The position numbers and the translations under genes are program-made. Under the pieces are notes generated by a model. The model made no database searches. It was not told the origin of the DNA and saw nothing but the letters and a program-made list of their open reading frames with translations. DNA of 64,000 nucleotides from Campylobacterales bacterium. Lineage in GTDB: Bacteria; Campylobacterota; Campylobacteria; Campylobacterales; Sulfurimonadaceae. Each line of letters begins with the position of its first letter. Position 1 is the stretch's first letter. Shown piece after piece: positions 1 through 64,000 of this stretch. The stretch is from the NCBI GenBank assembly GCA_026390135.1, contig JAPLGN010000046.1, forward strand, positions 31,920 through 95,919, read 5' to 3'.

Positions 1-1
1 A

Positions 2-211
2 ACCCCCTCTTTTACTGCTAATCGCGCTATCTCTAATTATCATTCTGTACGTCGTAAGCCGTCCAAAAATGCAATCAATGTGATCAAACCTCTCTATGAA
101 ATGTTATTGCAAAAAGAGAAAAGCGAAGGCATTAAAGCATCTGAAGAATTGCTGCTTAAAATATTAAAAGACAAAGGGGTCTCATATGAACAATTTATCC
201 TCTCTCTCTAA
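2..211 (+). CDS. 3' end of a hypothetical protein (truncated by window edge)
   Basis: Open frame from base 2 (..[40 protein letters not shown]..) to TAA 209-211; overlaps the start of the downstream MCP. Confidence 0.45.
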
Positions 212-1640
212 AGTACAATATGCCAATATAGTGTCCATTTTACTTTTTGTGATTGGATTAACTATCGAAACATTTTTAGATGGATGGAATTGGATTCGCA
301 TTTTAACATTACTTAATTTTGCGTTGGCATGGTATGTTTTTATCAATATTCGCCGTACACAAGAAATAATTCGTGGTGTTTCTGTCGTTATTAATGGAGC
401 AGAAAAAGGATACCTTGAAAATCGAATTACCCATATCAGTGATTTTGGTGAATTAAAAGATCTTTGCTGGAATACCAATAATATGCTTGATCAGATTGAA
501 GTCGTTATGCGTGAAATACAAGCCAGTGTCAATGCAGCCAGTCGTGATGAGTATCATCGTATTATCCTCATTCAAGGGCTTCATGGTGAATTCAAAGAAG
601 CAAGTACTCATGTTAACAAAGCAATCTCTTCAATGCTGGCTAACCATACACACATTCAAAAAACAGTCTTAAGTGGAGAATTGGGTCAAATCGGTGCAGG
701 GGTTAGCGGAGGGTTAAAAGTTATTCAAGGGGATTTGCAAAATACAATAGCAAGACTTGACAATATTACCACAATTTCACACTCCACATCTACACGATCA
801 TCTGAAACGGTCGATGAACTCGAAGCGATTATTGCACGTCTCAATCATTTGATTGAATTGGTTCAGATATCGGCTGATTCTATCCAATCACTGAATGACA
901 AAACAGGCGAGATCACCTCTGTCGTCAATTTGATCAAAGACATTGCCGATCAAACCAATCTATTAGCTCTCAATGCTGCTATTGAAGCGGCACGGGCGGG
1001 TGAACACGGACGAGGGTTCGCCGTTGTAGCAGATGAAGTGCGTAAACTGGCTGAGCGTACCCAAAAAGCAACCGGTGAAATTGCGATTGCCGTTCAAACA
1101 CTCCAACAAGAGACCACCGAAATTTACTCTAATTCTGAGTCGATGAATGCTATTGCCTCAGAGTCGAGTCAATCAATCGAATCCTTTCACTCAACACTCC
1201 AAAATTTCAATAGAGATGCCACTTCAACCTCAGAACAAGCAAAAATAATCGAAAACACTACCTTTATTACCCTCGCAAAAATTGATCATATTATGTTTAA
1301 ATCCAACTCATATATTTCCATTATCAATGCCGATACTACCAAATGGAAACCCGTCGATCATCACCAATGCCGACTGGGGCAATGGTATGAGAGCGGTGCA
1401 GGAAAAGAGCGTTTTTCACATCTTTCAAACTACAAGTTAATTGATGAGCCACACAGTAAGGTTCACAAATATTCTATGGATAATTTCAAATTTATTGAAA
1501 ATAGTGATAAAACAGTAGAGAATAAAAAAGAGATTATTGAAAACTTTACGGCAATGGAAGAGTCAAGTGAGAAACTATTCGTGATTATGGATGATCTTAT
1601 CCGAGAGTCTGAAGCTGACCTCAATAGCCACCGAAAATAG
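186..1640 (+). CDS. Methyl-accepting chemotaxis protein with C-terminal CZB (chemoreceptor zinc-binding) domain
   Basis: MCP hairpin signature [39 protein letters not shown]-terminal [10 protein letters not shown]...HSKVH CZB motif; two closely spaced N-terminal TM helices. Confidence 0.95.
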
Positions 1641-1647
1641 TCTATAT

Positions 1648-1673
1648 CTTTAGTATCATATCTGATACTAAAG
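1648..1673. terminator. Bidirectional intrinsic terminator candidate
   Basis: Perfect 11-bp inverted repeat CTTTAGTATCA-TATC-TGATACTAAAG between convergent genes. Confidence 0.6.
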
Positions 1674-1682
1674 ATTCAATAA

Positions 1683-2681
1683 TTATTTGTGATTCCCAAC
1701 TAAAACCGTCATATCAACTAGACGACTGCTGTAACCCCACTCATTGTCATACCAGGCTAAGACTTTAACAGTATTGCCATCGACGACACTTGTCATATCA
1801 GGAACATACGTCGCACTGTATGTAGAACCGATAAAATCGCAGGAAACACGCTTATCATTGTCCACTTCGACCAGTCCTTTAAATACACCTCTACTCGCAT
1901 TGTTAAATGCTTCGTGAATCTCTTCTTTGGTAACACTTCTAGAGAGGTTTGCTGTCAAATCGACCACAGATACATCGGGAGTCGGAACACGCATCGCATA
2001 GCCGTTAAGCTTCCCTTGCAAGTGAGGCATAACTTTTCCGATTGCTTTTGCAGCACCAGTAGAAGTTGGAATCATATTCAATGCAGCAGCACGAGCGCGA
2101 CGAGGATCTTTTTCGTGCTTAACGTCCAATATATTTTGGTCATTCGTATAAGAATGAATTGTAGTCATCAGAGCATTTTTAATCCCAAAGGCATCATCAA
2201 GTACTTTACAAATCGGTCCTAAACAGTTGGTAGTACAGCTAGCATTAGAAATAATTGCTTCACCTTTATACTCACTCGAATTTACCCCAATCACATACAT
2301 CGGAGTATCATCTTTTGCAGGTGCAGATATAACAACTTTACGTACACCATTTTTAAGATGTTTTTTACAACTCTCTTGATCTAAAAACACGCCTGTACAT
2401 TCGATTACAACTTCTGCACCAACACTTCCAAAGTCAACCTTATCGGCATCACGTTCACGAAACATACGTACATTCTTTCCGCCGATAGAAATCGTATTAT
2501 CATCAATGACTTTTGCGTCAATTCCACGATGAACACTGTCAAATTTTAATAAATATTCAAGCATTTCGGGCTTTGATGTAGTATTAAGCGCTACTAACTC
2601 TATATCATCGCGTTCTGCAATGATTTTAGCAACGATAATCCCGATTCGACCAGTTCCATTGATTGCTACTTTAAGTGCCAT
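1683..2681 (-). CDS. gap: Type I glyceraldehyde-3-phosphate dehydrogenase
   Basis: ASCTTNCLGPICKVL active-site motif, N-terminal NGTGRIG Rossmann motif. Confidence 0.97.
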   Translation of the reverse strand: MALKVAINGTGRIGIIVAKIIAERDDIELVALNTTSKPEMLEYLLKFDSVHRGIDAKVIDDNTISIGGKNVRMFRERDADKVDFGSVGAEVVIECTGVFLDQESCKKHLKNGVRKVVISAPAKDDTPMYVIGVNSSEYKGEAIISNASCTTNCLGPICKVLDDAFGIKNALMTTIHSYTNDQNILDVKHEKDPRRARAAALNMIPTSTGAAKAIGKVMPHLQGKLNGYAMRVPTPDVSVVDLTANLSRSVTKEEIHEAFNNASRGVFKGLVEVDNDKRVSCDFIGSTYSATYVPDMTSVVDGNTVKVLAWYDNEWGYSSRLVDMTVLVGNHK

Positions 2682-2785
2682 GAAGTCTCCTGAAAAATTT
2701 CAATATATAAATTATTGTAACAAAAAATGGCTAAAAGTGGGATAAGAAAAGAAGAATGCCCCGACACCGGAGGCATAAATTAGGA

Positions 2786-3307
2786 TTAATAACTGTACGT
2801 AACTGTAACAGGAATTTGTTTAAGAGGCTCATCACTTTGAATACGAATCTCTTTGCCTTTAAATTTTGCAATATTTAAATATCCATCAATAACCTGATGT
2901 GACTTGGTTGCATAAACTGTCTCGCATCTACGAACCGTTTGATACGAGGTAGTTTGAGGTGTATTGTATTTACTTCCTACGTTTTGACCCGCCAATACAC
3001 CTAAAACAGCACCACCGATGGTAGCAGCTGTTTTACCTTTACCACCACCTATTTGGTGACCTAAAACACCACCGAGCGCACCACCTGCAACTGCGCCGAC
3101 AACATCACCATTTCCAGTACCGCCACTTGAAACTGCTTCTTGTATATCTCTGCACTGCTGAGTTGGGATCTCTTCACTAATGGTTGTATAAATAGGATTT
3201 GAACTACTTACTTTAATGTATTCCATTGTTGTGAATCCCTCGGCTGATAAAACAGTCGTTCCCAATATCATTGCTAAAATCAAAGTATTTTGTTTCTTCA
3301 TTATCAT
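2786..3307 (-). CDS. Glycine-zipper outer-membrane/periplasmic protein
   Basis: Signal peptide; GAVAGGALGGVLGHQIGGGKGKTAATIGGAVLGVLAGQ glycine zipper repeats. Confidence 0.75.
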   Translation of the reverse strand: MIMKKQNTLILAMILGTTVLSAEGFTTMEYIKVSSSNPIYTTISEEIPTQQCRDIQEAVSSGGTGNGDVVGAVAGGALGGVLGHQIGGGKGKTAATIGGAVLGVLAGQNVGSKYNTPQTTSYQTVRRCETVYATKSHQVIDGYLNIAKFKGKEIRIQSDEPLKQIPVTVTYSY

Positions 3308-3373
3308 TATTTATTCCTATTTTTGATGCATATTTAACATTATAAGGGTCAATCGTTAATCGATTGTGAATAC

Positions 3374-3994
3374 TCAGACTTTAGGATAAAGTAGATTATT
3401 TATTCTTTCATAAATATCCAATATTTCACTCTTTTTTTCGAAAAAACTGTTTTTATTGGCAATGAGATGCGTCGTTGATTCCATAATCGTCTCAACCACT
3501 TCAAGACCGTTTTGTTTCATCGTACTGCCTGTTTCAACCACGTCAACAATCATATCGGCAAGCCCAACAAGAGGTGCAAGTTCGATCGAACCGTACAGTT
3601 TAATAATATCCGCAGCCACAGCTCGTTCTGCAAAATAGCGCTTGGTGATATTCACCATTTTCGTCGCCACTTTGATTTCACTTTTCGTAAAATCAGGTTT
3701 TTCGCCCGCGCGCATACCGATAGCAACACGGCATTTTCCTTTTTGTAAATCCAGAAGACGAATAACGTCCAATCCCTGTTCTTCAAGCGTATCAAGACCC
3801 ACAACCCCTATATCAGCCGCTTGGTGATAGACATACGTGGCAACATCTTGGTTACGAACGAGCAAAAATTTAAAATGTTCCGTTTGTAAAATCAGCTTTC
3901 GATCATCAAACTTGAAACTGCTTCCGAAAATCGTCTCAAAAATTTCGAGTGTATCCTCTGCGATTCGTCCTTTTGGTAATGCAACACTTAACAT
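3374..3994 (-). CDS. hisG: ATP phosphoribosyltransferase (short form)
   Basis: LPKGRIAEDTLEIF, ADIGVVGLDTLEE, LVGLADMIVDVVETGSTMKQNGL motifs. Confidence 0.95.
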   Translation of the reverse strand: MLSVALPKGRIAEDTLEIFETIFGSSFKFDDRKLILQTEHFKFLLVRNQDVATYVYHQAADIGVVGLDTLEEQGLDVIRLLDLQKGKCRVAIGMRAGEKPDFTKSEIKVATKMVNITKRYFAERAVAADIIKLYGSIELAPLVGLADMIVDVVETGSTMKQNGLEVVETIMESTTHLIANKNSFFEKKSEILDIYERINNLLYPKV

Positions 3995-4614
3995 TGTGAA
4001 CCTTTATCTATGAGCTTTTTCATCCCTTTGAAAATCAAGGTCTCATCCACAATAACTTCCTTCAAAAATGAAGATAAGAGATGTGCATCGCCTCCCGTTA
4101 CGTAAATAGGGTTTCTATAACTCTTAATTGACTGAATCAAAGGAGCTAGGAATCCTAACGTAATGGCATCAGGGGTATTTTTCGCCATTATAGTCAAATC
4201 AACCTCAAAGTTAAATGACGTTGCAAGTGCTGGCGACAATCTAGAGTATGCTTCTTGTGCTGCTCGAAGTCCAAGAGCAATAAATCCGCCTTTATAGATA
4301 GCATCTTTCATCACATCGACGGTAATCGCACTCCCCGCATCCACAATCACCCCATCCTCAATCGCTTCACACACCATAATCCGATCAAGCCCCATTGTCG
4401 GATAATATTTATCCCAATCAATGAGTGTCGCACAATTGTGCCAGTTTGGTAAATCCCCTAGCATTTTAGAAAAACTGCCATTAACACAGCAGTACCACAT
4501 TTCACCCTCAAGTAATTCAGGCTGAAATTCTGTAAGTACGATTTTTCGGTACACACCGTTTTCAAAAATATCAGCCGTTGTGTTGCCTATGTCACATAAA
4601 ATTATTTTTTTCAT
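3988..4614 (-). CDS. coaX: Type III pantothenate kinase
   Basis: CDIGNTTADIFENG, VDAGSAITVDV, GGFIALGLRAAQEA, VTGGDA motifs. Confidence 0.88.
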   Translation of the reverse strand: MKKIILCDIGNTTADIFENGVYRKIVLTEFQPELLEGEMWYCCVNGSFSKMLGDLPNWHNCATLIDWDKYYPTMGLDRIMVCEAIEDGVIVDAGSAITVDVMKDAIYKGGFIALGLRAAQEAYSRLSPALATSFNFEVDLTIMAKNTPDAITLGFLAPLIQSIKSYRNPIYVTGGDAHLLSSFLKEVIVDETLIFKGMKKLIDKGSQC

Positions 4615-5495
4615 TTTAATCTCCCTATAATATCCAATGAACCCACATCAAACTTTGAAAATGCAAACCACTTTTTACCCAAATCTTTGAGACTTGCACC
4701 GATATGATAAACTTCTTTACCATCAATTATCAAAAACCTATCGTGTGAAGAATCAAACTTTTTTAGCTCTATATTCGGATATTGGGCATTATGTTTTTGT
4801 AAATCAAGTTCTAGCTGTTTGGTGATATTTTTGGTGTAAATAGTCGTTTTAACTTTTGCTTCTCTTTTGGATAGCAACGTCAAAACTGTATCATCAATAT
4901 AGTTATCAATTAATACAATACTTTCATCAGCACTTTTTATCAAATCAGAGACAAAAATATACGCATCATATACTTGTCCATCGTAAAAAATTCCTTGTTT
5001 AGGTTTGATAGATTTGTCTTCGATGGCGCTAAATATTTTTTCAAATCTTTCATCGCTTTTTGACTCATAAGTGATTTGTCTTTTTTCGATTTGCTCAATC
5101 TTTGAAAATAATTCACTATTTGAAGCAATTACTTGTCGCATTTGTATAAAAGTTCTCATTATTTTCACGCTAATCTCTACCGCTATATCACTTCGTAAAA
5201 CTGCACTGAGCATAGAAACGCCTTGCTCTGTAAAAACATAAGGATTTACCGTCGAATGTTTCAGACTATTCAACCGGTCACAATTTGTGACCAGTTCATT
5301 TTTTTCTATGACTGTCAGTTGAAATCTAAAATCAGAGGGAAATCTATCCTCATTTCTTTTGACTGCCTGATTAAAAACTTTTGTCTCCACTCCATAAAGC
5401 TCCGCTAAATCCCTATCCAGCACCACTTGCAATCCGCGAATGGTGTAGATTTTGTTTTTGATATTGTCGTCGATGGAGGCGGTGACTTCGTTCAT
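4611..5495 (-). CDS. ORF6N (KilA-N-like) DNA-binding domain protein with C-terminal PLD-like domain
   Basis: YTIRGLQVVLDRDLAELYGVETKVFNQAVKRNEDRFPSDFRFQLT ORF6N signature; C-terminal SHDRFLIIDGKEVYHIGASLKDLGKKW PLD-like motif. Confidence 0.8.
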   Translation of the reverse strand: MNEVTASIDDNIKNKIYTIRGLQVVLDRDLAELYGVETKVFNQAVKRNEDRFPSDFRFQLTVIEKNELVTNCDRLNSLKHSTVNPYVFTEQGVSMLSAVLRSDIAVEISVKIMRTFIQMRQVIASNSELFSKIEQIEKRQITYESKSDERFEKIFSAIEDKSIKPKQGIFYDGQVYDAYIFVSDLIKSADESIVLIDNYIDDTVLTLLSKREAKVKTTIYTKNITKQLELDLQKHNAQYPNIELKKFDSSHDRFLIIDGKEVYHIGASLKDLGKKWFAFSKFDVGSLDIIGRLK

Positions 5496-5570
5496 CTATT
5501 ATTCCTCAAATTTTGCTTCATTGTACCCTATCGCTCGAAAATGGGGGGAAATATGGCAGGATGAAAAATT

Positions 5571-5948
5571 TTAAAGTCCAAGCTGTTTTTTCAAATAATC
5601 TTTTCCAAGTTCTATGATTAGCGGCAAACTAAAACCACCAATTTCAACTGTTTTAGCTTTTACAATCTCCCATGTATTTTGTTGTCTGATTGTGTCTAAA
5701 AAATCTTGTCCCTCAGAAGTGACAGTAGTAATGATAAAATCTCTTGTACTATTTATATATTTTTCTTCCCTTGCTCCAATAAAGTTAGCTTCAACCAATA
5801 ATCCTATATGATAGAGCAATTTTTCAATAGAAAGTGTTTCATTTTGCATGGTTCCAAATAATCTATCACTTGTAAAATTCTTACCGTATTCCATCTTATC
5901 TTCTAAGACAAGCATAATCTCACGAATTAAGTCTAAATCCCGTTTCAT
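5571..5948 (-). CDS. DUF2513 domain protein
   Basis: MKRDLDLIREIMLVLEDK...LTSEGQDFLDTIRQQNTWEIVK pattern typical of DUF2513. Confidence 0.7.
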   Translation of the reverse strand: MKRDLDLIREIMLVLEDKMEYGKNFTSDRLFGTMQNETLSIEKLLYHIGLLVEANFIGAREEKYINSTRDFIITTVTSEGQDFLDTIRQQNTWEIVKAKTVEIGGFSLPLIIELGKDYLKKQLGL

Positions 5949-6048
5949 CCTGTTTTCCTCTTAGAAATTTTCGGTTCATCACCCTTATTATACGTAAAAA
6001 AGCAAAAGTAATGAAAAATTATGTCAATTTGAAATAAAAAGGAGAGGG

Positions 6049-6069
6049 ATTCCGTATCAAGCACGGAAT
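6049..6069. repeat. REP-like hairpin (ATTCCGT-N7-ACGGAAT)
   Basis: GGATTCCGTATCAAGCACGGAATGACGG; related in form to the three hairpin repeats below; overlaps 3' end of recombinase gene. Confidence 0.5.
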
Positions 6070-6896
6070 GACGGAGAAAGAGCCATCGGGTGACACTCTA
6101 AAACCGTTGCTTGCAAATTATGCTTCTGCACATGAGTATAAATCTGTGTCGTGAGCAAGGAAGCGTGTCCTAACAACTCTTGAACGACACGTAAATCAGC
6201 ACCACCTAAAATAAGTCCTGTCGCATACGAATGACGGAGAGCATGAGGGGATACTCCTAGATATTTTTGGGTGATTTTAAAGGCGGAAATACGGCTTAAG
6301 GGTTCATAGCGATAGTTCATCCATAGAGAGTGTTGTTTAATGCATGGGCATGCATCTTGGTAAGCACGTAATGCTTTTAACGCCTCTTGCGCGATTGGAA
6401 TGTAGCGCTCTTTTTCCCCTTTACCGTGACGGACTCGCAGCCACTCTCCCTCTATATCATCTTCTTGTACGGCTAAACACTCACTAATCCTAGTCCCCGT
6501 CGCATATAAAAAAAGGATTAATGCATAATCACGCTGTCCTAGCCAATCACTTCGGTCAATAGACTTCAATCCACGCATGATGGATTCAAACGGTAAATAT
6601 TTTGGAAGCGTTTTAGGAACTTTTGAGAGTGAAAATTTGGTTGAGTTTGAGTCAAAACGCTGATTGTGGCAAAAATCTAAAAAAGAGTTAATAGCTGATA
6701 GTTTTCGGTTGAGTGTCCGTTTATTTTCAATCTTTGAAAGAGCTTTAAAAATAGAAGCACTGTCTAATCCAACAAGTGCCCCTGATGCTACCGTCTCAAT
6801 CTCCGTTAAATCATAACGATATGCTTCAATGGTTTTAGGGCTAAGAGCTTTTATTATCGTGATGTATTCTAAAAAAGCCTCAACTCCTGATGACAT
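6057..6896 (-). CDS. Tyrosine recombinase (XerH/XerC/D-like)
   Basis: ATGTRISECLAV, HALRHSYATGLILGGADLRVVQELLGHASLLTTQIYTHV catalytic motifs. Confidence 0.9.
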   Translation of the reverse strand: MSSGVEAFLEYITIIKALSPKTIEAYRYDLTEIETVASGALVGLDSASIFKALSKIENKRTLNRKLSAINSFLDFCHNQRFDSNSTKFSLSKVPKTLPKYLPFESIMRGLKSIDRSDWLGQRDYALILFLYATGTRISECLAVQEDDIEGEWLRVRHGKGEKERYIPIAQEALKALRAYQDACPCIKQHSLWMNYRYEPLSRISAFKITQKYLGVSPHALRHSYATGLILGGADLRVVQELLGHASLLTTQIYTHVQKHNLQATVLECHPMALSPSFRA

Positions 6897-7891
6897 TATT
6901 TAATTTCAATGTACCGATCGTTAAAATAAATTTTTCCATCTCCAACAAAAACAGTATCATGCTTCATATCAATATCATACACATCGCTAGAGAGCAAATT
7001 TTTACTCAAAGCAATCATGTATCCACCCTGCTCCAAAACATAAACTCTATCATTTTGGACGCTGATTCCAACAAAATGTGCAAATGGAAATTTTTTCTTC
7101 GCTTTATACTGTAATGTAGGACTAAGAGCGACGACTTCACCTTGCTTTGTCGTCAACCAAACACCATCCTCGGTATAAGCAATATCACGTACTTCGTATT
7201 TCTCACGGTTCTCTTTTTGTGAAAGAGATAATACTGTATTACCCGTGGCCGCAACCATATTATTTTCAATCACATTCAAATAGGTAATATTGTTAAAATA
7301 CTCTTCCGAACCAACAATAATTGAACGCAACAACTTCTTGTCCGTTGCATTGACAATAACAATTTTTCCATCTAAACTCAAAAATACTACCAAATCTTTC
7401 AAAAAGTACGGATTGGCTATTCGAGCATCAACTGCTATGGGTGCGTTAGAACTTTCTTTAAAGGTCATTTTTTTTGTTTCTAATGAATACAATGCCATTT
7501 CATTATTTCCAAATAAAATAGCAAGGACATCACCTTGTACACTGGCAGAAGCAACGGTTCGTTTCAAATCAACAACGACATGTTCACTTACACCGTCTTC
7601 AGGAATTAATTCTAAATCATTGGTATTGTTTTGAGTAATTATCCACCCATCACTGATATTGAGCAAACGAAAGTCAGCAGGAACTTTTTGCTTTTTTTCT
7701 CCTGCTTTAGTAAGAATATTTCCATTTTTTAATATGGCACCTGATTGTGTCACTTGCGAGATAGGGGCACTTAAATGTCCAGCACTACGCCATTCACCTT
7801 TAATACTTACCGGTTTATAGACTTCTTTTTGTGCACAACCACTCAATATAAGTATACTGGCAACACTTAAACTTGCCCATAGATATTTCAT
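6896..7891 (-). CDS. Lipoprotein with probable beta-propeller repeats
   Basis: Lipobox LSGCAQ; repeated beta-rich segments. Confidence 0.7.
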   Translation of the reverse strand: MKYLWASLSVASILILSGCAQKEVYKPVSIKGEWRSAGHLSAPISQVTQSGAILKNGNILTKAGEKKQKVPADFRLLNISDGWIITQNNTNDLELIPEDGVSEHVVVDLKRTVASASVQGDVLAILFGNNEMALYSLETKKMTFKESSNAPIAVDARIANPYFLKDLVVFLSLDGKIVIVNATDKKLLRSIIVGSEEYFNNITYLNVIENNMVAATGNTVLSLSQKENREKYEVRDIAYTEDGVWLTTKQGEVVALSPTLQYKAKKKFPFAHFVGISVQNDRVYVLEQGGYMIALSKNLLSSDVYDIDMKHDTVFVGDGKIYFNDRYIEIK

Positions 7892-8487
7892 TATTTCACT
7901 CCGTAATGGCTTAGCATTTGTGCTAGTGGATAAACTGCCGAATCTTCTTTGATCAATGCCAAAGAAGTATGCGCAGCTTTGCTATCACCTTGTTGAATTG
8001 ATAATACTGCTAATTCAATGACGGCTAACTCATGATAAATTGAGCCTTGTTTTTTACTGTATGCATCCAAAGCCTTATCGTCTTTTGACAAAACAGCACT
8101 CTCATACGATGCAATATCAGCTACTTCAAAACTACTGGCACCTTTAAGTGTTTGAAGCGTTTTTAAATCATTGTCACGCAATGCTTTAGACAAACTGTAC
8201 AATTCATACAATGGTCCACCTTGTGATGAAAGCTCTTTCAATGCATTTTGATCCATAGGATTCATCAACAAAGTATTAAGTGCTGTATTGGCACGCTCTA
8301 CTTTAGCATCATGTATCATTTGATAAGCAACACTTCCACCCAGTCCCAAAAGCAATACAATAACAGATGCAATCATCGGTTTTTGATATTTCTTGACAAA
8401 ACGCTCCGTTCTAACGGCACTTTCGAAAAATTTTTCTTCCGAATTTAGCTCATCTTTTAGAGCTTGCATATTTTCTTTTAGGTTCAA
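7891..8487 (-). CDS. Membrane-anchored TPR-like protein (YfgM-like)
   Basis: Single N-terminal TM (KPMIASVIVLLLGLGGSVAYQMI) followed by helical repeats. Confidence 0.6.
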   Translation of the reverse strand: MNLKENMQALKDELNSEEKFFESAVRTERFVKKYQKPMIASVIVLLLGLGGSVAYQMIHDAKVERANTALNTLLMNPMDQNALKELSSQGGPLYELYSLSKALRDNDLKTLQTLKGASSFEVADIASYESAVLSKDDKALDAYSKKQGSIYHELAVIELAVLSIQQGDSKAAHTSLALIKEDSAVYPLAQMLSHYGVK

Positions 8488-8607
8488 AAGGACTCCTATA
8501 GATATTTGACTATTTTGCTACAATAATAACTCAACTGTTGTTAAAATTCCGTAAAGCCTATTTTTTCGCTACAATATTGGAATAAAATTCTCTGTAGGTT
8601 ATTAACC

Positions 8608-8898
8608 ATGAAAATCGATGAAAAACTTTTACAACGTCTAGAAAAACTTTCCTATCTTCAAATACCAGATGAAAACCGAGCTCAAATGATTGAACAGATG
8701 TCTGAAATAGTCTCTTTTGTTGATAATCTTTCTGAATTGAATACGGATGGAATCAACCCCACTTTTTCGATGGATACGTCTGCAACACTTTTGCGTGAAG
8801 ACGTTGGAATTGTTGATCGAAAAATAAATGATGATATTTTAGCGCACTCACCTCATGCACAAGAACACTTTTTTATCGTTCCTAAAATCATTGAGTAA
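8608..8898 (+). CDS. gatC: Asp-tRNA(Asn)/Glu-tRNA(Gln) amidotransferase subunit C
   Basis: LEKLSYLQIPDENR...FVDNLSELNTDGINPT...LREDVG. Confidence 0.93.
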   Translation: MKIDEKLLQRLEKLSYLQIPDENRAQMIEQMSEIVSFVDNLSELNTDGINPTFSMDTSATLLREDVGIVDRKINDDILAHSPHAQEHFFIVPKIIE

Positions 8899-8903
8899 TC
8901 TGA

Positions 8904-9248
8904 ATGATTACAATATATGGGATTAAAAACTGTGGCTCTGTCAAAAAAGCATTTCAATTTTTTAACGAGCACGCCCTAGACTATACCTTTGTTGATTTTA
9001 AAACCTCACCTGTCGATAATGACAAAATTACCCAATGGTCACAAAAAGCTTCTTTATTGCTTCTTCTAAATACCAAAGGGACCACCTACCGAACTTTAGA
9101 TTTAAAATCGCTCACTCTCAACGATAGCGATAAAATAGAATGGATGGCCAAAGAAAATCGTCTTATCAAACGCCCCGTGATAGAATACAACGCAAACCTA
9201 ATCGTCGGTTTTAATCCAACTCAATACGAAGGAATTTTTTTATCATGA
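8904..9248 (+). CDS. ArsC/Spx-family thioredoxin-fold protein
   Basis: MITIYGIKNCGSVKKAFQFFNEH...YTFVDFK, IKRPVIEY motif. Confidence 0.88.
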   Translation: MITIYGIKNCGSVKKAFQFFNEHALDYTFVDFKTSPVDNDKITQWSQKASLLLLLNTKGTTYRTLDLKSLTLNDSDKIEWMAKENRLIKRPVIEYNANLIVGFNPTQYEGIFLS

Positions 9249-10315
9249 GCCAATCACTGGATATTCACAAACTTTTAAAAAGCGTTGTCGCTTACAAATC
9301 ATCTGATTTACACCTTGTTAGTCGTTCTGAACCTCAAATTCGTATTGACGGACGCCTTGTTGCCCTTAATTTGCCCGTTATGGACGGAAAACAAATTGAA
9401 GAAATGGCCTACTCGCTTTTAACCGAAAAACAAAAAAAGGTATTTGAAGAGAATAATGAACTGGACTTTTCCATCGTTATTCCTGATGTAGGTCGTTTTC
9501 GTGCCAACTACTACAAAACAATGGATGATGTTGCCTGTGCGTTTCGTATTATTCCAACTATTATCCCCTCACTCGATGATTTAAATGCCAAAAAAATCTT
9601 TAAAGAGCTAATTAAGCGTGAAAAAGGTCTGATATTGGTTACCGGTCCAACAGGTAGCGGTAAATCCACAACGCTCGCTGCTATGCTCAATGAGGTCAAT
9701 CTCAATGAAGCACGTCATATTATTACCGTAGAAGATCCAGTCGAGTTTGTTCACACCAATAAAAAATCTCTTTTTTCACAACGTAATGTTGGAAGTGATA
9801 CCAAAAGTTTCTCTGCCGCACTCAAGTACGCTCTTCGTCAAGATCCGGATGTTATTTTAATCGGAGAGATGCGCGATCGTGAAACTATTGCTGCCGCACT
9901 TACTGCAGCTGAAACGGGGCACTTGGTTTTTGGAACTCTTCATACCAATTCTGCTCCCAGTACCATCAACCGTATCATTGACGTCTTTAGCGGTGATGAA
10001 CAACCCCAAGTTCGTGCTCAACTCTCAACATCTCTTATTGCCGTTATTTCCCAAGCTCTTCTACCAAAAATAGGAGGGGGACGTGTTGCAGCACAAGAAG
10101 TTATGATTACCAACCCAGCCGTTGCCAACTTGATACGTGAAGACAAAGTGCATCAGCTTTATTCCCAAATGCAACTCAATCAGCAAGGTACGGGAATGAC
10201 CACTCAAACCCAAGAAATTGTGGAGTATTTACGTAAAAAAATGATCAGTAAAGACATCGCAATGCAATATTCCAATAAACCCGATGAACTCCAAAGGGTT
10301 ATCGACTCAATGTAA
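9245..10315 (+). CDS. pilT: Type IV pilus retraction ATPase PilT-like
   Basis: VTGPTGSGKSTTLAAMLNEVN Walker A, VEDPVEFVH, GEMRDRETIAAALTAAETGHLVFGTLHTNSA. Confidence 0.95.
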   Translation: MSQSLDIHKLLKSVVAYKSSDLHLVSRSEPQIRIDGRLVALNLPVMDGKQIEEMAYSLLTEKQKKVFEENNELDFSIVIPDVGRFRANYYKTMDDVACAFRIIPTIIPSLDDLNAKKIFKELIKREKGLILVTGPTGSGKSTTLAAMLNEVNLNEARHIITVEDPVEFVHTNKKSLFSQRNVGSDTKSFSAALKYALRQDPDVILIGEMRDRETIAAALTAAETGHLVFGTLHTNSAPSTINRIIDVFSGDEQPQVRAQLSTSLIAVISQALLPKIGGGRVAAQEVMITNPAVANLIREDKVHQLYSQMQLNQQGTGMTTQTQEIVEYLRKKMISKDIAMQYSNKPDELQRVIDSM

Positions 10316-10408
10316 CAAAAAGGTGAGCATTAAATAAATATTAATTTATACAATGCCTCACATCTCCTTTAGGTAACTTCTTGGAATTTTTTCTTATAAT
10401 TCCATATT

Positions 10409-10638
10409 ATGAACAACAAACACTTATTACAGCATTATCAGCTTAAAGCAACGCCGCAAAGAATAGCAATTATTGAAGTAATCATGCACATGTGTTGTGT
10501 AAAACGTGCGGAGAACTTAAAGATATTCCCTTTGATCCAACAAGTTTACTGGAAGATACAGTAAAAAGAAGTGATTATCGTGCGGATGATGTATCGATTA
10601 TGATTTCGGGCCTTTGCCCTGAATGTCAGAAAAAGTAA
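10409..10638 (+). pseudogene. Fur-family (PerR/Fur-like) regulator remnant
   Basis: N-terminal MNNKHLLQHYQLKATPQRIAIIEVI joined by internal deletion/frameshift to C-terminal HVLCKTCGELKDIPFDPTSLLEDTVKRSDYRADDVSIMISGLCPECQKK (CxxC...CxxC). Confidence 0.8.
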
Positions 10639-10643
10639 TAATC

Positions 10644-10715
10644 CCGTCATCCTCGGACTTGATCCGGGGATCCATCTTAAAATAAAAGCTGGATTCCCGC
10701 CTTCGCGGGAATGAC
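10644..10715. repeat. Composite REP-like element, copy 1
   Basis: GTCATCCTCGGACTTGATCCGGGGATCC hairpin followed by AAGCTGGATTCCCGCCTTCGCGGGAATGAC hairpin; second part recurs at 24661 and 59399. Confidence 0.8.
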
Positions 10716-10716
10716 A

Positions 10717-12063
10717 TTAAGGATGCGCTTCTCTAAGCGTATCTGCGATTAAGAAAGCGAGTTCTAACGACTGGTCGGCATTCAATCTTGGATCGCAATG
10801 CGTATGGTAACGGCTCTTGAGATTTTCAGAGGTAATCTCAAATGACCCACCAAGGCACTCAGTAACATCTTTACCGGTCATTTCCAAATGAACGCCACCT
10901 GCATACGTCCCTTCGGATTTGTGTACTTGGAAAAATTGTTTCATCTCTTTGAGAACTGCATCCACAGGACGGGTTTTATATCCATTACTGGTAATGGTAT
11001 TTCCGTGCATCGGATCACAACTCCATAATACTTTTTTTCCTTCTCTCTCAATTGCACGAATCAAAGCCGGCATTCCATCCGCAACCTTGTCAGCACCCAT
11101 TCGAACGATAACATTGAGGCGTCCTGCTTCATTGGTAGGATTTAAAATATCACACAAACGAATCAAGTCTTCAGGATCCATCGAAGGACCTGCCTTAACG
11201 CCGATCGGATTTTGGATACCACGCATAAATTCAACGTGTGCACCGTCAAGTTGACGTGTTCGGTCTCCAATCCAAAGCATATGCGAAGAAACATCATACC
11301 ATTCTCCCGTTAGAGAATCTTGACGTGTAAATGCCTCTTCATAATTAAGCAATAATGCTTCATGTGAGGTATAAAAATCAGTTTCTCGTAGAGTTCTGGA
11401 AACTTCCGATGTAATTCCGCATGCTGCCATAAAACGCAATGAATTATCAATTTGACGTGAAATTTCATCGTATTTTTTGGTTAACTCGTTTTGCCCAACA
11501 AAACCGAGATTCCACGCATGAACTTGGTTTAAGTCCGCTAATCCGCCGGATGCAAATGCACGAAGAAGATTCAGTGTGGCTGCAGACTGATTGTACGCTT
11601 GAACCATACGATAGGGATCAGGGATACGGGCAGCAGCATTAAATTCTACACCATTGATAATATCGCCACGATAACTCGGAAGAGTCACACCATCAATCGT
11701 TTCCATATCAGCCGATCTAGGCTTAGCAAACTGTCCGCCTAAACGCCCTATTTTAACAACTGGAACGCCACCGGCAAAGGTCATTACTACGGCCATTTGC
11801 ATCATAACTTTGAAAGTATCTCGAATGTTGTGCGCATGAAACTCTGAAAAACTTTCAGCACAATCTCCGCCTTGAAGTAAAAAGGCTTTCCCCTCACATA
11901 CATCCGCAAGGTTTTTCTTCAAATTTCTAGCTTCACCCGCAAAAACAAGAGGTGGATAATTTTTAAGTTGTTCTTCAATCTCTTTTAACCGTACCTGATC
12001 TGGATAGGTAGGCTGCTGCGTGATTGGTTTATCTCTCCAACTCGCTCGGCTCCATGTACTCAT
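10717..12063 (-). CDS. aroG: Class II 3-deoxy-7-phosphoheptulonate synthase
   Basis: [54 protein letters not shown]. Confidence 0.95.
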
Positions 12064-12242
12064 TTAATATATATCTCCAATCTTACTAGATTGCCAAAAG
12101 GCTTATTTGTTATTTTTAAAGTAAGCAATTTTATCGTTTTATCCTAAAAAGCGACTGATTATGGTAACTGAAAGCTATATTTAGGTTTTAAAAAGTATAA
12201 TTGCGTCATTTCAAAGAGAGATAATTCATCCTAAGAGAGTCA

Positions 12243-13169
12243 ATGAAATCAACACAAGTGAACTTTTTTTTATCTCTTTTTTGCAAAGAGCTCTCCTTTC
12301 ATTTAGAGACTGCTAGCGCGCGGCAAGATAAAATTGCCCCTGACGAATTGGCAGAAATCATTTCTTTAGCAACAAAAGAAGTTCTTGAGCACTATTTAAA
12401 TGGCGAACTTGATATGCATGAATATGCCGCTGACACGGAAAATGAATATAAAGACATCGCATTGTTGAGCATTGATTCTTATATCCAATCAAACCAAACA
12501 TTTGAAAAAATAACTGATGATCATGCAAATATTTTAAAAGAGCATAAAAATCCAAATTTTATTGATTTCAATAATATAAGTGAAAAATTTGTAGATATTC
12601 AATCACACATGAGCCACGAAGTTAAACGTGCTAATAAAATTATTCAAGACTTGCACGAACAAGTTAAAACACTTGAAGTCACAACAACACTTGATCCTCT
12701 TACAAAAACATTTAATCGATATGCACTCCAAAACAATCTTACTGAACTTCTAACAAAGCATCGTCAGATAGAAGAACTTTTTATTCTGATGATCGATATT
12801 GACAACTTTAAAACTATTAATGATCTTCATGGACATATTGCAGGCGATAAAGTTCTCATCTTTATTGCTAAATTGCTCAAAAAAACCCTTAGAGACGGTG
12901 ATAAAGTGTACCGATTTGGTGGAGAAGAGTTTGTCATCATCCTCAACCGAACCGATTTAGAAGGGGCGCAATTGGTATCTAACCGCATTTTAAATCTTTG
13001 CCGCCAGAATAAACCGGTTTTTCACAATGAACAAATCACAGTTACCTTAAGTGTAGGACTGACTCAAACACGAAATAAAGACACAATGGATGACGTAATT
13101 CATCGCGCAGATACGGCACTGTATCGTGCAAAAAACAATGGAAAAGACAGAATGGAGATAGAATTATAA
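12243..13169 (+). CDS. Diguanylate cyclase (GGDEF)
   Basis: FGGEEFVIIL with RxxD (RDGD) I-site five residues upstream; DIDNFKTINDLHGHIAGD. Confidence 0.95.
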   Translation: MKSTQVNFFLSLFCKELSFHLETASARQDKIAPDELAEIISLATKEVLEHYLNGELDMHEYAADTENEYKDIALLSIDSYIQSNQTFEKITDDHANILKEHKNPNFIDFNNISEKFVDIQSHMSHEVKRANKIIQDLHEQVKTLEVTTTLDPLTKTFNRYALQNNLTELLTKHRQIEELFILMIDIDNFKTINDLHGHIAGDKVLIFIAKLLKKTLRDGDKVYRFGGEEFVIILNRTDLEGAQLVSNRILNLCRQNKPVFHNEQITVTLSVGLTQTRNKDTMDDVIHRADTALYRAKNNGKDRMEIEL

Positions 13170-13732
13170 TGGACTTAAATTATTTTGATGTGGCAGTTGG
13201 ATCAATCGTATTATTGCTAGGGTTAAAAGGACTTTTGAATGGTTTTTCAAAAGAACTTTTTGGACTAATCGGAATTGTAGGCGGACTCTTTGTTGCTTCT
13301 CATATCGGTGGGGCCATTGGGAATTTTTTAAATAATCTACTCTTTAACTTCGAAACAACAACTGCCATCAACCTTATAGGTTTTGTTTTTAGTGTTGGTA
13401 TTTTTTGGCTTCTTATGGTGGCATTGGGTGCTGGCTTTAAGCGCCTTAGTTCCCTTAGCGGACTGGGAAGTTTAGACCGAGCGTTAGGCTTTGTGGTGGG
13501 AGCAAGTAAATTCTTTTTTATCCTTTCTGTCATAATTTATGCTCTTTTTAGTGTCACTGCTATCCGTGAAAATTTTGGTGAAAAAATGAAAAGCAGTATC
13601 TTCTTTGAACCTATGTTTGCTACTGGTAATTTTATTTTACATATTGAAACAAAGGACGTCACAAGCCTCCTCGATTCCAATGACAGTGATAAGAATATTT
13701 CCCATTCTTCATCCGATAAAAAGGAGAAATAA
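13169..13732 (+). CDS. cvpA: CvpA family membrane protein
   Basis: YFDVAVGSIVLLLGLKGLLNGFSKELFGLIGIVGGLFVA. Confidence 0.85.
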   Translation: MDLNYFDVAVGSIVLLLGLKGLLNGFSKELFGLIGIVGGLFVASHIGGAIGNFLNNLLFNFETTTAINLIGFVFSVGIFWLLMVALGAGFKRLSSLSGLGSLDRALGFVVGASKFFFILSVIIYALFSVTAIRENFGEKMKSSIFFEPMFATGNFILHIETKDVTSLLDSNDSDKNISHSSSDKKEK

Positions 13733-13736
13733 TCGC

Positions 13737-14213
13737 ATGGGCTCTTTAACTAATTTTACAGAACGCACTGTTGAATATGCGAAATTCTTAAACGATTTCA
13801 AACAACTTCTCAAAGAGAACAGTTTGAAATTTACCATACAGCGTGAAGTAATTTTAGAGATGTTATACAACTCTGACGAGCATCTCACACCTGAAGGATT
13901 GCATCATCTCATCCAAGAAAAACACCCTGATTTAAACACCGGGATTGCAACTGTTTATCGTACCCTCTCGCTTCTTGAAGATTCCGAGATGGTAACATCC
14001 CTCTCATTTGGGGCACAAGGCAAAAAATACGAGCTGGGTGCGAAGGATCATCATGATCACATAATCTGTACAAAATGTGGCAGTATTAGTGAATTCGTCG
14101 ATGAAGAAATTGAGTCTAGACAGAAAAAAATTGCCGAAGAGCTTGGCTTTATAATGCAAGAACACTCAATGCAAATTTATGGCATTTGCAAATCATGCCA
14201 AACTAAAAAATAA
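13737..14213 (+). CDS. fur: Ferric uptake regulator family protein
   Basis: LKFTIQREVILEMLY...ATVYRTLSLLED...HHDHIICTKCGSISEF...GICKSC; ATG at 13737 after AAGGAGA RBS. Confidence 0.93.
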   Translation: MGSLTNFTERTVEYAKFLNDFKQLLKENSLKFTIQREVILEMLYNSDEHLTPEGLHHLIQEKHPDLNTGIATVYRTLSLLEDSEMVTSLSFGAQGKKYELGAKDHHDHIICTKCGSISEFVDEEIESRQKKIAEELGFIMQEHSMQIYGICKSCQTKK

Positions 14214-14225
14214 AGGGAATTTATT

Positions 14226-15749
14226 GTGACATTCGATAATCAATATGTAGTTCAACGAATTGAAAAAGCCAACCAATTGAGAGAGGCAGGAATCGATCCC
14301 TACGCAAACAACTCTGCACGGAATACTACCATTGAGAAATTCAATAACGTTAACTCAGATCTTTTTCAAAAAGAAGATAAACGGGATGAACATCGTCACT
14401 ATACCGTTGCAGGGCGTATTAAACTCTATCGCTTGATGGGAAAAGCGAGCTTTGTTAAAATTGAAGATGAGAGCGGAATGCTCCAAATTTACGTTGCGCG
14501 TGATAATCTTCCTGAGAATTTTTACAATGACATCTTTAAAAAACTCATTGAAGTCGGTGATATTATCGAAGTAAGCGGTTATCCGTTTGTTACCCAGCAA
14601 GGTGAACTTTCACTTCATGTCGATACCTTAAAAATTCTTACCAAAGCCATTTCACCGCTCCCTGAAAAATTCCACGGAATTACCGATAAAGAGATGCGCT
14701 ACCGCCAACGCTATCTTGATCTCATTATGAATTCTGAAGTACGAAAAACCTTTCATATTCGTTCACGTGTCATCAGCTTAACACGCCGTTTCTTTGAAGA
14801 CAAAGGCTTCTTAGAAGTTGAAACACCAATGATGCACCCTATTGCAGGTGGAGCAAATGCCAAACCGTTCGTTACCCATCATAATGCATTAGGTGTTGAC
14901 CGTTTTTTACGAATTGCCCCGGAACTTTATCTCAAGCGTCTCATCGTCGGCGGATTTGAAGCGGTATTTGAAATCAATCGCAATTTTCGTAATGAAGGAA
15001 TGGATGCAACCCATAACCCTGAGTTTACCTCTATCGAATTTTATTGGGCGTATAAAACCTACAAAGATTTGATTGTCATTACCAAAGAGTATTTTGATTA
15101 TCTTTTCGATCACTTGAATCTTCCTAAACGTCTTCCGTATGGTGATTTTGAGATTGATTTCGACCAATTTACTGAGATCGAACTTATCAAAAGTCTGAGC
15201 GTTATCGGCGGCGTTCCTGAGAATATCGTTAATGATAAAGAAGCTATTTTAGAGTTTTTACGTTCTCAGAAACTTGAGGCAAAAGCAACCCTCAACTTAG
15301 GTCAGCTTCAAGGCGAACTTTTTGATGAATTTGTTGAGTCCAAGTTGATTAACCCAACATTTATCACCCATTATCCGGTTGAGATTTCTCCGCTTGCTCG
15401 TCGTAATGATGAGCGCCCAGAACTTACCGACCGTTTTGAACTCTTCATCGCAGGTCGCGAAATTGCCAATGCCTTTAGTGAGCTTAATGATCCGATCGAT
15501 CAGCTAGAGCGTTTCAACGGGCAAATGGCTGCCAAAGAGTGTGGCGATGATGAAGCCCACGAGATGGATGAAGATTTCGTCACTGCCCTATCCTATGGAA
15601 TGGCCCCAACAGCAGGTCAGGGAATCGGAATCGATCGCCTTGTCATGATGCTTACCAATCAACACTCAATTCGGGATGTTTTACTCTTCCCAGCTATGAA
15701 ACCACAAAATAACAATCTTAACAACGGAGAACACAATGAGCTTTCTTAA
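14226..15749 (+). CDS. lysS: Lysyl-tRNA synthetase
   Basis: Class II aaRS motifs; [35 protein letters not shown]. Confidence 0.97.
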
Positions 15750-16983
15750 AGAATTCGATAACGAAATTTACGCCCTATGTGAGCAAGAGCTCGAACGCGA
15801 AACGGATCATTTAGAGATGATCGCTTCAGAAAACTTCACCCTCCCCGCCGTCATGGAAGCGATGGGAAGTATATTTACAAACAAATATGCCGAAGGATAC
15901 CCTGGAAAACGATACTACGGCGGATGTGAATACGCGGATGGTGTTGAGCAACTGGCAATTGACCGCGCATGTAAACTTTTTGGATGTAACTATGCAAACG
16001 TACAACCCCACTCAGGTTCATCTGCAAATGGTGCAGTATATGCTGCATTATTGCAAGCGGGAGATAAATTATTAGGGATGGATCTTAGCCACGGTGGGCA
16101 CTTAACCCATGGTTCAAAAGTCAGTTTTTCCGGTAAAAACTATCACAGTTTTTCATATGGTGTAGAACTTGATGGATGCATTAATTATGAGCGTGTCTTG
16201 GATATCGCCAAAATTGTACAGCCTAAAATTATTGTGTGTGGTGCTTCAGCGTATGCACGTGAAATCGATTTTGCTAAGTTTCGCGAAATCGCTGATGCGG
16301 TTGGAGCAATTTTGTTTGCCGACATCGCGCACATTGCAGGTCTCGTGTGTGCTGGAGAGCACCCAAGCCCGTTCCCTCATGCACATATTGTGACAACCAC
16401 CACTCACAAAACCCTTGCCGGTCCTCGCGGCGGTATGATTATGACCAATGATGAAGAGATTGCCAAAAAAATAAATTCTGCTATCTTCCCAGCTCTTCAA
16501 GGCGGACCATTGGTTCACGTTATTGCAGCCAAAGCAGTTGGATTTAAATACAACCTCTCACCTGAGTGGAAAGTCTACGCAAAACAAGTCAAAGCTAATG
16601 CAAAAGTTCTCGCTGAAGTATTAATTAAACGCGGATATGACATTGTCAGCGGTGGAACCGACAATCATCTTATCTTGGTCTCTTTCTTGAATAAATCATT
16701 TAGCGGTAAAGAAGCCGATGCAGCTCTTGGACGTGCGGGAATTACCGTCAATAAAAATACCGTTCCGGGAGAAACACGTTCACCGTTTATCACTTCAGGT
16801 ATCCGTATCGGAAGCCCTGCCCTTACATCACGCGGGATGAAAGAAAAAGAGTTTGAAATTATTGCGAATAAAATTGCCGATGTTTTGGATGATATTGAGA
16901 ATACAACTGCCCAAGAAGCTATAAAAGAAGAGTTAAAAGCACTTGCACGCGGATTTATTATCTATACACAATCTACCTATTAA
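15736..16983 (+). CDS. glyA: Serine hydroxymethyltransferase
   Basis: [46 protein letters not shown]. Confidence 0.97.
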
Positions 16984-17038
16984 AAACTATCGCTCCTGTT
17001 GGGGCAAAAATAGAGATGCGATACAAGGAGTTTAAATT

Positions 17039-17581
17039 ATGACATCAATGGATATAAAACTTATCAAAATGATCTCGGATCATTATTGGCTTAAACACGA
17101 TACTATGGTTGATAAGATCGAGTTTAAAGGGCGTACTTTTTACAATAAATACGAAAAAATATCTAAACCTATAACTCAAGCACTCATTGATCAACATCAT
17201 AAAAAACAGATTACTATTGCTCATTCTCTTATCAATCAATTTGGTAAAGTAGAAAATATTGTTATTGATTATAACGGTACGGATACTCAACGCTTCTATC
17301 ATAAGGCACAATTATTGCTTAGAGAAGAAGGATATATTAATTTTACCGCTTTTGAGACAAAAACACCGGGACATTTGCATGTGTATATCCACAAAGGGCA
17401 TACAACGTTGCAAGAAGCGATTCAATTGGGTAAGATGCTTTCATTAAAACTTGCTGCCAAGCAGCCAAAACAGTGGCGAATGTTCCCAGCGGATGATTTA
17501 CCACCAGAGTATAACATTCTTAATCTGCCCTACGAAGTCTACTCGAAAGAACGTGGTGCTGCGTGGTCAAAGCACCTATAA
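17039..17581 (+). CDS. DUF1882 domain protein
   Basis: Campylobacterota-type protein MDIKLIKMISDHYWLKHDTMVDKIEFKGRTFYNKYEKI. Confidence 0.75.
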   Translation: MTSMDIKLIKMISDHYWLKHDTMVDKIEFKGRTFYNKYEKISKPITQALIDQHHKKQITIAHSLINQFGKVENIVIDYNGTDTQRFYHKAQLLLREEGYINFTAFETKTPGHLHVYIHKGHTTLQEAIQLGKMLSLKLAAKQPKQWRMFPADDLPPEYNILNLPYEVYSKERGAAWSKHL

Positions 17582-17709
17582 TGAACGCCCATTGGAGTAA
17601 AAACCCAACAGGCTGCGCTAACGCTGAGTTTCACCCTAAGGGTACTTTGTCTTCAGCAGAAAGCCCACGCATAGTAAACCATGCTTTAAAACATACATTA
17701 GGAGACTAA
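17581..17709 (+). CDS. Candidate 42-aa small ORF (not in the ORF track) or structured spacer
   Basis: TAATG stop/start overlap with upstream gene, MNAHWSKNPTGCANAEFHPKGTLSSAESPRIVNHALKHTLGD, stop 1 nt before next ATG. Confidence 0.35.
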   Translation: MNAHWSKNPTGCANAEFHPKGTLSSAESPRIVNHALKHTLGD

Positions 17710-17710
17710 A

Positions 17711-18553
17711 ATGGAAGAAAAAAACGAACTTAACGACATTATTCTAAATAAAAGCGGCTCAAGTACAGGAAGTAAAAAGCTGTTACTGGCCATTGCTACT
17801 TTGACGCTTATTCTTATCATTGTATTAGTCATTATGAACTCACTTAAAAATGATGTAGTTCAAAAGGCTCCTCAAGCCATTCTTCCACCTGAGCCCAGTG
17901 CGCCAACAGAAATCATTAATGATCCATTATTTGAACCTGTAGAAGTGATTCAAGAAGGTAATGAAAGTGCAAAAACTCAAACATTAGATCAAGTTGCACA
18001 GAAAATTAAAGAAGAATCACTGCAAAACGCACCATCCAGTCAACCTACAGTTGTTCAAGCTGCACCGGCTGTAATAACACCTGTAAAAACTACTCCTGAA
18101 GCAAAATCTGTTACACAAAAAACAGTTGCTCAGCCAACTATTGCAAAAGCTCAAAAAGTTGAAGCAAAAACAATACAAGCAGCACCGGTGAAACAAGAAC
18201 CTAAAAAAGTGGTTCAACCAAAAATAGTTCCGAAAGCCGCTCCCGTTGTAAAAGCTCCGGCAACAATCGTTCCTGCACCCAAAACACCTGAGCCAAAAGC
18301 TGAAGTAAAAACTGTACCGGCAGTTACGAATACCGGTACTGTCTATTTTATCCAAGTCGGTTCATTTGCTAAAGAGCCAAGTAAGGTTCTAATAGACCGT
18401 TTGAATGCCAGTGGACTGAAATATACTACTCAAAAAACAGGTGAAACTACCAAAGTTTTAGTGGGACCGTTCCAAGGGGAAAAAGCTGTACAGGATGCGA
18501 TGAGTAATATTCATCAAAATATCGAAGCCAAAGCGTTCAAGATAAAGGGATAA
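17711..18553 (+). CDS. SPOR domain protein
   Basis: N-terminal TM, P/A/K-rich linker, C-terminal YFIQVGSFAKEPSKVLIDRLNASGLKY...KVLVGPF. Confidence 0.85.
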   Translation: MEEKNELNDIILNKSGSSTGSKKLLLAIATLTLILIIVLVIMNSLKNDVVQKAPQAILPPEPSAPTEIINDPLFEPVEVIQEGNESAKTQTLDQVAQKIKEESLQNAPSSQPTVVQAAPAVITPVKTTPEAKSVTQKTVAQPTIAKAQKVEAKTIQAAPVKQEPKKVVQPKIVPKAAPVVKAPATIVPAPKTPEPKAEVKTVPAVTNTGTVYFIQVGSFAKEPSKVLIDRLNASGLKYTTQKTGETTKVLVGPFQGEKAVQDAMSNIHQNIEAKAFKIKG

Positions 18554-18554
18554 T

Positions 18555-19967
18555 GTGATCCACTCTCACCGTTTCTCTCTAGACCAATTTGCTCCTATCG
18601 CGGTCTACGAAAAGTTAAAAGGGCTTTTTGCAGGTGAGCTTTCTTTTCTCCTCGAAAGTGCAGGCAATAGTAATGGAAACTATACGATTATCGCACTGGG
18701 TGCACGTGAACGTCTACGCTATACGGATGGGCTAACTCACTACACCAATGCCAACAATGAGAGTATCATCTCTCACGAGTCTCCTTTTGAATTTTTAAAA
18801 CGCTATTACAGTGCTATTGACTATGGTTTTTATCGCTCGAAAGCCAAAGAACTTGATATTGGTTATATTGATGGATTTATCGGTTATATTGGCTACGATA
18901 TGGTTCAAGTTTTTGAGCCCACTCTAAAAGAATCTATGTCTACTCTTGAAGATCAGACTCATATTCCTGATATGGATTTAATTTTACCAAAGTTGGTGGC
19001 GGTTGTCTCTCATAAATACTCTACCATTACCCTTATCAGTGCCCTATCAGAGTTTCAAGACCAATTTTTAACTCTTGAGCGTACCCTAAAATCACTCTAC
19101 CACTATACTCCCCTCATACCCATTAAAAATGATACTGGTGGGGATTTTATTCATACGAAATCACACTTTTTTGAAATGATTGATGCCTCAAAAGAGATGA
19201 TTCGAAGCGGTGATGTTTTCCAAATTTTAATGACCAATCGTTATATCCGTAATGCCACCGTTGATCCCTACAGCTTTTACCGTGTTTTACGGATTAAAAA
19301 CCCTTCTCCCTATATGTATTTGATGGAGTACGGTGATTTTAGCATTGTTGGAAGTTCTCCTGAAGTTATGGTACGTCTGAGTGATGGGGACATATTATTA
19401 CGCCCAATCGCCGGAACACGCAAACGCGGTGGAAGCAAGCAGCGTGATGCCGAATTGGAAGATGAGCTTTTGTCCGATCCTAAAGAATTAGCAGAGCATT
19501 TGATGCTTATTGATTTGGGGCGAAATGATGTCGGACGTGTGGCAAGCACAGGAACGGTACGGGTTGAAGAGATGATGCACGTGGAGCGTTATTCCCATGT
19601 CATGCATATCGTATCCGATGTTCACGCAACACTTCGTGACGATAAAGACATGTTCGATCTCTTAGCCGCTACCTTTACTGCCGGAACTATGACGGGTGCT
19701 CCTAAAATTCGCTCCATGGAACTCATTGCACAGCTCGAAGGTGTCAAAAGAGGTTTTTACAGTGGAACCATCGGCTATTTTGGTTTTGATGGCAATATGG
19801 ACAGCGCCATTACGATTCGTACCGCACTTATCAAAGAAAATCAGATTATTCTCCAAGCAGGAGCCGGTATCGTTGCCGACTCTGTCCATGAACTTGAATA
19901 TCTCGAAGTAACAAATAAACTAGGTGCCCTGACAAGTACCCTCGAAGATTTGATCGATCCTACGTGA
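18555..19967 (+). CDS. trpE: Anthranilate synthase component I
   Basis: GTG start; GDVFQILMTNRY, SSPEVMVRL, RPIAGTRKRG, LIDLGRNDVGRV, GTMTGAPKIRSMELI. Confidence 0.93.
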   Translation: MIHSHRFSLDQFAPIAVYEKLKGLFAGELSFLLESAGNSNGNYTIIALGARERLRYTDGLTHYTNANNESIISHESPFEFLKRYYSAIDYGFYRSKAKELDIGYIDGFIGYIGYDMVQVFEPTLKESMSTLEDQTHIPDMDLILPKLVAVVSHKYSTITLISALSEFQDQFLTLERTLKSLYHYTPLIPIKNDTGGDFIHTKSHFFEMIDASKEMIRSGDVFQILMTNRYIRNATVDPYSFYRVLRIKNPSPYMYLMEYGDFSIVGSSPEVMVRLSDGDILLRPIAGTRKRGGSKQRDAELEDELLSDPKELAEHLMLIDLGRNDVGRVASTGTVRVEEMMHVERYSHVMHIVSDVHATLRDDKDMFDLLAATFTAGTMTGAPKIRSMELIAQLEGVKRGFYSGTIGYFGFDGNMDSAITIRTALIKENQIILQAGAGIVADSVHELEYLEVTNKLGALTSTLEDLIDPT

Positions 19968-20758
19968 TGAATATTTTTACTATCTTTGGTGATCCGGTAG
20001 CTCATTCCCGTTCACCGCTTATGCACAACACGGTTTTTAAAGCACTAGAAATAGATGCTTGCTATACCCGCACCCAGCTGAGTGATGGCGCAAAACTGCG
20101 TGATGTTTTTTTTGCCAAGGCTCTCAGTGGAGCGAATGTTACCGTCCCCCACAAAGAAACTGCATACACCCAATGCGATGAAGTTCGCGGTATTGCCCAA
20201 GAAATCGGTACGGTTAATACTCTTATCCTAGAAAATGATCGATTGATTGGTTACAACACCGATGCCGATGGTTTTATTGCAGCGATCCAATCCTTTGGAC
20301 AACTCTCTACCGCATTGATTATCGGAGCTGGAGGGACAGCAAAAGCACTTGCCATTGCACTACAGCACCACGCAATCACCCCTACCATCCTTAATCGCTC
20401 CTCAGGACGGCTGGAGTATTTTAAAGAAAAAGGTTTTGAAGCCTACGATTGGGAGACATTCACGCCCCGTTCATTTGATCTTATTATCAATACAACCTCT
20501 GCAGGACTTACCGACAACCATCTACCCATTCCCATAGAACTTCTCACCGCATTACTCGCAACGTCTAAAGGAGCTATCGACGTGATTTACGGTAAAGAAA
20601 CTCCCTTTTTGGCCGAAGTCAAAAAAGTGAAGCTCCCCTATAAAGATGGCTCTGATATGTTGTTGGAACAAGGGGTGATTGCGAATGCTCTTTTTTTAAA
20701 GAGTACTGTTTCAGCCCAGCAGATTCGACCTATCATGAAACGAAGCTTTTTGTATTAA
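19964..20758 (+). CDS. aroE: Shikimate dehydrogenase
   Basis: FGDPVAHSRSPLMHN, ANVTVPHKE, IGAGGTAKA. Confidence 0.95.
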   Translation: MMNIFTIFGDPVAHSRSPLMHNTVFKALEIDACYTRTQLSDGAKLRDVFFAKALSGANVTVPHKETAYTQCDEVRGIAQEIGTVNTLILENDRLIGYNTDADGFIAAIQSFGQLSTALIIGAGGTAKALAIALQHHAITPTILNRSSGRLEYFKEKGFEAYDWETFTPRSFDLIINTTSAGLTDNHLPIPIELLTALLATSKGAIDVIYGKETPFLAEVKKVKLPYKDGSDMLLEQGVIANALFLKSTVSAQQIRPIMKRSFLY

Positions 20759-20795
20759 CGCGTTATAATAACGCATCTTAATCAAAAGGCTCACA

Positions 20796-21329
20796 ATGTG
20801 CCGTTTCAATCAAATCAACAATGATGAAAAAATCCTTCTTCACGATCAACTATTAGCTTATGCTGCAGCGGTCGGCGGAAAAAACTCTTTTTTAAAACTT
20901 ATAGAAACCATCAAAAAAACAACTCCTAATCCGCTACTTTCAAAAACATCTCTCCTGCGATTTCCAAAAGGGATTATCAAATGGAATAAAAGCATCCACC
21001 GCGACAATCTTACACTTTTAAGCATACAAATGAAGAACCGAAGTGAAGAGAATCAAAATCTTATGGCTCCAAAGGAGCATAGAACCTACAAAGACGTCAC
21101 CAATATGCTTCGAGCACTGGGAACATTGACATTTACCATTATTATGAACACTGAAGCAGATGGAAAAGGGTTCGAAATTAAAGCCTTTGATATGCCTGAC
21201 GGAGAAACGACGATTATGAATCCTTTCTTTGAAATTATTTTTTTCTGTCCTGTAAATACAACAAAAAAACTACTCAATTTTGAAGAAAAAGAAAGCGCTG
21301 ATAGCGCTGACAGCATCGAAGAAGACTAA
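20796..21329 (+). CDS. Hypothetical protein, possibly co-transcribed with modE
   Basis: Complete ORF ending 7 nt before modE; no family recognised. Confidence 0.65.
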   Translation: MCRFNQINNDEKILLHDQLLAYAAAVGGKNSFLKLIETIKKTTPNPLLSKTSLLRFPKGIIKWNKSIHRDNLTLLSIQMKNRSEENQNLMAPKEHRTYKDVTNMLRALGTLTFTIIMNTEADGKGFEIKAFDMPDGETTIMNPFFEIIFFCPVNTTKKLLNFEEKESADSADSIEED

Positions 21330-21335
21330 ACAACA

Positions 21336-22112
21336 ATGAAGATTGACGGACGTTTTTGGCTCACTAAAGAGGGTCAAAGCTTTTTAGGTGCAGGGCGGAT
21401 AGAACTGTTGGAGCGAATCGATCAAACCGGTTCCATCAACGCTGCTGCCAAAGAAATGAAAATGAGCTACAAAGCGGCATGGGAGCGAATCAACGGGATG
21501 AATCTCTTAGCCGACCAACCGTTGATCGATCGCCTCACAGGTGGTAAGGGTGGCGGAGGGACAAAACTCACCCCCTATGCCCGTGAACTAATCGCTACAT
21601 TTCATCGATTTAACGAACTTCACCGTCAGTTCATCGACCGTTTCTCTGAAGCTGGAAATGATCCTGAACGCCTTGCCCGAATCCTCAGCCGTACGTTTCT
21701 TACCACCAGTGCACGCAATCAGATCCCCTCAACATTACAAACCATCGAAACAAACGGCCTCCACTCTACCCTCACCCTTGCCCTTAGCGGTTCAGATGTG
21801 CTACGTTCCACCATCACTGCTAAATCCGTTGACAATATGGGGTTGGCTATCGGATGTGACACCTACGCAATCATCAAATCAAGCGATATTAATATCGTCT
21901 CAACACCACCTTCTTCCGATACCGCTGATAATATCCTCTCAGGCACTGTGGAAACCTTAGAAAGCTCAGGGGATAATATTGAAATTGGCCTCCGCCTAGA
22001 TGGAAACACACTCCTCATCGCCCTCGAAAAACAAGATGCACTACAAAAGTTAAAAGTAGGTATGACCGCTTACGCAATTATTTCACCGTTGCATATAATT
22101 ATCGGGCTGTAA
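21336..22112 (+). CDS. modE: ModE, molybdate-responsive transcriptional regulator (wHTH plus two C-terminal TOBE/Mop domains)
   Basis: GRIELLERIDQTGSINAAAKEMKMSYKAAWERINGMN...GGKGGGGTKLTPYAREL; duplicated C-terminal TOBE segments. Confidence 0.93.
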   Translation: MKIDGRFWLTKEGQSFLGAGRIELLERIDQTGSINAAAKEMKMSYKAAWERINGMNLLADQPLIDRLTGGKGGGGTKLTPYARELIATFHRFNELHRQFIDRFSEAGNDPERLARILSRTFLTTSARNQIPSTLQTIETNGLHSTLTLALSGSDVLRSTITAKSVDNMGLAIGCDTYAIIKSSDINIVSTPPSSDTADNILSGTVETLESSGDNIEIGLRLDGNTLLIALEKQDALQKLKVGMTAYAIISPLHIIIGL

Positions 22113-22209
22113 AAAATCCCATCATAGCCGTGATAATGGAAATTCAATTTGATGCCAAATTTCAAGAGTATGACAAATAACAAAAATTAAGACATTTTTT
22201 TCTATAATA

Positions 22210-22233
22210 CGTTATATCTTACAAAACATAACG
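22210..22233. promoter_or_regulatory. ModE box (canonical 24-bp form)
   Basis: CGTTATAT-N8-ACATAACG, same architecture as the E. coli modA operator; TATAAT just upstream (22203-22208). Confidence 0.85.
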
Positions 22234-22286
22234 TAATTGTCGCATTTTTAAATGAATGCTTTTTGCATTGTTGTGTTTGTAATTAT

Positions 22287-22310
22287 CGTTATATCAAAAT
22301 AAACATAAAG
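22287..22310. promoter_or_regulatory. Second ModE-like box in front of modA
   Basis: CGTTATAT-N8-ACATAAAG, one mismatch to the canonical right arm; ends 8 nt before modA ATG. Confidence 0.65.
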
Positions 22311-22318
22311 GATTCTAC

Positions 22319-23077
22319 ATGAACCCGTTAAAACTCATACTCACCTCTCTCACTTTCGCTACTGCTCTCACAGCACAAACGATTACTGTTGCCGCTGCGG
22401 CCAATATGAAATATGCGGTCACTGACATCGCGCAAGCATTTACCAAAGAATCAGGAATCGATGTAAAAATCATTACGGGAGCTTCTGGAAAACTAACACA
22501 GCAAATCATGAGTGGTGCTCCATACGATGCGTTTTTATCAGCAGATGTTGAGTTTCCAGCGAAACTTGCAAGCGGTGGATTTACAACTACACCTTCTCAA
22601 GTGTATGCGTTTGGAACACTTATCCTTTGGAGTGATACGGGAGTTGATTTATCCAAAGGGGTAGCTATTGTAGCGGATCCATCGGTTAAAAAAATCGCCG
22701 TTGCTAATCCTAAAACAGCACCATATGGTATCGAAGCAATGAACGCGATGAAGTTTTACAAAGTGGGCAATGCCATTGAAGGCAAACTGATTATTGCCGA
22801 ATCCATCTCTCAAGTTGGAGCGTACGTCACTACCAAAGCGGTAGATGTTGGTTTCATGGCGAAATCAATCGTCCTCTCCCCTGAAATGAAAAATGTCGGT
22901 AAATGGGTCGAAGTTGATCCAAAATCGTACAATACAATTGATCAGGCGATGGTAGGACTCAAAAATGGCTCACCTGAAAACCAAATCGCCGCTAAAAAAT
23001 TTATCCGTTTTATGTCATCGGCTAAAGCACTCGAAATCTTAAAAGCAAGCGGTTATGGCTTGCCTGTTAAAAAATAA
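22319..23077 (+). CDS. modA: Molybdate ABC transporter periplasmic binding protein
   Basis: ITVAAAANMKYAVTDIAQAFTKESGIDVKIITGASGKLTQQIMSGAPYDAFLSAD. Confidence 0.95.
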   Translation: MNPLKLILTSLTFATALTAQTITVAAAANMKYAVTDIAQAFTKESGIDVKIITGASGKLTQQIMSGAPYDAFLSADVEFPAKLASGGFTTTPSQVYAFGTLILWSDTGVDLSKGVAIVADPSVKKIAVANPKTAPYGIEAMNAMKFYKVGNAIEGKLIIAESISQVGAYVTTKAVDVGFMAKSIVLSPEMKNVGKWVEVDPKSYNTIDQAMVGLKNGSPENQIAAKKFIRFMSSAKALEILKASGYGLPVKK

Positions 23078-23086
23078 GGATATTTT

Positions 23087-24646
23087 ATGACAAAACTTAG
23101 CATTGCAACAGCACTACTTTTAGGGACGGCAGTTTTCGCTACTGCTGCAGATGATTTAGCGTCAGCTTTTAAAGAGGGGAAACTTGATGGTCGTATCCGC
23201 ATGCAGTATTTTAATACTGACTGGGTAGATAATGATGGATGGGCGATACCCAATAAACCTAACCTTGACAGTGAAGGGATGGCAATCGGTGGAAGTTTAA
23301 TCTATAAAACTGCCCCGTTATATGGTATCAGTGCCGGCGCAGGGTTTTATGTGACTCACAGTACAGGGATTGCGACCGATGATACAAACGGTATAACAAA
23401 AGGGTATGCTAAAAATACCACTGCGTCCGATCTATTTGCTCGCGGACCGGGAGCGGCTACCAATTTTGGAAGTGGCTATGCGATACTCGCTGAATCGTAT
23501 CTGCAATACGATATTGAGAATACAAAAATCAAAGGTGGTCGATTTTTAATGGCCAATCCATGGATCACTCCAAATGATACCAAGATGATCCCTATCGCAG
23601 TTGAAGGAGCTCAAGCTATTTCCAATGATCTCCCCAACACCACCATCCAAGTTGATTATGCGGATAAGATCAAAGAACGGGGGATGACCTATTTCGGTTC
23701 TATGGCAGATACAGGAGACACTCCCGATGCGATCAAAAACTACTACCGTACTCACTACACGACTTCAGGAATTACTACTCCAGCAGGTTCTGTTGCAGAT
23801 CAAGCTAAATTTGGTCAAGACGATGCACCAGCAGTTGTTATATTAGGAGCTAAAAACAAATCAATTGACTCTCTTGAAATCCAAGCATGGGGAATGCATT
23901 GGGCTGACATTATCGATCAGGGGATGTTGGAAGCCAACTATGCCATTGAAGCAGGAGATGCCATCATCACTTTTGGTGCTCGCTATATGCAGCAATTCGA
24001 TAAAGGAGCAGGTGCCATTATCACACCACATGATGGATTATCTCCATACGCAACAGGTGCGGTGACAGCAACATCACCTGCTGGTGCAGTATCAAAAGTA
24101 CAGCTTAAAGGGGATAATGACAACAGTGTCAATACCTATATGTATGCATTCCGTGCTGTTACGAACTATGGACCTGCAAAACTACTCCTCGCTTATTCAC
24201 ACACCGATGATGGTGGAGACTTGATCGCCCCATGGCGTGCATTTCCAACCTATGACTACACTCGTTCTATGACAATTACCGATTGGAATGCTAATACAAA
24301 AGCTTACAAAGCACAGTTTGATTACGACTTCAACGCGCTTGCATCAGGGCTTAGTGCTTTTATCAGCTATAGCTACTACAACCGTGATCCATCCAAAGTG
24401 GGTTATCAAGGGGCAACCGATCGTTATTACAACAATGGTGATACCCGTCAATGGAATATCGATGCTATGTACAAAGTTCCAAGCATCAAAGGTTTAGATT
24501 TTAAAGCACGTTACATGATCCAAAATAATGAAATACTATCAAAAGCTTCAAGCGTTGCGATGGGAAATACCGGCACTGAATCCGAAGGATACGGAAACGA
24601 CACCTCGAATCGTGAATTACGTCTCGAAGCAAACTACCGTTTCTAA
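23087..24646 (+). CDS. Outer-membrane porin (OprD/epsilonproteobacterial porin-like)
   Basis: Signal peptide, FKEGKLDGRIRMQYF, beta-barrel pattern, terminal aromatic ELRLEANYRF. Confidence 0.75.
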   Translation: MTKLSIATALLLGTAVFATAADDLASAFKEGKLDGRIRMQYFNTDWVDNDGWAIPNKPNLDSEGMAIGGSLIYKTAPLYGISAGAGFYVTHSTGIATDDTNGITKGYAKNTTASDLFARGPGAATNFGSGYAILAESYLQYDIENTKIKGGRFLMANPWITPNDTKMIPIAVEGAQAISNDLPNTTIQVDYADKIKERGMTYFGSMADTGDTPDAIKNYYRTHYTTSGITTPAGSVADQAKFGQDDAPAVVILGAKNKSIDSLEIQAWGMHWADIIDQGMLEANYAIEAGDAIITFGARYMQQFDKGAGAIITPHDGLSPYATGAVTATSPAGAVSKVQLKGDNDNSVNTYMYAFRAVTNYGPAKLLLAYSHTDDGGDLIAPWRAFPTYDYTRSMTITDWNANTKAYKAQFDYDFNALASGLSAFISYSYYNRDPSKVGYQGATDRYYNNGDTRQWNIDAMYKVPSIKGLDFKARYMIQNNEILSKASSVAMGNTGTESEGYGNDTSNRELRLEANYRF

Positions 24647-24660
24647 TAAAAATAAGTATA

Positions 24661-24690
24661 AAGCTGGATTCCCGCCTTCGCGGGAATGAC
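24661..24690. repeat. REP-like hairpin, copy 2 (probable porin terminator)
   Basis: AAGCTGGATTCCCGCCTTCGCGGGAATGAC. Confidence 0.8.
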
Positions 24691-24702
24691 GAAAACAACA
24701 TA

Positions 24703-24776
24703 TAGAACATGAGACGAGGCGACAGGAGCGTTTGTCTGCGGTTATTCAAATGCCTGTCGTCTCCCCTGATGTTCTA
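24703..24776 (+). ncRNA. Candidate structured 5' leader / cis-regulatory RNA upstream of truncated hemoglobin
   Basis: Nested pairings TAGAACAT/ATGTTCTA, CGACAGG/CCTGTCG, CGTTTG/CAAATG, plus mutually exclusive GAGACGA/TCGTCTC; 27 nt before ATG. Confidence 0.5.
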
Positions 24777-24803
24777 TCTATTTTATAAGTTAAAGGATAA
24801 AAA

Positions 24804-25379
24804 ATGACATTTTTAACAACCTCTGACGGTAAACCAGTTTCGCAGTTTAATGCCTGTGGTACAAAACCGTTTCAGCCTGCAAGCAATACACCGCATACGG
24901 CAGAAGCAAAAATAGATTTTGTTTACCCTGAAGTGCCGTTTCCCTCTATACTCCTCTACGAGACTTGGGGAAAAGAGAACATTCGCGCTATGGTTCGTTA
25001 TCACCACGGATTACTGCGTAAAAGTACAATCGGAGATTTGTTTCCTGCTGATGATACAATGTTTGCCTTTGCTACTGAAAAAACAGCCGATTTTTTCGTA
25101 GAAGCATTGGGCGGTGAAAAAGCGTATACTCCCGTTCACGGTCATCCTGCTTTGCGAATGCGTCATTTTCATATTACTATCGATGAAAAAGGGCGTGAGA
25201 TTTGGCTGATGATGTACAAAAAAACGATCAATGATTTAGCAATGCCCGCAGAGTGTATCGAAGAGTTTTGGAACTGGATTGAACCTCTCTCGGTTCGGAT
25301 GATAAACCGTCGTACCACCGTAGCACCGGTCGAGCGTCACTCGTATTCGTCTATCTGGGTAAAACAATGCTTTTTTTAA
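24804..25379 (+). CDS. Truncated hemoglobin (group II-like) with N-terminal extension
   Basis: IRAMVRYHHGLLRKSTIGDLFP...ADFFVEALGGEKAYTPVHGHPALRMRHFHITIDEKGREIWLMMYKKTI. Confidence 0.85.
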   Translation: MTFLTTSDGKPVSQFNACGTKPFQPASNTPHTAEAKIDFVYPEVPFPSILLYETWGKENIRAMVRYHHGLLRKSTIGDLFPADDTMFAFATEKTADFFVEALGGEKAYTPVHGHPALRMRHFHITIDEKGREIWLMMYKKTINDLAMPAECIEEFWNWIEPLSVRMINRRTTVAPVERHSYSSIWVKQCFF

Positions 25380-26161
25380 ATTCTGTCGTTATATCAAATA
25401 AGATACAATATAACGATTCCTTATTAAAAGTAAAATCATTTGCTGCCTCCGTGGCTCTTCATGCAACACTTTTGATAGCTACCCTTTATTTTGCTTCACA
25501 GCATCCTATCTTGCTTCCCAAAGAGGAACCGATTATGATCTCTTTGGCTGATTATGCACCTACATTGGAAATTTATCCTGATCAACCTCAAGCATCATCC
25601 TCTAAAAGTGTTCCTGTTATGCACAGTATGCTTCCTAAAAAATTAGCTGATTCAACATCTCAAAAGAGTCCGTCTTCCACTCCTCCTGTGGCGGATTCTT
25701 CTGAGGTGTTAGCACCCCAATCATCTCCAGTGCTTCCCAGTGTTGCTCCATCTGATCTCACACAAAAGTTTGCTGATTTGCTTCATTCAAATCAGCAAAC
25801 TCTGATCATTGATTCTCCTAAAATCACTCCTGCTGCATTAGCGAACGAATTACCAAAATCGAACGTTTCTCAAGAAGAGATCAATGGAGCAACACTGGGA
25901 CGCATTCGAGCCATGATTGAAAATTCACTGACGTATCCTGCCATCGCCCGAAAACTTCGGTTAGAAGGTGTGGTAACCGTTTCCTTTTTACTCAGACCTA
26001 ATGGTTTGGTCGAAAAGGCTGAAATTCTCAGTTCCAGTGGCAGTGTACTTTTGGACGCTAAAGCAATTCAAACTGTCCTAGCGTTGAGCGGCGATTATCC
26101 AGCGCTTCCCAAAGCCGCATATTTGAAAATACCCATCGCGTTTTCACTCAAAAAATCTTAA
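25367..26161 (+). CDS. tonB: TonB family energy transducer
   Basis: N-terminal TM, P/S-rich spacer, C-terminal YPAIARKLRLEGVVTVSFLLRPNGLVEKAEILSSSGSVLLDAKAIQTV; N-terminal start uncertain. Confidence 0.9.
   Translation: MLFLNSVVISNKIQYNDSLLKVKSFAASVALHATLLIATLYFASQHPILLPKEEPIMISLADYAPTLEIYPDQPQASSSKSVPVMHSMLPKKLADSTSQKSPSSTPPVADSSEVLAPQSSPVLPSVAPSDLTQKFADLLHSNQQTLIIDSPKITPAALANELPKSNVSQEEINGATLGRIRAMIENSLTYPAIARKLRLEGVVTVSFLLRPNGLVEKAEILSSSGSVLLDAKAIQTVLALSGDYPALPKAAYLKIPIAFSLKKS
25387..25415. promoter_or_regulatory. ModE-like palindrome (extended spacer)
   Basis: CGTTATAT-N13-ATATAACG perfect 8-bp arms; embedded GATACAAT -10-like element. Confidence 0.55.
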
Positions 26162-26171
26162 GGAGATTTCC

Positions 26172-27194
26172 ATGACAACACTTATACGTTTGCTGCTCTT
26201 ACTGTTGATCAGCTTCACACTGCACGCTAAAAGCATGAATGATATGGACGGTCATTCCGTTACTCTTCCCGATCAAACCGATCGCGTATTTGGCTCATCC
26301 CCACCGATGAACTATCTCCTCTATACTCTCAATCCGGATAAAATGATCGGGCTCAATTTCAAAGCCAAAAATCCAAACAACAGTGCGGATGAGCAGTTTT
26401 TGAGTAAAAAGTTTCTCTCTCTACCTGTGATTGGCTCCTTTCACGGTGGGGGACAAAATATCAATCTTGAAACTCTGATGGCCTACAAACCGCAACTGGT
26501 TCTCGTGTGGCAAGATGATATGTTGGTTCAAACGGTTGCTCATGAAATTGAAAAAACCAATATCCCTACTTTTATGATTCCCTTTAGAGAAGTTAAGGAT
26601 ATGCCACGCGCTTTTTGTCTCGCAGGAGATGCCATAGGCGAAAATAAACGTGGCAAAACGCTAGCACTGTATTCTCAAAAAATCATCAACGAAGTGCACA
26701 AAAGCATCTCGAAAGTTAAGCCTGTCAATTATTACTATGCTGAAGGGTTAGATGGTCTTTCTACTGAATGTGATAAATCGTTTCATGTTGAAGCACTCAA
26801 TTTTGCTGGCGGTAACAATGTCCATAAATGTCAGCAAAGCGGAATTTTAGGGTTAGAAAAAATCAGTTTCGAAACGCTCCTCACCTATAACCCTGATGTC
26901 ATCATCGTCCAAAACCGCTCCGTCTATGAGGATCTAGTTAGCGATCCGATGTGGCAAAATCTCCGTGCAGTTAAAACAGGACGCATCCACCTCGTTCCTG
27001 TACAGCCGTTCAACTGGATCGACCGACCTCCGTCATTTATGCGCGTTATAGGAATCCAATGGTTAGTACACCTCTTCCATCCTAAAGAGTATAAAGTAGA
27101 TTTAACCAAACGAACCAAAGAGTTTTATGACCTCTTTTTACATGTCAAACTAAACGATGAACAAACCAAAAATCTATTAGGAGTTCAAAAATGA
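26172..27194 (+). CDS. FepB/BtuF-like periplasmic binding protein (PBP1)
   Basis: Signal peptide; ETLMAYKPQLVLVW, YYAEGLDGLSTECDKSFH...VHKC, NPDVIIVQ, RPPSFMRVIG. Confidence 0.9.
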   Translation: MTTLIRLLLLLLISFTLHAKSMNDMDGHSVTLPDQTDRVFGSSPPMNYLLYTLNPDKMIGLNFKAKNPNNSADEQFLSKKFLSLPVIGSFHGGGQNINLETLMAYKPQLVLVWQDDMLVQTVAHEIEKTNIPTFMIPFREVKDMPRAFCLAGDAIGENKRGKTLALYSQKIINEVHKSISKVKPVNYYYAEGLDGLSTECDKSFHVEALNFAGGNNVHKCQQSGILGLEKISFETLLTYNPDVIIVQNRSVYEDLVSDPMWQNLRAVKTGRIHLVPVQPFNWIDRPPSFMRVIGIQWLVHLFHPKEYKVDLTKRTKEFYDLFLHVKLNDEQTKNLLGVQK

Positions 27195-29434
27195 AACTTT
27201 CACCTCTCATCCTCTCGATTGCAGCGTGCGCAGTTCTTGCAGCCAATCCCGTCAATATCGAGCGCATTGTCGTTACCGATACTGCCAGTGACAACGATCA
27301 GCTTATTGCCGATAACAATCAAACGTCAGGCAAACAAACGTTTACAACCAAAAGTATCGCAACCCTTAGCACTCAGGCAAACATGAACCCCTATACGGTC
27401 ATCGCGTTTTCTCCCTCAGTCAATTTCACCCCAGTCGATCAGGCAGGCTCAAACGAGCCCTCGTATCACGATCCTATCCGTATCCGTGGAAAATCGCAAA
27501 GCGGTCCGGGAGGAGTGTTTATGATCGATGGAATGCCGATTTCCAGTAATCCAGGTGGCGGAAAAGAGATGCTCGATATGGAGAATGTCTCCTCCATCGA
27601 TTTACACAAAGGGTATCTCCCTGTGGATAAAAATCTGGGCTTCTCCAGCCTCATCGGTAAAGTAGATATGAATGTCCTTTCCGCTCGTGCCAAAGCGGGT
27701 GCTGAAGTCTCGCAAAGCTTCGGAAGCGATGACTTTATGCGGTCGTTTGTCCGTTTTGACAGTGGTAAAATCGGAGATGTAGCGGTATTTGGATCATTTT
27801 CCCATCTAACCAATGATAAAACCAAAGGAGAAGGGGATCTAAAACGTCTCAACGGAACGGTCGGATTAACCTATCAGCCAAACAATAGCTTCAAAGCCAA
27901 AGTAACCGCTATCAGTAACTCCGACGATCATCATAATTATTACAATCTCTCCTATGCTGAGTCACAAAACCTTGGTGCAAATTTCAACAAAGATTATGCA
28001 ACTACCAAACCGACTGCTAGCAATGATGTTAACTACTACGATTGGAATAAACAACATTTCAATACCACAGCGCTTTTGGGTGAGTTTGAATATCGTCCAA
28101 GCAACAGTGATGTTATCACCATCAAACCCTATTATAAAAGAGACAAAGGGGAGTATTGGTATTCAAGTGTCAGTGCGGATGGTAATGCGAGTAAAAACCG
28201 CGTCATAAACTGGCAAATCGATCACGATCTTTTTGGTACAACTGCGTCAGAAGAACATACTTTTTCGGATGCGCTGAAAACGAAAATCGGATATTGGTAT
28301 CACAAACAGCTTCCTCCCGGACCTCCAAGCGATCAGGAAAAATATAAAGTAGTCAATGGTAATTTAGTATTTGATGGATACGGTGTACTCGCAGACAACG
28401 ACTATCATACCATCCAAGCACCGTTTATGGAACTTAGCGGTAGTATCAATAACTTCACCTACGCAGTAGGAGCACAATACCAGACATTTACACTTGGCTC
28501 ACTCAAAAGCCATACGTCCAATACTACAGCCACAACAAGTTCAGATTATGATGTCGCTATTGCTACAACCGCTGTTGATCCATGGGCTAGTGTTCAAACA
28601 AAAACATTCCATACGTGGATCCCCTCACTCTATATGGGATATGACCTCTCACCTGAGTCTTCGGTGTATCTTGATTACTCTCGTACGTATGGATTTGATG
28701 TCAACTTATTTCCTTCCTATGTTTCAGGTCGATCTAATTTTGTAGCTAAAAACGTCACCCTTCAGCAGCTGTGGGATAAGGAAGATTTGGAACTCTCCGA
28801 TAACATCGACTTGGGAGTCAAAACCACTTTCGCAGGTCTAACACTTAATCCAAATCTTTTTGTCTCTTTCGTCCAAAACAAACAGGCGACTATTTATGAT
28901 CCTGCATTCGGTGTCAACTATCCTGCAAATATCGGAGATGCCCTCGGATACGGTGCCGAGTTCTCCGCTTACGGACCGATTAACGAGTCGCTTGAACTCC
29001 TATTAGGACTCTCGTATAACCGTTATCAATTTACACAAAACTTCCAAAGCAGTGCATCTTCAACGGTGGAAACCGATGGAAAACAACTTCCAGATGCACC
29101 GGAATACATGGCAAAAGCTGCCCTCTCCTATCATCTAGGGGATTGGACATTTACTCCAAGCGCACGCTATACCTCAAGCCGATGGGGTGATGTTCAAAAT
29201 ACCCAAAAAATAAATGCTTACACGATTGTCGATTTTGATATGGCGTATCACATCGCTCGGTTTATGGGCTCACATAATGCCCTATTTCGTCTCACCGCAA
29301 CCAACCTTACTAATGAAAAATACATTGCAACCATCAATGCAGCGGATAACTATTTAGCGGCTTCCACCACTGCTTCGACGTATCAAACCGGAGCGCCTTT
29401 GGGTGTTTACGGCAGTATCAATCTGAAATTCTAA
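27191..29434 (+). CDS. TonB-dependent outer-membrane receptor 1
   Basis: TonB-box-like ERIVVTDTA, plug IRIRGKSQSGPGGVFMIDGMPIS, C-terminal barrel ending GVYGSINLKF. Confidence 0.92.
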   Translation: MKLSPLILSIAACAVLAANPVNIERIVVTDTASDNDQLIADNNQTSGKQTFTTKSIATLSTQANMNPYTVIAFSPSVNFTPVDQAGSNEPSYHDPIRIRGKSQSGPGGVFMIDGMPISSNPGGGKEMLDMENVSSIDLHKGYLPVDKNLGFSSLIGKVDMNVLSARAKAGAEVSQSFGSDDFMRSFVRFDSGKIGDVAVFGSFSHLTNDKTKGEGDLKRLNGTVGLTYQPNNSFKAKVTAISNSDDHHNYYNLSYAESQNLGANFNKDYATTKPTASNDVNYYDWNKQHFNTTALLGEFEYRPSNSDVITIKPYYKRDKGEYWYSSVSADGNASKNRVINWQIDHDLFGTTASEEHTFSDALKTKIGYWYHKQLPPGPPSDQEKYKVVNGNLVFDGYGVLADNDYHTIQAPFMELSGSINNFTYAVGAQYQTFTLGSLKSHTSNTTATTSSDYDVAIATTAVDPWASVQTKTFHTWIPSLYMGYDLSPESSVYLDYSRTYGFDVNLFPSYVSGRSNFVAKNVTLQQLWDKEDLELSDNIDLGVKTTFAGLTLNPNLFVSFVQNKQATIYDPAFGVNYPANIGDALGYGAEFSAYGPINESLELLLGLSYNRYQFTQNFQSSASSTVETDGKQLPDAPEYMAKAALSYHLGDWTFTPSARYTSSRWGDVQNTQKINAYTIVDFDMAYHIARFMGSHNALFRLTATNLTNEKYIATINAADNYLAASTTASTYQTGAPLGVYGSINLKF

Positions 29435-29442
29435 GGGATACA

Positions 29443-30462
29443 ATGTTGCGATTCAAAACGTTCTCGATACTCTCCTCTGCCATGATGGTGTTATTGCTCA
29501 TCATGGTTGTCTCTCTTTTATGGGGACAGTATCCTATCGATTTTCATACTTTTATGGGATATCTCGAATTTAAACTCATGGGTGGAACAGGAAATGATAC
29601 ATACACACTGCTGGATAACATCATCCTCCAGATTCGTCTGCCACGGGTTTTACTCGCAATCCTCATCGGTTCATCGCTTGCGGTGTCGGGTGCAGCGTTT
29701 CAGGCGATGTTTGTTAACCCTCTCGTTTCTCCTGGGATTTTAGGGGTACTCGCGGGTGCATCATTCGGGGCAGCACTGGGGATGCTAATATCGGAGCAAT
29801 GGTATGTTGTTCAGCTGTTGGCATTTGTTTTTGGATTTGTTGCCGTCGGTGTGGCGGTACTGATCGGGGGGATGGTGAGCAACTCTCGCTCCACCATCAT
29901 GCTCGTCCTTGGCGGTGTCATCAGCGGTTCACTCTTTACCGCACTGCTCTCGGTCATTAAATACATGGCGGATCCCTATAGCACCCTCCCCGCCATCGTC
30001 TACTGGCTGATGGGTAGCCTCACAATGGCGGATTTACACGGTGTTTTGATGGTCAGTATCCCTATGCTACTAAGCATCGCGGGGATGGTCGCTCTCTCAA
30101 AATATTTCGACCTCCTCAGTCTGGGTGATGAAGAGGCAAAGGCGTTGGGGGTAAACGTCCCCCTGATCCGTTTTCTCGCAATCATCCTCGCGACGTTGGC
30201 GAGTTCCCTCTCCGTAGTTATGGCAGGGATGATTGGTTGGGTGGGGCTTATCATTCCTCATATCATCCGTATGGCTTTTGGACCCTCACATCGTCTCCTC
30301 ATTCCACTATCAGCGATTGTGGGGGCGATCTTTTTACTGTTAGCGGACACGGTATCGCGTTTGGCGATGAGCGTCGAAATCCCCATCGGGATTCTCACAT
30401 CGCTCATCGGTATCCCCGTCTTTATCATCGTACTTAAAAACGCGAGGGCAGCATGGAACTAA
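29443..30462 (+). CDS. FecCD-family ABC transporter permease (type II importer)
   Basis: IRLPRVLLAILIGSSLAVSGAAFQAMFVNPLVSPGILGVLAGASFGAALG; GWVGLIIPHIIRM. Confidence 0.95.
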   Translation: MLRFKTFSILSSAMMVLLLIMVVSLLWGQYPIDFHTFMGYLEFKLMGGTGNDTYTLLDNIILQIRLPRVLLAILIGSSLAVSGAAFQAMFVNPLVSPGILGVLAGASFGAALGMLISEQWYVVQLLAFVFGFVAVGVAVLIGGMVSNSRSTIMLVLGGVISGSLFTALLSVIKYMADPYSTLPAIVYWLMGSLTMADLHGVLMVSIPMLLSIAGMVALSKYFDLLSLGDEEAKALGVNVPLIRFLAIILATLASSLSVVMAGMIGWVGLIIPHIIRMAFGPSHRLLIPLSAIVGAIFLLLADTVSRLAMSVEIPIGILTSLIGIPVFIIVLKNARAAWN

Positions 30463-31244
30463 ATCCGATTATTACGGTCAATGACCTCCATTTTTCCTAC
30501 CCGAAACAATCCGTATTAGAAGGTATTGATTTTACCCTCAATCGCGGTGAAATAGTCAGCCTGCTAGGGCCTAACGGATGCGGTAAAAGCACCCTCATTC
30601 GTCTTATTTTAAAACTTATCCATCCAAGTCAAGGTGAGATATGGCTGGATAATAAAACCATTGATCGCTATTCTCATCGTGAGATTGCCAAACATATCGC
30701 TTACATTCCCCAATACAATAATGTCCCATTCAACTATTCGGTGTTGGAGATGGTAATGATGGGAAGGGTTGCAAAACACGGATTTTTCGCTGCCCCCTCT
30801 GCAAGAGATAAAGAAGTTGCCCATGAGTCACTCTGTCGTATCGGGATAGATGATCTCGCACACCGACCTTTCGGACAACTCAGTGGCGGTCAAAAACAAA
30901 TGGTACTCCTCGCCCGAGCTCTCACCCAAGAGGTCAATACGTTTATTATGGATGAGCCCGTTTCAGGTTTGGACTATGGAAACCAAATCCGATTGTTGGA
31001 ACTGATAAGCGATTTAGCACGCCAAGGGTACACGTTTCTTAAAACAACCCACTATCCCGATCATGCCCTTATGGTCTCCAGTCGTGTCGTCGTTATGAAT
31101 GGCGGTAAGATCATCGCCAATGGAAAGCCTGAAGAGGTCATCACATCAACGATGATTCGTGAGGTCTACGGGATTAATGCCGACCTCATCACCCACAACA
31201 CCAACACGTGGTGTATCCCCACATTTAACAAAGGAATCGTATGA
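30453..31244 (+). CDS. ABC transporter ATP-binding protein (FepC/BtuD-like)
   Basis: LLGPNGCGKSTLIRLILKL, LSGGQKQMVLLARAL, FIMDEPVSGLD. Confidence 0.95.
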   Translation: MELNPIITVNDLHFSYPKQSVLEGIDFTLNRGEIVSLLGPNGCGKSTLIRLILKLIHPSQGEIWLDNKTIDRYSHREIAKHIAYIPQYNNVPFNYSVLEMVMMGRVAKHGFFAAPSARDKEVAHESLCRIGIDDLAHRPFGQLSGGQKQMVLLARALTQEVNTFIMDEPVSGLDYGNQIRLLELISDLARQGYTFLKTTHYPDHALMVSSRVVVMNGGKIIANGKPEEVITSTMIREVYGINADLITHNTNTWCIPTFNKGIV

Positions 31245-32212
31245 AATATTTCCTATTCCTCATCACCCTGTTACTCTTTAGCGCACACGCACGAACCATC
31301 ACCGATGATTACGGCAGAGTTGTCACCATCCCCGATAAAATCACCAAAATTTATGCCACCCATCCGCCACTCACCATGAGCGTCATCGCTTTTGATCCCA
31401 ACCTTGTAGCGGCACTCAATTCCCCCTTAACCGATGAGCAAAAACCCTACGTCGGTACCGCCGCTGCACGTCCGATAGTCGGTGGTTTTTTCGGTCAGGG
31501 AAATACTCCAAATTTTGAGATTTTGGCAAGCGTTAAACCCGATGTGATTTTGATGTGGGGAGGAGCTACGGGGGCAGAAAACCATCTGAAAAAATTTACG
31601 GCACTGGGTATTCCTGTTTTGATGGTGCGTAACGATTCTATAAACGATCTCATAAGCCAATTCACCCTCTACGGCAAGCTCACCGGTAACACAAAGCGTT
31701 CTCTTGAACTTGTTGCCTATACTCAAGAAACATTAGGACTCATCCAATCGCTTCAAGCCAAAGTCAATGCGCGTAAAGACGTCCGATACTACTTTGCCGA
31801 AGGATTGGATGGAATGTCGAGTGAATGTGACGGCTCGTTTCATCTCGAACCTTTTACCTACAGTGGCGGAAAAAATGCCCTCAACTGCAAAATCTCTTCC
31901 AATTTTGGAATGGAAAAAATCTCGATGGAAACTATCCTGCTCTCCGATCCTGATGTCATTGTAGCCATGGAAAAAAGCTTTGCAGATTCTATTTCAGATA
32001 ATCAAAAATTCAAGACTCTTCGAGCTGTGAAATCAGGTCATGTCCTCACTGTCCCCAGCATACCGTTCAACATCATCAGCCGTCCGCCATCCTTTATGCG
32101 CCTGATTGGAATCCGATGGCTTATTCATGCCTTTTATCCCGACTTGATAAAACCGATCGAGCAGGAAAACAAACGCTTTGAAAAACTCTTTTTCCCTGCC
32201 TATCGGGTATAA
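31241..32212 (+). CDS. FepB/BtuF-like periplasmic binding protein (PBP2)
   Basis: YFAEGLDGMSSECDGSFH...NALNC; RPPSFMRLIGIRWL. Confidence 0.9.
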   Translation: MKYFLFLITLLLFSAHARTITDDYGRVVTIPDKITKIYATHPPLTMSVIAFDPNLVAALNSPLTDEQKPYVGTAAARPIVGGFFGQGNTPNFEILASVKPDVILMWGGATGAENHLKKFTALGIPVLMVRNDSINDLISQFTLYGKLTGNTKRSLELVAYTQETLGLIQSLQAKVNARKDVRYYFAEGLDGMSSECDGSFHLEPFTYSGGKNALNCKISSNFGMEKISMETILLSDPDVIVAMEKSFADSISDNQKFKTLRAVKSGHVLTVPSIPFNIISRPPSFMRLIGIRWLIHAFYPDLIKPIEQENKRFEKLFFPAYRV

Positions 32213-32231
32213 GCGTTTTTTAAAAAAATAC

Positions 32232-32255
32232 CGTTATGTCAAATATGATATATAA
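32232..32255 (+). promoter_or_regulatory. ModE-like half-box
   Basis: CGTTATGTCAAATATGATATATAA 46 nt upstream (start to start) of receptor 2. Confidence 0.5.
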
Positions 32256-32277
32256 ATACAAAACTTAAGGAGAAAAA

Positions 32278-34353
32278 ATGAACGTTACACAACATAAAAA
32301 AGGTGCTGTTTTCAGCCTACTCACTGCAACATTACTTTGCTCAACATTATCAGCCGAGGAAACAACCTCTAAAGCACTCGATCCTGTTAATGTTACCGCC
32401 TCGCAGATTGCCGAGCGTGATGATCTAAAACCTGACAGCGTGACCAACCTCTACCGTGTCGAATCGACCGCGCAATTTGGGACACAAATTTTGACCCAAA
32501 AAGAGATTGATGCCTATGCACCAAAAGATTTTTTTGATCTTATGGATAAAGCGACAGGACTTGATCTCACCTATCAAGGTCGCAAAAGTCCATTTTTCCT
32601 AAATATGCGCGGCGGCGGTAGTATCACTTATATTATCGATGGAGCTATTCTCCCCTCAACTGCTAACCGAATCTTGCAAAAAATTCCAATGTCAGCTATC
32701 GAAGAAATTCAAATTATACGCGGTTCAACGGCATTGGCTCTCGCCCCTTCAATCGGTATCGGAGCATCCAACAGCGGTTCGGGACTCAATACCGGATTTA
32801 TCGTGATTCGTACCAAACAACCTAAAAAGACAGAAGGACTGCTCACAGGCTATATAGAAAAAGCAGTATCACAACCTACAGCGAATGGTGAGAGCCTGTA
32901 TGTAGGAACACGCTTAGGTTCCGATACTTTAGGTCTAAATGGCTATATCGGTGGACTGGTCTCTCGTTATGACCGCCCTAGTAAAGACACATGGTTCGAT
33001 GGCAGTGATGCCGAATCGGGAATGATATCAGGCGGTATCAATTTCGGTCGCTTCAACCTCAATGTGATGGGATATAAAGACAGCGGACGTTTCGAGATGC
33101 AACGCGGCGTAACTGTTCTAGGAGTGTTAGATAACTCCAAGTGGTACTATGACCCAATCAAAACTTCTATCCTCTCCATGGATATGAGTATGCAATGGAA
33201 TGAATCTCAAACCACTCTATTATCTTTTGGTAAAACACAATACTATCAATCAGAATTTAGTAATGAAAGCTTTGTTACCAATGCAGCACCTGTTGCTAAA
33301 ACTTATAATGAAGATACTAAAAGTTACAGTCTCCGACATAATGCCCATTTTGGAGATACTCTTATCCAACTCGGTGCACAGCTCGGGACCAGTATTGGAT
33401 TTGGTCCTGAAACCAACAGCAATTACCGACGTTTTGATACTTCCGTAGCCGGATATTCTGCTTCCATCGAGCAAAAACTTTTCGGCGGGGATGTAGTTTT
33501 GGATGCCGGATATCGATACGATCAAAAACACATCAACAACTCCAGTACCGCTAATACAACAGCCGCTAACAATGCTAATAATAATGTTGATATGGCTCCA
33601 GCAAAAGTCGTCGCATTGGGTGGATTATGGAATATAAACAATATGTTTGCTCTCAACGGTCGCTATTTCAAGGGGGATGAAGGGACATCAGGTGATTTTG
33701 ATATAAAACCAGTACCAGGGCAACCTGCTTTTGATGCTGAACAACAAGAAAGAGTTGAAATTGCACTCGAAGCTAAACTAACCCCTTATTTTAAGCCGAC
33801 AGTCACTTGGTTCAATGTTGATTTCACGAATCAAAAATCAGCCAGTACAACCACATATACTGATACAGATGGTAGTATCTATTACTACTACACTGAATCC
33901 GATTCGCTTCGACGTGGAATCGAGCTAACATTAAAAGGTGAAATTGCCAAAAATACAACCTACAGCTTTGCATGGACACATATGACCGACAACTCAACAA
34001 CAACTAGTGCCGGAGTTACAACCGATAGTACCGGCTTATCAACTCCATCAAACAGTTATACAGCACTTTTGAGTCATAAATGGGACAGCTACCGTGCCAA
34101 TATATCAGCTAAAAAAATCGATGGATGGAGCAGCTCTACCAGTGCAATGGGAACGGCGTATAACGTCAATCTTGGTGATTATACTCGTGTCGATGCCAAT
34201 GTAGCAGGCGATTTAAAATTTGATGGCTATACCTTTACCGGAAAACTTTACGGTCGCAATCTCAGTAACAATCAATACGCTACCCGCTACACCACCGGAT
34301 ACTACTATGACCGCGGACGTACCCTCGGTTTAGAATTATCAATGGCATTTTAA
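32278..34353 (+). CDS. TonB-dependent outer-membrane receptor 2
   Basis: Signal peptide, LDPVNVTASQ box, plug motif FFLNMRGGGSITYIIDGAIL, C-terminal YYYDRGRTLGLELSMAF. Confidence 0.9.
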   Translation: MNVTQHKKGAVFSLLTATLLCSTLSAEETTSKALDPVNVTASQIAERDDLKPDSVTNLYRVESTAQFGTQILTQKEIDAYAPKDFFDLMDKATGLDLTYQGRKSPFFLNMRGGGSITYIIDGAILPSTANRILQKIPMSAIEEIQIIRGSTALALAPSIGIGASNSGSGLNTGFIVIRTKQPKKTEGLLTGYIEKAVSQPTANGESLYVGTRLGSDTLGLNGYIGGLVSRYDRPSKDTWFDGSDAESGMISGGINFGRFNLNVMGYKDSGRFEMQRGVTVLGVLDNSKWYYDPIKTSILSMDMSMQWNESQTTLLSFGKTQYYQSEFSNESFVTNAAPVAKTYNEDTKSYSLRHNAHFGDTLIQLGAQLGTSIGFGPETNSNYRRFDTSVAGYSASIEQKLFGGDVVLDAGYRYDQKHINNSSTANTTAANNANNNVDMAPAKVVALGGLWNINNMFALNGRYFKGDEGTSGDFDIKPVPGQPAFDAEQQERVEIALEAKLTPYFKPTVTWFNVDFTNQKSASTTTYTDTDGSIYYYYTESDSLRRGIELTLKGEIAKNTTYSFAWTHMTDNSTTTSAGVTTDSTGLSTPSNSYTALLSHKWDSYRANISAKKIDGWSSSTSAMGTAYNVNLGDYTRVDANVAGDLKFDGYTFTGKLYGRNLSNNQYATRYTTGYYYDRGRTLGLELSMAF

Positions 34354-34355
34354 TT

Positions 34356-35414
34356 ATGAGACATATTACTCTCATTTCCCTCTCACTTTTATTGGTTACC
34401 ACACTCGCAACTGCGCGTGAAGTGACCGATATGTTGGGACGCAAAGTTGATGTCCCTGAATCAGCAAAAAAAGTCTATGCCCCCTCACCGTATGGTTCAT
34501 ATGCCCTCTACGCTATGGATCCAACCCTCTTGGCGGGATGGATTTTTGAGATCGATGAGGAAAATTATCCTTATCTCAATAAACGAATGCAAACGCTACC
34601 CAGCATCGGACGGGTGTTCGGTCCGGGACAAAGTGCGAATCTCGAAGTCCTTTTAGCTGCCCATCCTGATCTTATCTTGATGTGGCAGCACACCAACGAA
34701 TTTAATCAAAAAGAGGCTGAAAAACTTAAGATTCTTAATGCACCGTTCGTCTATGCCGTCGATGAGAGTATAGAGGATTACACCAATATTTTCAAATTTT
34801 TAGGGAAAGCGCTGAACAAAGAGGAGCGGGGAAACAAGCTCGCCGCCTATTCCGAAAAGACCTTTAAGGATGTTCGCAACACCGTCGCCAAAATCCCCCT
34901 CGCAAAGCGGCCGAAAGTCTATTATGCCGAGGGGCTGGACGGTCTGAGCACCGAGTGCGACGACTCTATCCACGTACAGCTGCTCAAGCTCGCAGGTGAT
35001 GTGGATGTGCATCAATGCCATACCTCGAATCACAAAGGGTTTGAAAAAATCTCCATGGAAACGATCCTCACCTACAACCCCGACGTGATGATCGTCCAAG
35101 AGAAGATGTTTTTCGACAAAATCAATACCCTCCCTATCTGGTCGAATGTCAACGCAATCAAAAACCATCGGGTCTATCTAATCCCGAAAGCGCCGTTCAA
35201 CTGGTTCGACCGACCGCCGTCGTTTATGCGGATTATGGGTCTAAAATGGCTAATGAGTGCACTTTACCCAAAAGAGTACAAAATCAACATCAAAAAAGAA
35301 ACCAAAGAGTTTTATAGCCTCTTTATGAACGTTAATCTCACCGATAAACAAGTGCAAGAGGTTCTCTACCCCACCGATGATTACCGAAAAGCTCCGATGG
35401 GAGCAAATCCATGA
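34356..35414 (+). CDS. FepB/BtuF-like periplasmic binding protein (PBP3)
   Basis: YYAEGLDGLSTECDDSIH...VHQC; RPPSFMRIMGLKWL. Confidence 0.9.
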   Translation: MRHITLISLSLLLVTTLATAREVTDMLGRKVDVPESAKKVYAPSPYGSYALYAMDPTLLAGWIFEIDEENYPYLNKRMQTLPSIGRVFGPGQSANLEVLLAAHPDLILMWQHTNEFNQKEAEKLKILNAPFVYAVDESIEDYTNIFKFLGKALNKEERGNKLAAYSEKTFKDVRNTVAKIPLAKRPKVYYAEGLDGLSTECDDSIHVQLLKLAGDVDVHQCHTSNHKGFEKISMETILTYNPDVMIVQEKMFFDKINTLPIWSNVNAIKNHRVYLIPKAPFNWFDRPPSFMRIMGLKWLMSALYPKEYKINIKKETKEFYSLFMNVNLTDKQVQEVLYPTDDYRKAPMGANP

Positions 35415-36028
35415 AAGGCGCTACCAACCCACAAAGTTTTGATCAAATCGTCCGCAATGTGTTCGCCCCAATCTATCCTGTGATTGCTGAACAAATCGTC
35501 GCGAAAACTTCTATCAAATCAGGGAGATGTCTCGATGCAGGTTGCGGAACGGGAGCGCTTGGGATTGCATTGGCAAATATCACCGATATGCACATCACTT
35601 TTTTCGATCAATCTGATGAGATGTTAAACCTATCCTCCCAATACGCTACCCTAAACGATCTGGATAACCGGAGTTCATTTATCCAAGGAGATATCCACAC
35701 CATTCCTCTACCCGATGAAGATGTCCATCTCGTGATCAGTCGCGGTTCATCTCCATTTTGGGAAGATTGGCACCAAGCCTATCGTGAAATACTTCGTATC
35801 CTCAAACCTGGAGGGATGGCATACATCGGTGGCGGATTCGGAAATGCGGAACTTCGAGAAAAGATTATCGCGACCATGAATGAGAATAACCCAAACTGGC
35901 GTAATTCGTTTAAAGATCGAATTAAACCCGAACGCGAAGCTCTCCCCGGAATTCTTGACGCCTTAGCACCAAGTTCATATCAAATCATTGATGATGAAAG
36001 CGGCTTTTGGGCCGTATTTACAAAATAA
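35411..36028 (+). CDS. SAM-dependent class I methyltransferase
   Basis: CLDAGCGTGALGIALA motif I; LKPGGMAYIGGG. Confidence 0.9.
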   Translation: MKGATNPQSFDQIVRNVFAPIYPVIAEQIVAKTSIKSGRCLDAGCGTGALGIALANITDMHITFFDQSDEMLNLSSQYATLNDLDNRSSFIQGDIHTIPLPDEDVHLVISRGSSPFWEDWHQAYREILRILKPGGMAYIGGGFGNAELREKIIATMNENNPNWRNSFKDRIKPEREALPGILDALAPSSYQIIDDESGFWAVFTK

Positions 36029-36038
36029 AGGATCCGTT

Positions 36039-37046
36039 ATGAAAATAGGTTTATTTTGCCTTACTGAACATTTCGAGGGGAGTGTTCAGGAGAGTATTAT
36101 GGAGCAACTGCGTCTTGTCGAACTTGCCGACGAACTTGGATTTGATGAAGCGTGGTTTGGAGAACACCATTTTAACGGTTTTAGTGTCGTCCCAGATCCC
36201 GCACTCATGATCGCTTACGCAGCTGCTCGTACAAAATGTATTAAACTGGGTACGGCAGGATTTCTCGCCCCGTTTTACCATCCGGTTCGTTTGGCTGAGA
36301 GTATTTCAGTATTGGATAATCTCACAAATGGACGGATAAATGCAGGATTTGCTAAAGGGGGATTTGCACCCGATACCAAACATTTCAGTCGCGATCCTGA
36401 TAATCTCCGTAATGCGATGTTTGAGATTACCGAAGCGGTAGATGAGCTTTTGCATTCCAAAAACCCAACTTATAATGGAGCATTTGCCTCATTTGAAAAC
36501 ATTAACCTCCAACCAAAACCATTCCAAAAACATATCCCTTTTTTCGTAGCTACCTTTGCCAACCCCGATACAATCCGTTTTGCTGCCAGAAATGGCTACG
36601 GATTACTAATGTCACAGGGAGCAAGTATAGAGGAGTGTCTTGAAGCGCAAAGACTCTATCGCTCTATTGCCGATGTTGACCCTGAAATAGTACTCATGCG
36701 GGTTTTTTGTGTCGCAGATACGTATGAAGAAGCGTATCAAATATCCAGACCTGCAGTCGATCATTTCGTCAAATCGATGCGAGCGGCATCCTCCCAAATC
36801 CCTCAGCCAACATATGATTATGACAAATACACTGCGATACTCTCTGAGCGTGAAGCCTTTTTCGACGGACAAAAGTTTTTTGACAATGCTATTCTCGGAA
36901 CCCCATCTGAGTGTATTTCCACCATTAAAACCATCCAAAAGGAGCTTACCAACGTCCACTTAGTCCTCAAACCCTCATCCGCAGAATCTGGTCAAAATCG
37001 GGTGATGCTTTGTGAATTTAATGCAAATATCCGACCACACATTTAA
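36039..37046 (+). CDS. Luciferase-like flavin-dependent monooxygenase (LLM family)
   Basis: LADELGFDEAWFGEHHFNGFSVVPDPALMIAYAAARTKCIKLGTAGFLAPFYHPVRLAESISVLDNLTNGR. Confidence 0.92.
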   Translation: MKIGLFCLTEHFEGSVQESIMEQLRLVELADELGFDEAWFGEHHFNGFSVVPDPALMIAYAAARTKCIKLGTAGFLAPFYHPVRLAESISVLDNLTNGRINAGFAKGGFAPDTKHFSRDPDNLRNAMFEITEAVDELLHSKNPTYNGAFASFENINLQPKPFQKHIPFFVATFANPDTIRFAARNGYGLLMSQGASIEECLEAQRLYRSIADVDPEIVLMRVFCVADTYEEAYQISRPAVDHFVKSMRAASSQIPQPTYDYDKYTAILSEREAFFDGQKFFDNAILGTPSECISTIKTIQKELTNVHLVLKPSSAESGQNRVMLCEFNANIRPHI

Positions 37047-37061
37047 TTAAAAGGAAGAAAA

Positions 37062-39140
37062 ATGAAAAAACACGTACTTATACTCTCACTGGCTGCCGTA
37101 TCGGCACTCTACAGTGCCGAGGGAATCTTTGATCTGGGCAAAGTTGACGTAACCGATACAGCCGATGTATCCGGTTCAACAACAACTATTATAGATGCAC
37201 AAGAGATGCAGGACAAAGAGCGTAAAACACTCGTCGATTCCCTCTTATTATTACCGGGAATTTCACTTCAAAACGGTGCAGGACGTGCCGAACAAATGAT
37301 TATGATGCGCGGTTTTGACGTGAAACATGCCCCATTGTTTATCGACGGTATCCCTATCGCCGTACCGTATGACGGGTATGTCGATTTTTCCCGATTTACT
37401 ACGTTTGATCTTTCCGAAATAGAAGTTTCCAAAGGTTTCACATCTGTATTGATGGGACCGAATACCTTTGCGGGTGCTATCAACATGGTCACAAAACGTC
37501 CTACAAAATCGTTTGAAGGCGATATGGGGCTCGGTGTATTCAGCGGTAACGGACATACGGGATACATCAATGTCGGAAGTAATCAAGACAAATATTATGT
37601 TCAAGCTTCACTCTCCAAAACACAGCGTGATACTTTCCCTCTATCGAACGATTTTCCATCCGGTATGAAATATGAAGACGGCGGAAATCGAAACAATGCT
37701 TATAGTAAAGATGACAAAATCAATCTTAAAGCAGGATATACCCCGAACTCTACCGATGAGTATGCTATCAACTTTATCAAACAAACCGCTGATAAAGGAG
37801 TCTCACCTTATGCCGGTACCGTTAATGGATATAACGGACAAATAAATTCTTTCGTCAGTGATTCCAACCCTAATAAATCAGGCGGCGGATACGTCCACTT
37901 CTGGAAATGGAATTACTGGGACAAAGAGAGCCTCTATTTCCTATCTAAAACCGATTTTGGCAATTGGTATATCAAAAGCAGACTCTATTACGACAAATTT
38001 AAAAACTCACTCTCAATGTATACCAATGACACCTACACGGCATTATCACCCGGATCAAATGCAACGAATCCATCAACCAACCCAAGCTGGTATGACGATA
38101 ACACAAAAGGGGCATCCCTTGAAACAGGGGTAAAACTTAGCAATTCCGACACCTTAAAAGGATCACTGCATTATAAAATCGATACTCATAAAGAAGGGGG
38201 GTACTACGGTGAAAGTGTCGCTTCAAAAAGCATAGTTGTAGGAACGCCTACACCGACCTATACAATGCAAAACAACACTAAATCCGCTGCCCTCGAAGAG
38301 ACGCATATCTTTTCCGACGCATTCAAGCTGGTTACGGGAGCAAGTTACGATATCCTCTCCACCAACACTGCAAATAACACCAACCCGACCGATCCGACTT
38401 ATGGTGCCGAATTTCCGCACACAAAAGCCAATTCCCTCAACCCTCAGGCTGTATTGTATTTTACTCCGACATCCGCTACAACTGCCCATATCGCTATCAA
38501 TCGTGCAAGCCGCTTCCCGTCCATCAAAGATTTTTACTCTTACCGTATGGGACAAGGGGTTCCAAATCCTAATTTAACTCCAGAACGAACCACCAACTAT
38601 GAAATCGGTATACGTCAACAGTTAATGCCGACGCTATCAAGTTCGATTGATCTGTTTCACGCATCCGTCAGCGATTACATCCAACAAAACTGGATCAATG
38701 CAACGACTTACCAAATGCAAAATATTGGTAAAATCGATCAAAAAGGGGCTGAACTATCTCTCGTTTATGCACCTACTGAATCATTATCATTGGAATCCAG
38801 CTATACCCGCTTGCTGATGAAAAACGACTCTAATCCCTCGGTACCTATTGTACAAGTTCCGACAGAAAAAGCGATCCTAAGTGCATCATACAGTCCCATT
38901 GCTCCTCTAAAATGGATCAATACACTGGAATACAGTTCAGGCTTTACCGATAATCTTAACAGTGCCTATGTACATCTAAGCGGATATGCAAAATACAATA
39001 CCAAAGTGATTTATGAAGCAACTAACCATTTGTCATTCGATGTAGGGGTCAACAATCTCTTAGATCGTAACTATTATCTGACGTATGGCTATCCTGATGC
39101 GGGTCGCCTATTTTTTAGTAATGTTCGTTACAAATTCTAA
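37062..39140 (+). CDS. TonB-dependent outer-membrane receptor 3
   Basis: LGKVDVTDTADVSG box, RAEQMIMMRGFDVKHAPLFIDGIPI, NNLLDRNYYLTYGYPDAGRLFFSNVRYKF. Confidence 0.95.
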   Translation: MKKHVLILSLAAVSALYSAEGIFDLGKVDVTDTADVSGSTTTIIDAQEMQDKERKTLVDSLLLLPGISLQNGAGRAEQMIMMRGFDVKHAPLFIDGIPIAVPYDGYVDFSRFTTFDLSEIEVSKGFTSVLMGPNTFAGAINMVTKRPTKSFEGDMGLGVFSGNGHTGYINVGSNQDKYYVQASLSKTQRDTFPLSNDFPSGMKYEDGGNRNNAYSKDDKINLKAGYTPNSTDEYAINFIKQTADKGVSPYAGTVNGYNGQINSFVSDSNPNKSGGGYVHFWKWNYWDKESLYFLSKTDFGNWYIKSRLYYDKFKNSLSMYTNDTYTALSPGSNATNPSTNPSWYDDNTKGASLETGVKLSNSDTLKGSLHYKIDTHKEGGYYGESVASKSIVVGTPTPTYTMQNNTKSAALEETHIFSDAFKLVTGASYDILSTNTANNTNPTDPTYGAEFPHTKANSLNPQAVLYFTPTSATTAHIAINRASRFPSIKDFYSYRMGQGVPNPNLTPERTTNYEIGIRQQLMPTLSSSIDLFHASVSDYIQQNWINATTYQMQNIGKIDQKGAELSLVYAPTESLSLESSYTRLLMKNDSNPSVPIVQVPTEKAILSASYSPIAPLKWINTLEYSSGFTDNLNSAYVHLSGYAKYNTKVIYEATNHLSFDVGVNNLLDRNYYLTYGYPDAGRLFFSNVRYKF

Positions 39141-39143
39141 GGC

Positions 39144-39884
39144 ATGAGCATGGAACGATTCAAAATATTTATCTGTATCGACGATACGGATGAGATCGGC
39201 TATCATACCTCGACAGGGGAGATTTGCGAAGCAATACGAGAACACATTATGGAGCATTACGCCGTTTCGGCGGCTCCGATTACACGGCACCAGCTCTTTC
39301 TTCACGAAGATATCCCCTACACATCCCACAACAGTTCGATGTGTTTCACGACATTTTTAAGTGAAAAAGAGCGAGAAAAAGTCACACATTTTACTTTAGA
39401 ACATGTCGAAAACATCAGCGCCCCCTCATCTGATCCGGGAGTGTGTATTGCCTTTGAACACGAAATCCGTGATCTTGATACATTAATCCGCTACGGTTTT
39501 GACGCCAAAGAAAAAGTACTGACCAAAGAGAGCGCCTACGCCATGGCAAAGAAACAGAACCTCTTTTTACGCGAACTTAAAAACACCGGTCAAGGAATTA
39601 TCGGTGCCGTAGCGGGGATAGCATTAAGAGCACAGGGGAGCGATGGCCGTATCAAAGGCAAGTTTCGCCTCGATACCCCATCCATCGATGTTCAAACGCT
39701 TCTGAAAAATGATCTTATCGATGAGATTCAATTGATCGATGGATCATTCCTCTCCGACAATGCCGTTATCATTACCAAAGATGAACTCAAAATCGTCTAT
39801 CTCAATCACAAGTGTGTTTTACTGGTCGAACAAGAAGGCGATTATTACCGCCCTCTCGGCAAAGAAAAACTCACAAATTACTGA
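39144..39884 (+). CDS. TiaS-like DDTD-motif protein
   Basis: FICIDDTDEIGYHTSTGEICEAI and NTGQGIIGAVAGIALRA, matching the remembered catalytic-domain signatures of archaeal TiaS. Confidence 0.65.
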   Translation: MSMERFKIFICIDDTDEIGYHTSTGEICEAIREHIMEHYAVSAAPITRHQLFLHEDIPYTSHNSSMCFTTFLSEKEREKVTHFTLEHVENISAPSSDPGVCIAFEHEIRDLDTLIRYGFDAKEKVLTKESAYAMAKKQNLFLRELKNTGQGIIGAVAGIALRAQGSDGRIKGKFRLDTPSIDVQTLLKNDLIDEIQLIDGSFLSDNAVIITKDELKIVYLNHKCVLLVEQEGDYYRPLGKEKLTNY

Positions 39885-39891
39885 GGTTAAA

Positions 39892-40104
39892 ATGTTTACC
39901 CAAGAAAATGAAATTTTACTCTTTCAATACGGAAAAGATAATTACCAAAAAGCAATCGATGCAGCTTGCGAAACGTTTGAACTCGATAAGGACGAAGATG
40001 AGCTGGTCACTGCTACAACCCAAAATTCCTGTTACAACTGCCTCTTCCGTCGATGGACACGTGAGAGTTTTATGTGTATGAAAAAGAGTGCTAATGAAAT
40101 CTGA
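39892..40104 (+). CDS. 70-aa Cys-rich mini-protein
   Basis: ATG at 39892; MFTQENEILLFQYGKDNYQKAIDAACETFELDKDEDELVTATTQNSCYNCLFRRWTRESFMCMKKSANEI (CxxC-x11-C). Confidence 0.7.
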   Translation: MFTQENEILLFQYGKDNYQKAIDAACETFELDKDEDELVTATTQNSCYNCLFRRWTRESFMCMKKSANEI

Positions 40105-40579
40105 AACATTTCTCAAAGTCGTTGTCATCCTTTTGATGAGTATGATTATACTAATCTTGGGTGTGACGGCAGTAACTTATTTGAGCGGGCATTATGATTC
40201 AAACGTGATGACATTTCATGTAATCGCGGGGTTCCTTATTTTGACAATTCTTCCAATCCATATCTATTTAAGACGGGGAAAATTAAAAAAACTCCTAAAA
40301 GAGTTCATCTCGATAGTCACAGCAGGAGGTGCAAAACAGCCGTGCACAAATCATGCACATCTCAAAACGTTTAAACAAAGATCGCTGAAAGAACTGTGCG
40401 AGGGATTAAACATCTGTATAGACGAAGCAACGGAATTCTTAGATCAAAAAGGGATTGTTATTTACAATTTCAAAAATACGTTAGAAAAGATCGCAAATGA
40501 TAACAAAAACGATCCGTTAAAAATCTTCGCCCTAATCATCGAAAATCAAATCAGAGTTCGAAAGGACGGCTATGTTTAA
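40094..40579 (+). CDS. Small membrane protein (two TM helices, DUF4405-like) with soluble C-terminal domain
   Basis: KVVVILLMSMIILILGVTAVTYLSGHY...FHVIAGFLILTILPIHIYLRRGKLKK. Confidence 0.65.
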   Translation: MKSETFLKVVVILLMSMIILILGVTAVTYLSGHYDSNVMTFHVIAGFLILTILPIHIYLRRGKLKKLLKEFISIVTAGGAKQPCTNHAHLKTFKQRSLKELCEGLNICIDEATEFLDQKGIVIYNFKNTLEKIANDNKNDPLKIFALIIENQIRVRKDGYV

Positions 40580-41348
40580 ACCGTTTTTTTACGGTGCGCT
40601 AATCGGTATATTAGGAGGGCTGATAGGGCTTGGCGGAGCCGAATTTCGTCTTCCGCTACTCACATTCATCTTTCAGTTTTCTACCGTACATGCGATTGTT
40701 ATCAATTTAATTATTTCATGGATTACCGTCGCATCATCTCTCATGTTCAGATGGGAATCATGGAGTGCCGTATCACCCTTTTTACCGATCGTCGCTACTC
40801 TATTGTCAGGTTCTCTTATCGGAGCATCAATGGGGGTAGGAATCGCATCTCGCATCGATGAAAAGCGACTTGACAAGATTGTCGCCATACTGCTTGGAGG
40901 TTTGGCGATTGTGATGATCTTCGAATCCAGGGTACATCTTGATCCCTTAGAGTTCAATCAAACCGCACTGACGCTTTTGGGATTTACCGCAGGACTCATA
41001 ATAGGACTTTTCAGTAGTATGCTGGGGGTTGCCGGAGGTGAATTGATTATTCCAACTATCGCTCTTTTATATGGTGTGGATATTAAAATTGCCGGTACTC
41101 TAAGTCTGATGGTTAGTCTGCCAACAATCATAATCGGTCTGTACCGATACCGGGAAAAAGAACCGTTCCGAATCGTCAAACCAAATCTCCATTTTATCGC
41201 ATGGATGGCTGCCGGTTCGATTATCGGGGCATGGGTTGGTAAAAGTATGTTGGGGAGCGTTCCAAGCTCTACGTTACAACTCTTGCTAGCCGTAATTTTA
41301 AGTATCTCTGCATTCAAACTCTATAAAAAAGGGAATAGTTCCAAGTGA
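40572..41348 (+). CDS. TauE/SafE-family sulfite/anion exporter-like permease
   Basis: GALIGILGGLIGLGGAEFRLPLL...GLFSSMLGVAGGELIIPTI duplicated motif. Confidence 0.88.
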   Translation: MFKPFFYGALIGILGGLIGLGGAEFRLPLLTFIFQFSTVHAIVINLIISWITVASSLMFRWESWSAVSPFLPIVATLLSGSLIGASMGVGIASRIDEKRLDKIVAILLGGLAIVMIFESRVHLDPLEFNQTALTLLGFTAGLIIGLFSSMLGVAGGELIIPTIALLYGVDIKIAGTLSLMVSLPTIIIGLYRYREKEPFRIVKPNLHFIAWMAAGSIIGAWVGKSMLGSVPSSTLQLLLAVILSISAFKLYKKGNSSK

Positions 41349-41373
41349 ATAAAATACTAAAACAAAATCTATC

Positions 41374-41399
41374 CGTTAGATCAAATTCGATACAATTAA
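41374..41399 (+). promoter_or_regulatory. ModE-like half-box
   Basis: CGTTAGATCAAATTCGATACAATTAA 48 nt upstream (start to start) of methyltransferase/modD/modBC operon. Confidence 0.5.
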
Positions 41400-41421
41400 T
41401 CCAGCTTATAAAGGACACCCG

Positions 41422-42216
41422 ATGTTTTTAGAACCAATAAACTTCCCAGCTATGTACCGCGAGCACAAAGCCACTACCGATTTCAAAGGTAAAACCAGCA
41501 GCGACTGGGATGAAAAATCCGCCGATATGGCAGTATCTATGATTAATAGCCCTTATGTCAACGACTTCATCTCCCGTATGAACATCACGGGGGATGAAGT
41601 CGTTTTGGACATCGGATGCGGACCGGGAACGCTTGCCATCCCTCTTGCTAAGCGGGTCAAAGAGGTAATTGCCATCGACTTTTCCGCCCAAATGCTCGAA
41701 CAGCTTCAAGCCTACGCACTACGCGAAGGGGTCACTAATATTAAAACATATCATATTGGATGGGAGGAAGATTGGAGCATTCTTCCGCAAGCTGACATCG
41801 TCGTGGCATCCCGCTCGATGGAGGTTTCTGATGTCGAAACCGCCCTCTCCAAAATGTCGTCACATGCGAGTAAAGCGTGCTATCTCACCTACAAAGTGGG
41901 AGGAAGTTTCGTCGATATGAATATCCTAGACTTCATCGGTAAAAAGGTGAAAACCAAACCCGACTACTGGTACATCCCGATCATCCTTTACTCTCAAGGG
42001 TTCCTTCCACGCGTTGACTACATAGAAACAGGACGGGGGAGTGTTCGAAGCGGGACTGAAGAGGAGTTCGTCGAGTCATTAATTTGGAGCGTACACGATC
42101 TTAATGAAGAACAACAACTTAATGCGCGAGAATATTACCGTGAAGTGATTGTAGAACAAAATCGCCCTCCACGCGCTGTCAACTGGGCATTTATCGGATG
42201 GGAAACAGCCAAATGA
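41422..42216 (+). CDS. SAM-dependent class I methyltransferase
   Basis: VVLDIGCGPGTLAIPLA motif I. Confidence 0.9.
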   Translation: MFLEPINFPAMYREHKATTDFKGKTSSDWDEKSADMAVSMINSPYVNDFISRMNITGDEVVLDIGCGPGTLAIPLAKRVKEVIAIDFSAQMLEQLQAYALREGVTNIKTYHIGWEEDWSILPQADIVVASRSMEVSDVETALSKMSSHASKACYLTYKVGGSFVDMNILDFIGKKVKTKPDYWYIPIILYSQGFLPRVDYIETGRGSVRSGTEEEFVESLIWSVHDLNEEQQLNAREYYREVIVEQNRPPRAVNWAFIGWETAK

Positions 42217-43061
42217 TTTTACTTAGTGACCATGAACTTGAACTCATCCTCGCCGAAGATGTCCCTTACGGCGATTTGACCACAAAAAGCCTTGGAATCG
42301 ATACCCAACGCGCACGTATCACCTTTTCTACCCGTGAACGCCCTCTTGTCGTTTCCTGTGTGGAGGAAGCTGTGCGTCTATGCGGACTGTACGGATTAGA
42401 AATCGACGGTTTTGTAAAATCAGGCACTCTCATACCGCCAAAAAGTGTCTTTTTAGAAGCCCACGGTGAAGCGGGAAATATCCACCGCATTTGGAAGTCT
42501 GTTCAAAACCTCCTCGATTACGCAAGCGGGATTGCTACGTACACCCGGGAAGCAGTCCTTTTAGCTCGTAGCATTAACCCCGATATTGTAGTCGCCACCA
42601 CCCGTAAAACGACCCCGTTTACGAAAAAAATCGCGATCAAAGCGGTCGAATCGGGTGGAGGGGTTGCTCATCGTTTAGGTCTTTCTGAATCGATTCTCGT
42701 GTTTGAATATCACCGTGTTTTTTTCCCCGCCGATGAAGCATTTGCCGAAGCACTACACCAAGCTAAAAAAACCAACCCTGAGAAAAAAATCGTCATGGAA
42801 GCTGAAAATATCGACCATGCATTAAAGTTTGCCCGTATGGGAGCCGACATCCTCCAACTAGAGAAATTCCCTCTTACCAAACTCTCCGATGCCGTCCAAA
42901 TTTTGCGCGCCGACTATCCCCATATCACATTGATCGCCACAGGGGGAATCAGTACCAAAAACATCGCCGAATATGCCGCAACAGGTGTTGATATGATCGT
43001 CACTTCATCGCCGTACAACGCACAACCTGCCGATATAAAAGTGAGAATTGAACCTTTATGA
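42213..43061 (+). CDS. modD: ModD (QPRTase-like molybdenum-associated protein)
   Basis: LILAEDVPYGDLTTKSLGI, VATTRKTTPFTKKIAIKAVESGGGVAHRLGLSESILVFEYH; ATGA overlap with upstream gene. Confidence 0.88.
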   Translation: MILLSDHELELILAEDVPYGDLTTKSLGIDTQRARITFSTRERPLVVSCVEEAVRLCGLYGLEIDGFVKSGTLIPPKSVFLEAHGEAGNIHRIWKSVQNLLDYASGIATYTREAVLLARSINPDIVVATTRKTTPFTKKIAIKAVESGGGVAHRLGLSESILVFEYHRVFFPADEAFAEALHQAKKTNPEKKIVMEAENIDHALKFARMGADILQLEKFPLTKLSDAVQILRADYPHITLIATGGISTKNIAEYAATGVDMIVTSSPYNAQPADIKVRIEPL

Positions 43062-43459
43062 ATATTTTATCTGCCATCATAAAAGATGTAACTGCTTCAG
43101 AGCACCTTAGTATCCTGACCGTAGAAGTGGGAGACGATTCGTTTCACCTTCTCCTCGCTGAAGCCTCCGATCCAGAGCATTTAGTAAGGACAAATGTCAC
43201 CTTGGCATTCAAAGAGACGGAAGTAATCCTCTCGCAAACCTATACACAAACCACCGCCAATATTCAACGCGCCTCAGTTCAAAAAATAGAGCGTGGAATT
43301 GTCTTATCCCAAATCACCCTCACCTATGGTGATTCAACCGTTATTGCACTGGTTCCTAGCCTAACGTTTGATACCCTCGCTATACGTGAAGGCGATAACC
43401 TATTCTGGATGGTTCAACCCTCTGAAATTTCACTGCTGCGAGGCTCGAATGGAATCTGA
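43058..43459 (+). CDS. Di-TOBE/Mop-like protein
   Basis: Two tandem TOBE-like segments; sits between modD and modB with overlaps at both ends. Confidence 0.6.
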   Translation: MNILSAIIKDVTASEHLSILTVEVGDDSFHLLLAEASDPEHLVRTNVTLAFKETEVILSQTYTQTTANIQRASVQKIERGIVLSQITLTYGDSTVIALVPSLTFDTLAIREGDNLFWMVQPSEISLLRGSNGI

Positions 43460-44123
43460 ATTCTTAACCACGATGGCGCTGACTTTTAAGCTTGCCGCCG
43501 TTACAACACTGATATTACTCATTATTGCGATTCCACTCGCCTCTTTTTTGGTCTTTAGCAAAATACGATTCAAAAGCATCATCGAAACCATTGTCTCTAT
43601 GCCACTCGTCCTTCCTCCATCGGTATTGGGATTTTATCTCCTCCTTGCATTCAGTCCTGCATCGGCAATCGGAAGTTTTCTCACGGATCATGGTATCCGC
43701 TTAGCATTTAGTTTTGAAGGGTTAGTAGTGGGCTCAGTGCTCTTTAGCTTACCATTCATGGTACATCCTATCCAATCAGCACTTTCCCAAGTCCCTCTTT
43801 CCATTATCGAAGCTTCCTATACACTCGGTAAATCCAAAATAGAGACGATGATAAAAGTAGTCCTCCCCTCAATCCGTCACGGTCTCATTTCTGGTATCGT
43901 CCTAGCCTTCGCTCACACCGTCGGAGAATTTGGTGTTATCTTGATGATTGGTGGAAATATCCCAGGAGAAACCCGCGTCGCCTCTATTGCGATTTATGAC
44001 GAAGTCGAATCACTCAACTATGCCATGGCACACCAATATGCCCTCACTCTTTTTGTTGTGACATTTTCCATCCTTCTTCTCGTTTATACGCTGAACAAAA
44101 AATCGCTTGGAGAGATCAAATGA
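43449..44123 (+). CDS. modB: Molybdate ABC transporter permease
   Basis: METIVSMPLVLPPSVLGFYLL-like motif, LPSIRHGLISGIVLAFAHTVGEFGVILMIGGNIPGET. Confidence 0.95.
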   Translation: MESEFLTTMALTFKLAAVTTLILLIIAIPLASFLVFSKIRFKSIIETIVSMPLVLPPSVLGFYLLLAFSPASAIGSFLTDHGIRLAFSFEGLVVGSVLFSLPFMVHPIQSALSQVPLSIIEASYTLGKSKIETMIKVVLPSIRHGLISGIVLAFAHTVGEFGVILMIGGNIPGETRVASIAIYDEVESLNYAMAHQYALTLFVVTFSILLLVYTLNKKSLGEIK

Positions 44124-44995
44124 TTTTAGTGAATGTTACTAAACGTCTCGACACTGCCGAAGGAGCAATCAACGCCCATTTTGAACTCTCAATCAATGAT
44201 AGTGAATTCCTCACCCTCTTCGGTCCATCAGGAGCAGGAAAGACAACGCTTATGAGGATGATCGCAGGTCTGGAGAAACCTGATAGCGGTATGATAGTAG
44301 TAGATGGCGACGTGTGGTTTGACAGCAGTAAAAAAATCAATCTACCTCCTCAAAATCGAAGTATCGGGTTTGTATTCCAAGACTACGCCCTCTTCCCCAC
44401 CATGACCGTTCGGGAGAATCTCCTCTTTGCCGCAGAAACAGCCGATCAGCGCCACAATGTCGATGAACTGATTGAGCTTGTCGAACTCACCGCTCTTTCA
44501 AATCGTCTTCCCGCAACCCTCTCAGGAGGGCAAAAACAGCGCGTCGCTCTCATCCGTGCCTTAGTACGTCATCCAAAAATCTTATTGCTCGATGAACCCC
44601 TCTCAGCACTTGATCCCGGAATGCGTCAAAAACTCCAAGATGAGCTTGTTCTTTTGCATAAACGCCTTGGGATTACGACCTTGCTTGTAAGCCACGACAT
44701 CGCTGAAACTGTCAAACTCTCCGATCGTTTAGCCAGTATCGAAAAGGGTCAGATTACACAAATTTCTTCACCTATGGAATTTTTTAGTCCACAAACCCTG
44801 AGTGGAAAACTTCAGCTAATAGGAGAGGTGTTAAAAATCGAGGAAGACTTTCCGGTTGCCATTATTACACTATTGGTGGGTTCATCGGTTGTTCGTACCG
44901 TAGTAAGCAGTGAGGAAGCAGCCGTATTAACTATTGGGGGACATGCGATTATCTCGACCAAAGCATTTAATCCGATCGTAATTCCACTGAAATAA
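44120..44995 (+). CDS. modC: Molybdate ABC transporter ATP-binding protein
   Basis: LFGPSGAGKTTLMRMIAGLEKPDSG, LSGGQKQRVALIRALVRHPKILLLDEPLSALD, short C-terminal TOBE. Confidence 0.95.
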   Translation: MILVNVTKRLDTAEGAINAHFELSINDSEFLTLFGPSGAGKTTLMRMIAGLEKPDSGMIVVDGDVWFDSSKKINLPPQNRSIGFVFQDYALFPTMTVRENLLFAAETADQRHNVDELIELVELTALSNRLPATLSGGQKQRVALIRALVRHPKILLLDEPLSALDPGMRQKLQDELVLLHKRLGITTLLVSHDIAETVKLSDRLASIEKGQITQISSPMEFFSPQTLSGKLQLIGEVLKIEEDFPVAIITLLVGSSVVRTVVSSEEAAVLTIGGHAIISTKAFNPIVIPLK

Positions 44996-45020
44996 AAGAG
45001 GTTTTATCCCTCTTTTTTTT
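44994..45020 (+). terminator. Intrinsic terminator after modC
   Basis: AAAAGAGG-TTTTAT-CCCTCTTTTTTTT. Confidence 0.7.
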
Positions 45021-45124
45021 GACCGCTAATTGATACGTTTGAGGGGATGGTTATTCGCAAAAAAACGCAAGCTTTAGAGAACAGGAGCTGCACATCAATT
45101 AACGGTATAAAAAAGAAAAGCAAT

Positions 45125-45142
45125 TGAGGCGAAAACGCCTCA
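45125..45142 (-). terminator. Intrinsic terminator for second truncated hemoglobin
   Basis: TGAGGCG-AAAA-CGCCTCA followed on the minus strand by a T-rich tract. Confidence 0.6.
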
Positions 45143-45189
45143 GTCAATACTACCTATATAAAATTGATTGAGACGTTCAGACCTAAATA

Positions 45190-45807
45190 TCAACTGCTAC
45201 AACGATACAGATGCTTAAATTCAACAAAGTCGGTCCATAAAGGTTCATAAGGGTATCGGATAATTTCACAATCTGTTGTTTGACGATTGATCATTCGGAT
45301 GGAAAACGGCTCAATCCAATTCCAAAAGTTTTCAATGCATTCTGATGGCATGCTCATATCTTGAATTACCTTTTTATACATCCTCAACCAAACTTCTCGC
45401 GCATGTTCATCCACAGTTATTTGAAAATGCCGCATTTGAAGAGTTGGATATCCAACAGGTATTGGTGACATATCATCTCGCTTTAATATATCAACAAAAA
45501 AATTAGCCGTTTTAACGGTTACAAATTCAAATGCATAATTTTCAAAAGGTAAAAAATCATCAATCTCGCTTAATCGTAAGAGATTATGGTGATAGCGAAC
45601 CATTTGACGAATTTTATCCTCACCCCAAAGTTCATATAAACGATTAGAAGGCAATGGAACTTCGGGAAAAATTCGATTTATACAATGATTAGCAGGTAAA
45701 CCATCAAATAGCTCTGTTGGTATTGAAATAGTATCCACAGTGATACTATCCATAGTATTTATTAACCGTGTCATATATACCCTTTTTAGTAAATCTAAAA
45801 TCAACAA
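45190..45807 (-). CDS. Truncated hemoglobin (group II-like), paralog of 24804-25379; real start probably M12 (about 45774)
   Basis: IRQMVRYHHNLLRLSEIDDFLP...ANFFVDILKRDDMSPIPVGYPTLQMRHFQITVDEHAREVWLRMYKKVI. Confidence 0.85.
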   Translation of the reverse strand: MLILDLLKRVYMTRLINTMDSITVDTISIPTELFDGLPANHCINRIFPEVPLPSNRLYELWGEDKIRQMVRYHHNLLRLSEIDDFLPFENYAFEFVTVKTANFFVDILKRDDMSPIPVGYPTLQMRHFQITVDEHAREVWLRMYKKVIQDMSMPSECIENFWNWIEPFSIRMINRQTTDCEIIRYPYEPLWTDFVEFKHLYRCSS

Positions 45808-45809
45808 CT

Positions 45810-45833
45810 CGCTATATCTTAAATGACATAACG
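45810..45833. promoter_or_regulatory. ModE box (canonical 24-bp form) upstream of second truncated hemoglobin
   Basis: CGCTATAT-N8-ACATAACG. Confidence 0.8.
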
Positions 45834-45919
45834 ATATTATAGAGCAATCTACTTAAAATTTTGTAAATATTTTTTTATAATTTTAGATGATTTTCTGAGC
45901 AATGCTCAGAAAAATGGAG

Positions 45920-46336
45920 TTATTTTGCGAGGATAATAAAATTAGATTTGATAAGTGCGTAGACCGTATCACCCACTTTGAAATCCAAATCTTCAACTGA
46001 GTCTTCAGTAATAACGGCAGTTAATGTCTGATCGCCCATAGAAAGCTTTAATTCACCATTAACAATACCGTTTTTTACTTCTGTAACTTTAGTTTCGATA
46101 ATATTACGAATACTAATTTGACTTGGCTTCTCTTATGCAACCATCACAAATGGCGCCTTAATAATTGCATAGATACTATCACCCATTTTTAAAGCCATAT
46201 CTTCAACTGAATCATTGGTTATAACTGCAGTTAATGTTGCGCCACCACCGATAGAAAGAATAATTTCACTGTTGATTTTACCCGATTTAATCTCGGTAAT
46301 CGTCCCTTTTAACTCATTACGTGCACTGGTTTTCAT
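45920..46336 (-). pseudogene. ModG-like di-Mop (molbindin) gene interrupted by one in-frame TAA at 46133-46135
   Basis: First Mop MKTSARNELKGTITEIKSGKINSEIILSIGG...YAIIKAPFVMVA, TAA, then same frame EKPSQISIRNIIETKVTEVKNGIVNGELKLSMGD...YALIKSNFIILAK TAA. Confidence 0.75.
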
Positions 46337-46410
46337 AACATTCCTTTAAAAATATTTCGAATGTCTGCGGTAATCAAAGTATTTCTAAATTTAGCTTAAT
46401 CTTTTGCTTA

Positions 46411-46429
46411 TTATATATTTGATATAACG
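46411..46429 (-). promoter_or_regulatory. ModE-like half-box upstream of mop gene
   Basis: Reverse strand reads CGTTATATCAAATATATAA, in the mop/slyD divergent intergenic region. Confidence 0.5.
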
Positions 46430-46465
46430 TTGATTAATCTTTATTTTATTTTATCAGGAACCACT

Positions 46466-46951
46466 ATGACCATCACAAAAGACTGCCTTGTCACTGTCGA
46501 TTATCACATCAATGATACAGAGGGAAAACTCCTTCACGAAGAAGAAGAGCCTATTATCTATCTGCACGGTAACTACGGTCATATTTTTAAAACGGTAGAA
46601 GACGTTTTAGAGGGAAAAAGTATCGGTGATACCTTCAAAATAGTTCTAAATGTAGAACAAGCATTTGGTCAATATGATCCTGAATTGGTTTTAACTGAAA
46701 ACTTGAGCGAACTCCCAGAGGGATTAAGCGTCGGGATGGAAATCGACGGCTACATGGACGATGACTCTGAAGACATAACGATTTATATGGTTTCTGAAAT
46801 AGACGGAGATAAAGCTACACTCGATGGAAATCATCCCCTAGCAGGAATGGATCTCGTCTTTGAGGGAACAGTTCTAGATATACATGAAGCATCAAAAGAA
46901 GAGATTCATGAGATATTAAATCATGAGCATGGATGTGGATGTGACCATTAA
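46466..46951 (+). CDS. slyD: FKBP-type peptidyl-prolyl isomerase, SlyD-like
   Basis: VTVDYHINDTEGKLLHEE, EQAFGQYDPELV, His/Cys-rich tail HEHGCGCDH; ATG at 46466 after AGGAA. Confidence 0.88.
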   Translation: MTITKDCLVTVDYHINDTEGKLLHEEEEPIIYLHGNYGHIFKTVEDVLEGKSIGDTFKIVLNVEQAFGQYDPELVLTENLSELPEGLSVGMEIDGYMDDDSEDITIYMVSEIDGDKATLDGNHPLAGMDLVFEGTVLDIHEASKEEIHEILNHEHGCGCDH

Positions 46952-49900
46952 TTCGCACCTCTTTGAGTATAATCGTTGGGCACATCATCCCCTCTGTTAT
47001 AAGAGACTTGAACCTTAAACCAAGCCGCATATAATGCCGGTACAAACACAAGAGTAAGTGCTGTTGCCACAATGAGACCTCCCATAATTGCTATAGCCAT
47101 GGGTCCCCAAAACACGCTACTCGTCAATGGAATCATCGCGAGGATAGCGGCAGCAGCAGTTAATACTACAGGGCGTGCACGACGTACCGTAGCTTCGATG
47201 ATCGCGTTCCATGCGGGTATACCTCGTTCAATATCTTGCTCTATTTGATCAACCAAAATCAGCGAGTTACGCATAATCATCCCTCCTAATGCAATCACCC
47301 CAAGCAGTGCCACAAAACCAAAAGGGGCATTGAAAATCAAAAGCGCCGGAACCACACCGATAAGCCCCAACGGAGCGGTCATAAAGACCATGAACATCAG
47401 AGAAAACCGTTGCAACTGCACCATTAAAAGAAGTAACATAATGGCAAACATTGCCGGAAAAACAACAAAGAGCGCCTTATTTGCCTTGTCACTCTCCTCG
47501 ATGGCCCCTCCCGCTTCGATACGGTAGCCTGAGGGGAGGTTATCAATTATCGGTTGCAAAGATGGCATAATTTTTGTTGTAGCATAGGGACCTTGCACCC
47601 CATCGACTAAATCACTGCGCACGGTTAGAGACATATCACGATCACGCCGCCACAATACCGGTTCTTCAAATGCAGGCTGAATTTTCGCCACGTGTGAGAG
47701 TGGGATCACGACACCTGTTCGTGAGAAGAGCTGAATGTCGCCCAGTTGTTCGATAGATAAGCGCTCTTGCGGTGTAGCACGTACCACAACATCGACAAGT
47801 TCTTCATTGCGGCGAATTTGCGTTACGGCTATACCGTTCGACGCGGTTTGGATGATGTTTTGTATATCCTCCGTTGAAAGCCCAAGCAAACAAGCCTTAT
47901 CTTGGTCAACACGGACGTTAAGGGAGCGTACTTGTTCATTCCAGTCAAGTTGTGTATCTCGAACCAGCGGGCTTTTTCGGACAATATCTCGGACTTGATA
48001 GGCAATTTCACGCACCTTCTGCGTATCTTGACCCATCACTCTAAACTGTACGGGAAACCCTACGGGAGGACCAAATTCAAGCCGGAGCACACGTGCTCTT
48101 ATATCGGGGAAAGCTTCGTTTTTAGCAAAAAGATCCATGAGACGGTTACGCACGCGTTCGCGTTCTTCGATACCGCGTGTAGTGAGCACAAACTGCGCAT
48201 AAGACGGACTGGGGAGCTCCGGTGATATCGACAAGTAAAATCTTGGGGTTCCTACGCCGGTATAAGCGGTAAATCCGTTAATGTCAGAATCGCTCTTGAG
48301 TATGCGCTCCATCCGTTGTACCTGTTTCTGTGTCGCTTCAAAAGAGGATCCTTCACGCAGTCGAAGCTCCACCAACAGTTCGGAGCGTGAAGCCGTAGGA
48401 AAAAACTGCTGTTGTACTAGTAGCATCCCAACACCTGCAAGCCCAAATATCCCTAGAGTGGCACCCAGTACCCACCAACGTCGAAGCACGCTCCATTCAA
48501 TTATGCGACGTAGCCGAGTATAAATCGGTCGATTATAGGGGTCAGAGTGTGACGAAGAGTGGTTCACAGGTAACATTACTGTCCCAAGGTAAGGGGTGAA
48601 GATAACGGCGACCAACCATGAAGCGATCAATGCTACACCGACAACCCAAAAGATACCTCCGGCATACTCGCCAGCAATCGATTTAGCAAAACCAACCGGC
48701 ATAAAACCAGCCACCGTAACCAGTGTACCGGTAAGCATAGGAAAAGCGGTAGACTTGTAAGCAAAGGTAGCGGCACTTAAGCGATCCCACCCCTCTTCGA
48801 GTTTAACCACCATCATCTCCACGGCAATAATCGCATCATCAACCAATAATCCTAACGCAATGATCAGTGCCCCAAGTGAAATACGATCAAGATTCCAGCC
48901 ATTGATATACATTACTATGGCTACAATGCCCAACACAAGCGGTACCGAAACCGCAACGACAATTCCTGTGCGCCAGCCAAGAAATACAAAAGATACGGCT
49001 AATACGATCGCTAAGGCCTCAAGAAAAGAGCGTTCGAACTCCCAAACTGATTCCTCAACTATACGTGGCTGATCCGAATATTTCGTAATCTGTACCCCTA
49101 AGGGTAATTGCTTTTTGATCGTCTGCATACGTTCATCGAGTGCAGTCCCCAGTTCTAAAATATTACCGTTTCGCTTCATCGTCACACCGATTGCTAAAAT
49201 CGGCTCACCGTTGTGGCGAATAGTAAAGCTCTGAGGATCTTCATAACCGGTACGGACGGTAGCCACATCCGAGAGCTTCAGCAGTTTACCACCGACTTCG
49301 ATACTCACATTGCCTACATCGTTAGCGTTATGCACCTTACCGTCGATTCGAACCTGTACTCGATCATTGGCGGTATCCACTGAGCCTGATGGTGTGACCA
49401 TATTCTGATGAGACAGCGCATCGAAAATCACGCGGGGAGACACTCCTAACGCAGCAAGACGGCGCGTTGAAACCTCGACAAAAACACGTTCGCCCTGTTT
49501 GCCTAGAGTATCTACCTTATTGACTCCGGCTACACCTTGTAATTTTCGTTTAATGTCCTCAGCCGTATCATGCATCTCTGCCATCGTCAGATCAGGTGCA
49601 CTGAGGGCATACAGAACACTGTAAACATCGTTAAACTCATCATTATAAAATGGTCCACGTACCCCTGATGGGAACTCGTGACGAATATCCGAGACCTTCT
49701 TTCGTGCCTGATACCAAGATTCTTCTAAATCCTTCTTGCTGGTTCCCCCTTTCATCCACAAGGTTATTGCACCGTAGCCCTGACGTGAATAGGAGCGTAC
49801 ATTATCGAGATGTTCCAACTCCTGCATTTTACGCTCAATACGGTTGATCACTTGATTCTGAATTTCTTGGGCAGTAGCACCCGGCCATGCCACCACGATC

Positions 49901-50046
49901 GTCATGCACGGAACATTGAAGTTCGGATCTTCCGATCTACCAAGCTTGGTAAACGATACGATTCCGGCAACCAACGTGACGATAATGAGAAAAAGGACCA
50001 TCTGAGTGTGCGTCACCGCCCATTGGGAGAGGTTAAAATTCTTCAC
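46948..50046 (-). CDS. RND-family efflux transporter, inner-membrane subunit
   Basis: AcrB-like architecture; LGLLVDDAIIAVEMM, PLGLIGVVPALLIFNAPFGFVALLGVIALGGMIMRNSLILVDQIE. Confidence 0.95.
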   Translation of the reverse strand: MKNFNLSQWAVTHTQMVLFLIIVTLVAGIVSFTKLGRSEDPNFNVPCMTIVVAWPGATAQEIQNQVINRIERKMQELEHLDNVRSYSRQGYGAITLWMKGGTSKKDLEESWYQARKKVSDIRHEFPSGVRGPFYNDEFNDVYSVLYALSAPDLTMAEMHDTAEDIKRKLQGVAGVNKVDTLGKQGERVFVEVSTRRLAALGVSPRVIFDALSHQNMVTPSGSVDTANDRVQVRIDGKVHNANDVGNVSIEVGGKLLKLSDVATVRTGYEDPQSFTIRHNGEPILAIGVTMKRNGNILELGTALDERMQTIKKQLPLGVQITKYSDQPRIVEESVWEFERSFLEALAIVLAVSFVFLGWRTGIVVAVSVPLVLGIVAIVMYINGWNLDRISLGALIIALGLLVDDAIIAVEMMVVKLEEGWDRLSAATFAYKSTAFPMLTGTLVTVAGFMPVGFAKSIAGEYAGGIFWVVGVALIASWLVAVIFTPYLGTVMLPVNHSSSHSDPYNRPIYTRLRRIIEWSVLRRWWVLGATLGIFGLAGVGMLLVQQQFFPTASRSELLVELRLREGSSFEATQKQVQRMERILKSDSDINGFTAYTGVGTPRFYLSISPELPSPSYAQFVLTTRGIEERERVRNRLMDLFAKNEAFPDIRARVLRLEFGPPVGFPVQFRVMGQDTQKVREIAYQVRDIVRKSPLVRDTQLDWNEQVRSLNVRVDQDKACLLGLSTEDIQNIIQTASNGIAVTQIRRNEELVDVVVRATPQERLSIEQLGDIQLFSRTGVVIPLSHVAKIQPAFEEPVLWRRDRDMSLTVRSDLVDGVQGPYATTKIMPSLQPIIDNLPSGYRIEAGGAIEESDKANKALFVVFPAMFAIMLLLLMVQLQRFSLMFMVFMTAPLGLIGVVPALLIFNAPFGFVALLGVIALGGMIMRNSLILVDQIEQDIERGIPAWNAIIEATVRRARPVVLTAAAAILAMIPLTSSVFWGPMAIAIMGGLIVATALTLVFVPALYAAWFKVQVSYNRGDDVPNDYTQRGAN

Positions 50047-51167
50047 TGGTCGCCTTTTGCCGATGGGTCATCACTGTTTTCAAGCGTGCGTTCTATAGGG
50101 CGCACTTTCATCGACGCGTCAAGTTTTTGTGCCCCGACCGTGACGATACGCATATTATCGGTCAGACCCGCGACTCGTACGGTATCGGTTCCATAGCTCA
50201 AGACATTCACTTTTACGAATGCAATTCCGTTTCCGGCAGAATTTAATACCCACACTCCCAGCTCCCCTGCTGTTTTAACAAGTGCACTCAACGGCAAAGC
50301 GGTACCAGACACTGCTGGGCGTGACAATTGGAGTTGTATCGTACTGCCCAACGGCAGATGCTCCATGGCTGAGTAAGATTTTGGTGCATAACGCGCACGG
50401 TAGGTTCGACCTTGCGATGCCGCTAAAGGTGACAGTTCTCGCAGATGCAGTGCCACCGATATCTCATTGTTATCCCAGGAGAGAGCTTTTGCCTTAAATT
50501 GTCGTGCTTGATTCACCATGTATTCAGGCAAATCTGTTACGACTTCACGTTCGTCGTCTTTGGCAAGTGACACTATCGGTACTCCCTCGGCAACGACTTG
50601 CCCGATCTCCATACTCATTGCGGTGACAACCCCGTTGTAGGGTGCTTTGAGCGTTGTATAGCTGTTCTTGTTTTGGGCAACTTTAAGCGCTTTTCGTGCT
50701 TGTTCCATACCGGCATTTGCTGTATCAGAGCGGCTCTTTTGACGCTCCAAATCAGCTGATCCCATAGAACCATCACCCACCAAGCGTTGGAATCTATCCG
50801 CATCCAAAGATGCTTGACGCGCATCTACACTGGCAGCGCTTAGCTGATCCGCAGCGACACCGAGGGCTAATTGATAGTCTGCATCCTCAAGCTTTGCCAA
50901 AGCTTGACCGCAGGTAACACGATCACCGACATTGACAAGACGTTTGAGAATTTTTCCTCCGGTACGAAAACCAAAATCGCTTTCAACTCGTGCACGAACG
51001 GTTGCACTCAACCATCGTTCTTCTATCCCCTCCGTTTTACCGATGGTCGTGACATACACAGAAGTTGACGATGGCGCTTGCATTGTTTCGTGTTCACAAC
51101 CTGTTAGCATAATGAGAGCAACAAGGACGGCAATATTTTGCACACTACTTTTCATTGACTTTTTCAT
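50043..51167 (-). CDS. RND efflux periplasmic adaptor (MFP)
   Basis: Lipobox LTGCEH, GGKILKRLVNVGDRVTCGQALAKLEDADYQ, APYNGVVTAMSMEIGQVVAEG. Confidence 0.93.
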   Translation of the reverse strand: MKKSMKSSVQNIAVLVALIMLTGCEHETMQAPSSTSVYVTTIGKTEGIEERWLSATVRARVESDFGFRTGGKILKRLVNVGDRVTCGQALAKLEDADYQLALGVAADQLSAASVDARQASLDADRFQRLVGDGSMGSADLERQKSRSDTANAGMEQARKALKVAQNKNSYTTLKAPYNGVVTAMSMEIGQVVAEGVPIVSLAKDDEREVVTDLPEYMVNQARQFKAKALSWDNNEISVALHLRELSPLAASQGRTYRARYAPKSYSAMEHLPLGSTIQLQLSRPAVSGTALPLSALVKTAGELGVWVLNSAGNGIAFVKVNVLSYGTDTVRVAGLTDNMRIVTVGAQKLDASMKVRPIERTLENSDDPSAKGDQ

Positions 51168-52648
51168 CGTAGCACCTTCATATATTTATCTTCAGATGCT
51201 GCTTTTAATTCGTTTTGAGATGGATTCCACCCCCCGCCCAAAGCTTTATAAAGCTGTATATCTGCCAAGAGACGTTGTGTCTCATGATCCATCAGGACTA
51301 TTTCACTGTCCAACAGCAAACGTTGAACATCGAGCAGGGCTAATTTGTCTATCTGTCCTTCACGGTACAACAACTCTACCTCCTGCAACGCTCTATTACG
51401 ATTCTGTACGACAGCTTTGAGAGATATTCCCCGCTTTTGCTCTTGGGATCGGACGCTCAGAGTATCTTCCACCTCCTTGACCGCAACAAGGACAGACTTT
51501 TGCCATGTGAGTAAAGCTTCGTTTTCACGCGCACTTTGCGCATCAATACCAGCTTGAATTCGTCCGGCGTTAAAAATCGGAATGGCAAACGCCATAGCAA
51601 CATTGCTAAATGGAACCGGTGCCAAATCAAGCCCATTAATGCGTAGGTCTTCCCGCCCGATAAGCGCGTTCACGAAAAGCTTTGGCCATGTTTGAGATTC
51701 TGCTTCTTTGGATCGTAATGATTCAGCGGTATAGCCTGCTTCAGCAGCCATCAGGTCGGGACGCCGCCGAAACAGATCGCTGGGCTGACCCGTACCGATG
51801 ATTCGAGATTGCGGCCAAGTATACTTGGGGTTAGCAGATACCGGCGAAACGGAAGGATTTTCACCGAGTAAGAGGGCAATATGAGTTTGGGATATAGCAA
51901 CCAACGTTTCTAATAGCGGCAACTGTGCATCGAGAGTGCCAGCTTCTGCTTTGGCAAGGTTTAGCTCAAAACGACTGGATTGCCCCTCTGTAAATCGTCG
52001 AGAGATCAGGCGTGCGCTCTCATGATAGGTTTTTACCAATTCCTCAAGGAGATCCAGACGTTGCTCTGCCCCACGCAAAATAAAGTACTGACGTGCTATT
52101 TCACTGGTTATCAACAGCCGTGTACCCTCAGCGCCGGACTCTGCTGCTATTGCATCAGACTTTGCAGCATTAGCGGCGGCACGTATTCCACCACTCACAT
52201 CAATTTCCCAAGCTATATCAATACCGGCTCGATAAGCCCTCAAATCGGGCAAGCCCTGCTTATAGGGTGCTGGAAGTCCACTATGAGCTGTCGAAGCAGA
52301 TGTTTGGAAATTTAAGGTCGGCCAAAGACGCGAGTCTTGCGCATCAAGTCCTGCACGTGCAGCTTTTATACGGCTCATTGCGATTCGAATATCATGATTG
52401 GCGTTAAGAGCTTTTTCGATCAGGGCGGTTAATACAGGATCATTAAATTTCGCCCACCACTGTATATCATCTGATTGCGCATCCACTGTATCTAAGTGGT
52501 AAAAACTTGCTGAAAGAGTCGTATCAAGCTTGGGAATATCCGCTTGAGGAGTTGTGCAACCCGACAATAAAAGTATCGGTGCGATAGAGAGCCAAATCGT
52601 GCGATGCTTTAAAAATGCTATTTTCATAGAAAACTCCCTAACAAACAT
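51164..52648 (-). CDS. Outer-membrane efflux lipoprotein, NodT family
   Basis: Lipobox LSGCTT; WWAKFNDPVLTALIEKALNANHDIRIAMSRIKAARAGL. Confidence 0.93.
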   Translation of the reverse strand: MFVREFSMKIAFLKHRTIWLSIAPILLLSGCTTPQADIPKLDTTLSASFYHLDTVDAQSDDIQWWAKFNDPVLTALIEKALNANHDIRIAMSRIKAARAGLDAQDSRLWPTLNFQTSASTAHSGLPAPYKQGLPDLRAYRAGIDIAWEIDVSGGIRAAANAAKSDAIAAESGAEGTRLLITSEIARQYFILRGAEQRLDLLEELVKTYHESARLISRRFTEGQSSRFELNLAKAEAGTLDAQLPLLETLVAISQTHIALLLGENPSVSPVSANPKYTWPQSRIIGTGQPSDLFRRRPDLMAAEAGYTAESLRSKEAESQTWPKLFVNALIGREDLRINGLDLAPVPFSNVAMAFAIPIFNAGRIQAGIDAQSARENEALLTWQKSVLVAVKEVEDTLSVRSQEQKRGISLKAVVQNRNRALQEVELLYREGQIDKLALLDVQRLLLDSEIVLMDHETQRLLADIQLYKALGGGWNPSQNELKAASEDKYMKVLR

Positions 52649-52679
52649 AGGGAAATTTTACTCAATAGCTAAATTTATG

Positions 52680-53276
52680 TCATTCGCATTTGTTCATCTT
52701 TTTCAATCGGCTTAAATGTTGAGGGGTTATGCCGAGATAAGAAGCTATATGATATTGAGGAACCTTGCTTAAAAGGTGAGGAGTAGTTTTTAAAAACTGT
52801 GCAAATCGCTCGTCCGCATTTTGTACCAATTGAGCAAAATATTTTTCGTGCACCAAAGAGTATGCCATATCGCTCGACCTTCTCATAAACTCAGACCACT
52901 TAAGATGCTGTGAACACAAATACTCTATATCCTCTTTTTTCATGATATAAAATGTGCAATCGCTTAGCGCTTCAAAATGAAGGTTTGACGGTGTTTGATT
53001 GAGATAGCTATCGTAATCAAACACGATCAGATTGGTCAAATGGGAGTTTTCATCATTAAAATAGATATACCACGTTGTATCTTTACCGTTTTCATCAATA
53101 TAGTAACCTCTGGCTGTACCGGATTCGACAAAATAAATACCATTGTGAATTTGCTCAGCGTGGTGAATGGTTTCACCTTTTTGAAAATGCTTTTCAACCA
53201 CTCTATTTGCCAGTAATTCAATTTCACTACTTGTCAAATCTATATTAAGTTTTAAAAATTCAAGAAATTTATTCAT
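52680..53276 (-). CDS. Crp/Fnr-family transcriptional regulator
   Basis: cNMP-binding-like fold, C-terminal VPQYHIASYLGITPQHLSRLKK HTH. Confidence 0.88.
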   Translation of the reverse strand: MNKFLEFLKLNIDLTSSEIELLANRVVEKHFQKGETIHHAEQIHNGIYFVESGTARGYYIDENGKDTTWYIYFNDENSHLTNLIVFDYDSYLNQTPSNLHFEALSDCTFYIMKKEDIEYLCSQHLKWSEFMRRSSDMAYSLVHEKYFAQLVQNADERFAQFLKTTPHLLSKVPQYHIASYLGITPQHLSRLKKMNKCE

Positions 53277-53409
53277 TGTGGCATGATCTCCATTTGTAGA
53301 TAACTTTTTATTGTATCTATATCAATATTTTTACGTGTGTTTGGGCTGCCTTTGTATCCGATTACGCGACGTGAACCTTATCATTTTGAATATATATAGT
53401 GTAATAATT

Positions 53410-53829
53410 TTATTCCCCTTTGTCAACTTTCCCCCGCATTTTTTTAATGTTCCCATGCTTTGTCTTACTGTCCATCCGCCGTTTTTGCGAATTGCGGGTC
53501 GGTTTGGTAGGTTTGCGTTTTTTCTGTATCACCATAGCACTTTTTATGAGTTCTTTTAGCCTCCCCAACGCCGCTTCTTTGTTCTCTTCCTGACTTCGTG
53601 ACTCTTGAGATTTAATGTTGACAATTCCCTCTTTGGTAATGCGGTGATCGGTGAGTGCTAAAAGACGTTCTTTGTAAAGATCGGGGAGTGAAGATGCATT
53701 GATATCAAAACGCAGATGAATTGCAGTGGAAACTTTGTTGACGTTTTGCCCGCCTGCTCCCTGAGAACGTATAGCGGTTATCTCCATTTCAGAATCAGGG
53801 ATGGTGAGAGAATTTGAAATTTCTAGCAT
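53410..53829 (-). CDS. arfB: Peptidyl-tRNA hydrolase ArfB-like (RF-1 domain)
   Basis: [26 protein letters not shown] motif, basic C-terminal tail. Confidence 0.92.
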
Positions 53830-53853
53830 ATCAACTCTCTATGACAGGGGAGA

Positions 53854-55230
53854 TTATCTCCCTCGTCCGCCCGATTTTTTAGGGGAAGGTTTTTTGTTCC
53901 CAAAAGCACTGCCTCTGCCTGTGCTGCTTGCCTTTTCAACAGGTTCTTCGCGTGCTACACGTGGTCCGCGTTTACCGACAAATTTTGGCTGAACGGGTGC
54001 TTTTTTGCGTTTATTTCCAAATGCACCATCCGTTTTAGCTTTTTTCTCGCCATCCTTGCTCATGCTTTTTCCGCGTGTTTTTAATAATCCTTGATCCGCT
54101 GGTGGCTCAAAACCTTCTATGAGAATGGTTTCAACGTTTTTTCCCAGCATCGCGATGATTTTCGACCATGAGTGATGTTCTCCTGAGGAGAGAAGCGTGA
54201 TTGCCAACCCCTCATTGCCTGCACGACCTGTTCGTCCAATGCGGTGTAGATAGTCAGTGCTGACGTGTGGGATGTCATAGTTGATAACGACGGGAAGTCC
54301 CTCGATGTCCAATCCACGTGCGGCAATATCGGTTGCGACCAGGATACGAGCCGTCCCATCTCGAAACTCACTTAATGCCCGATCTCTAGCCCCGTGTTTT
54401 TTGTTGCCGTGGATAACAACATTTTTCAGACCGCTTAGGGTCAATTCGCTACTCACTTCGTCGGCTTCGACTTTTGTTCGAGTGAAAATTAGAACTTGGG
54501 AATAGTTATTGGAGCCGATTAGAAATGACAATAACTCTTTTTTGCGCTCTTTTTCGACCGGATGAACGACTTGGCGAAGGGTCATATCGGCAGCTTTAAG
54601 ATTATCGATCTCGACGAGAAGCGGTTTTTTGAGAATTTTTTCGCTCAATTGTTTGACCGAAGGGGTCATCGTCGCTGAAAAAAGCATATTTTGACGATTA
54701 ACGGGGAGAAGATCGATGATCTGTTCGATTTCTCGGATAAAGCCCATATCAAAAATCGTATCGGCTTCGTCAAAAACCAAATATTGGATTCGCGACAATG
54801 GAATATGACCTTGTTTGTTGAGCTCAATCAATCGTCCAGGGGTAGCAACGATGATATCAACACCCTCCCCTAACTCTTTCGCCTGACGGGCCATATTCGC
54901 TCCACCAAAAAGGGCGATGCAGGTGATATTAAGCCCCTCAGCATACGATGCTATCGCCAATGCAACCTGAGATGCGAGTTCACGCGTCGGGACAATCACG
55001 AGGGCACGGGCACTCGATTGTGTGGCTTCAACGTCTTTGACTAATTTTTGAATAATCGGAAGGGCAAATGCAGCGGTTTTCCCGGTCCCTGTTTGTGCAG
55101 CTCCGAGAATATCGCGTCCTCGTAAAACGAGAGGAATAACCTGCGTCTGAATTGGAGTAGGTTGCGTATAGCCTTTGGCTTCAAGGGTATCAAGTAGATG
55201 GGCATTAAGCCCTAAAGTCGTAAATGACAT
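53854..55230 (-). CDS. DEAD-box RNA helicase (RhlE-like)
   Basis: AQTGTGKTAAFALP, VFDEADTIFDMGF, SATMTP, HRIGRTGRAG; start at MSFTTLG. Confidence 0.95.
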   Translation of the reverse strand: MSFTTLGLNAHLLDTLEAKGYTQPTPIQTQVIPLVLRGRDILGAAQTGTGKTAAFALPIIQKLVKDVEATQSSARALVIVPTRELASQVALAIASYAEGLNITCIALFGGANMARQAKELGEGVDIIVATPGRLIELNKQGHIPLSRIQYLVFDEADTIFDMGFIREIEQIIDLLPVNRQNMLFSATMTPSVKQLSEKILKKPLLVEIDNLKAADMTLRQVVHPVEKERKKELLSFLIGSNNYSQVLIFTRTKVEADEVSSELTLSGLKNVVIHGNKKHGARDRALSEFRDGTARILVATDIAARGLDIEGLPVVINYDIPHVSTDYLHRIGRTGRAGNEGLAITLLSSGEHHSWSKIIAMLGKNVETILIEGFEPPADQGLLKTRGKSMSKDGEKKAKTDGAFGNKRKKAPVQPKFVGKRGPRVAREEPVEKASSTGRGSAFGNKKPSPKKSGGRGR

Positions 55231-55351
55231 GGTTTCATTACCTTTATGTGGTATTTTTGTTAACATATTTTAACCTATTAAGGCTTCATACCTTATTTAT
55301 AGGCTTTTTTTTGCTACTATTGCGCGATAAGATTATTCCCGAGGAAACCCA

Positions 55352-56620
55352 TTGAAAGCATTCGTATTTTTAGCACTCACTATTACCTTAGGCTGGAGTG
55401 CTATGGTCACAGGAACCATCTATGACAAGGGCACTTCAAAACCGATTGAAAATGCCATTATTATTTCAGGTACGAAAGAGTACCGAAGTGACAGCAACGG
55501 TTCATTCACCGTTCCCACAGCTACAACTATCGGCATCCGTGCAGTAGGATATGAACGAAAGTTCTACACAACCGGCGGGAAAATGTATCTAAACAGATTC
55601 ATCCCAAAAGCTCTTTATCTTTCCAGTTTTGGAGCTACAAGCGGAAAAATCATGGGAAATGCGAAACATCTCATCCATACAACACAGATCAATGCACTTG
55701 TAATTGATGTCAAAATGGATCGTGGACAAATCGCCTTTAAAACGGCTAACCCGATTGCCAATAAAATCGGCGCTCAAGATATTATTTTATTTAAAGACAT
55801 CAAAAAATTTGTAACAGATCTTCACAAAGAGAAAATTTACGTCATTGCCCGTATTGTTTCGTTTAAAGATACCCCATATGTGACGGCTTACCCTCAATAT
55901 GGAGTCAAAAAAGACGATGGTACGTTGTTCAAAGATAAAGAAGGCTTGTATTGGATCGATGCTTCGAATAAAGCACCTCAAGATTACATCATCAGTATTG
56001 CAGCGGATGCCGCAGCTGCAGGATTTGATGAAGTTCAGTTTGACTATGTCCGTTTTCCCGATCGTAAAGGGATAAAATTTTCAGTTGAAAACACCCAAGC
56101 AAACCGAGTAAAAGCAATTTCAGGATTTTTAGAAGCGGCACGTACACGTTTAACACCGTACAACGTCTTTATCTCTGCCGATATCTTCGGCTATGTAAGC
56201 TGGCACGATGCTGACATCGAAATCGGTCAACGTGTTGACGCTCTTGCTCCGTATGTTGATTATCTCTCTCCGATGCTCTATCCAAGCGGATTTAATGCAG
56301 GAATTCCTGGCTTTCCGAATCCCGTAAAAGCCAACTATGAGATTGTCAAACACTCTCTGGACAAAGCACTTTTAAAATCTGCTAATTCTCCGCTGTGCTA
56401 CCGTCCATGGCTGCAAGCGTTTAAAGATTATGCGTTCGACCGTCGTGTGTATGGAGATAAAGAGATTCGTGATCAAATCAAAGCAAGTGATGATTTTGGA
56501 AGCTGCGGATGGATTTTATGGAATCCTCGTAACGTTTACACAGGTGCAGGACTAATTCGTTTGGAGAAAACCGCCGATAAATTGCTAGAAAATCCTCTTC
56601 CTAAGACTCCTGTATTATAG
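55352..56620 (+). CDS. Putative glycoside hydrolase (DUF4015-like) with carboxypeptidase-regulatory-like N-terminus
   Basis: TTG start; VTGTIYDKGTSKPIENAIIISGTKEYRSDSNGSF; FDEVQFDYVRFPDRKG, YVDYLSPMLYPSGF. Confidence 0.8.
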   Translation: MKAFVFLALTITLGWSAMVTGTIYDKGTSKPIENAIIISGTKEYRSDSNGSFTVPTATTIGIRAVGYERKFYTTGGKMYLNRFIPKALYLSSFGATSGKIMGNAKHLIHTTQINALVIDVKMDRGQIAFKTANPIANKIGAQDIILFKDIKKFVTDLHKEKIYVIARIVSFKDTPYVTAYPQYGVKKDDGTLFKDKEGLYWIDASNKAPQDYIISIAADAAAAGFDEVQFDYVRFPDRKGIKFSVENTQANRVKAISGFLEAARTRLTPYNVFISADIFGYVSWHDADIEIGQRVDALAPYVDYLSPMLYPSGFNAGIPGFPNPVKANYEIVKHSLDKALLKSANSPLCYRPWLQAFKDYAFDRRVYGDKEIRDQIKASDDFGSCGWILWNPRNVYTGAGLIRLEKTADKLLENPLPKTPVL

Positions 56621-56634
56621 AAGTAAATTTAAGG

Positions 56635-57204
56635 CTAAATACTCACACGATCTTCTAGCGCTTTAGTCAGCGAGAGAATATCGACGTTTTCCAAACTCAC
56701 GCCAGTGGGAACCCCCTGCGCGATACGACTAAAGCGGACATCGCACTCGATGAGTTTGTCTTCGATATAAAGCATGACTCCTTGATTGGCGATAGAGGGG
56801 GTAAGGGCAAAGATTACCTCTTTTATCCCACTGTTAATAATTGCTTTGAGATGACCAACATCCAGCTCGTCAATGGAATCAAGGACAAAATAACGTCCAT
56901 CAAACAAAGCATTTTCTTCAAACATCAAAATTTCTTTGGCATTTTCCACAATACACAACACTTCATGATTACGGTGTTCATCACTACAGATGGCGCACAG
57001 TTCATCTTCAGAAAGACCACCGCAAGAACGACATTTTTTTAAACTGGTGACAGCATTTTCGATAGCATGCGCGAGTTTTAGCGCACCAAAGGTATCGTGC
57101 ATCACCAAATGGTACGCAAGACGTGTTGCCGATTTTTGTCCGATGGTGGGAAGCTGTTGAAGGGCATCGACAAGGCGATTAAATTTTTCTAAGGAGCGTT
57201 TCAT
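56635..57204 (-). CDS. recR: Recombination protein RecR
   Basis: LQQLPTIGQKSATRLAYHL, CRSCGGLSEDELCAICSDEHR; start at MKRSLEKF. Confidence 0.95.
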   Translation of the reverse strand: MKRSLEKFNRLVDALQQLPTIGQKSATRLAYHLVMHDTFGALKLAHAIENAVTSLKKCRSCGGLSEDELCAICSDEHRNHEVLCIVENAKEILMFEENALFDGRYFVLDSIDELDVGHLKAIINSGIKEVIFALTPSIANQGVMLYIEDKLIECDVRFSRIAQGVPTGVSLENVDILSLTKALEDRVSI

Positions 57205-57256
57205 ACCGCTATTGTAGCAAAGGATATTCCAAACCATGCTTCCATAAAATTTTTGC

Positions 57257-57589
57257 TCATTGGTTATCCATATAGGTTTTGAGAATTTCGATGAGTTCCT
57301 GATCGTTGATGCTCTCTTTTTCGGTTTTAGAATAGATGGAGATTAAAACCGTTCTGTTTTGGAGCTGTTTATAGATGATGATTCTAAAACCACCGCTTTT
57401 ACCCGTCGGGATTGAGGAGTTTCTAACCCTCTTTTTAAAAAGATTGTATCCCAAAGAGATGCCAATATCGTTTTTTCTCTCAATCTCATCGATAGCGTGT
57501 TTGAGATCAGTTTTGAGGAGTTTAAATTTTTTATTGAGCTGTTTAGCTTCTTTGAGAAACGTATCGCCGTACTCAATCATCCAACTCAT
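57257..57589 (-). CDS. RelE/ParE-family toxin
   Basis: YGDTFLKEAKQLNKKFKLLKTDLKHAIDEI...GKSGGFRIIIY; overlaps antitoxin. Confidence 0.85.
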   Translation of the reverse strand: MSWMIEYGDTFLKEAKQLNKKFKLLKTDLKHAIDEIERKNDIGISLGYNLFKKRVRNSSIPTGKSGGFRIIIYKQLQNRTVLISIYSKTEKESINDQELIEILKTYMDNQ

Positions 57590-57860
57590 CCCACAGAGAT
57601 TCGATAGATGAGACTCTACCTTGTTTTACATCATCAAGCCCATGCGTGATCGAGAGGAGAATTTCAGCACCTTGAACTTTTTTCAGTGCTTCAACCATTT
57701 TTTCGTATTCATCTTTAGAAACGAGTACCGCTTCGACTTTGTTGTTTCGCAAAATAGCCAATTTGGAGCTCGAACTCTCTTTGAGCTGCGAGAGGTATGA
57801 ACCGAACTTTTTGACCAGTTCGGAGGAGGCGATAAGTTCATTAGAAGCATATGTTACCAT
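57573..57860 (-). CDS. Phd/YefM-like antitoxin
   Basis: SNELIASSELVKKFGSYLSQLKESSSSKLAILRNNKVEAVLVSKDEYEKMVE. Confidence 0.85.
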   Translation of the reverse strand: MVTYASNELIASSELVKKFGSYLSQLKESSSSKLAILRNNKVEAVLVSKDEYEKMVEALKKVQGAEILLSITHGLDDVKQGRVSSIESLWDELDD

Positions 57861-57958
57861 ACTATTTACCTCACAATTTCACGTATAATTTTATAGTAAT
57901 TATACATTAAATTTTACAATTTATACAAGTATCTGCTGTAACAGAGCTTTTTATAAGA

Positions 57959-58059
57959 TGTTGGAGGACATCTACAAGGGTGTTAAATTTCTCTAAGGAA
58001 TGTTTCATAGATGTATTGTAGCAAAGCTTATTCCAAACATAGTTTATGGAATTTTGCCA
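57959..58059 (-). pseudogene. Duplicated fragment of recR 5' end and its upstream region
   Basis: Resembles 57155-57256: gacatctacaagggtgttaaatttctctaaggaatgtttcat...attgtagcaaag..tattccaaac. Confidence 0.7.
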
Positions 58060-58281
58060 GTTTATATAGATTTTATAAAATATTATTCAAAAAAGTTTCA
58101 TTTTATAATTACTATCTTTCTCTTTCTAAATCTTTTAACCCCATACTTAATGAAACTGAGATTAACATCTTGGAATGACCCCCATTTTAGAAATACAGAT
58201 TCATATTTAGTGTACTTGACTCAACTCTGCTAACACTTATTTCAATATGGTATAATTCGCAAAAAATTTTGGAGATTATGC

Positions 58282-59397
58282 GTGGAAAATTTGAGTTATT
58301 ATGAAATTTTAGAAGTTACCAAAAATGCTAACGGAGACGAAATCAAAAAAGCCTACCGTAAAATGGCAAAACTCCACCATCCTGACCGTAACCCCAATGA
58401 TGCCACAGCAGAACACAAGTTCAAACTCTGTAACGAAGCGTATCAAGTCCTCAGTGACGAGCAACAGCGCTCAGTCTATGATCGTTATGGCAAAGAGGGT
58501 TTACAAGGCGGTGGTGGACGCAGCCGTGGCGGATTTGATGATCTTGGAAGTGTTTTTGAAGAGATGTTTAACGGCTTTGCAGGCGGTGGCCGTAGCCGTC
58601 AATCGCGTGCTCCAAGTGATAAGTTTCCTCTCGACATGGGCGTGGAGATGCGTATCAGCTTCAAAGAAGCAGTTTTCGGATGCGAAAAAGAGGTAACCTT
58701 CAGCGCTAAAACTTCGTGTAAAACCTGTAAAGGAACCGGAGCAAAAGACGCAAAAGTCACCAGTTGCAGCCAATGTGGCGGCAAAGGACAAGTCTATGTT
58801 CGCCAAGGCTTCATGACTTTCTCTCAAACCTGTCCTGCATGTCATGGTGAGGGAACAATGGCAAGTGAGAAATGTACCGACTGTAAAGGAAAAAGCTATA
58901 CGGAAACAAAAGAAAAAGTAACCGTAAAAGTTCCGGCAGGTATCGATAACGGTAACCGTTTGCGCGTATCAGGACGAGGGAATATGGGTAAAACTGGTGT
59001 ACGAGGAGATTTGTACGTCACCTTCGAAGTGGAAGAAGACAGTCACTTTATCCGTAATGGAAATGATGTCTATCTCGAAGTTCCCATCTTTTTCACCCAA
59101 GCAGTTCTTGGTGAAGATGTCACTATCCCCTCGCTCAATGGCGAAGTAACCTTGGAACTCGAAACTGGAACCAAAGATAAACAACACTACCGCTTTAAAG
59201 GTGAAGGAATCGCTGACGTCCACGGACATGGAAAAGGAGATATGATCGCCCAGATCACTCTCACCTATCCAAATCGTCTCACGACTGAACAAGAAGAACT
59301 ATTGCAAAAGCTGCAAGCAAGTTTTGGAATTGAGTCCAAACCGCATGAGTCTCTTTTCGAATCAACATTTGAAAAAGTAAAAGGGTGGTTTAAATAA
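58282..59397 (+). CDS. dnaJ: Chaperone DnaJ
   Basis: GTG start; J-domain [33 protein letters not shown]; four CxxCxGxG-type zinc motifs. Confidence 0.96.
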
Positions 59398-59398
59398 A

Positions 59399-59427
59399 AG
59401 CTGGATTCCCGCCTTCGCGGGAATGAC
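59399..59427. repeat. REP-like hairpin, copy 3 (between convergent genes)
   Basis: AGCTGGATTCCCGCCTTCGCGGGAATGAC. Confidence 0.8.
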
Positions 59428-59435
59428 GAGAGAAG

Positions 59436-62400
59436 TTACTTGGTGCTACGCTTCGGATACGCCATTGCAATAACAATGGCAACAACCGCATACGCCCACG
59501 GAACAAAATCAGGAACCGGAACCGGATCACCCTTCGCATACGAATGCATTCCTGCAAGATAGTAGTTTACTCCGAAATAGGTCATCAATACCGACGTAAA
59601 TGCAAGCAATGAAATAACACTGAATGAAAAGTCGTTATACCCTCCCTTAATCATACGTAAATGGATCACCACCGCATAGACTAAAATGGTTACCAATGCC
59701 CAAGTCTCTTTTGGATCCCAGCCCCAGTAACGTCCCCAACTCTCGTTTGCCCAAACACCTCCGAGGAAGTTTCCAACAGTAAGCAGTACAAGACCAAAAA
59801 TAAGGCTCATCTCATTAATAGCATTGAGCTCTTTAATTGCCAGATTGAGGCGTGCCTCATTCTTTGGATTTTTAAGGATAAAGAGGATCAACGTAATCAT
59901 CCCCAATAACGCTCCAAGGCCCAAGAAGCCATAACTCGCAGTAATCATCGATACGTGAATACTAAGCCAATAGGACTGCAATACAGGCACCAAATTTGTC
60001 ACCTGAGGATCAAGCCAGTTCAGATGTGCAACAAACAAAATAAGACCCGTTAAAATACCCGTAGCGGCCAACGTCATCGGGGATTTACCTGAAAAGATAA
60101 ATCCGGCCAGTACTGTTGCCCATCCGATATAAATCATCGATTCATAACCATTTGACCATGGTGCATGTCCTGAAATATACCAACGCATAGCAAGACCTGC
60201 CGTGTGCGCTACAAAAAATAAAACTAATAATCCGAAAGTTGCTTTACTAAAAAATTCTAACTTGAAATCGGGTTTCAAGATTTTGACAAACGATAAAATC
60301 AATAAAATAAAGCCTACCAGAAAATACAAAGGCCACAGTTGTTCAAATATATTGGTTTTATTATAAAAAATCTCAACAGCAAGCTTAGTCTCATTGGGAT
60401 AGACGCTTGCTCCTGCAAAATGTTGATATTTATCAATCAAAGAGAGTGCTTTATCCGCCTCTTTCCAATCTCCGCTTTTAAGAGCAGCATCGACGGCACT
60501 AAAATATCCTACTGCCATTAGACGTACCATTTGTGCATCTTTGGGAGGGAGAGTTTGAAGTGCTTCAATGGTTGCATTCCATTTATTAGCTTTATCATTC
60601 GCTCTTGGCCACATTTGAATCAGTGAACCCGTATAAACCATATACGCAATATTGACCCGTTCATCTACTTGGAGGAGTTTTTTATCAAATTTATCCTGTT
60701 TTCCAGGAGCTTTTCGTGTTGCTTCCTCTATCTGACGTGCTAATTTATACCCCGTAATATCATCTGGAAATTCAAAAAACTGTGAAAAAGCCGCTGTTTT
60801 TGCCTCAGGCGGAAGCCCAATGAGTTTGTTAATCTCTTTGTCTCCTACTTGAATCATTGAAATCTCGCGCCATGCATCAGGACGAAGCATCATCCCTAAA
60901 ATAACTTGATTAGGTGAAAGCCCTATTATTTCATTACTGCGGCTAAGTTTTGAAACAATTTCACTAGAGAGAGTATCCAGCGGTTTCATTCGACCACTGG
61001 AATCTTGTACTACCAAATGACCAAATTTATCGGCATGAGCAGCATCAAAACTTTTTGCCGTTTTAATTACGGGATTTTCACTCTCTGCCGCATGAGAATT
61101 TGTACCCATAAACATGATTGCCATCAAAGCGAATGATGCGGCAATTTTTTGAGCATCCAATTTTTTGAGTTTTTCACTCAATCCATTAAAACGACCATTT
61201 TTGACAATCAATACACCAAACATCCCTATTGCCAATAACAAATATCCAATATAGGTAATCAACGTCCCTGGATCTTTATTGACAGAGAGAACGGTTCCCA
61301 TTTCATCTTGATCAAATGAGGATTGGAAAAAACGGTATCCTTTATAATCAAGAATATGGTTCATATAGATACGAAATGGCATTTTAACTCCTGCACTTTC
61401 ATCCAGCAGTGTTACTTCACTTGCATACGATGCAGGTGACATTGAGCCCGGATAACGCTCAAGCTGGAAGTCATTAAGTGCAAGTGCAAATGGTAGTTTT
61501 CGCTCAATTGAGCCATATGAAACAGTTACAATGGTATCTCCTAAAACAACGGTTTTCGGTTCACCAACCTCACCCACTGATCCCAGCACAACCGCCGAAC
61601 CTTTTTTATCACCCTTACTAAAGTTAAGAGTGAGAGCATCTTGTCCCCCACCCATCTTCATCATAGGTCCCTTTGCAGCCTTAGCAGATTTGGATACAAG
61701 CTGCATGCTCCCTTTGGGAATAAATTCACGTAATACAAATCCGCTCTGAGGAGTTTGAAAAAGAGTACGGCTAGCGAGTTCAGTTTTACCTGCATTTGCT
61801 GCTCCCGTTTGCTGAGTATTCATACTCAATGTATTAAGATTCATAGAGTGATTCATCATCACTTTACCGTTCTCTACACTCAACGAGACAACCGGTTTGT
61901 CGTACTTTTTGTGCGAATTAAAATCAATAACAATATCATTTGCTTCAAACGCATCACCTTCTTTGAGATTAACTGGTTCGCCGCCTGCACTTGTAGTAAT
62001 CATCATTTTTAAGATAGGTGACCCTTTCGGATCACTAACAGGCTCATAACTGGCATCTCCCATATAACTCTCTAATGCAACATTGATTGTGTCATTATCG
62101 AATGACAATGCTTGATCAAAATGGTTGGTTGAGCGTTTAGAAAGATACAATTGCTTTTGGAAGCTGTACTCTTTCTCCCCTTTTTTGACGGTGAAGCTGA
62201 CATACGGTTCAGCACTTACTATCGCATTAGCGGATTCACCTTCGCGAATATGCATTGTCCCCTCAAAACCCATATAACGGGTAATTGCAGCGCCAACGAG
62301 TATAATCAAAAAAGCGACGTGAAAAGTAAAAACCAACCATTTGCCGTTACGTGCCATTTTAAACTTTAATATATTCATCGTAAGATTTAAGGCTAACAGC

Positions 62401-62564
62401 CCCAGTAAAATCTCAAACCAACGTGCATTGTAAATATCTGCTTTTGCACTCATCGTTCCATAATCATTTTCAACAAAGGTAGCGTAACCGATGGTGATTG
62501 CAAAAAGCAACATTAAAGCAGCCATAGTTTTCATGGAGCTCAGTAAAGAGTAAATTTTATTCAT
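59436..62564 (-). CDS. ccsBA: Fused cytochrome c biogenesis protein CcsBA (ResB-ResC)
   Basis: N-terminal ResB region plus C-terminal GGVWANESWGRYWGWDPKETWALVTILVYAVVIHLR WWD motif. Confidence 0.94.
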   Translation of the reverse strand: MNKIYSLLSSMKTMAALMLLFAITIGYATFVENDYGTMSAKADIYNARWFEILLGLLALNLTMNILKFKMARNGKWLVFTFHVAFLIILVGAAITRYMGFEGTMHIREGESANAIVSAEPYVSFTVKKGEKEYSFQKQLYLSKRSTNHFDQALSFDNDTINVALESYMGDASYEPVSDPKGSPILKMMITTSAGGEPVNLKEGDAFEANDIVIDFNSHKKYDKPVVSLSVENGKVMMNHSMNLNTLSMNTQQTGAANAGKTELASRTLFQTPQSGFVLREFIPKGSMQLVSKSAKAAKGPMMKMGGGQDALTLNFSKGDKKGSAVVLGSVGEVGEPKTVVLGDTIVTVSYGSIERKLPFALALNDFQLERYPGSMSPASYASEVTLLDESAGVKMPFRIYMNHILDYKGYRFFQSSFDQDEMGTVLSVNKDPGTLITYIGYLLLAIGMFGVLIVKNGRFNGLSEKLKKLDAQKIAASFALMAIMFMGTNSHAAESENPVIKTAKSFDAAHADKFGHLVVQDSSGRMKPLDTLSSEIVSKLSRSNEIIGLSPNQVILGMMLRPDAWREISMIQVGDKEINKLIGLPPEAKTAAFSQFFEFPDDITGYKLARQIEEATRKAPGKQDKFDKKLLQVDERVNIAYMVYTGSLIQMWPRANDKANKWNATIEALQTLPPKDAQMVRLMAVGYFSAVDAALKSGDWKEADKALSLIDKYQHFAGASVYPNETKLAVEIFYNKTNIFEQLWPLYFLVGFILLILSFVKILKPDFKLEFFSKATFGLLVLFFVAHTAGLAMRWYISGHAPWSNGYESMIYIGWATVLAGFIFSGKSPMTLAATGILTGLILFVAHLNWLDPQVTNLVPVLQSYWLSIHVSMITASYGFLGLGALLGMITLILFILKNPKNEARLNLAIKELNAINEMSLIFGLVLLTVGNFLGGVWANESWGRYWGWDPKETWALVTILVYAVVIHLRMIKGGYNDFSFSVISLLAFTSVLMTYFGVNYYLAGMHSYAKGDPVPVPDFVPWAYAVVAIVIAMAYPKRSTK

Positions 62565-62640
62565 TAAAAGACCTGTCTTGATAAGATTATTGCAATTGTA
62601 GTCGCACTTCGGTAAATGTATGTTAATTGTATGTTAATCA

Positions 62641-63993
62641 TTAGACTCCTTCAAGTATCATTGCCTCGGAAAGTCGCTTAAATGCGGCAATATTCGCCCC
62701 ATCCACAAAATTTCTCTCTACCCCATACTCTTTTGCCGTTAAAGAAACCCGTTTATAAATCTGACACATGATCTCGTTGAGTTTACGGTCAACTTTTTCA
62801 AAATCCCATTTTTCCATGGATGCGTTTTGAGACATCTCAAACTCGCTCACGGCAACTCCTCCTGCATTAGCAGCTTTGCCCGGTACAAATAAAACTCCGT
62901 TTGCCTGAAACACTTCAATAGCCTCAGGTACACTAGGCATATTTGCTCCCTCCACTACTGTACGAACACCATTGTTTAACAGTGTGACTGCATCGTTAAA
63001 AGTCAATTCATTTTGGGTTGCGCATGGAAATGCCGCATAACACGGAGTACTCCAAACAGCATGCGCTTCATGAGGATAATCTTCTTTTTTAGTGTAAATA
63101 GAATCAAAGCGTTGCAGCATATAGTTTTCCAGCGACAACCGTTTACCCTCACCTTTTAAACTTTTTAGCAACACAAGATCAATACCGTTTGGATCGTAAA
63201 TTGATCCTTCGCTGTCACTGCAGGTAATAACTTTTGCACCGAAGTACTGTAGTTTTTCAATCGTATGCAACGCTACATTGCCTGCACCGCTCACACAGCA
63301 TACTTTACCCCAGAGTGAATCGCCAAATTCTTCTTTTAACATCTCCACCGTAAAATAAACGACCCCGTATCCCGTCGCTTCTGGACGCATTAATGACCCC
63401 CCAAACGCATACGGCTTTCCGCTGAGAACCCCATCGTAGTTACGTGTAATTTTTTTATACTCTCCGAACAAAAATCCGATTTCACGAGCACCCACACCGA
63501 TGTCTCCCGCAGGAACATCCACACGAGCACCGATGTATTGATGAAGCTCCCGCATAAAAGCACGGCAAAATTTCATAATCTCGAAATCACTCTTCCCTTT
63601 TGGGTCGAAATCTGATCCCCCTTTGGCACCGCCTATGGGTAATCCAGTCAGAGAATTTTTAAAAATCTGTTCAAATGCTAAAAACTTCAGTACCCCGGAA
63701 TCAACACTTTTATGGAAGCGAAGTCCCCCCTTATAAGGTCCAAGGGCATTATTAAACTGTACACGATAGCCATTATTGACATGTACACGATTATTATCAT
63801 CGACCCATTGAACTTTAAAACGAATTTCACGGTCAGGGACAATAAGACGTTCTAAAATGGCATACGTTTGATAGCGTGTATCGCTTTGCAATATCGGCTC
63901 CAGAGAATGTAACACTTCACTGACTGCTTGAATAAATGTTCCGTCCATTGCATAATTTGTACGCTCTAATCTTGCTAAAAAATCTTCAATCAC
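62641..63993 (-). CDS. gdhA: NADP-specific glutamate dehydrogenase
   Basis: GPYKGGLRFHKSV, LPIGGAKGGSDFDPKGKSD, VPAGDIGVGAREIGFLFGEYK. Confidence 0.96.
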   Translation of the reverse strand: MIEDFLARLERTNYAMDGTFIQAVSEVLHSLEPILQSDTRYQTYAILERLIVPDREIRFKVQWVDDNNRVHVNNGYRVQFNNALGPYKGGLRFHKSVDSGVLKFLAFEQIFKNSLTGLPIGGAKGGSDFDPKGKSDFEIMKFCRAFMRELHQYIGARVDVPAGDIGVGAREIGFLFGEYKKITRNYDGVLSGKPYAFGGSLMRPEATGYGVVYFTVEMLKEEFGDSLWGKVCCVSGAGNVALHTIEKLQYFGAKVITCSDSEGSIYDPNGIDLVLLKSLKGEGKRLSLENYMLQRFDSIYTKKEDYPHEAHAVWSTPCYAAFPCATQNELTFNDAVTLLNNGVRTVVEGANMPSVPEAIEVFQANGVLFVPGKAANAGGVAVSEFEMSQNASMEKWDFEKVDRKLNEIMCQIYKRVSLTAKEYGVERNFVDGANIAAFKRLSEAMILEGV

Positions 63994-64000
63994 AGTTTCT

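What the first reader, a model, noticed from the sequence alone, without database searches (positions are those of the whole stretch)
45920..46336. Di-Mop (ModG-like) gene split by exactly one in-frame TAA
The 67-aa Mop ORF (46133-46336) ends in TAA at 46133-46135. The same frame then continues uninterrupted for 70 codons encoding a second Mop domain (EKPSQISIRNIIETKVTEVKNGIVNGELKLSMGDQTLTAVITEDSVEDLDFKVGDTVYALIKSNFIILAK) and stops at 45920-45922. The second domain has no ATG or RBS of its own at its start. Tandem di-Mop proteins (ModG) are established. Options: a recent nonsense mutation, a sequencing error, stop readthrough, or deliberate production of single-Mop and di-Mop forms. The intact frame and clear conservation downstream argue against old decay.
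Basis: partly seen in the sequence, partly recalled or inferred. Interest (0 to 1): 0.7.

Follow-up and report, generated by a model that had tools for sequence, protein, structure and literature searches.

The report
Nonsense-split two-domain molybdate-binding gene
In one uncultured Sulfuricurvum genome, a gene for a common two-domain molybdate-storage protein has a single stop codon between its domains, while all eleven close relatives found have an intact gene; most likely this is a recent point mutation that leaves a still plausible one-domain protein, so it is an ordinary event unless proved otherwise.

Summary
Window 46336-46133 (-) encodes a complete 67-aa Mop/TOBE domain that ends in TAA. 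The same frame continues for 70 codons as a second complete Mop domain, with no ATG, GTG or TTG until its codon 32, and stops at 45922-45920. Named near relatives are Sulfuricurvum; the window lies in a draft genome (56 contigs, 81.8% complete). Eleven standalone orthologues (63-82% identical, most in the same genus, one shown to be syntenic) are unbroken di-Mop (ModG-like) genes, and all carry lysine AAA where the window has TAA. The simplest account is one lineage-specific A-to-T change. Domain 2 shows no decay: if untranslated, it has been so for at most about 5% of the window's own branch. No other internal stop of this kind lies in the 64 kb, TAA is the commonest stop there, and none of 30 tRNA loci scanned is a suppressor. 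No relative shares the stop, so programmed readthrough or a conserved two-product design is unsupported. Best reading: a very recent, tolerated nonsense mutation that turns a di-Mop into a canonical-length mono-Mop. The main rival is an assembly error or minority allele, which needs reads I could not examine. Interest is low.

The parts
46133..46336 (-). First Mop/TOBE domain, 67 aa, ending in TAA (46135-46133): a canonical single-Mop length
46133..46135 (-). In-frame TAA in the interdomain linker; AAA (Lys) in all 11 close orthologues
45920..46132 (-). Second Mop/TOBE domain, 70 codons plus stop, no usual start codon before codon 32; conserved but presumed untranslated
45891..45913 (-). Perfect stem-loop TTTTCTGAGC-ATT-GCTCAGAAAA just after the final stop (terminator-like); a stem-loop follows the gene at the same place in the genus orthologues
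   Evidence: sequence inspection; not listed by the consensus scan
46337..46432 (-). Upstream region: ModE-box-like CGTTATATC...AATAAGC, invariant ACCGCAGACATTC in the presumed leader, and Shine-Dalgarno AAAGGA; all intact in the window

Best explanation
A ModG-like di-Mop gene (cytoplasmic molybdate/tungstate buffering protein) next to the mod genes of a Sulfuricurvum lineage has very recently taken a single-base nonsense change, lysine AAA to TAA, in the linker between its domains. The message most likely still runs through both domains to the terminator-like hairpin, but translation stops after domain 1. The product is then a 67-aa single-Mop protein with the ligand residues in place, which probably assembles as a Mop-type hexamer (trimer of dimers) instead of a ModG-type trimer. 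Domain 2 is an untranslated remnant that has not had time to decay. Shown: the stop, the intact relatives, the AAA codon and the lack of decay. Inferred: that the stop is real in the organism, that the 67-aa protein folds and binds oxyanion as a homo-oligomer, and that domain 2 is not translated.
For: Eleven standalone orthologues, 63-82% identical, are unbroken frames with AAA at the site. The locus is syntenic: SlyD-like gene, di-Mop and modC-modB-TOBE-modD-methyltransferase lie together both in the window and in G016. Upstream elements, Shine-Dalgarno and terminator-like hairpin are kept. Domain 2 dN/dS against relatives with estimable dS is 0.01-0.06, no higher than between intact genes. 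Only 6 amino-acid changes fall on the window branch in domain 2, against 15 in domain 1; about 236 would be expected if domain 2 had been neutral for the whole branch, which bounds the untranslated time to about 5% or less. The truncated product aligns without gaps in the region compared to single-Mop proteins of 67-78 aa (1gug 68 aa, Tub 9beb 78 aa; 1fr3 67 aa). By Tub numbering it keeps S4, R6, N22, K60 and A61, positions that bind tungstate in Tub, with T40 for Ser40 (PMC11980592).
Against: There are no reads and no second genome of the same species, so fixation in the organism is not shown. The absence of decay fits a sequence error equally well. No data show that a di-Mop's first domain alone can form a hexamer. 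Synonymous sites are near saturation, so the 5% bound is rough.
Confidence: 0.62

Rival explanations
1. Assembly or base-calling error, or a minority allele carried into the consensus: the organism, or most of its population, has an intact di-Mop gene.
For: The window lies in a fragmented draft genome (56 contigs, 81.8% complete). The stop is a single-base difference from 11 intact orthologues and the gene shows no other damage. No other broken gene of this kind lies in the window, so a lone error suffices.
Against: Random substitution errors in a deep consensus are rare, and only a small share make stops (general knowledge). The stop falls exactly at the end of domain 1, where a stop is most tolerable; an error would strike anywhere in 138 codons.
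Confidence: 0.28
2. The stop is used: low-level readthrough, or a restart on a non-AUG codon (AUU at 46117-46115, nine bases after a purine-rich GAGAAG), makes both mono-Mop and some domain 2 or di-Mop.
For: Domain 2 remains under strong amino-acid constraint on the window branch. By inspection, an AUU codon sits at the domain start behind a weak Shine-Dalgarno-like stretch.
Against: No other genome searched has the stop. UAA is the least leaky stop in bacteria (general knowledge) and the commonest stop in the window. No suppressor tRNA was found in the tRNA loci scanned. The first usual start codon is 32 codons into domain 2. The GAGAAG stretch is simply the Glu-Lys coding sequence of the linker. 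A recent mutation explains the constraint without any mechanism.
Confidence: 0.07
3. A stable, selected gene fission: the lineage has changed to a homomeric Mop, with domain 1 adapting and domain 2 lost as a coding unit.
For: Domain 1 has the most unique residues of any orthologue (8) and 15 changes on the window branch against 6 in domain 2.
Against: Domain 1 is also the faster domain in the intact orthologues, and G004 has 7 unique domain 1 residues and STA1 has 6. Domain 2 would have decayed had the change been old.
Confidence: 0.03

Closest known systems
ModG di-Mop molbindin (Azotobacter vinelandii, PDB 1h9j/1h9k/1h9m)
   Same: Two tandem Mop domains in one frame; the intact orthologue aligns over residues 1-136 with 1h9j (E 6.3e-24); gene next to mod transport genes
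   Different: In the window the frame is cut by TAA after domain 1
Single-domain Mop/Tub molbindins (C. pasteurianum MopII 1gug; Sporomusa ovata Mop 1fr3; Eubacterium limosum Tub 9beb)
   Same: The 67-aa product has the same length class and aligns over nearly its whole length, with ligand positions S4, R6, N22, K60 and A61 kept
   Different: It derives from a di-Mop gene, and a second domain remains downstream in the same frame
ModE C-terminal di-Mop region (1h9r, 1b9m)
   Same: Two Mop domains
   Different: ModE carries an N-terminal DNA-binding domain; this gene has none, and the genome holds a separate ModE-like gene at window 21336-22112

Membership tests
TOBE / Mop domain (PF03459) | Profile match over the curated cut-off | tested here: met
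   64.2 and 58.2 bits against a cut-off of 22.3
ModG-type di-Mop protein | Two Mop domains in one uninterrupted protein without a DNA-binding domain | tested here: not met
   TAA between the domains; met in 11 orthologues
ModG-type di-Mop protein | Trimer binding eight oxyanions | not testable with these tools
   Needs purified protein; the reference property is in PMC11980592
Single-domain Mop/Tub | One TOBE domain making up about 90% of a protein of roughly 70 aa | tested here: met
   67 aa, domain at 3-66; alignment to 1gug, 1fr3 and 9beb
Single-domain Mop/Tub | Hexamer (trimer of dimers) with type-1 and type-2 oxyanion sites | not testable with these tools
   Ligand positions are present in the sequence; assembly needs experiment
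Programmed stop-codon readthrough | Stop conserved among relatives with coding constraint downstream | tested here: not met
   No relative carries the stop; AAA in 11 of 11
Suppressor tRNA / altered code | A tRNA reading UAA, or internal TAA in other genes | tested here: not met
   31 tRNA genes found, none seen with a stop anticodon (the genome is about 82% complete); no other internal stop without a start nearby in 64 kb

The most novel reading that the evidence does not exclude
The TAA is real and fixed, and the lineage makes both a mono-Mop and a small amount of di-Mop (or free domain 2) from one gene, by leaky termination or AUU restart, giving mixed oligomers with different oxyanion capacity.
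Probability: 0.05. Interest if true: 0.5.

Novelty: new member of a known kind. Interest (0 to 1): 0.15.

Why it matters
If real, it is a natural case of a di-Mop gene becoming a mono-Mop gene in one base change, which offers a clean test of whether the first domain of a ModG-type protein can replace its partner domain by self-association. Otherwise it is a routine nonsense change or sequence error in a draft genome.

Tried and rejected
Other apparent interruptions in the order (hits reported with '1 TAA') were checked in ten cases and were matches running past the normal 3' end of ModE or di-Mop genes. Apparent tandem single-Mop genes in G044, G034 and G055 were ModE-like proteins or an intact di-Mop. 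No Rfam family matches the locus. The literature searches found no work on this gene in Sulfuricurvum and no directly relevant bacterial UAA readthrough study. No metagenome scan was available, so a strain-level check of the codon was not possible. No structure prediction was run: the monomer fold is not in doubt and the tool cannot test oligomers.

Full report
Observation. The frame on the minus strand at 46336-45920 reads as two complete Mop/TOBE domains separated by one TAA. Both halves pass the Pfam TOBE cut-off by a wide margin. A codon-usage scan of all six frames of the window found no other stop flanked on both sides by coding-like sequence without a start codon at the junction.

Origin. 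The window lies in a draft genome of 1.87 Mb in 56 contigs, 81.8% complete. Named near relatives are Sulfuricurvum genomes. In the window the gene sits between a SlyD-like gene (my reading of the sequence; it had no Pfam hit) and a globin-like gene. Beyond the globin lie modC, modB, a TOBE protein, a ModD-like gene and a methyltransferase. In G016 the same genes flank an intact di-Mop, without the globin, so orthology rests on synteny as well as similarity.

Relatives. A search of 60 relatives and then 200 genomes of the order found 11 standalone di-Mop orthologues at 63-82% identity. All are unbroken, and all have AAA (Lys) at the codon where the window has TAA. The more distant ModE and di-Mop matches are reported unbroken as well; of the hits flagged with a stop, the ten that I fetched are matches that run beyond the true end of a gene. 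The stop is therefore unique to this genome among those searched and is one substitution away from its orthologues.

Age. Domain 2 of the window is not decaying. dN/dS against the relatives whose dS could be estimated is 0.01-0.06, the same range as between intact genes. By parsimony 6 amino-acid changes lie on the window branch in domain 2 and 15 in domain 1. Given the fitted branch length, about 236 amino-acid changes would be expected if domain 2 had been neutral for the whole branch, so the untranslated phase is at most about 5% of it. Synonymous sites are close to saturation, so this is an order-of-magnitude bound. It excludes old decay but does not separate a very recent mutation, an error and continued translation.

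Readthrough or restart. TAA ends 38 of 58 long frames in the window. No stop anticodon occurs among the tRNA genes found. The stop is not conserved in any relative. The next usual start codon is 32 codons into domain 2. An AUU codon lies at the domain boundary nine bases after GAGAAG, but that stretch is just the Glu-Lys linker code. Programmed use of the stop is unlikely.

What the gene would make. The 67-aa product aligns over nearly its whole length with solved single-Mop proteins of 67-78 aa. By the numbering of the Tub paper (PMC11980592) it keeps Ser4, Arg6, Asn22, Lys60 and Ala61, with Thr for Ser40. In that paper single-domain Tub is a hexamer with eight sites, and ModG is described as a trimer with eight sites. 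A nonsense change in the linker is thus the least damaging place to break a di-Mop gene. This is inference; no assembly test was possible.

Verdict. A real feature of the assembled sequence, best read as a very recent, tolerated nonsense mutation (0.62). The main alternative is an error or minority allele (0.28). There is little room for a regulated two-product gene (0.07) or a stable fission (0.03).

Noticed in passing
46359-46371 (-), with pairing partner 46337-46343: ACCGCAGACATTC is invariant just upstream of the di-Mop start in all 8 genomes of the genus that carry this gene; elsewhere in the 41 genus genomes searched it occurs only once, in G009. Its GACATTC can pair with GAATGTC/T just before the ATG, enclosing the Shine-Dalgarno; predicted hairpins are -5.4 to -8.9 kcal/mol, z-scores -0.7 to -3.3. 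Changes in the 3' arm stay pairable but the 5' arm never varies, so covariation is weak. No Rfam match. Possibly a translational control element.
   Followed up: partly
46406-46429 (-) and 45809-45834 (-): ModE-box-like sequences: CGTTATATC...AATAAGC before the di-Mop gene (conserved) and a palindrome TCGTTATGTCATTTAAGATATAGCGA before the globin-like gene. In G025 a similar palindrome precedes a ModA-like gene.
   Followed up: partly
45190-45774 (-): A bacterial-globin-like gene (PF01152, E 2.8e-6) behind the ModE-like palindrome, next to the mod genes; G016 lacks it at this place.
   Followed up: no
L115, L116 (G223, G234): Two genomes placed in another family of the order (f6; G223 matches a record titled Sulfurovaceae) have 75-77% identical di-Mop genes, as close as within the genus: possible horizontal transfer or misclassification.
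   Followed up: no
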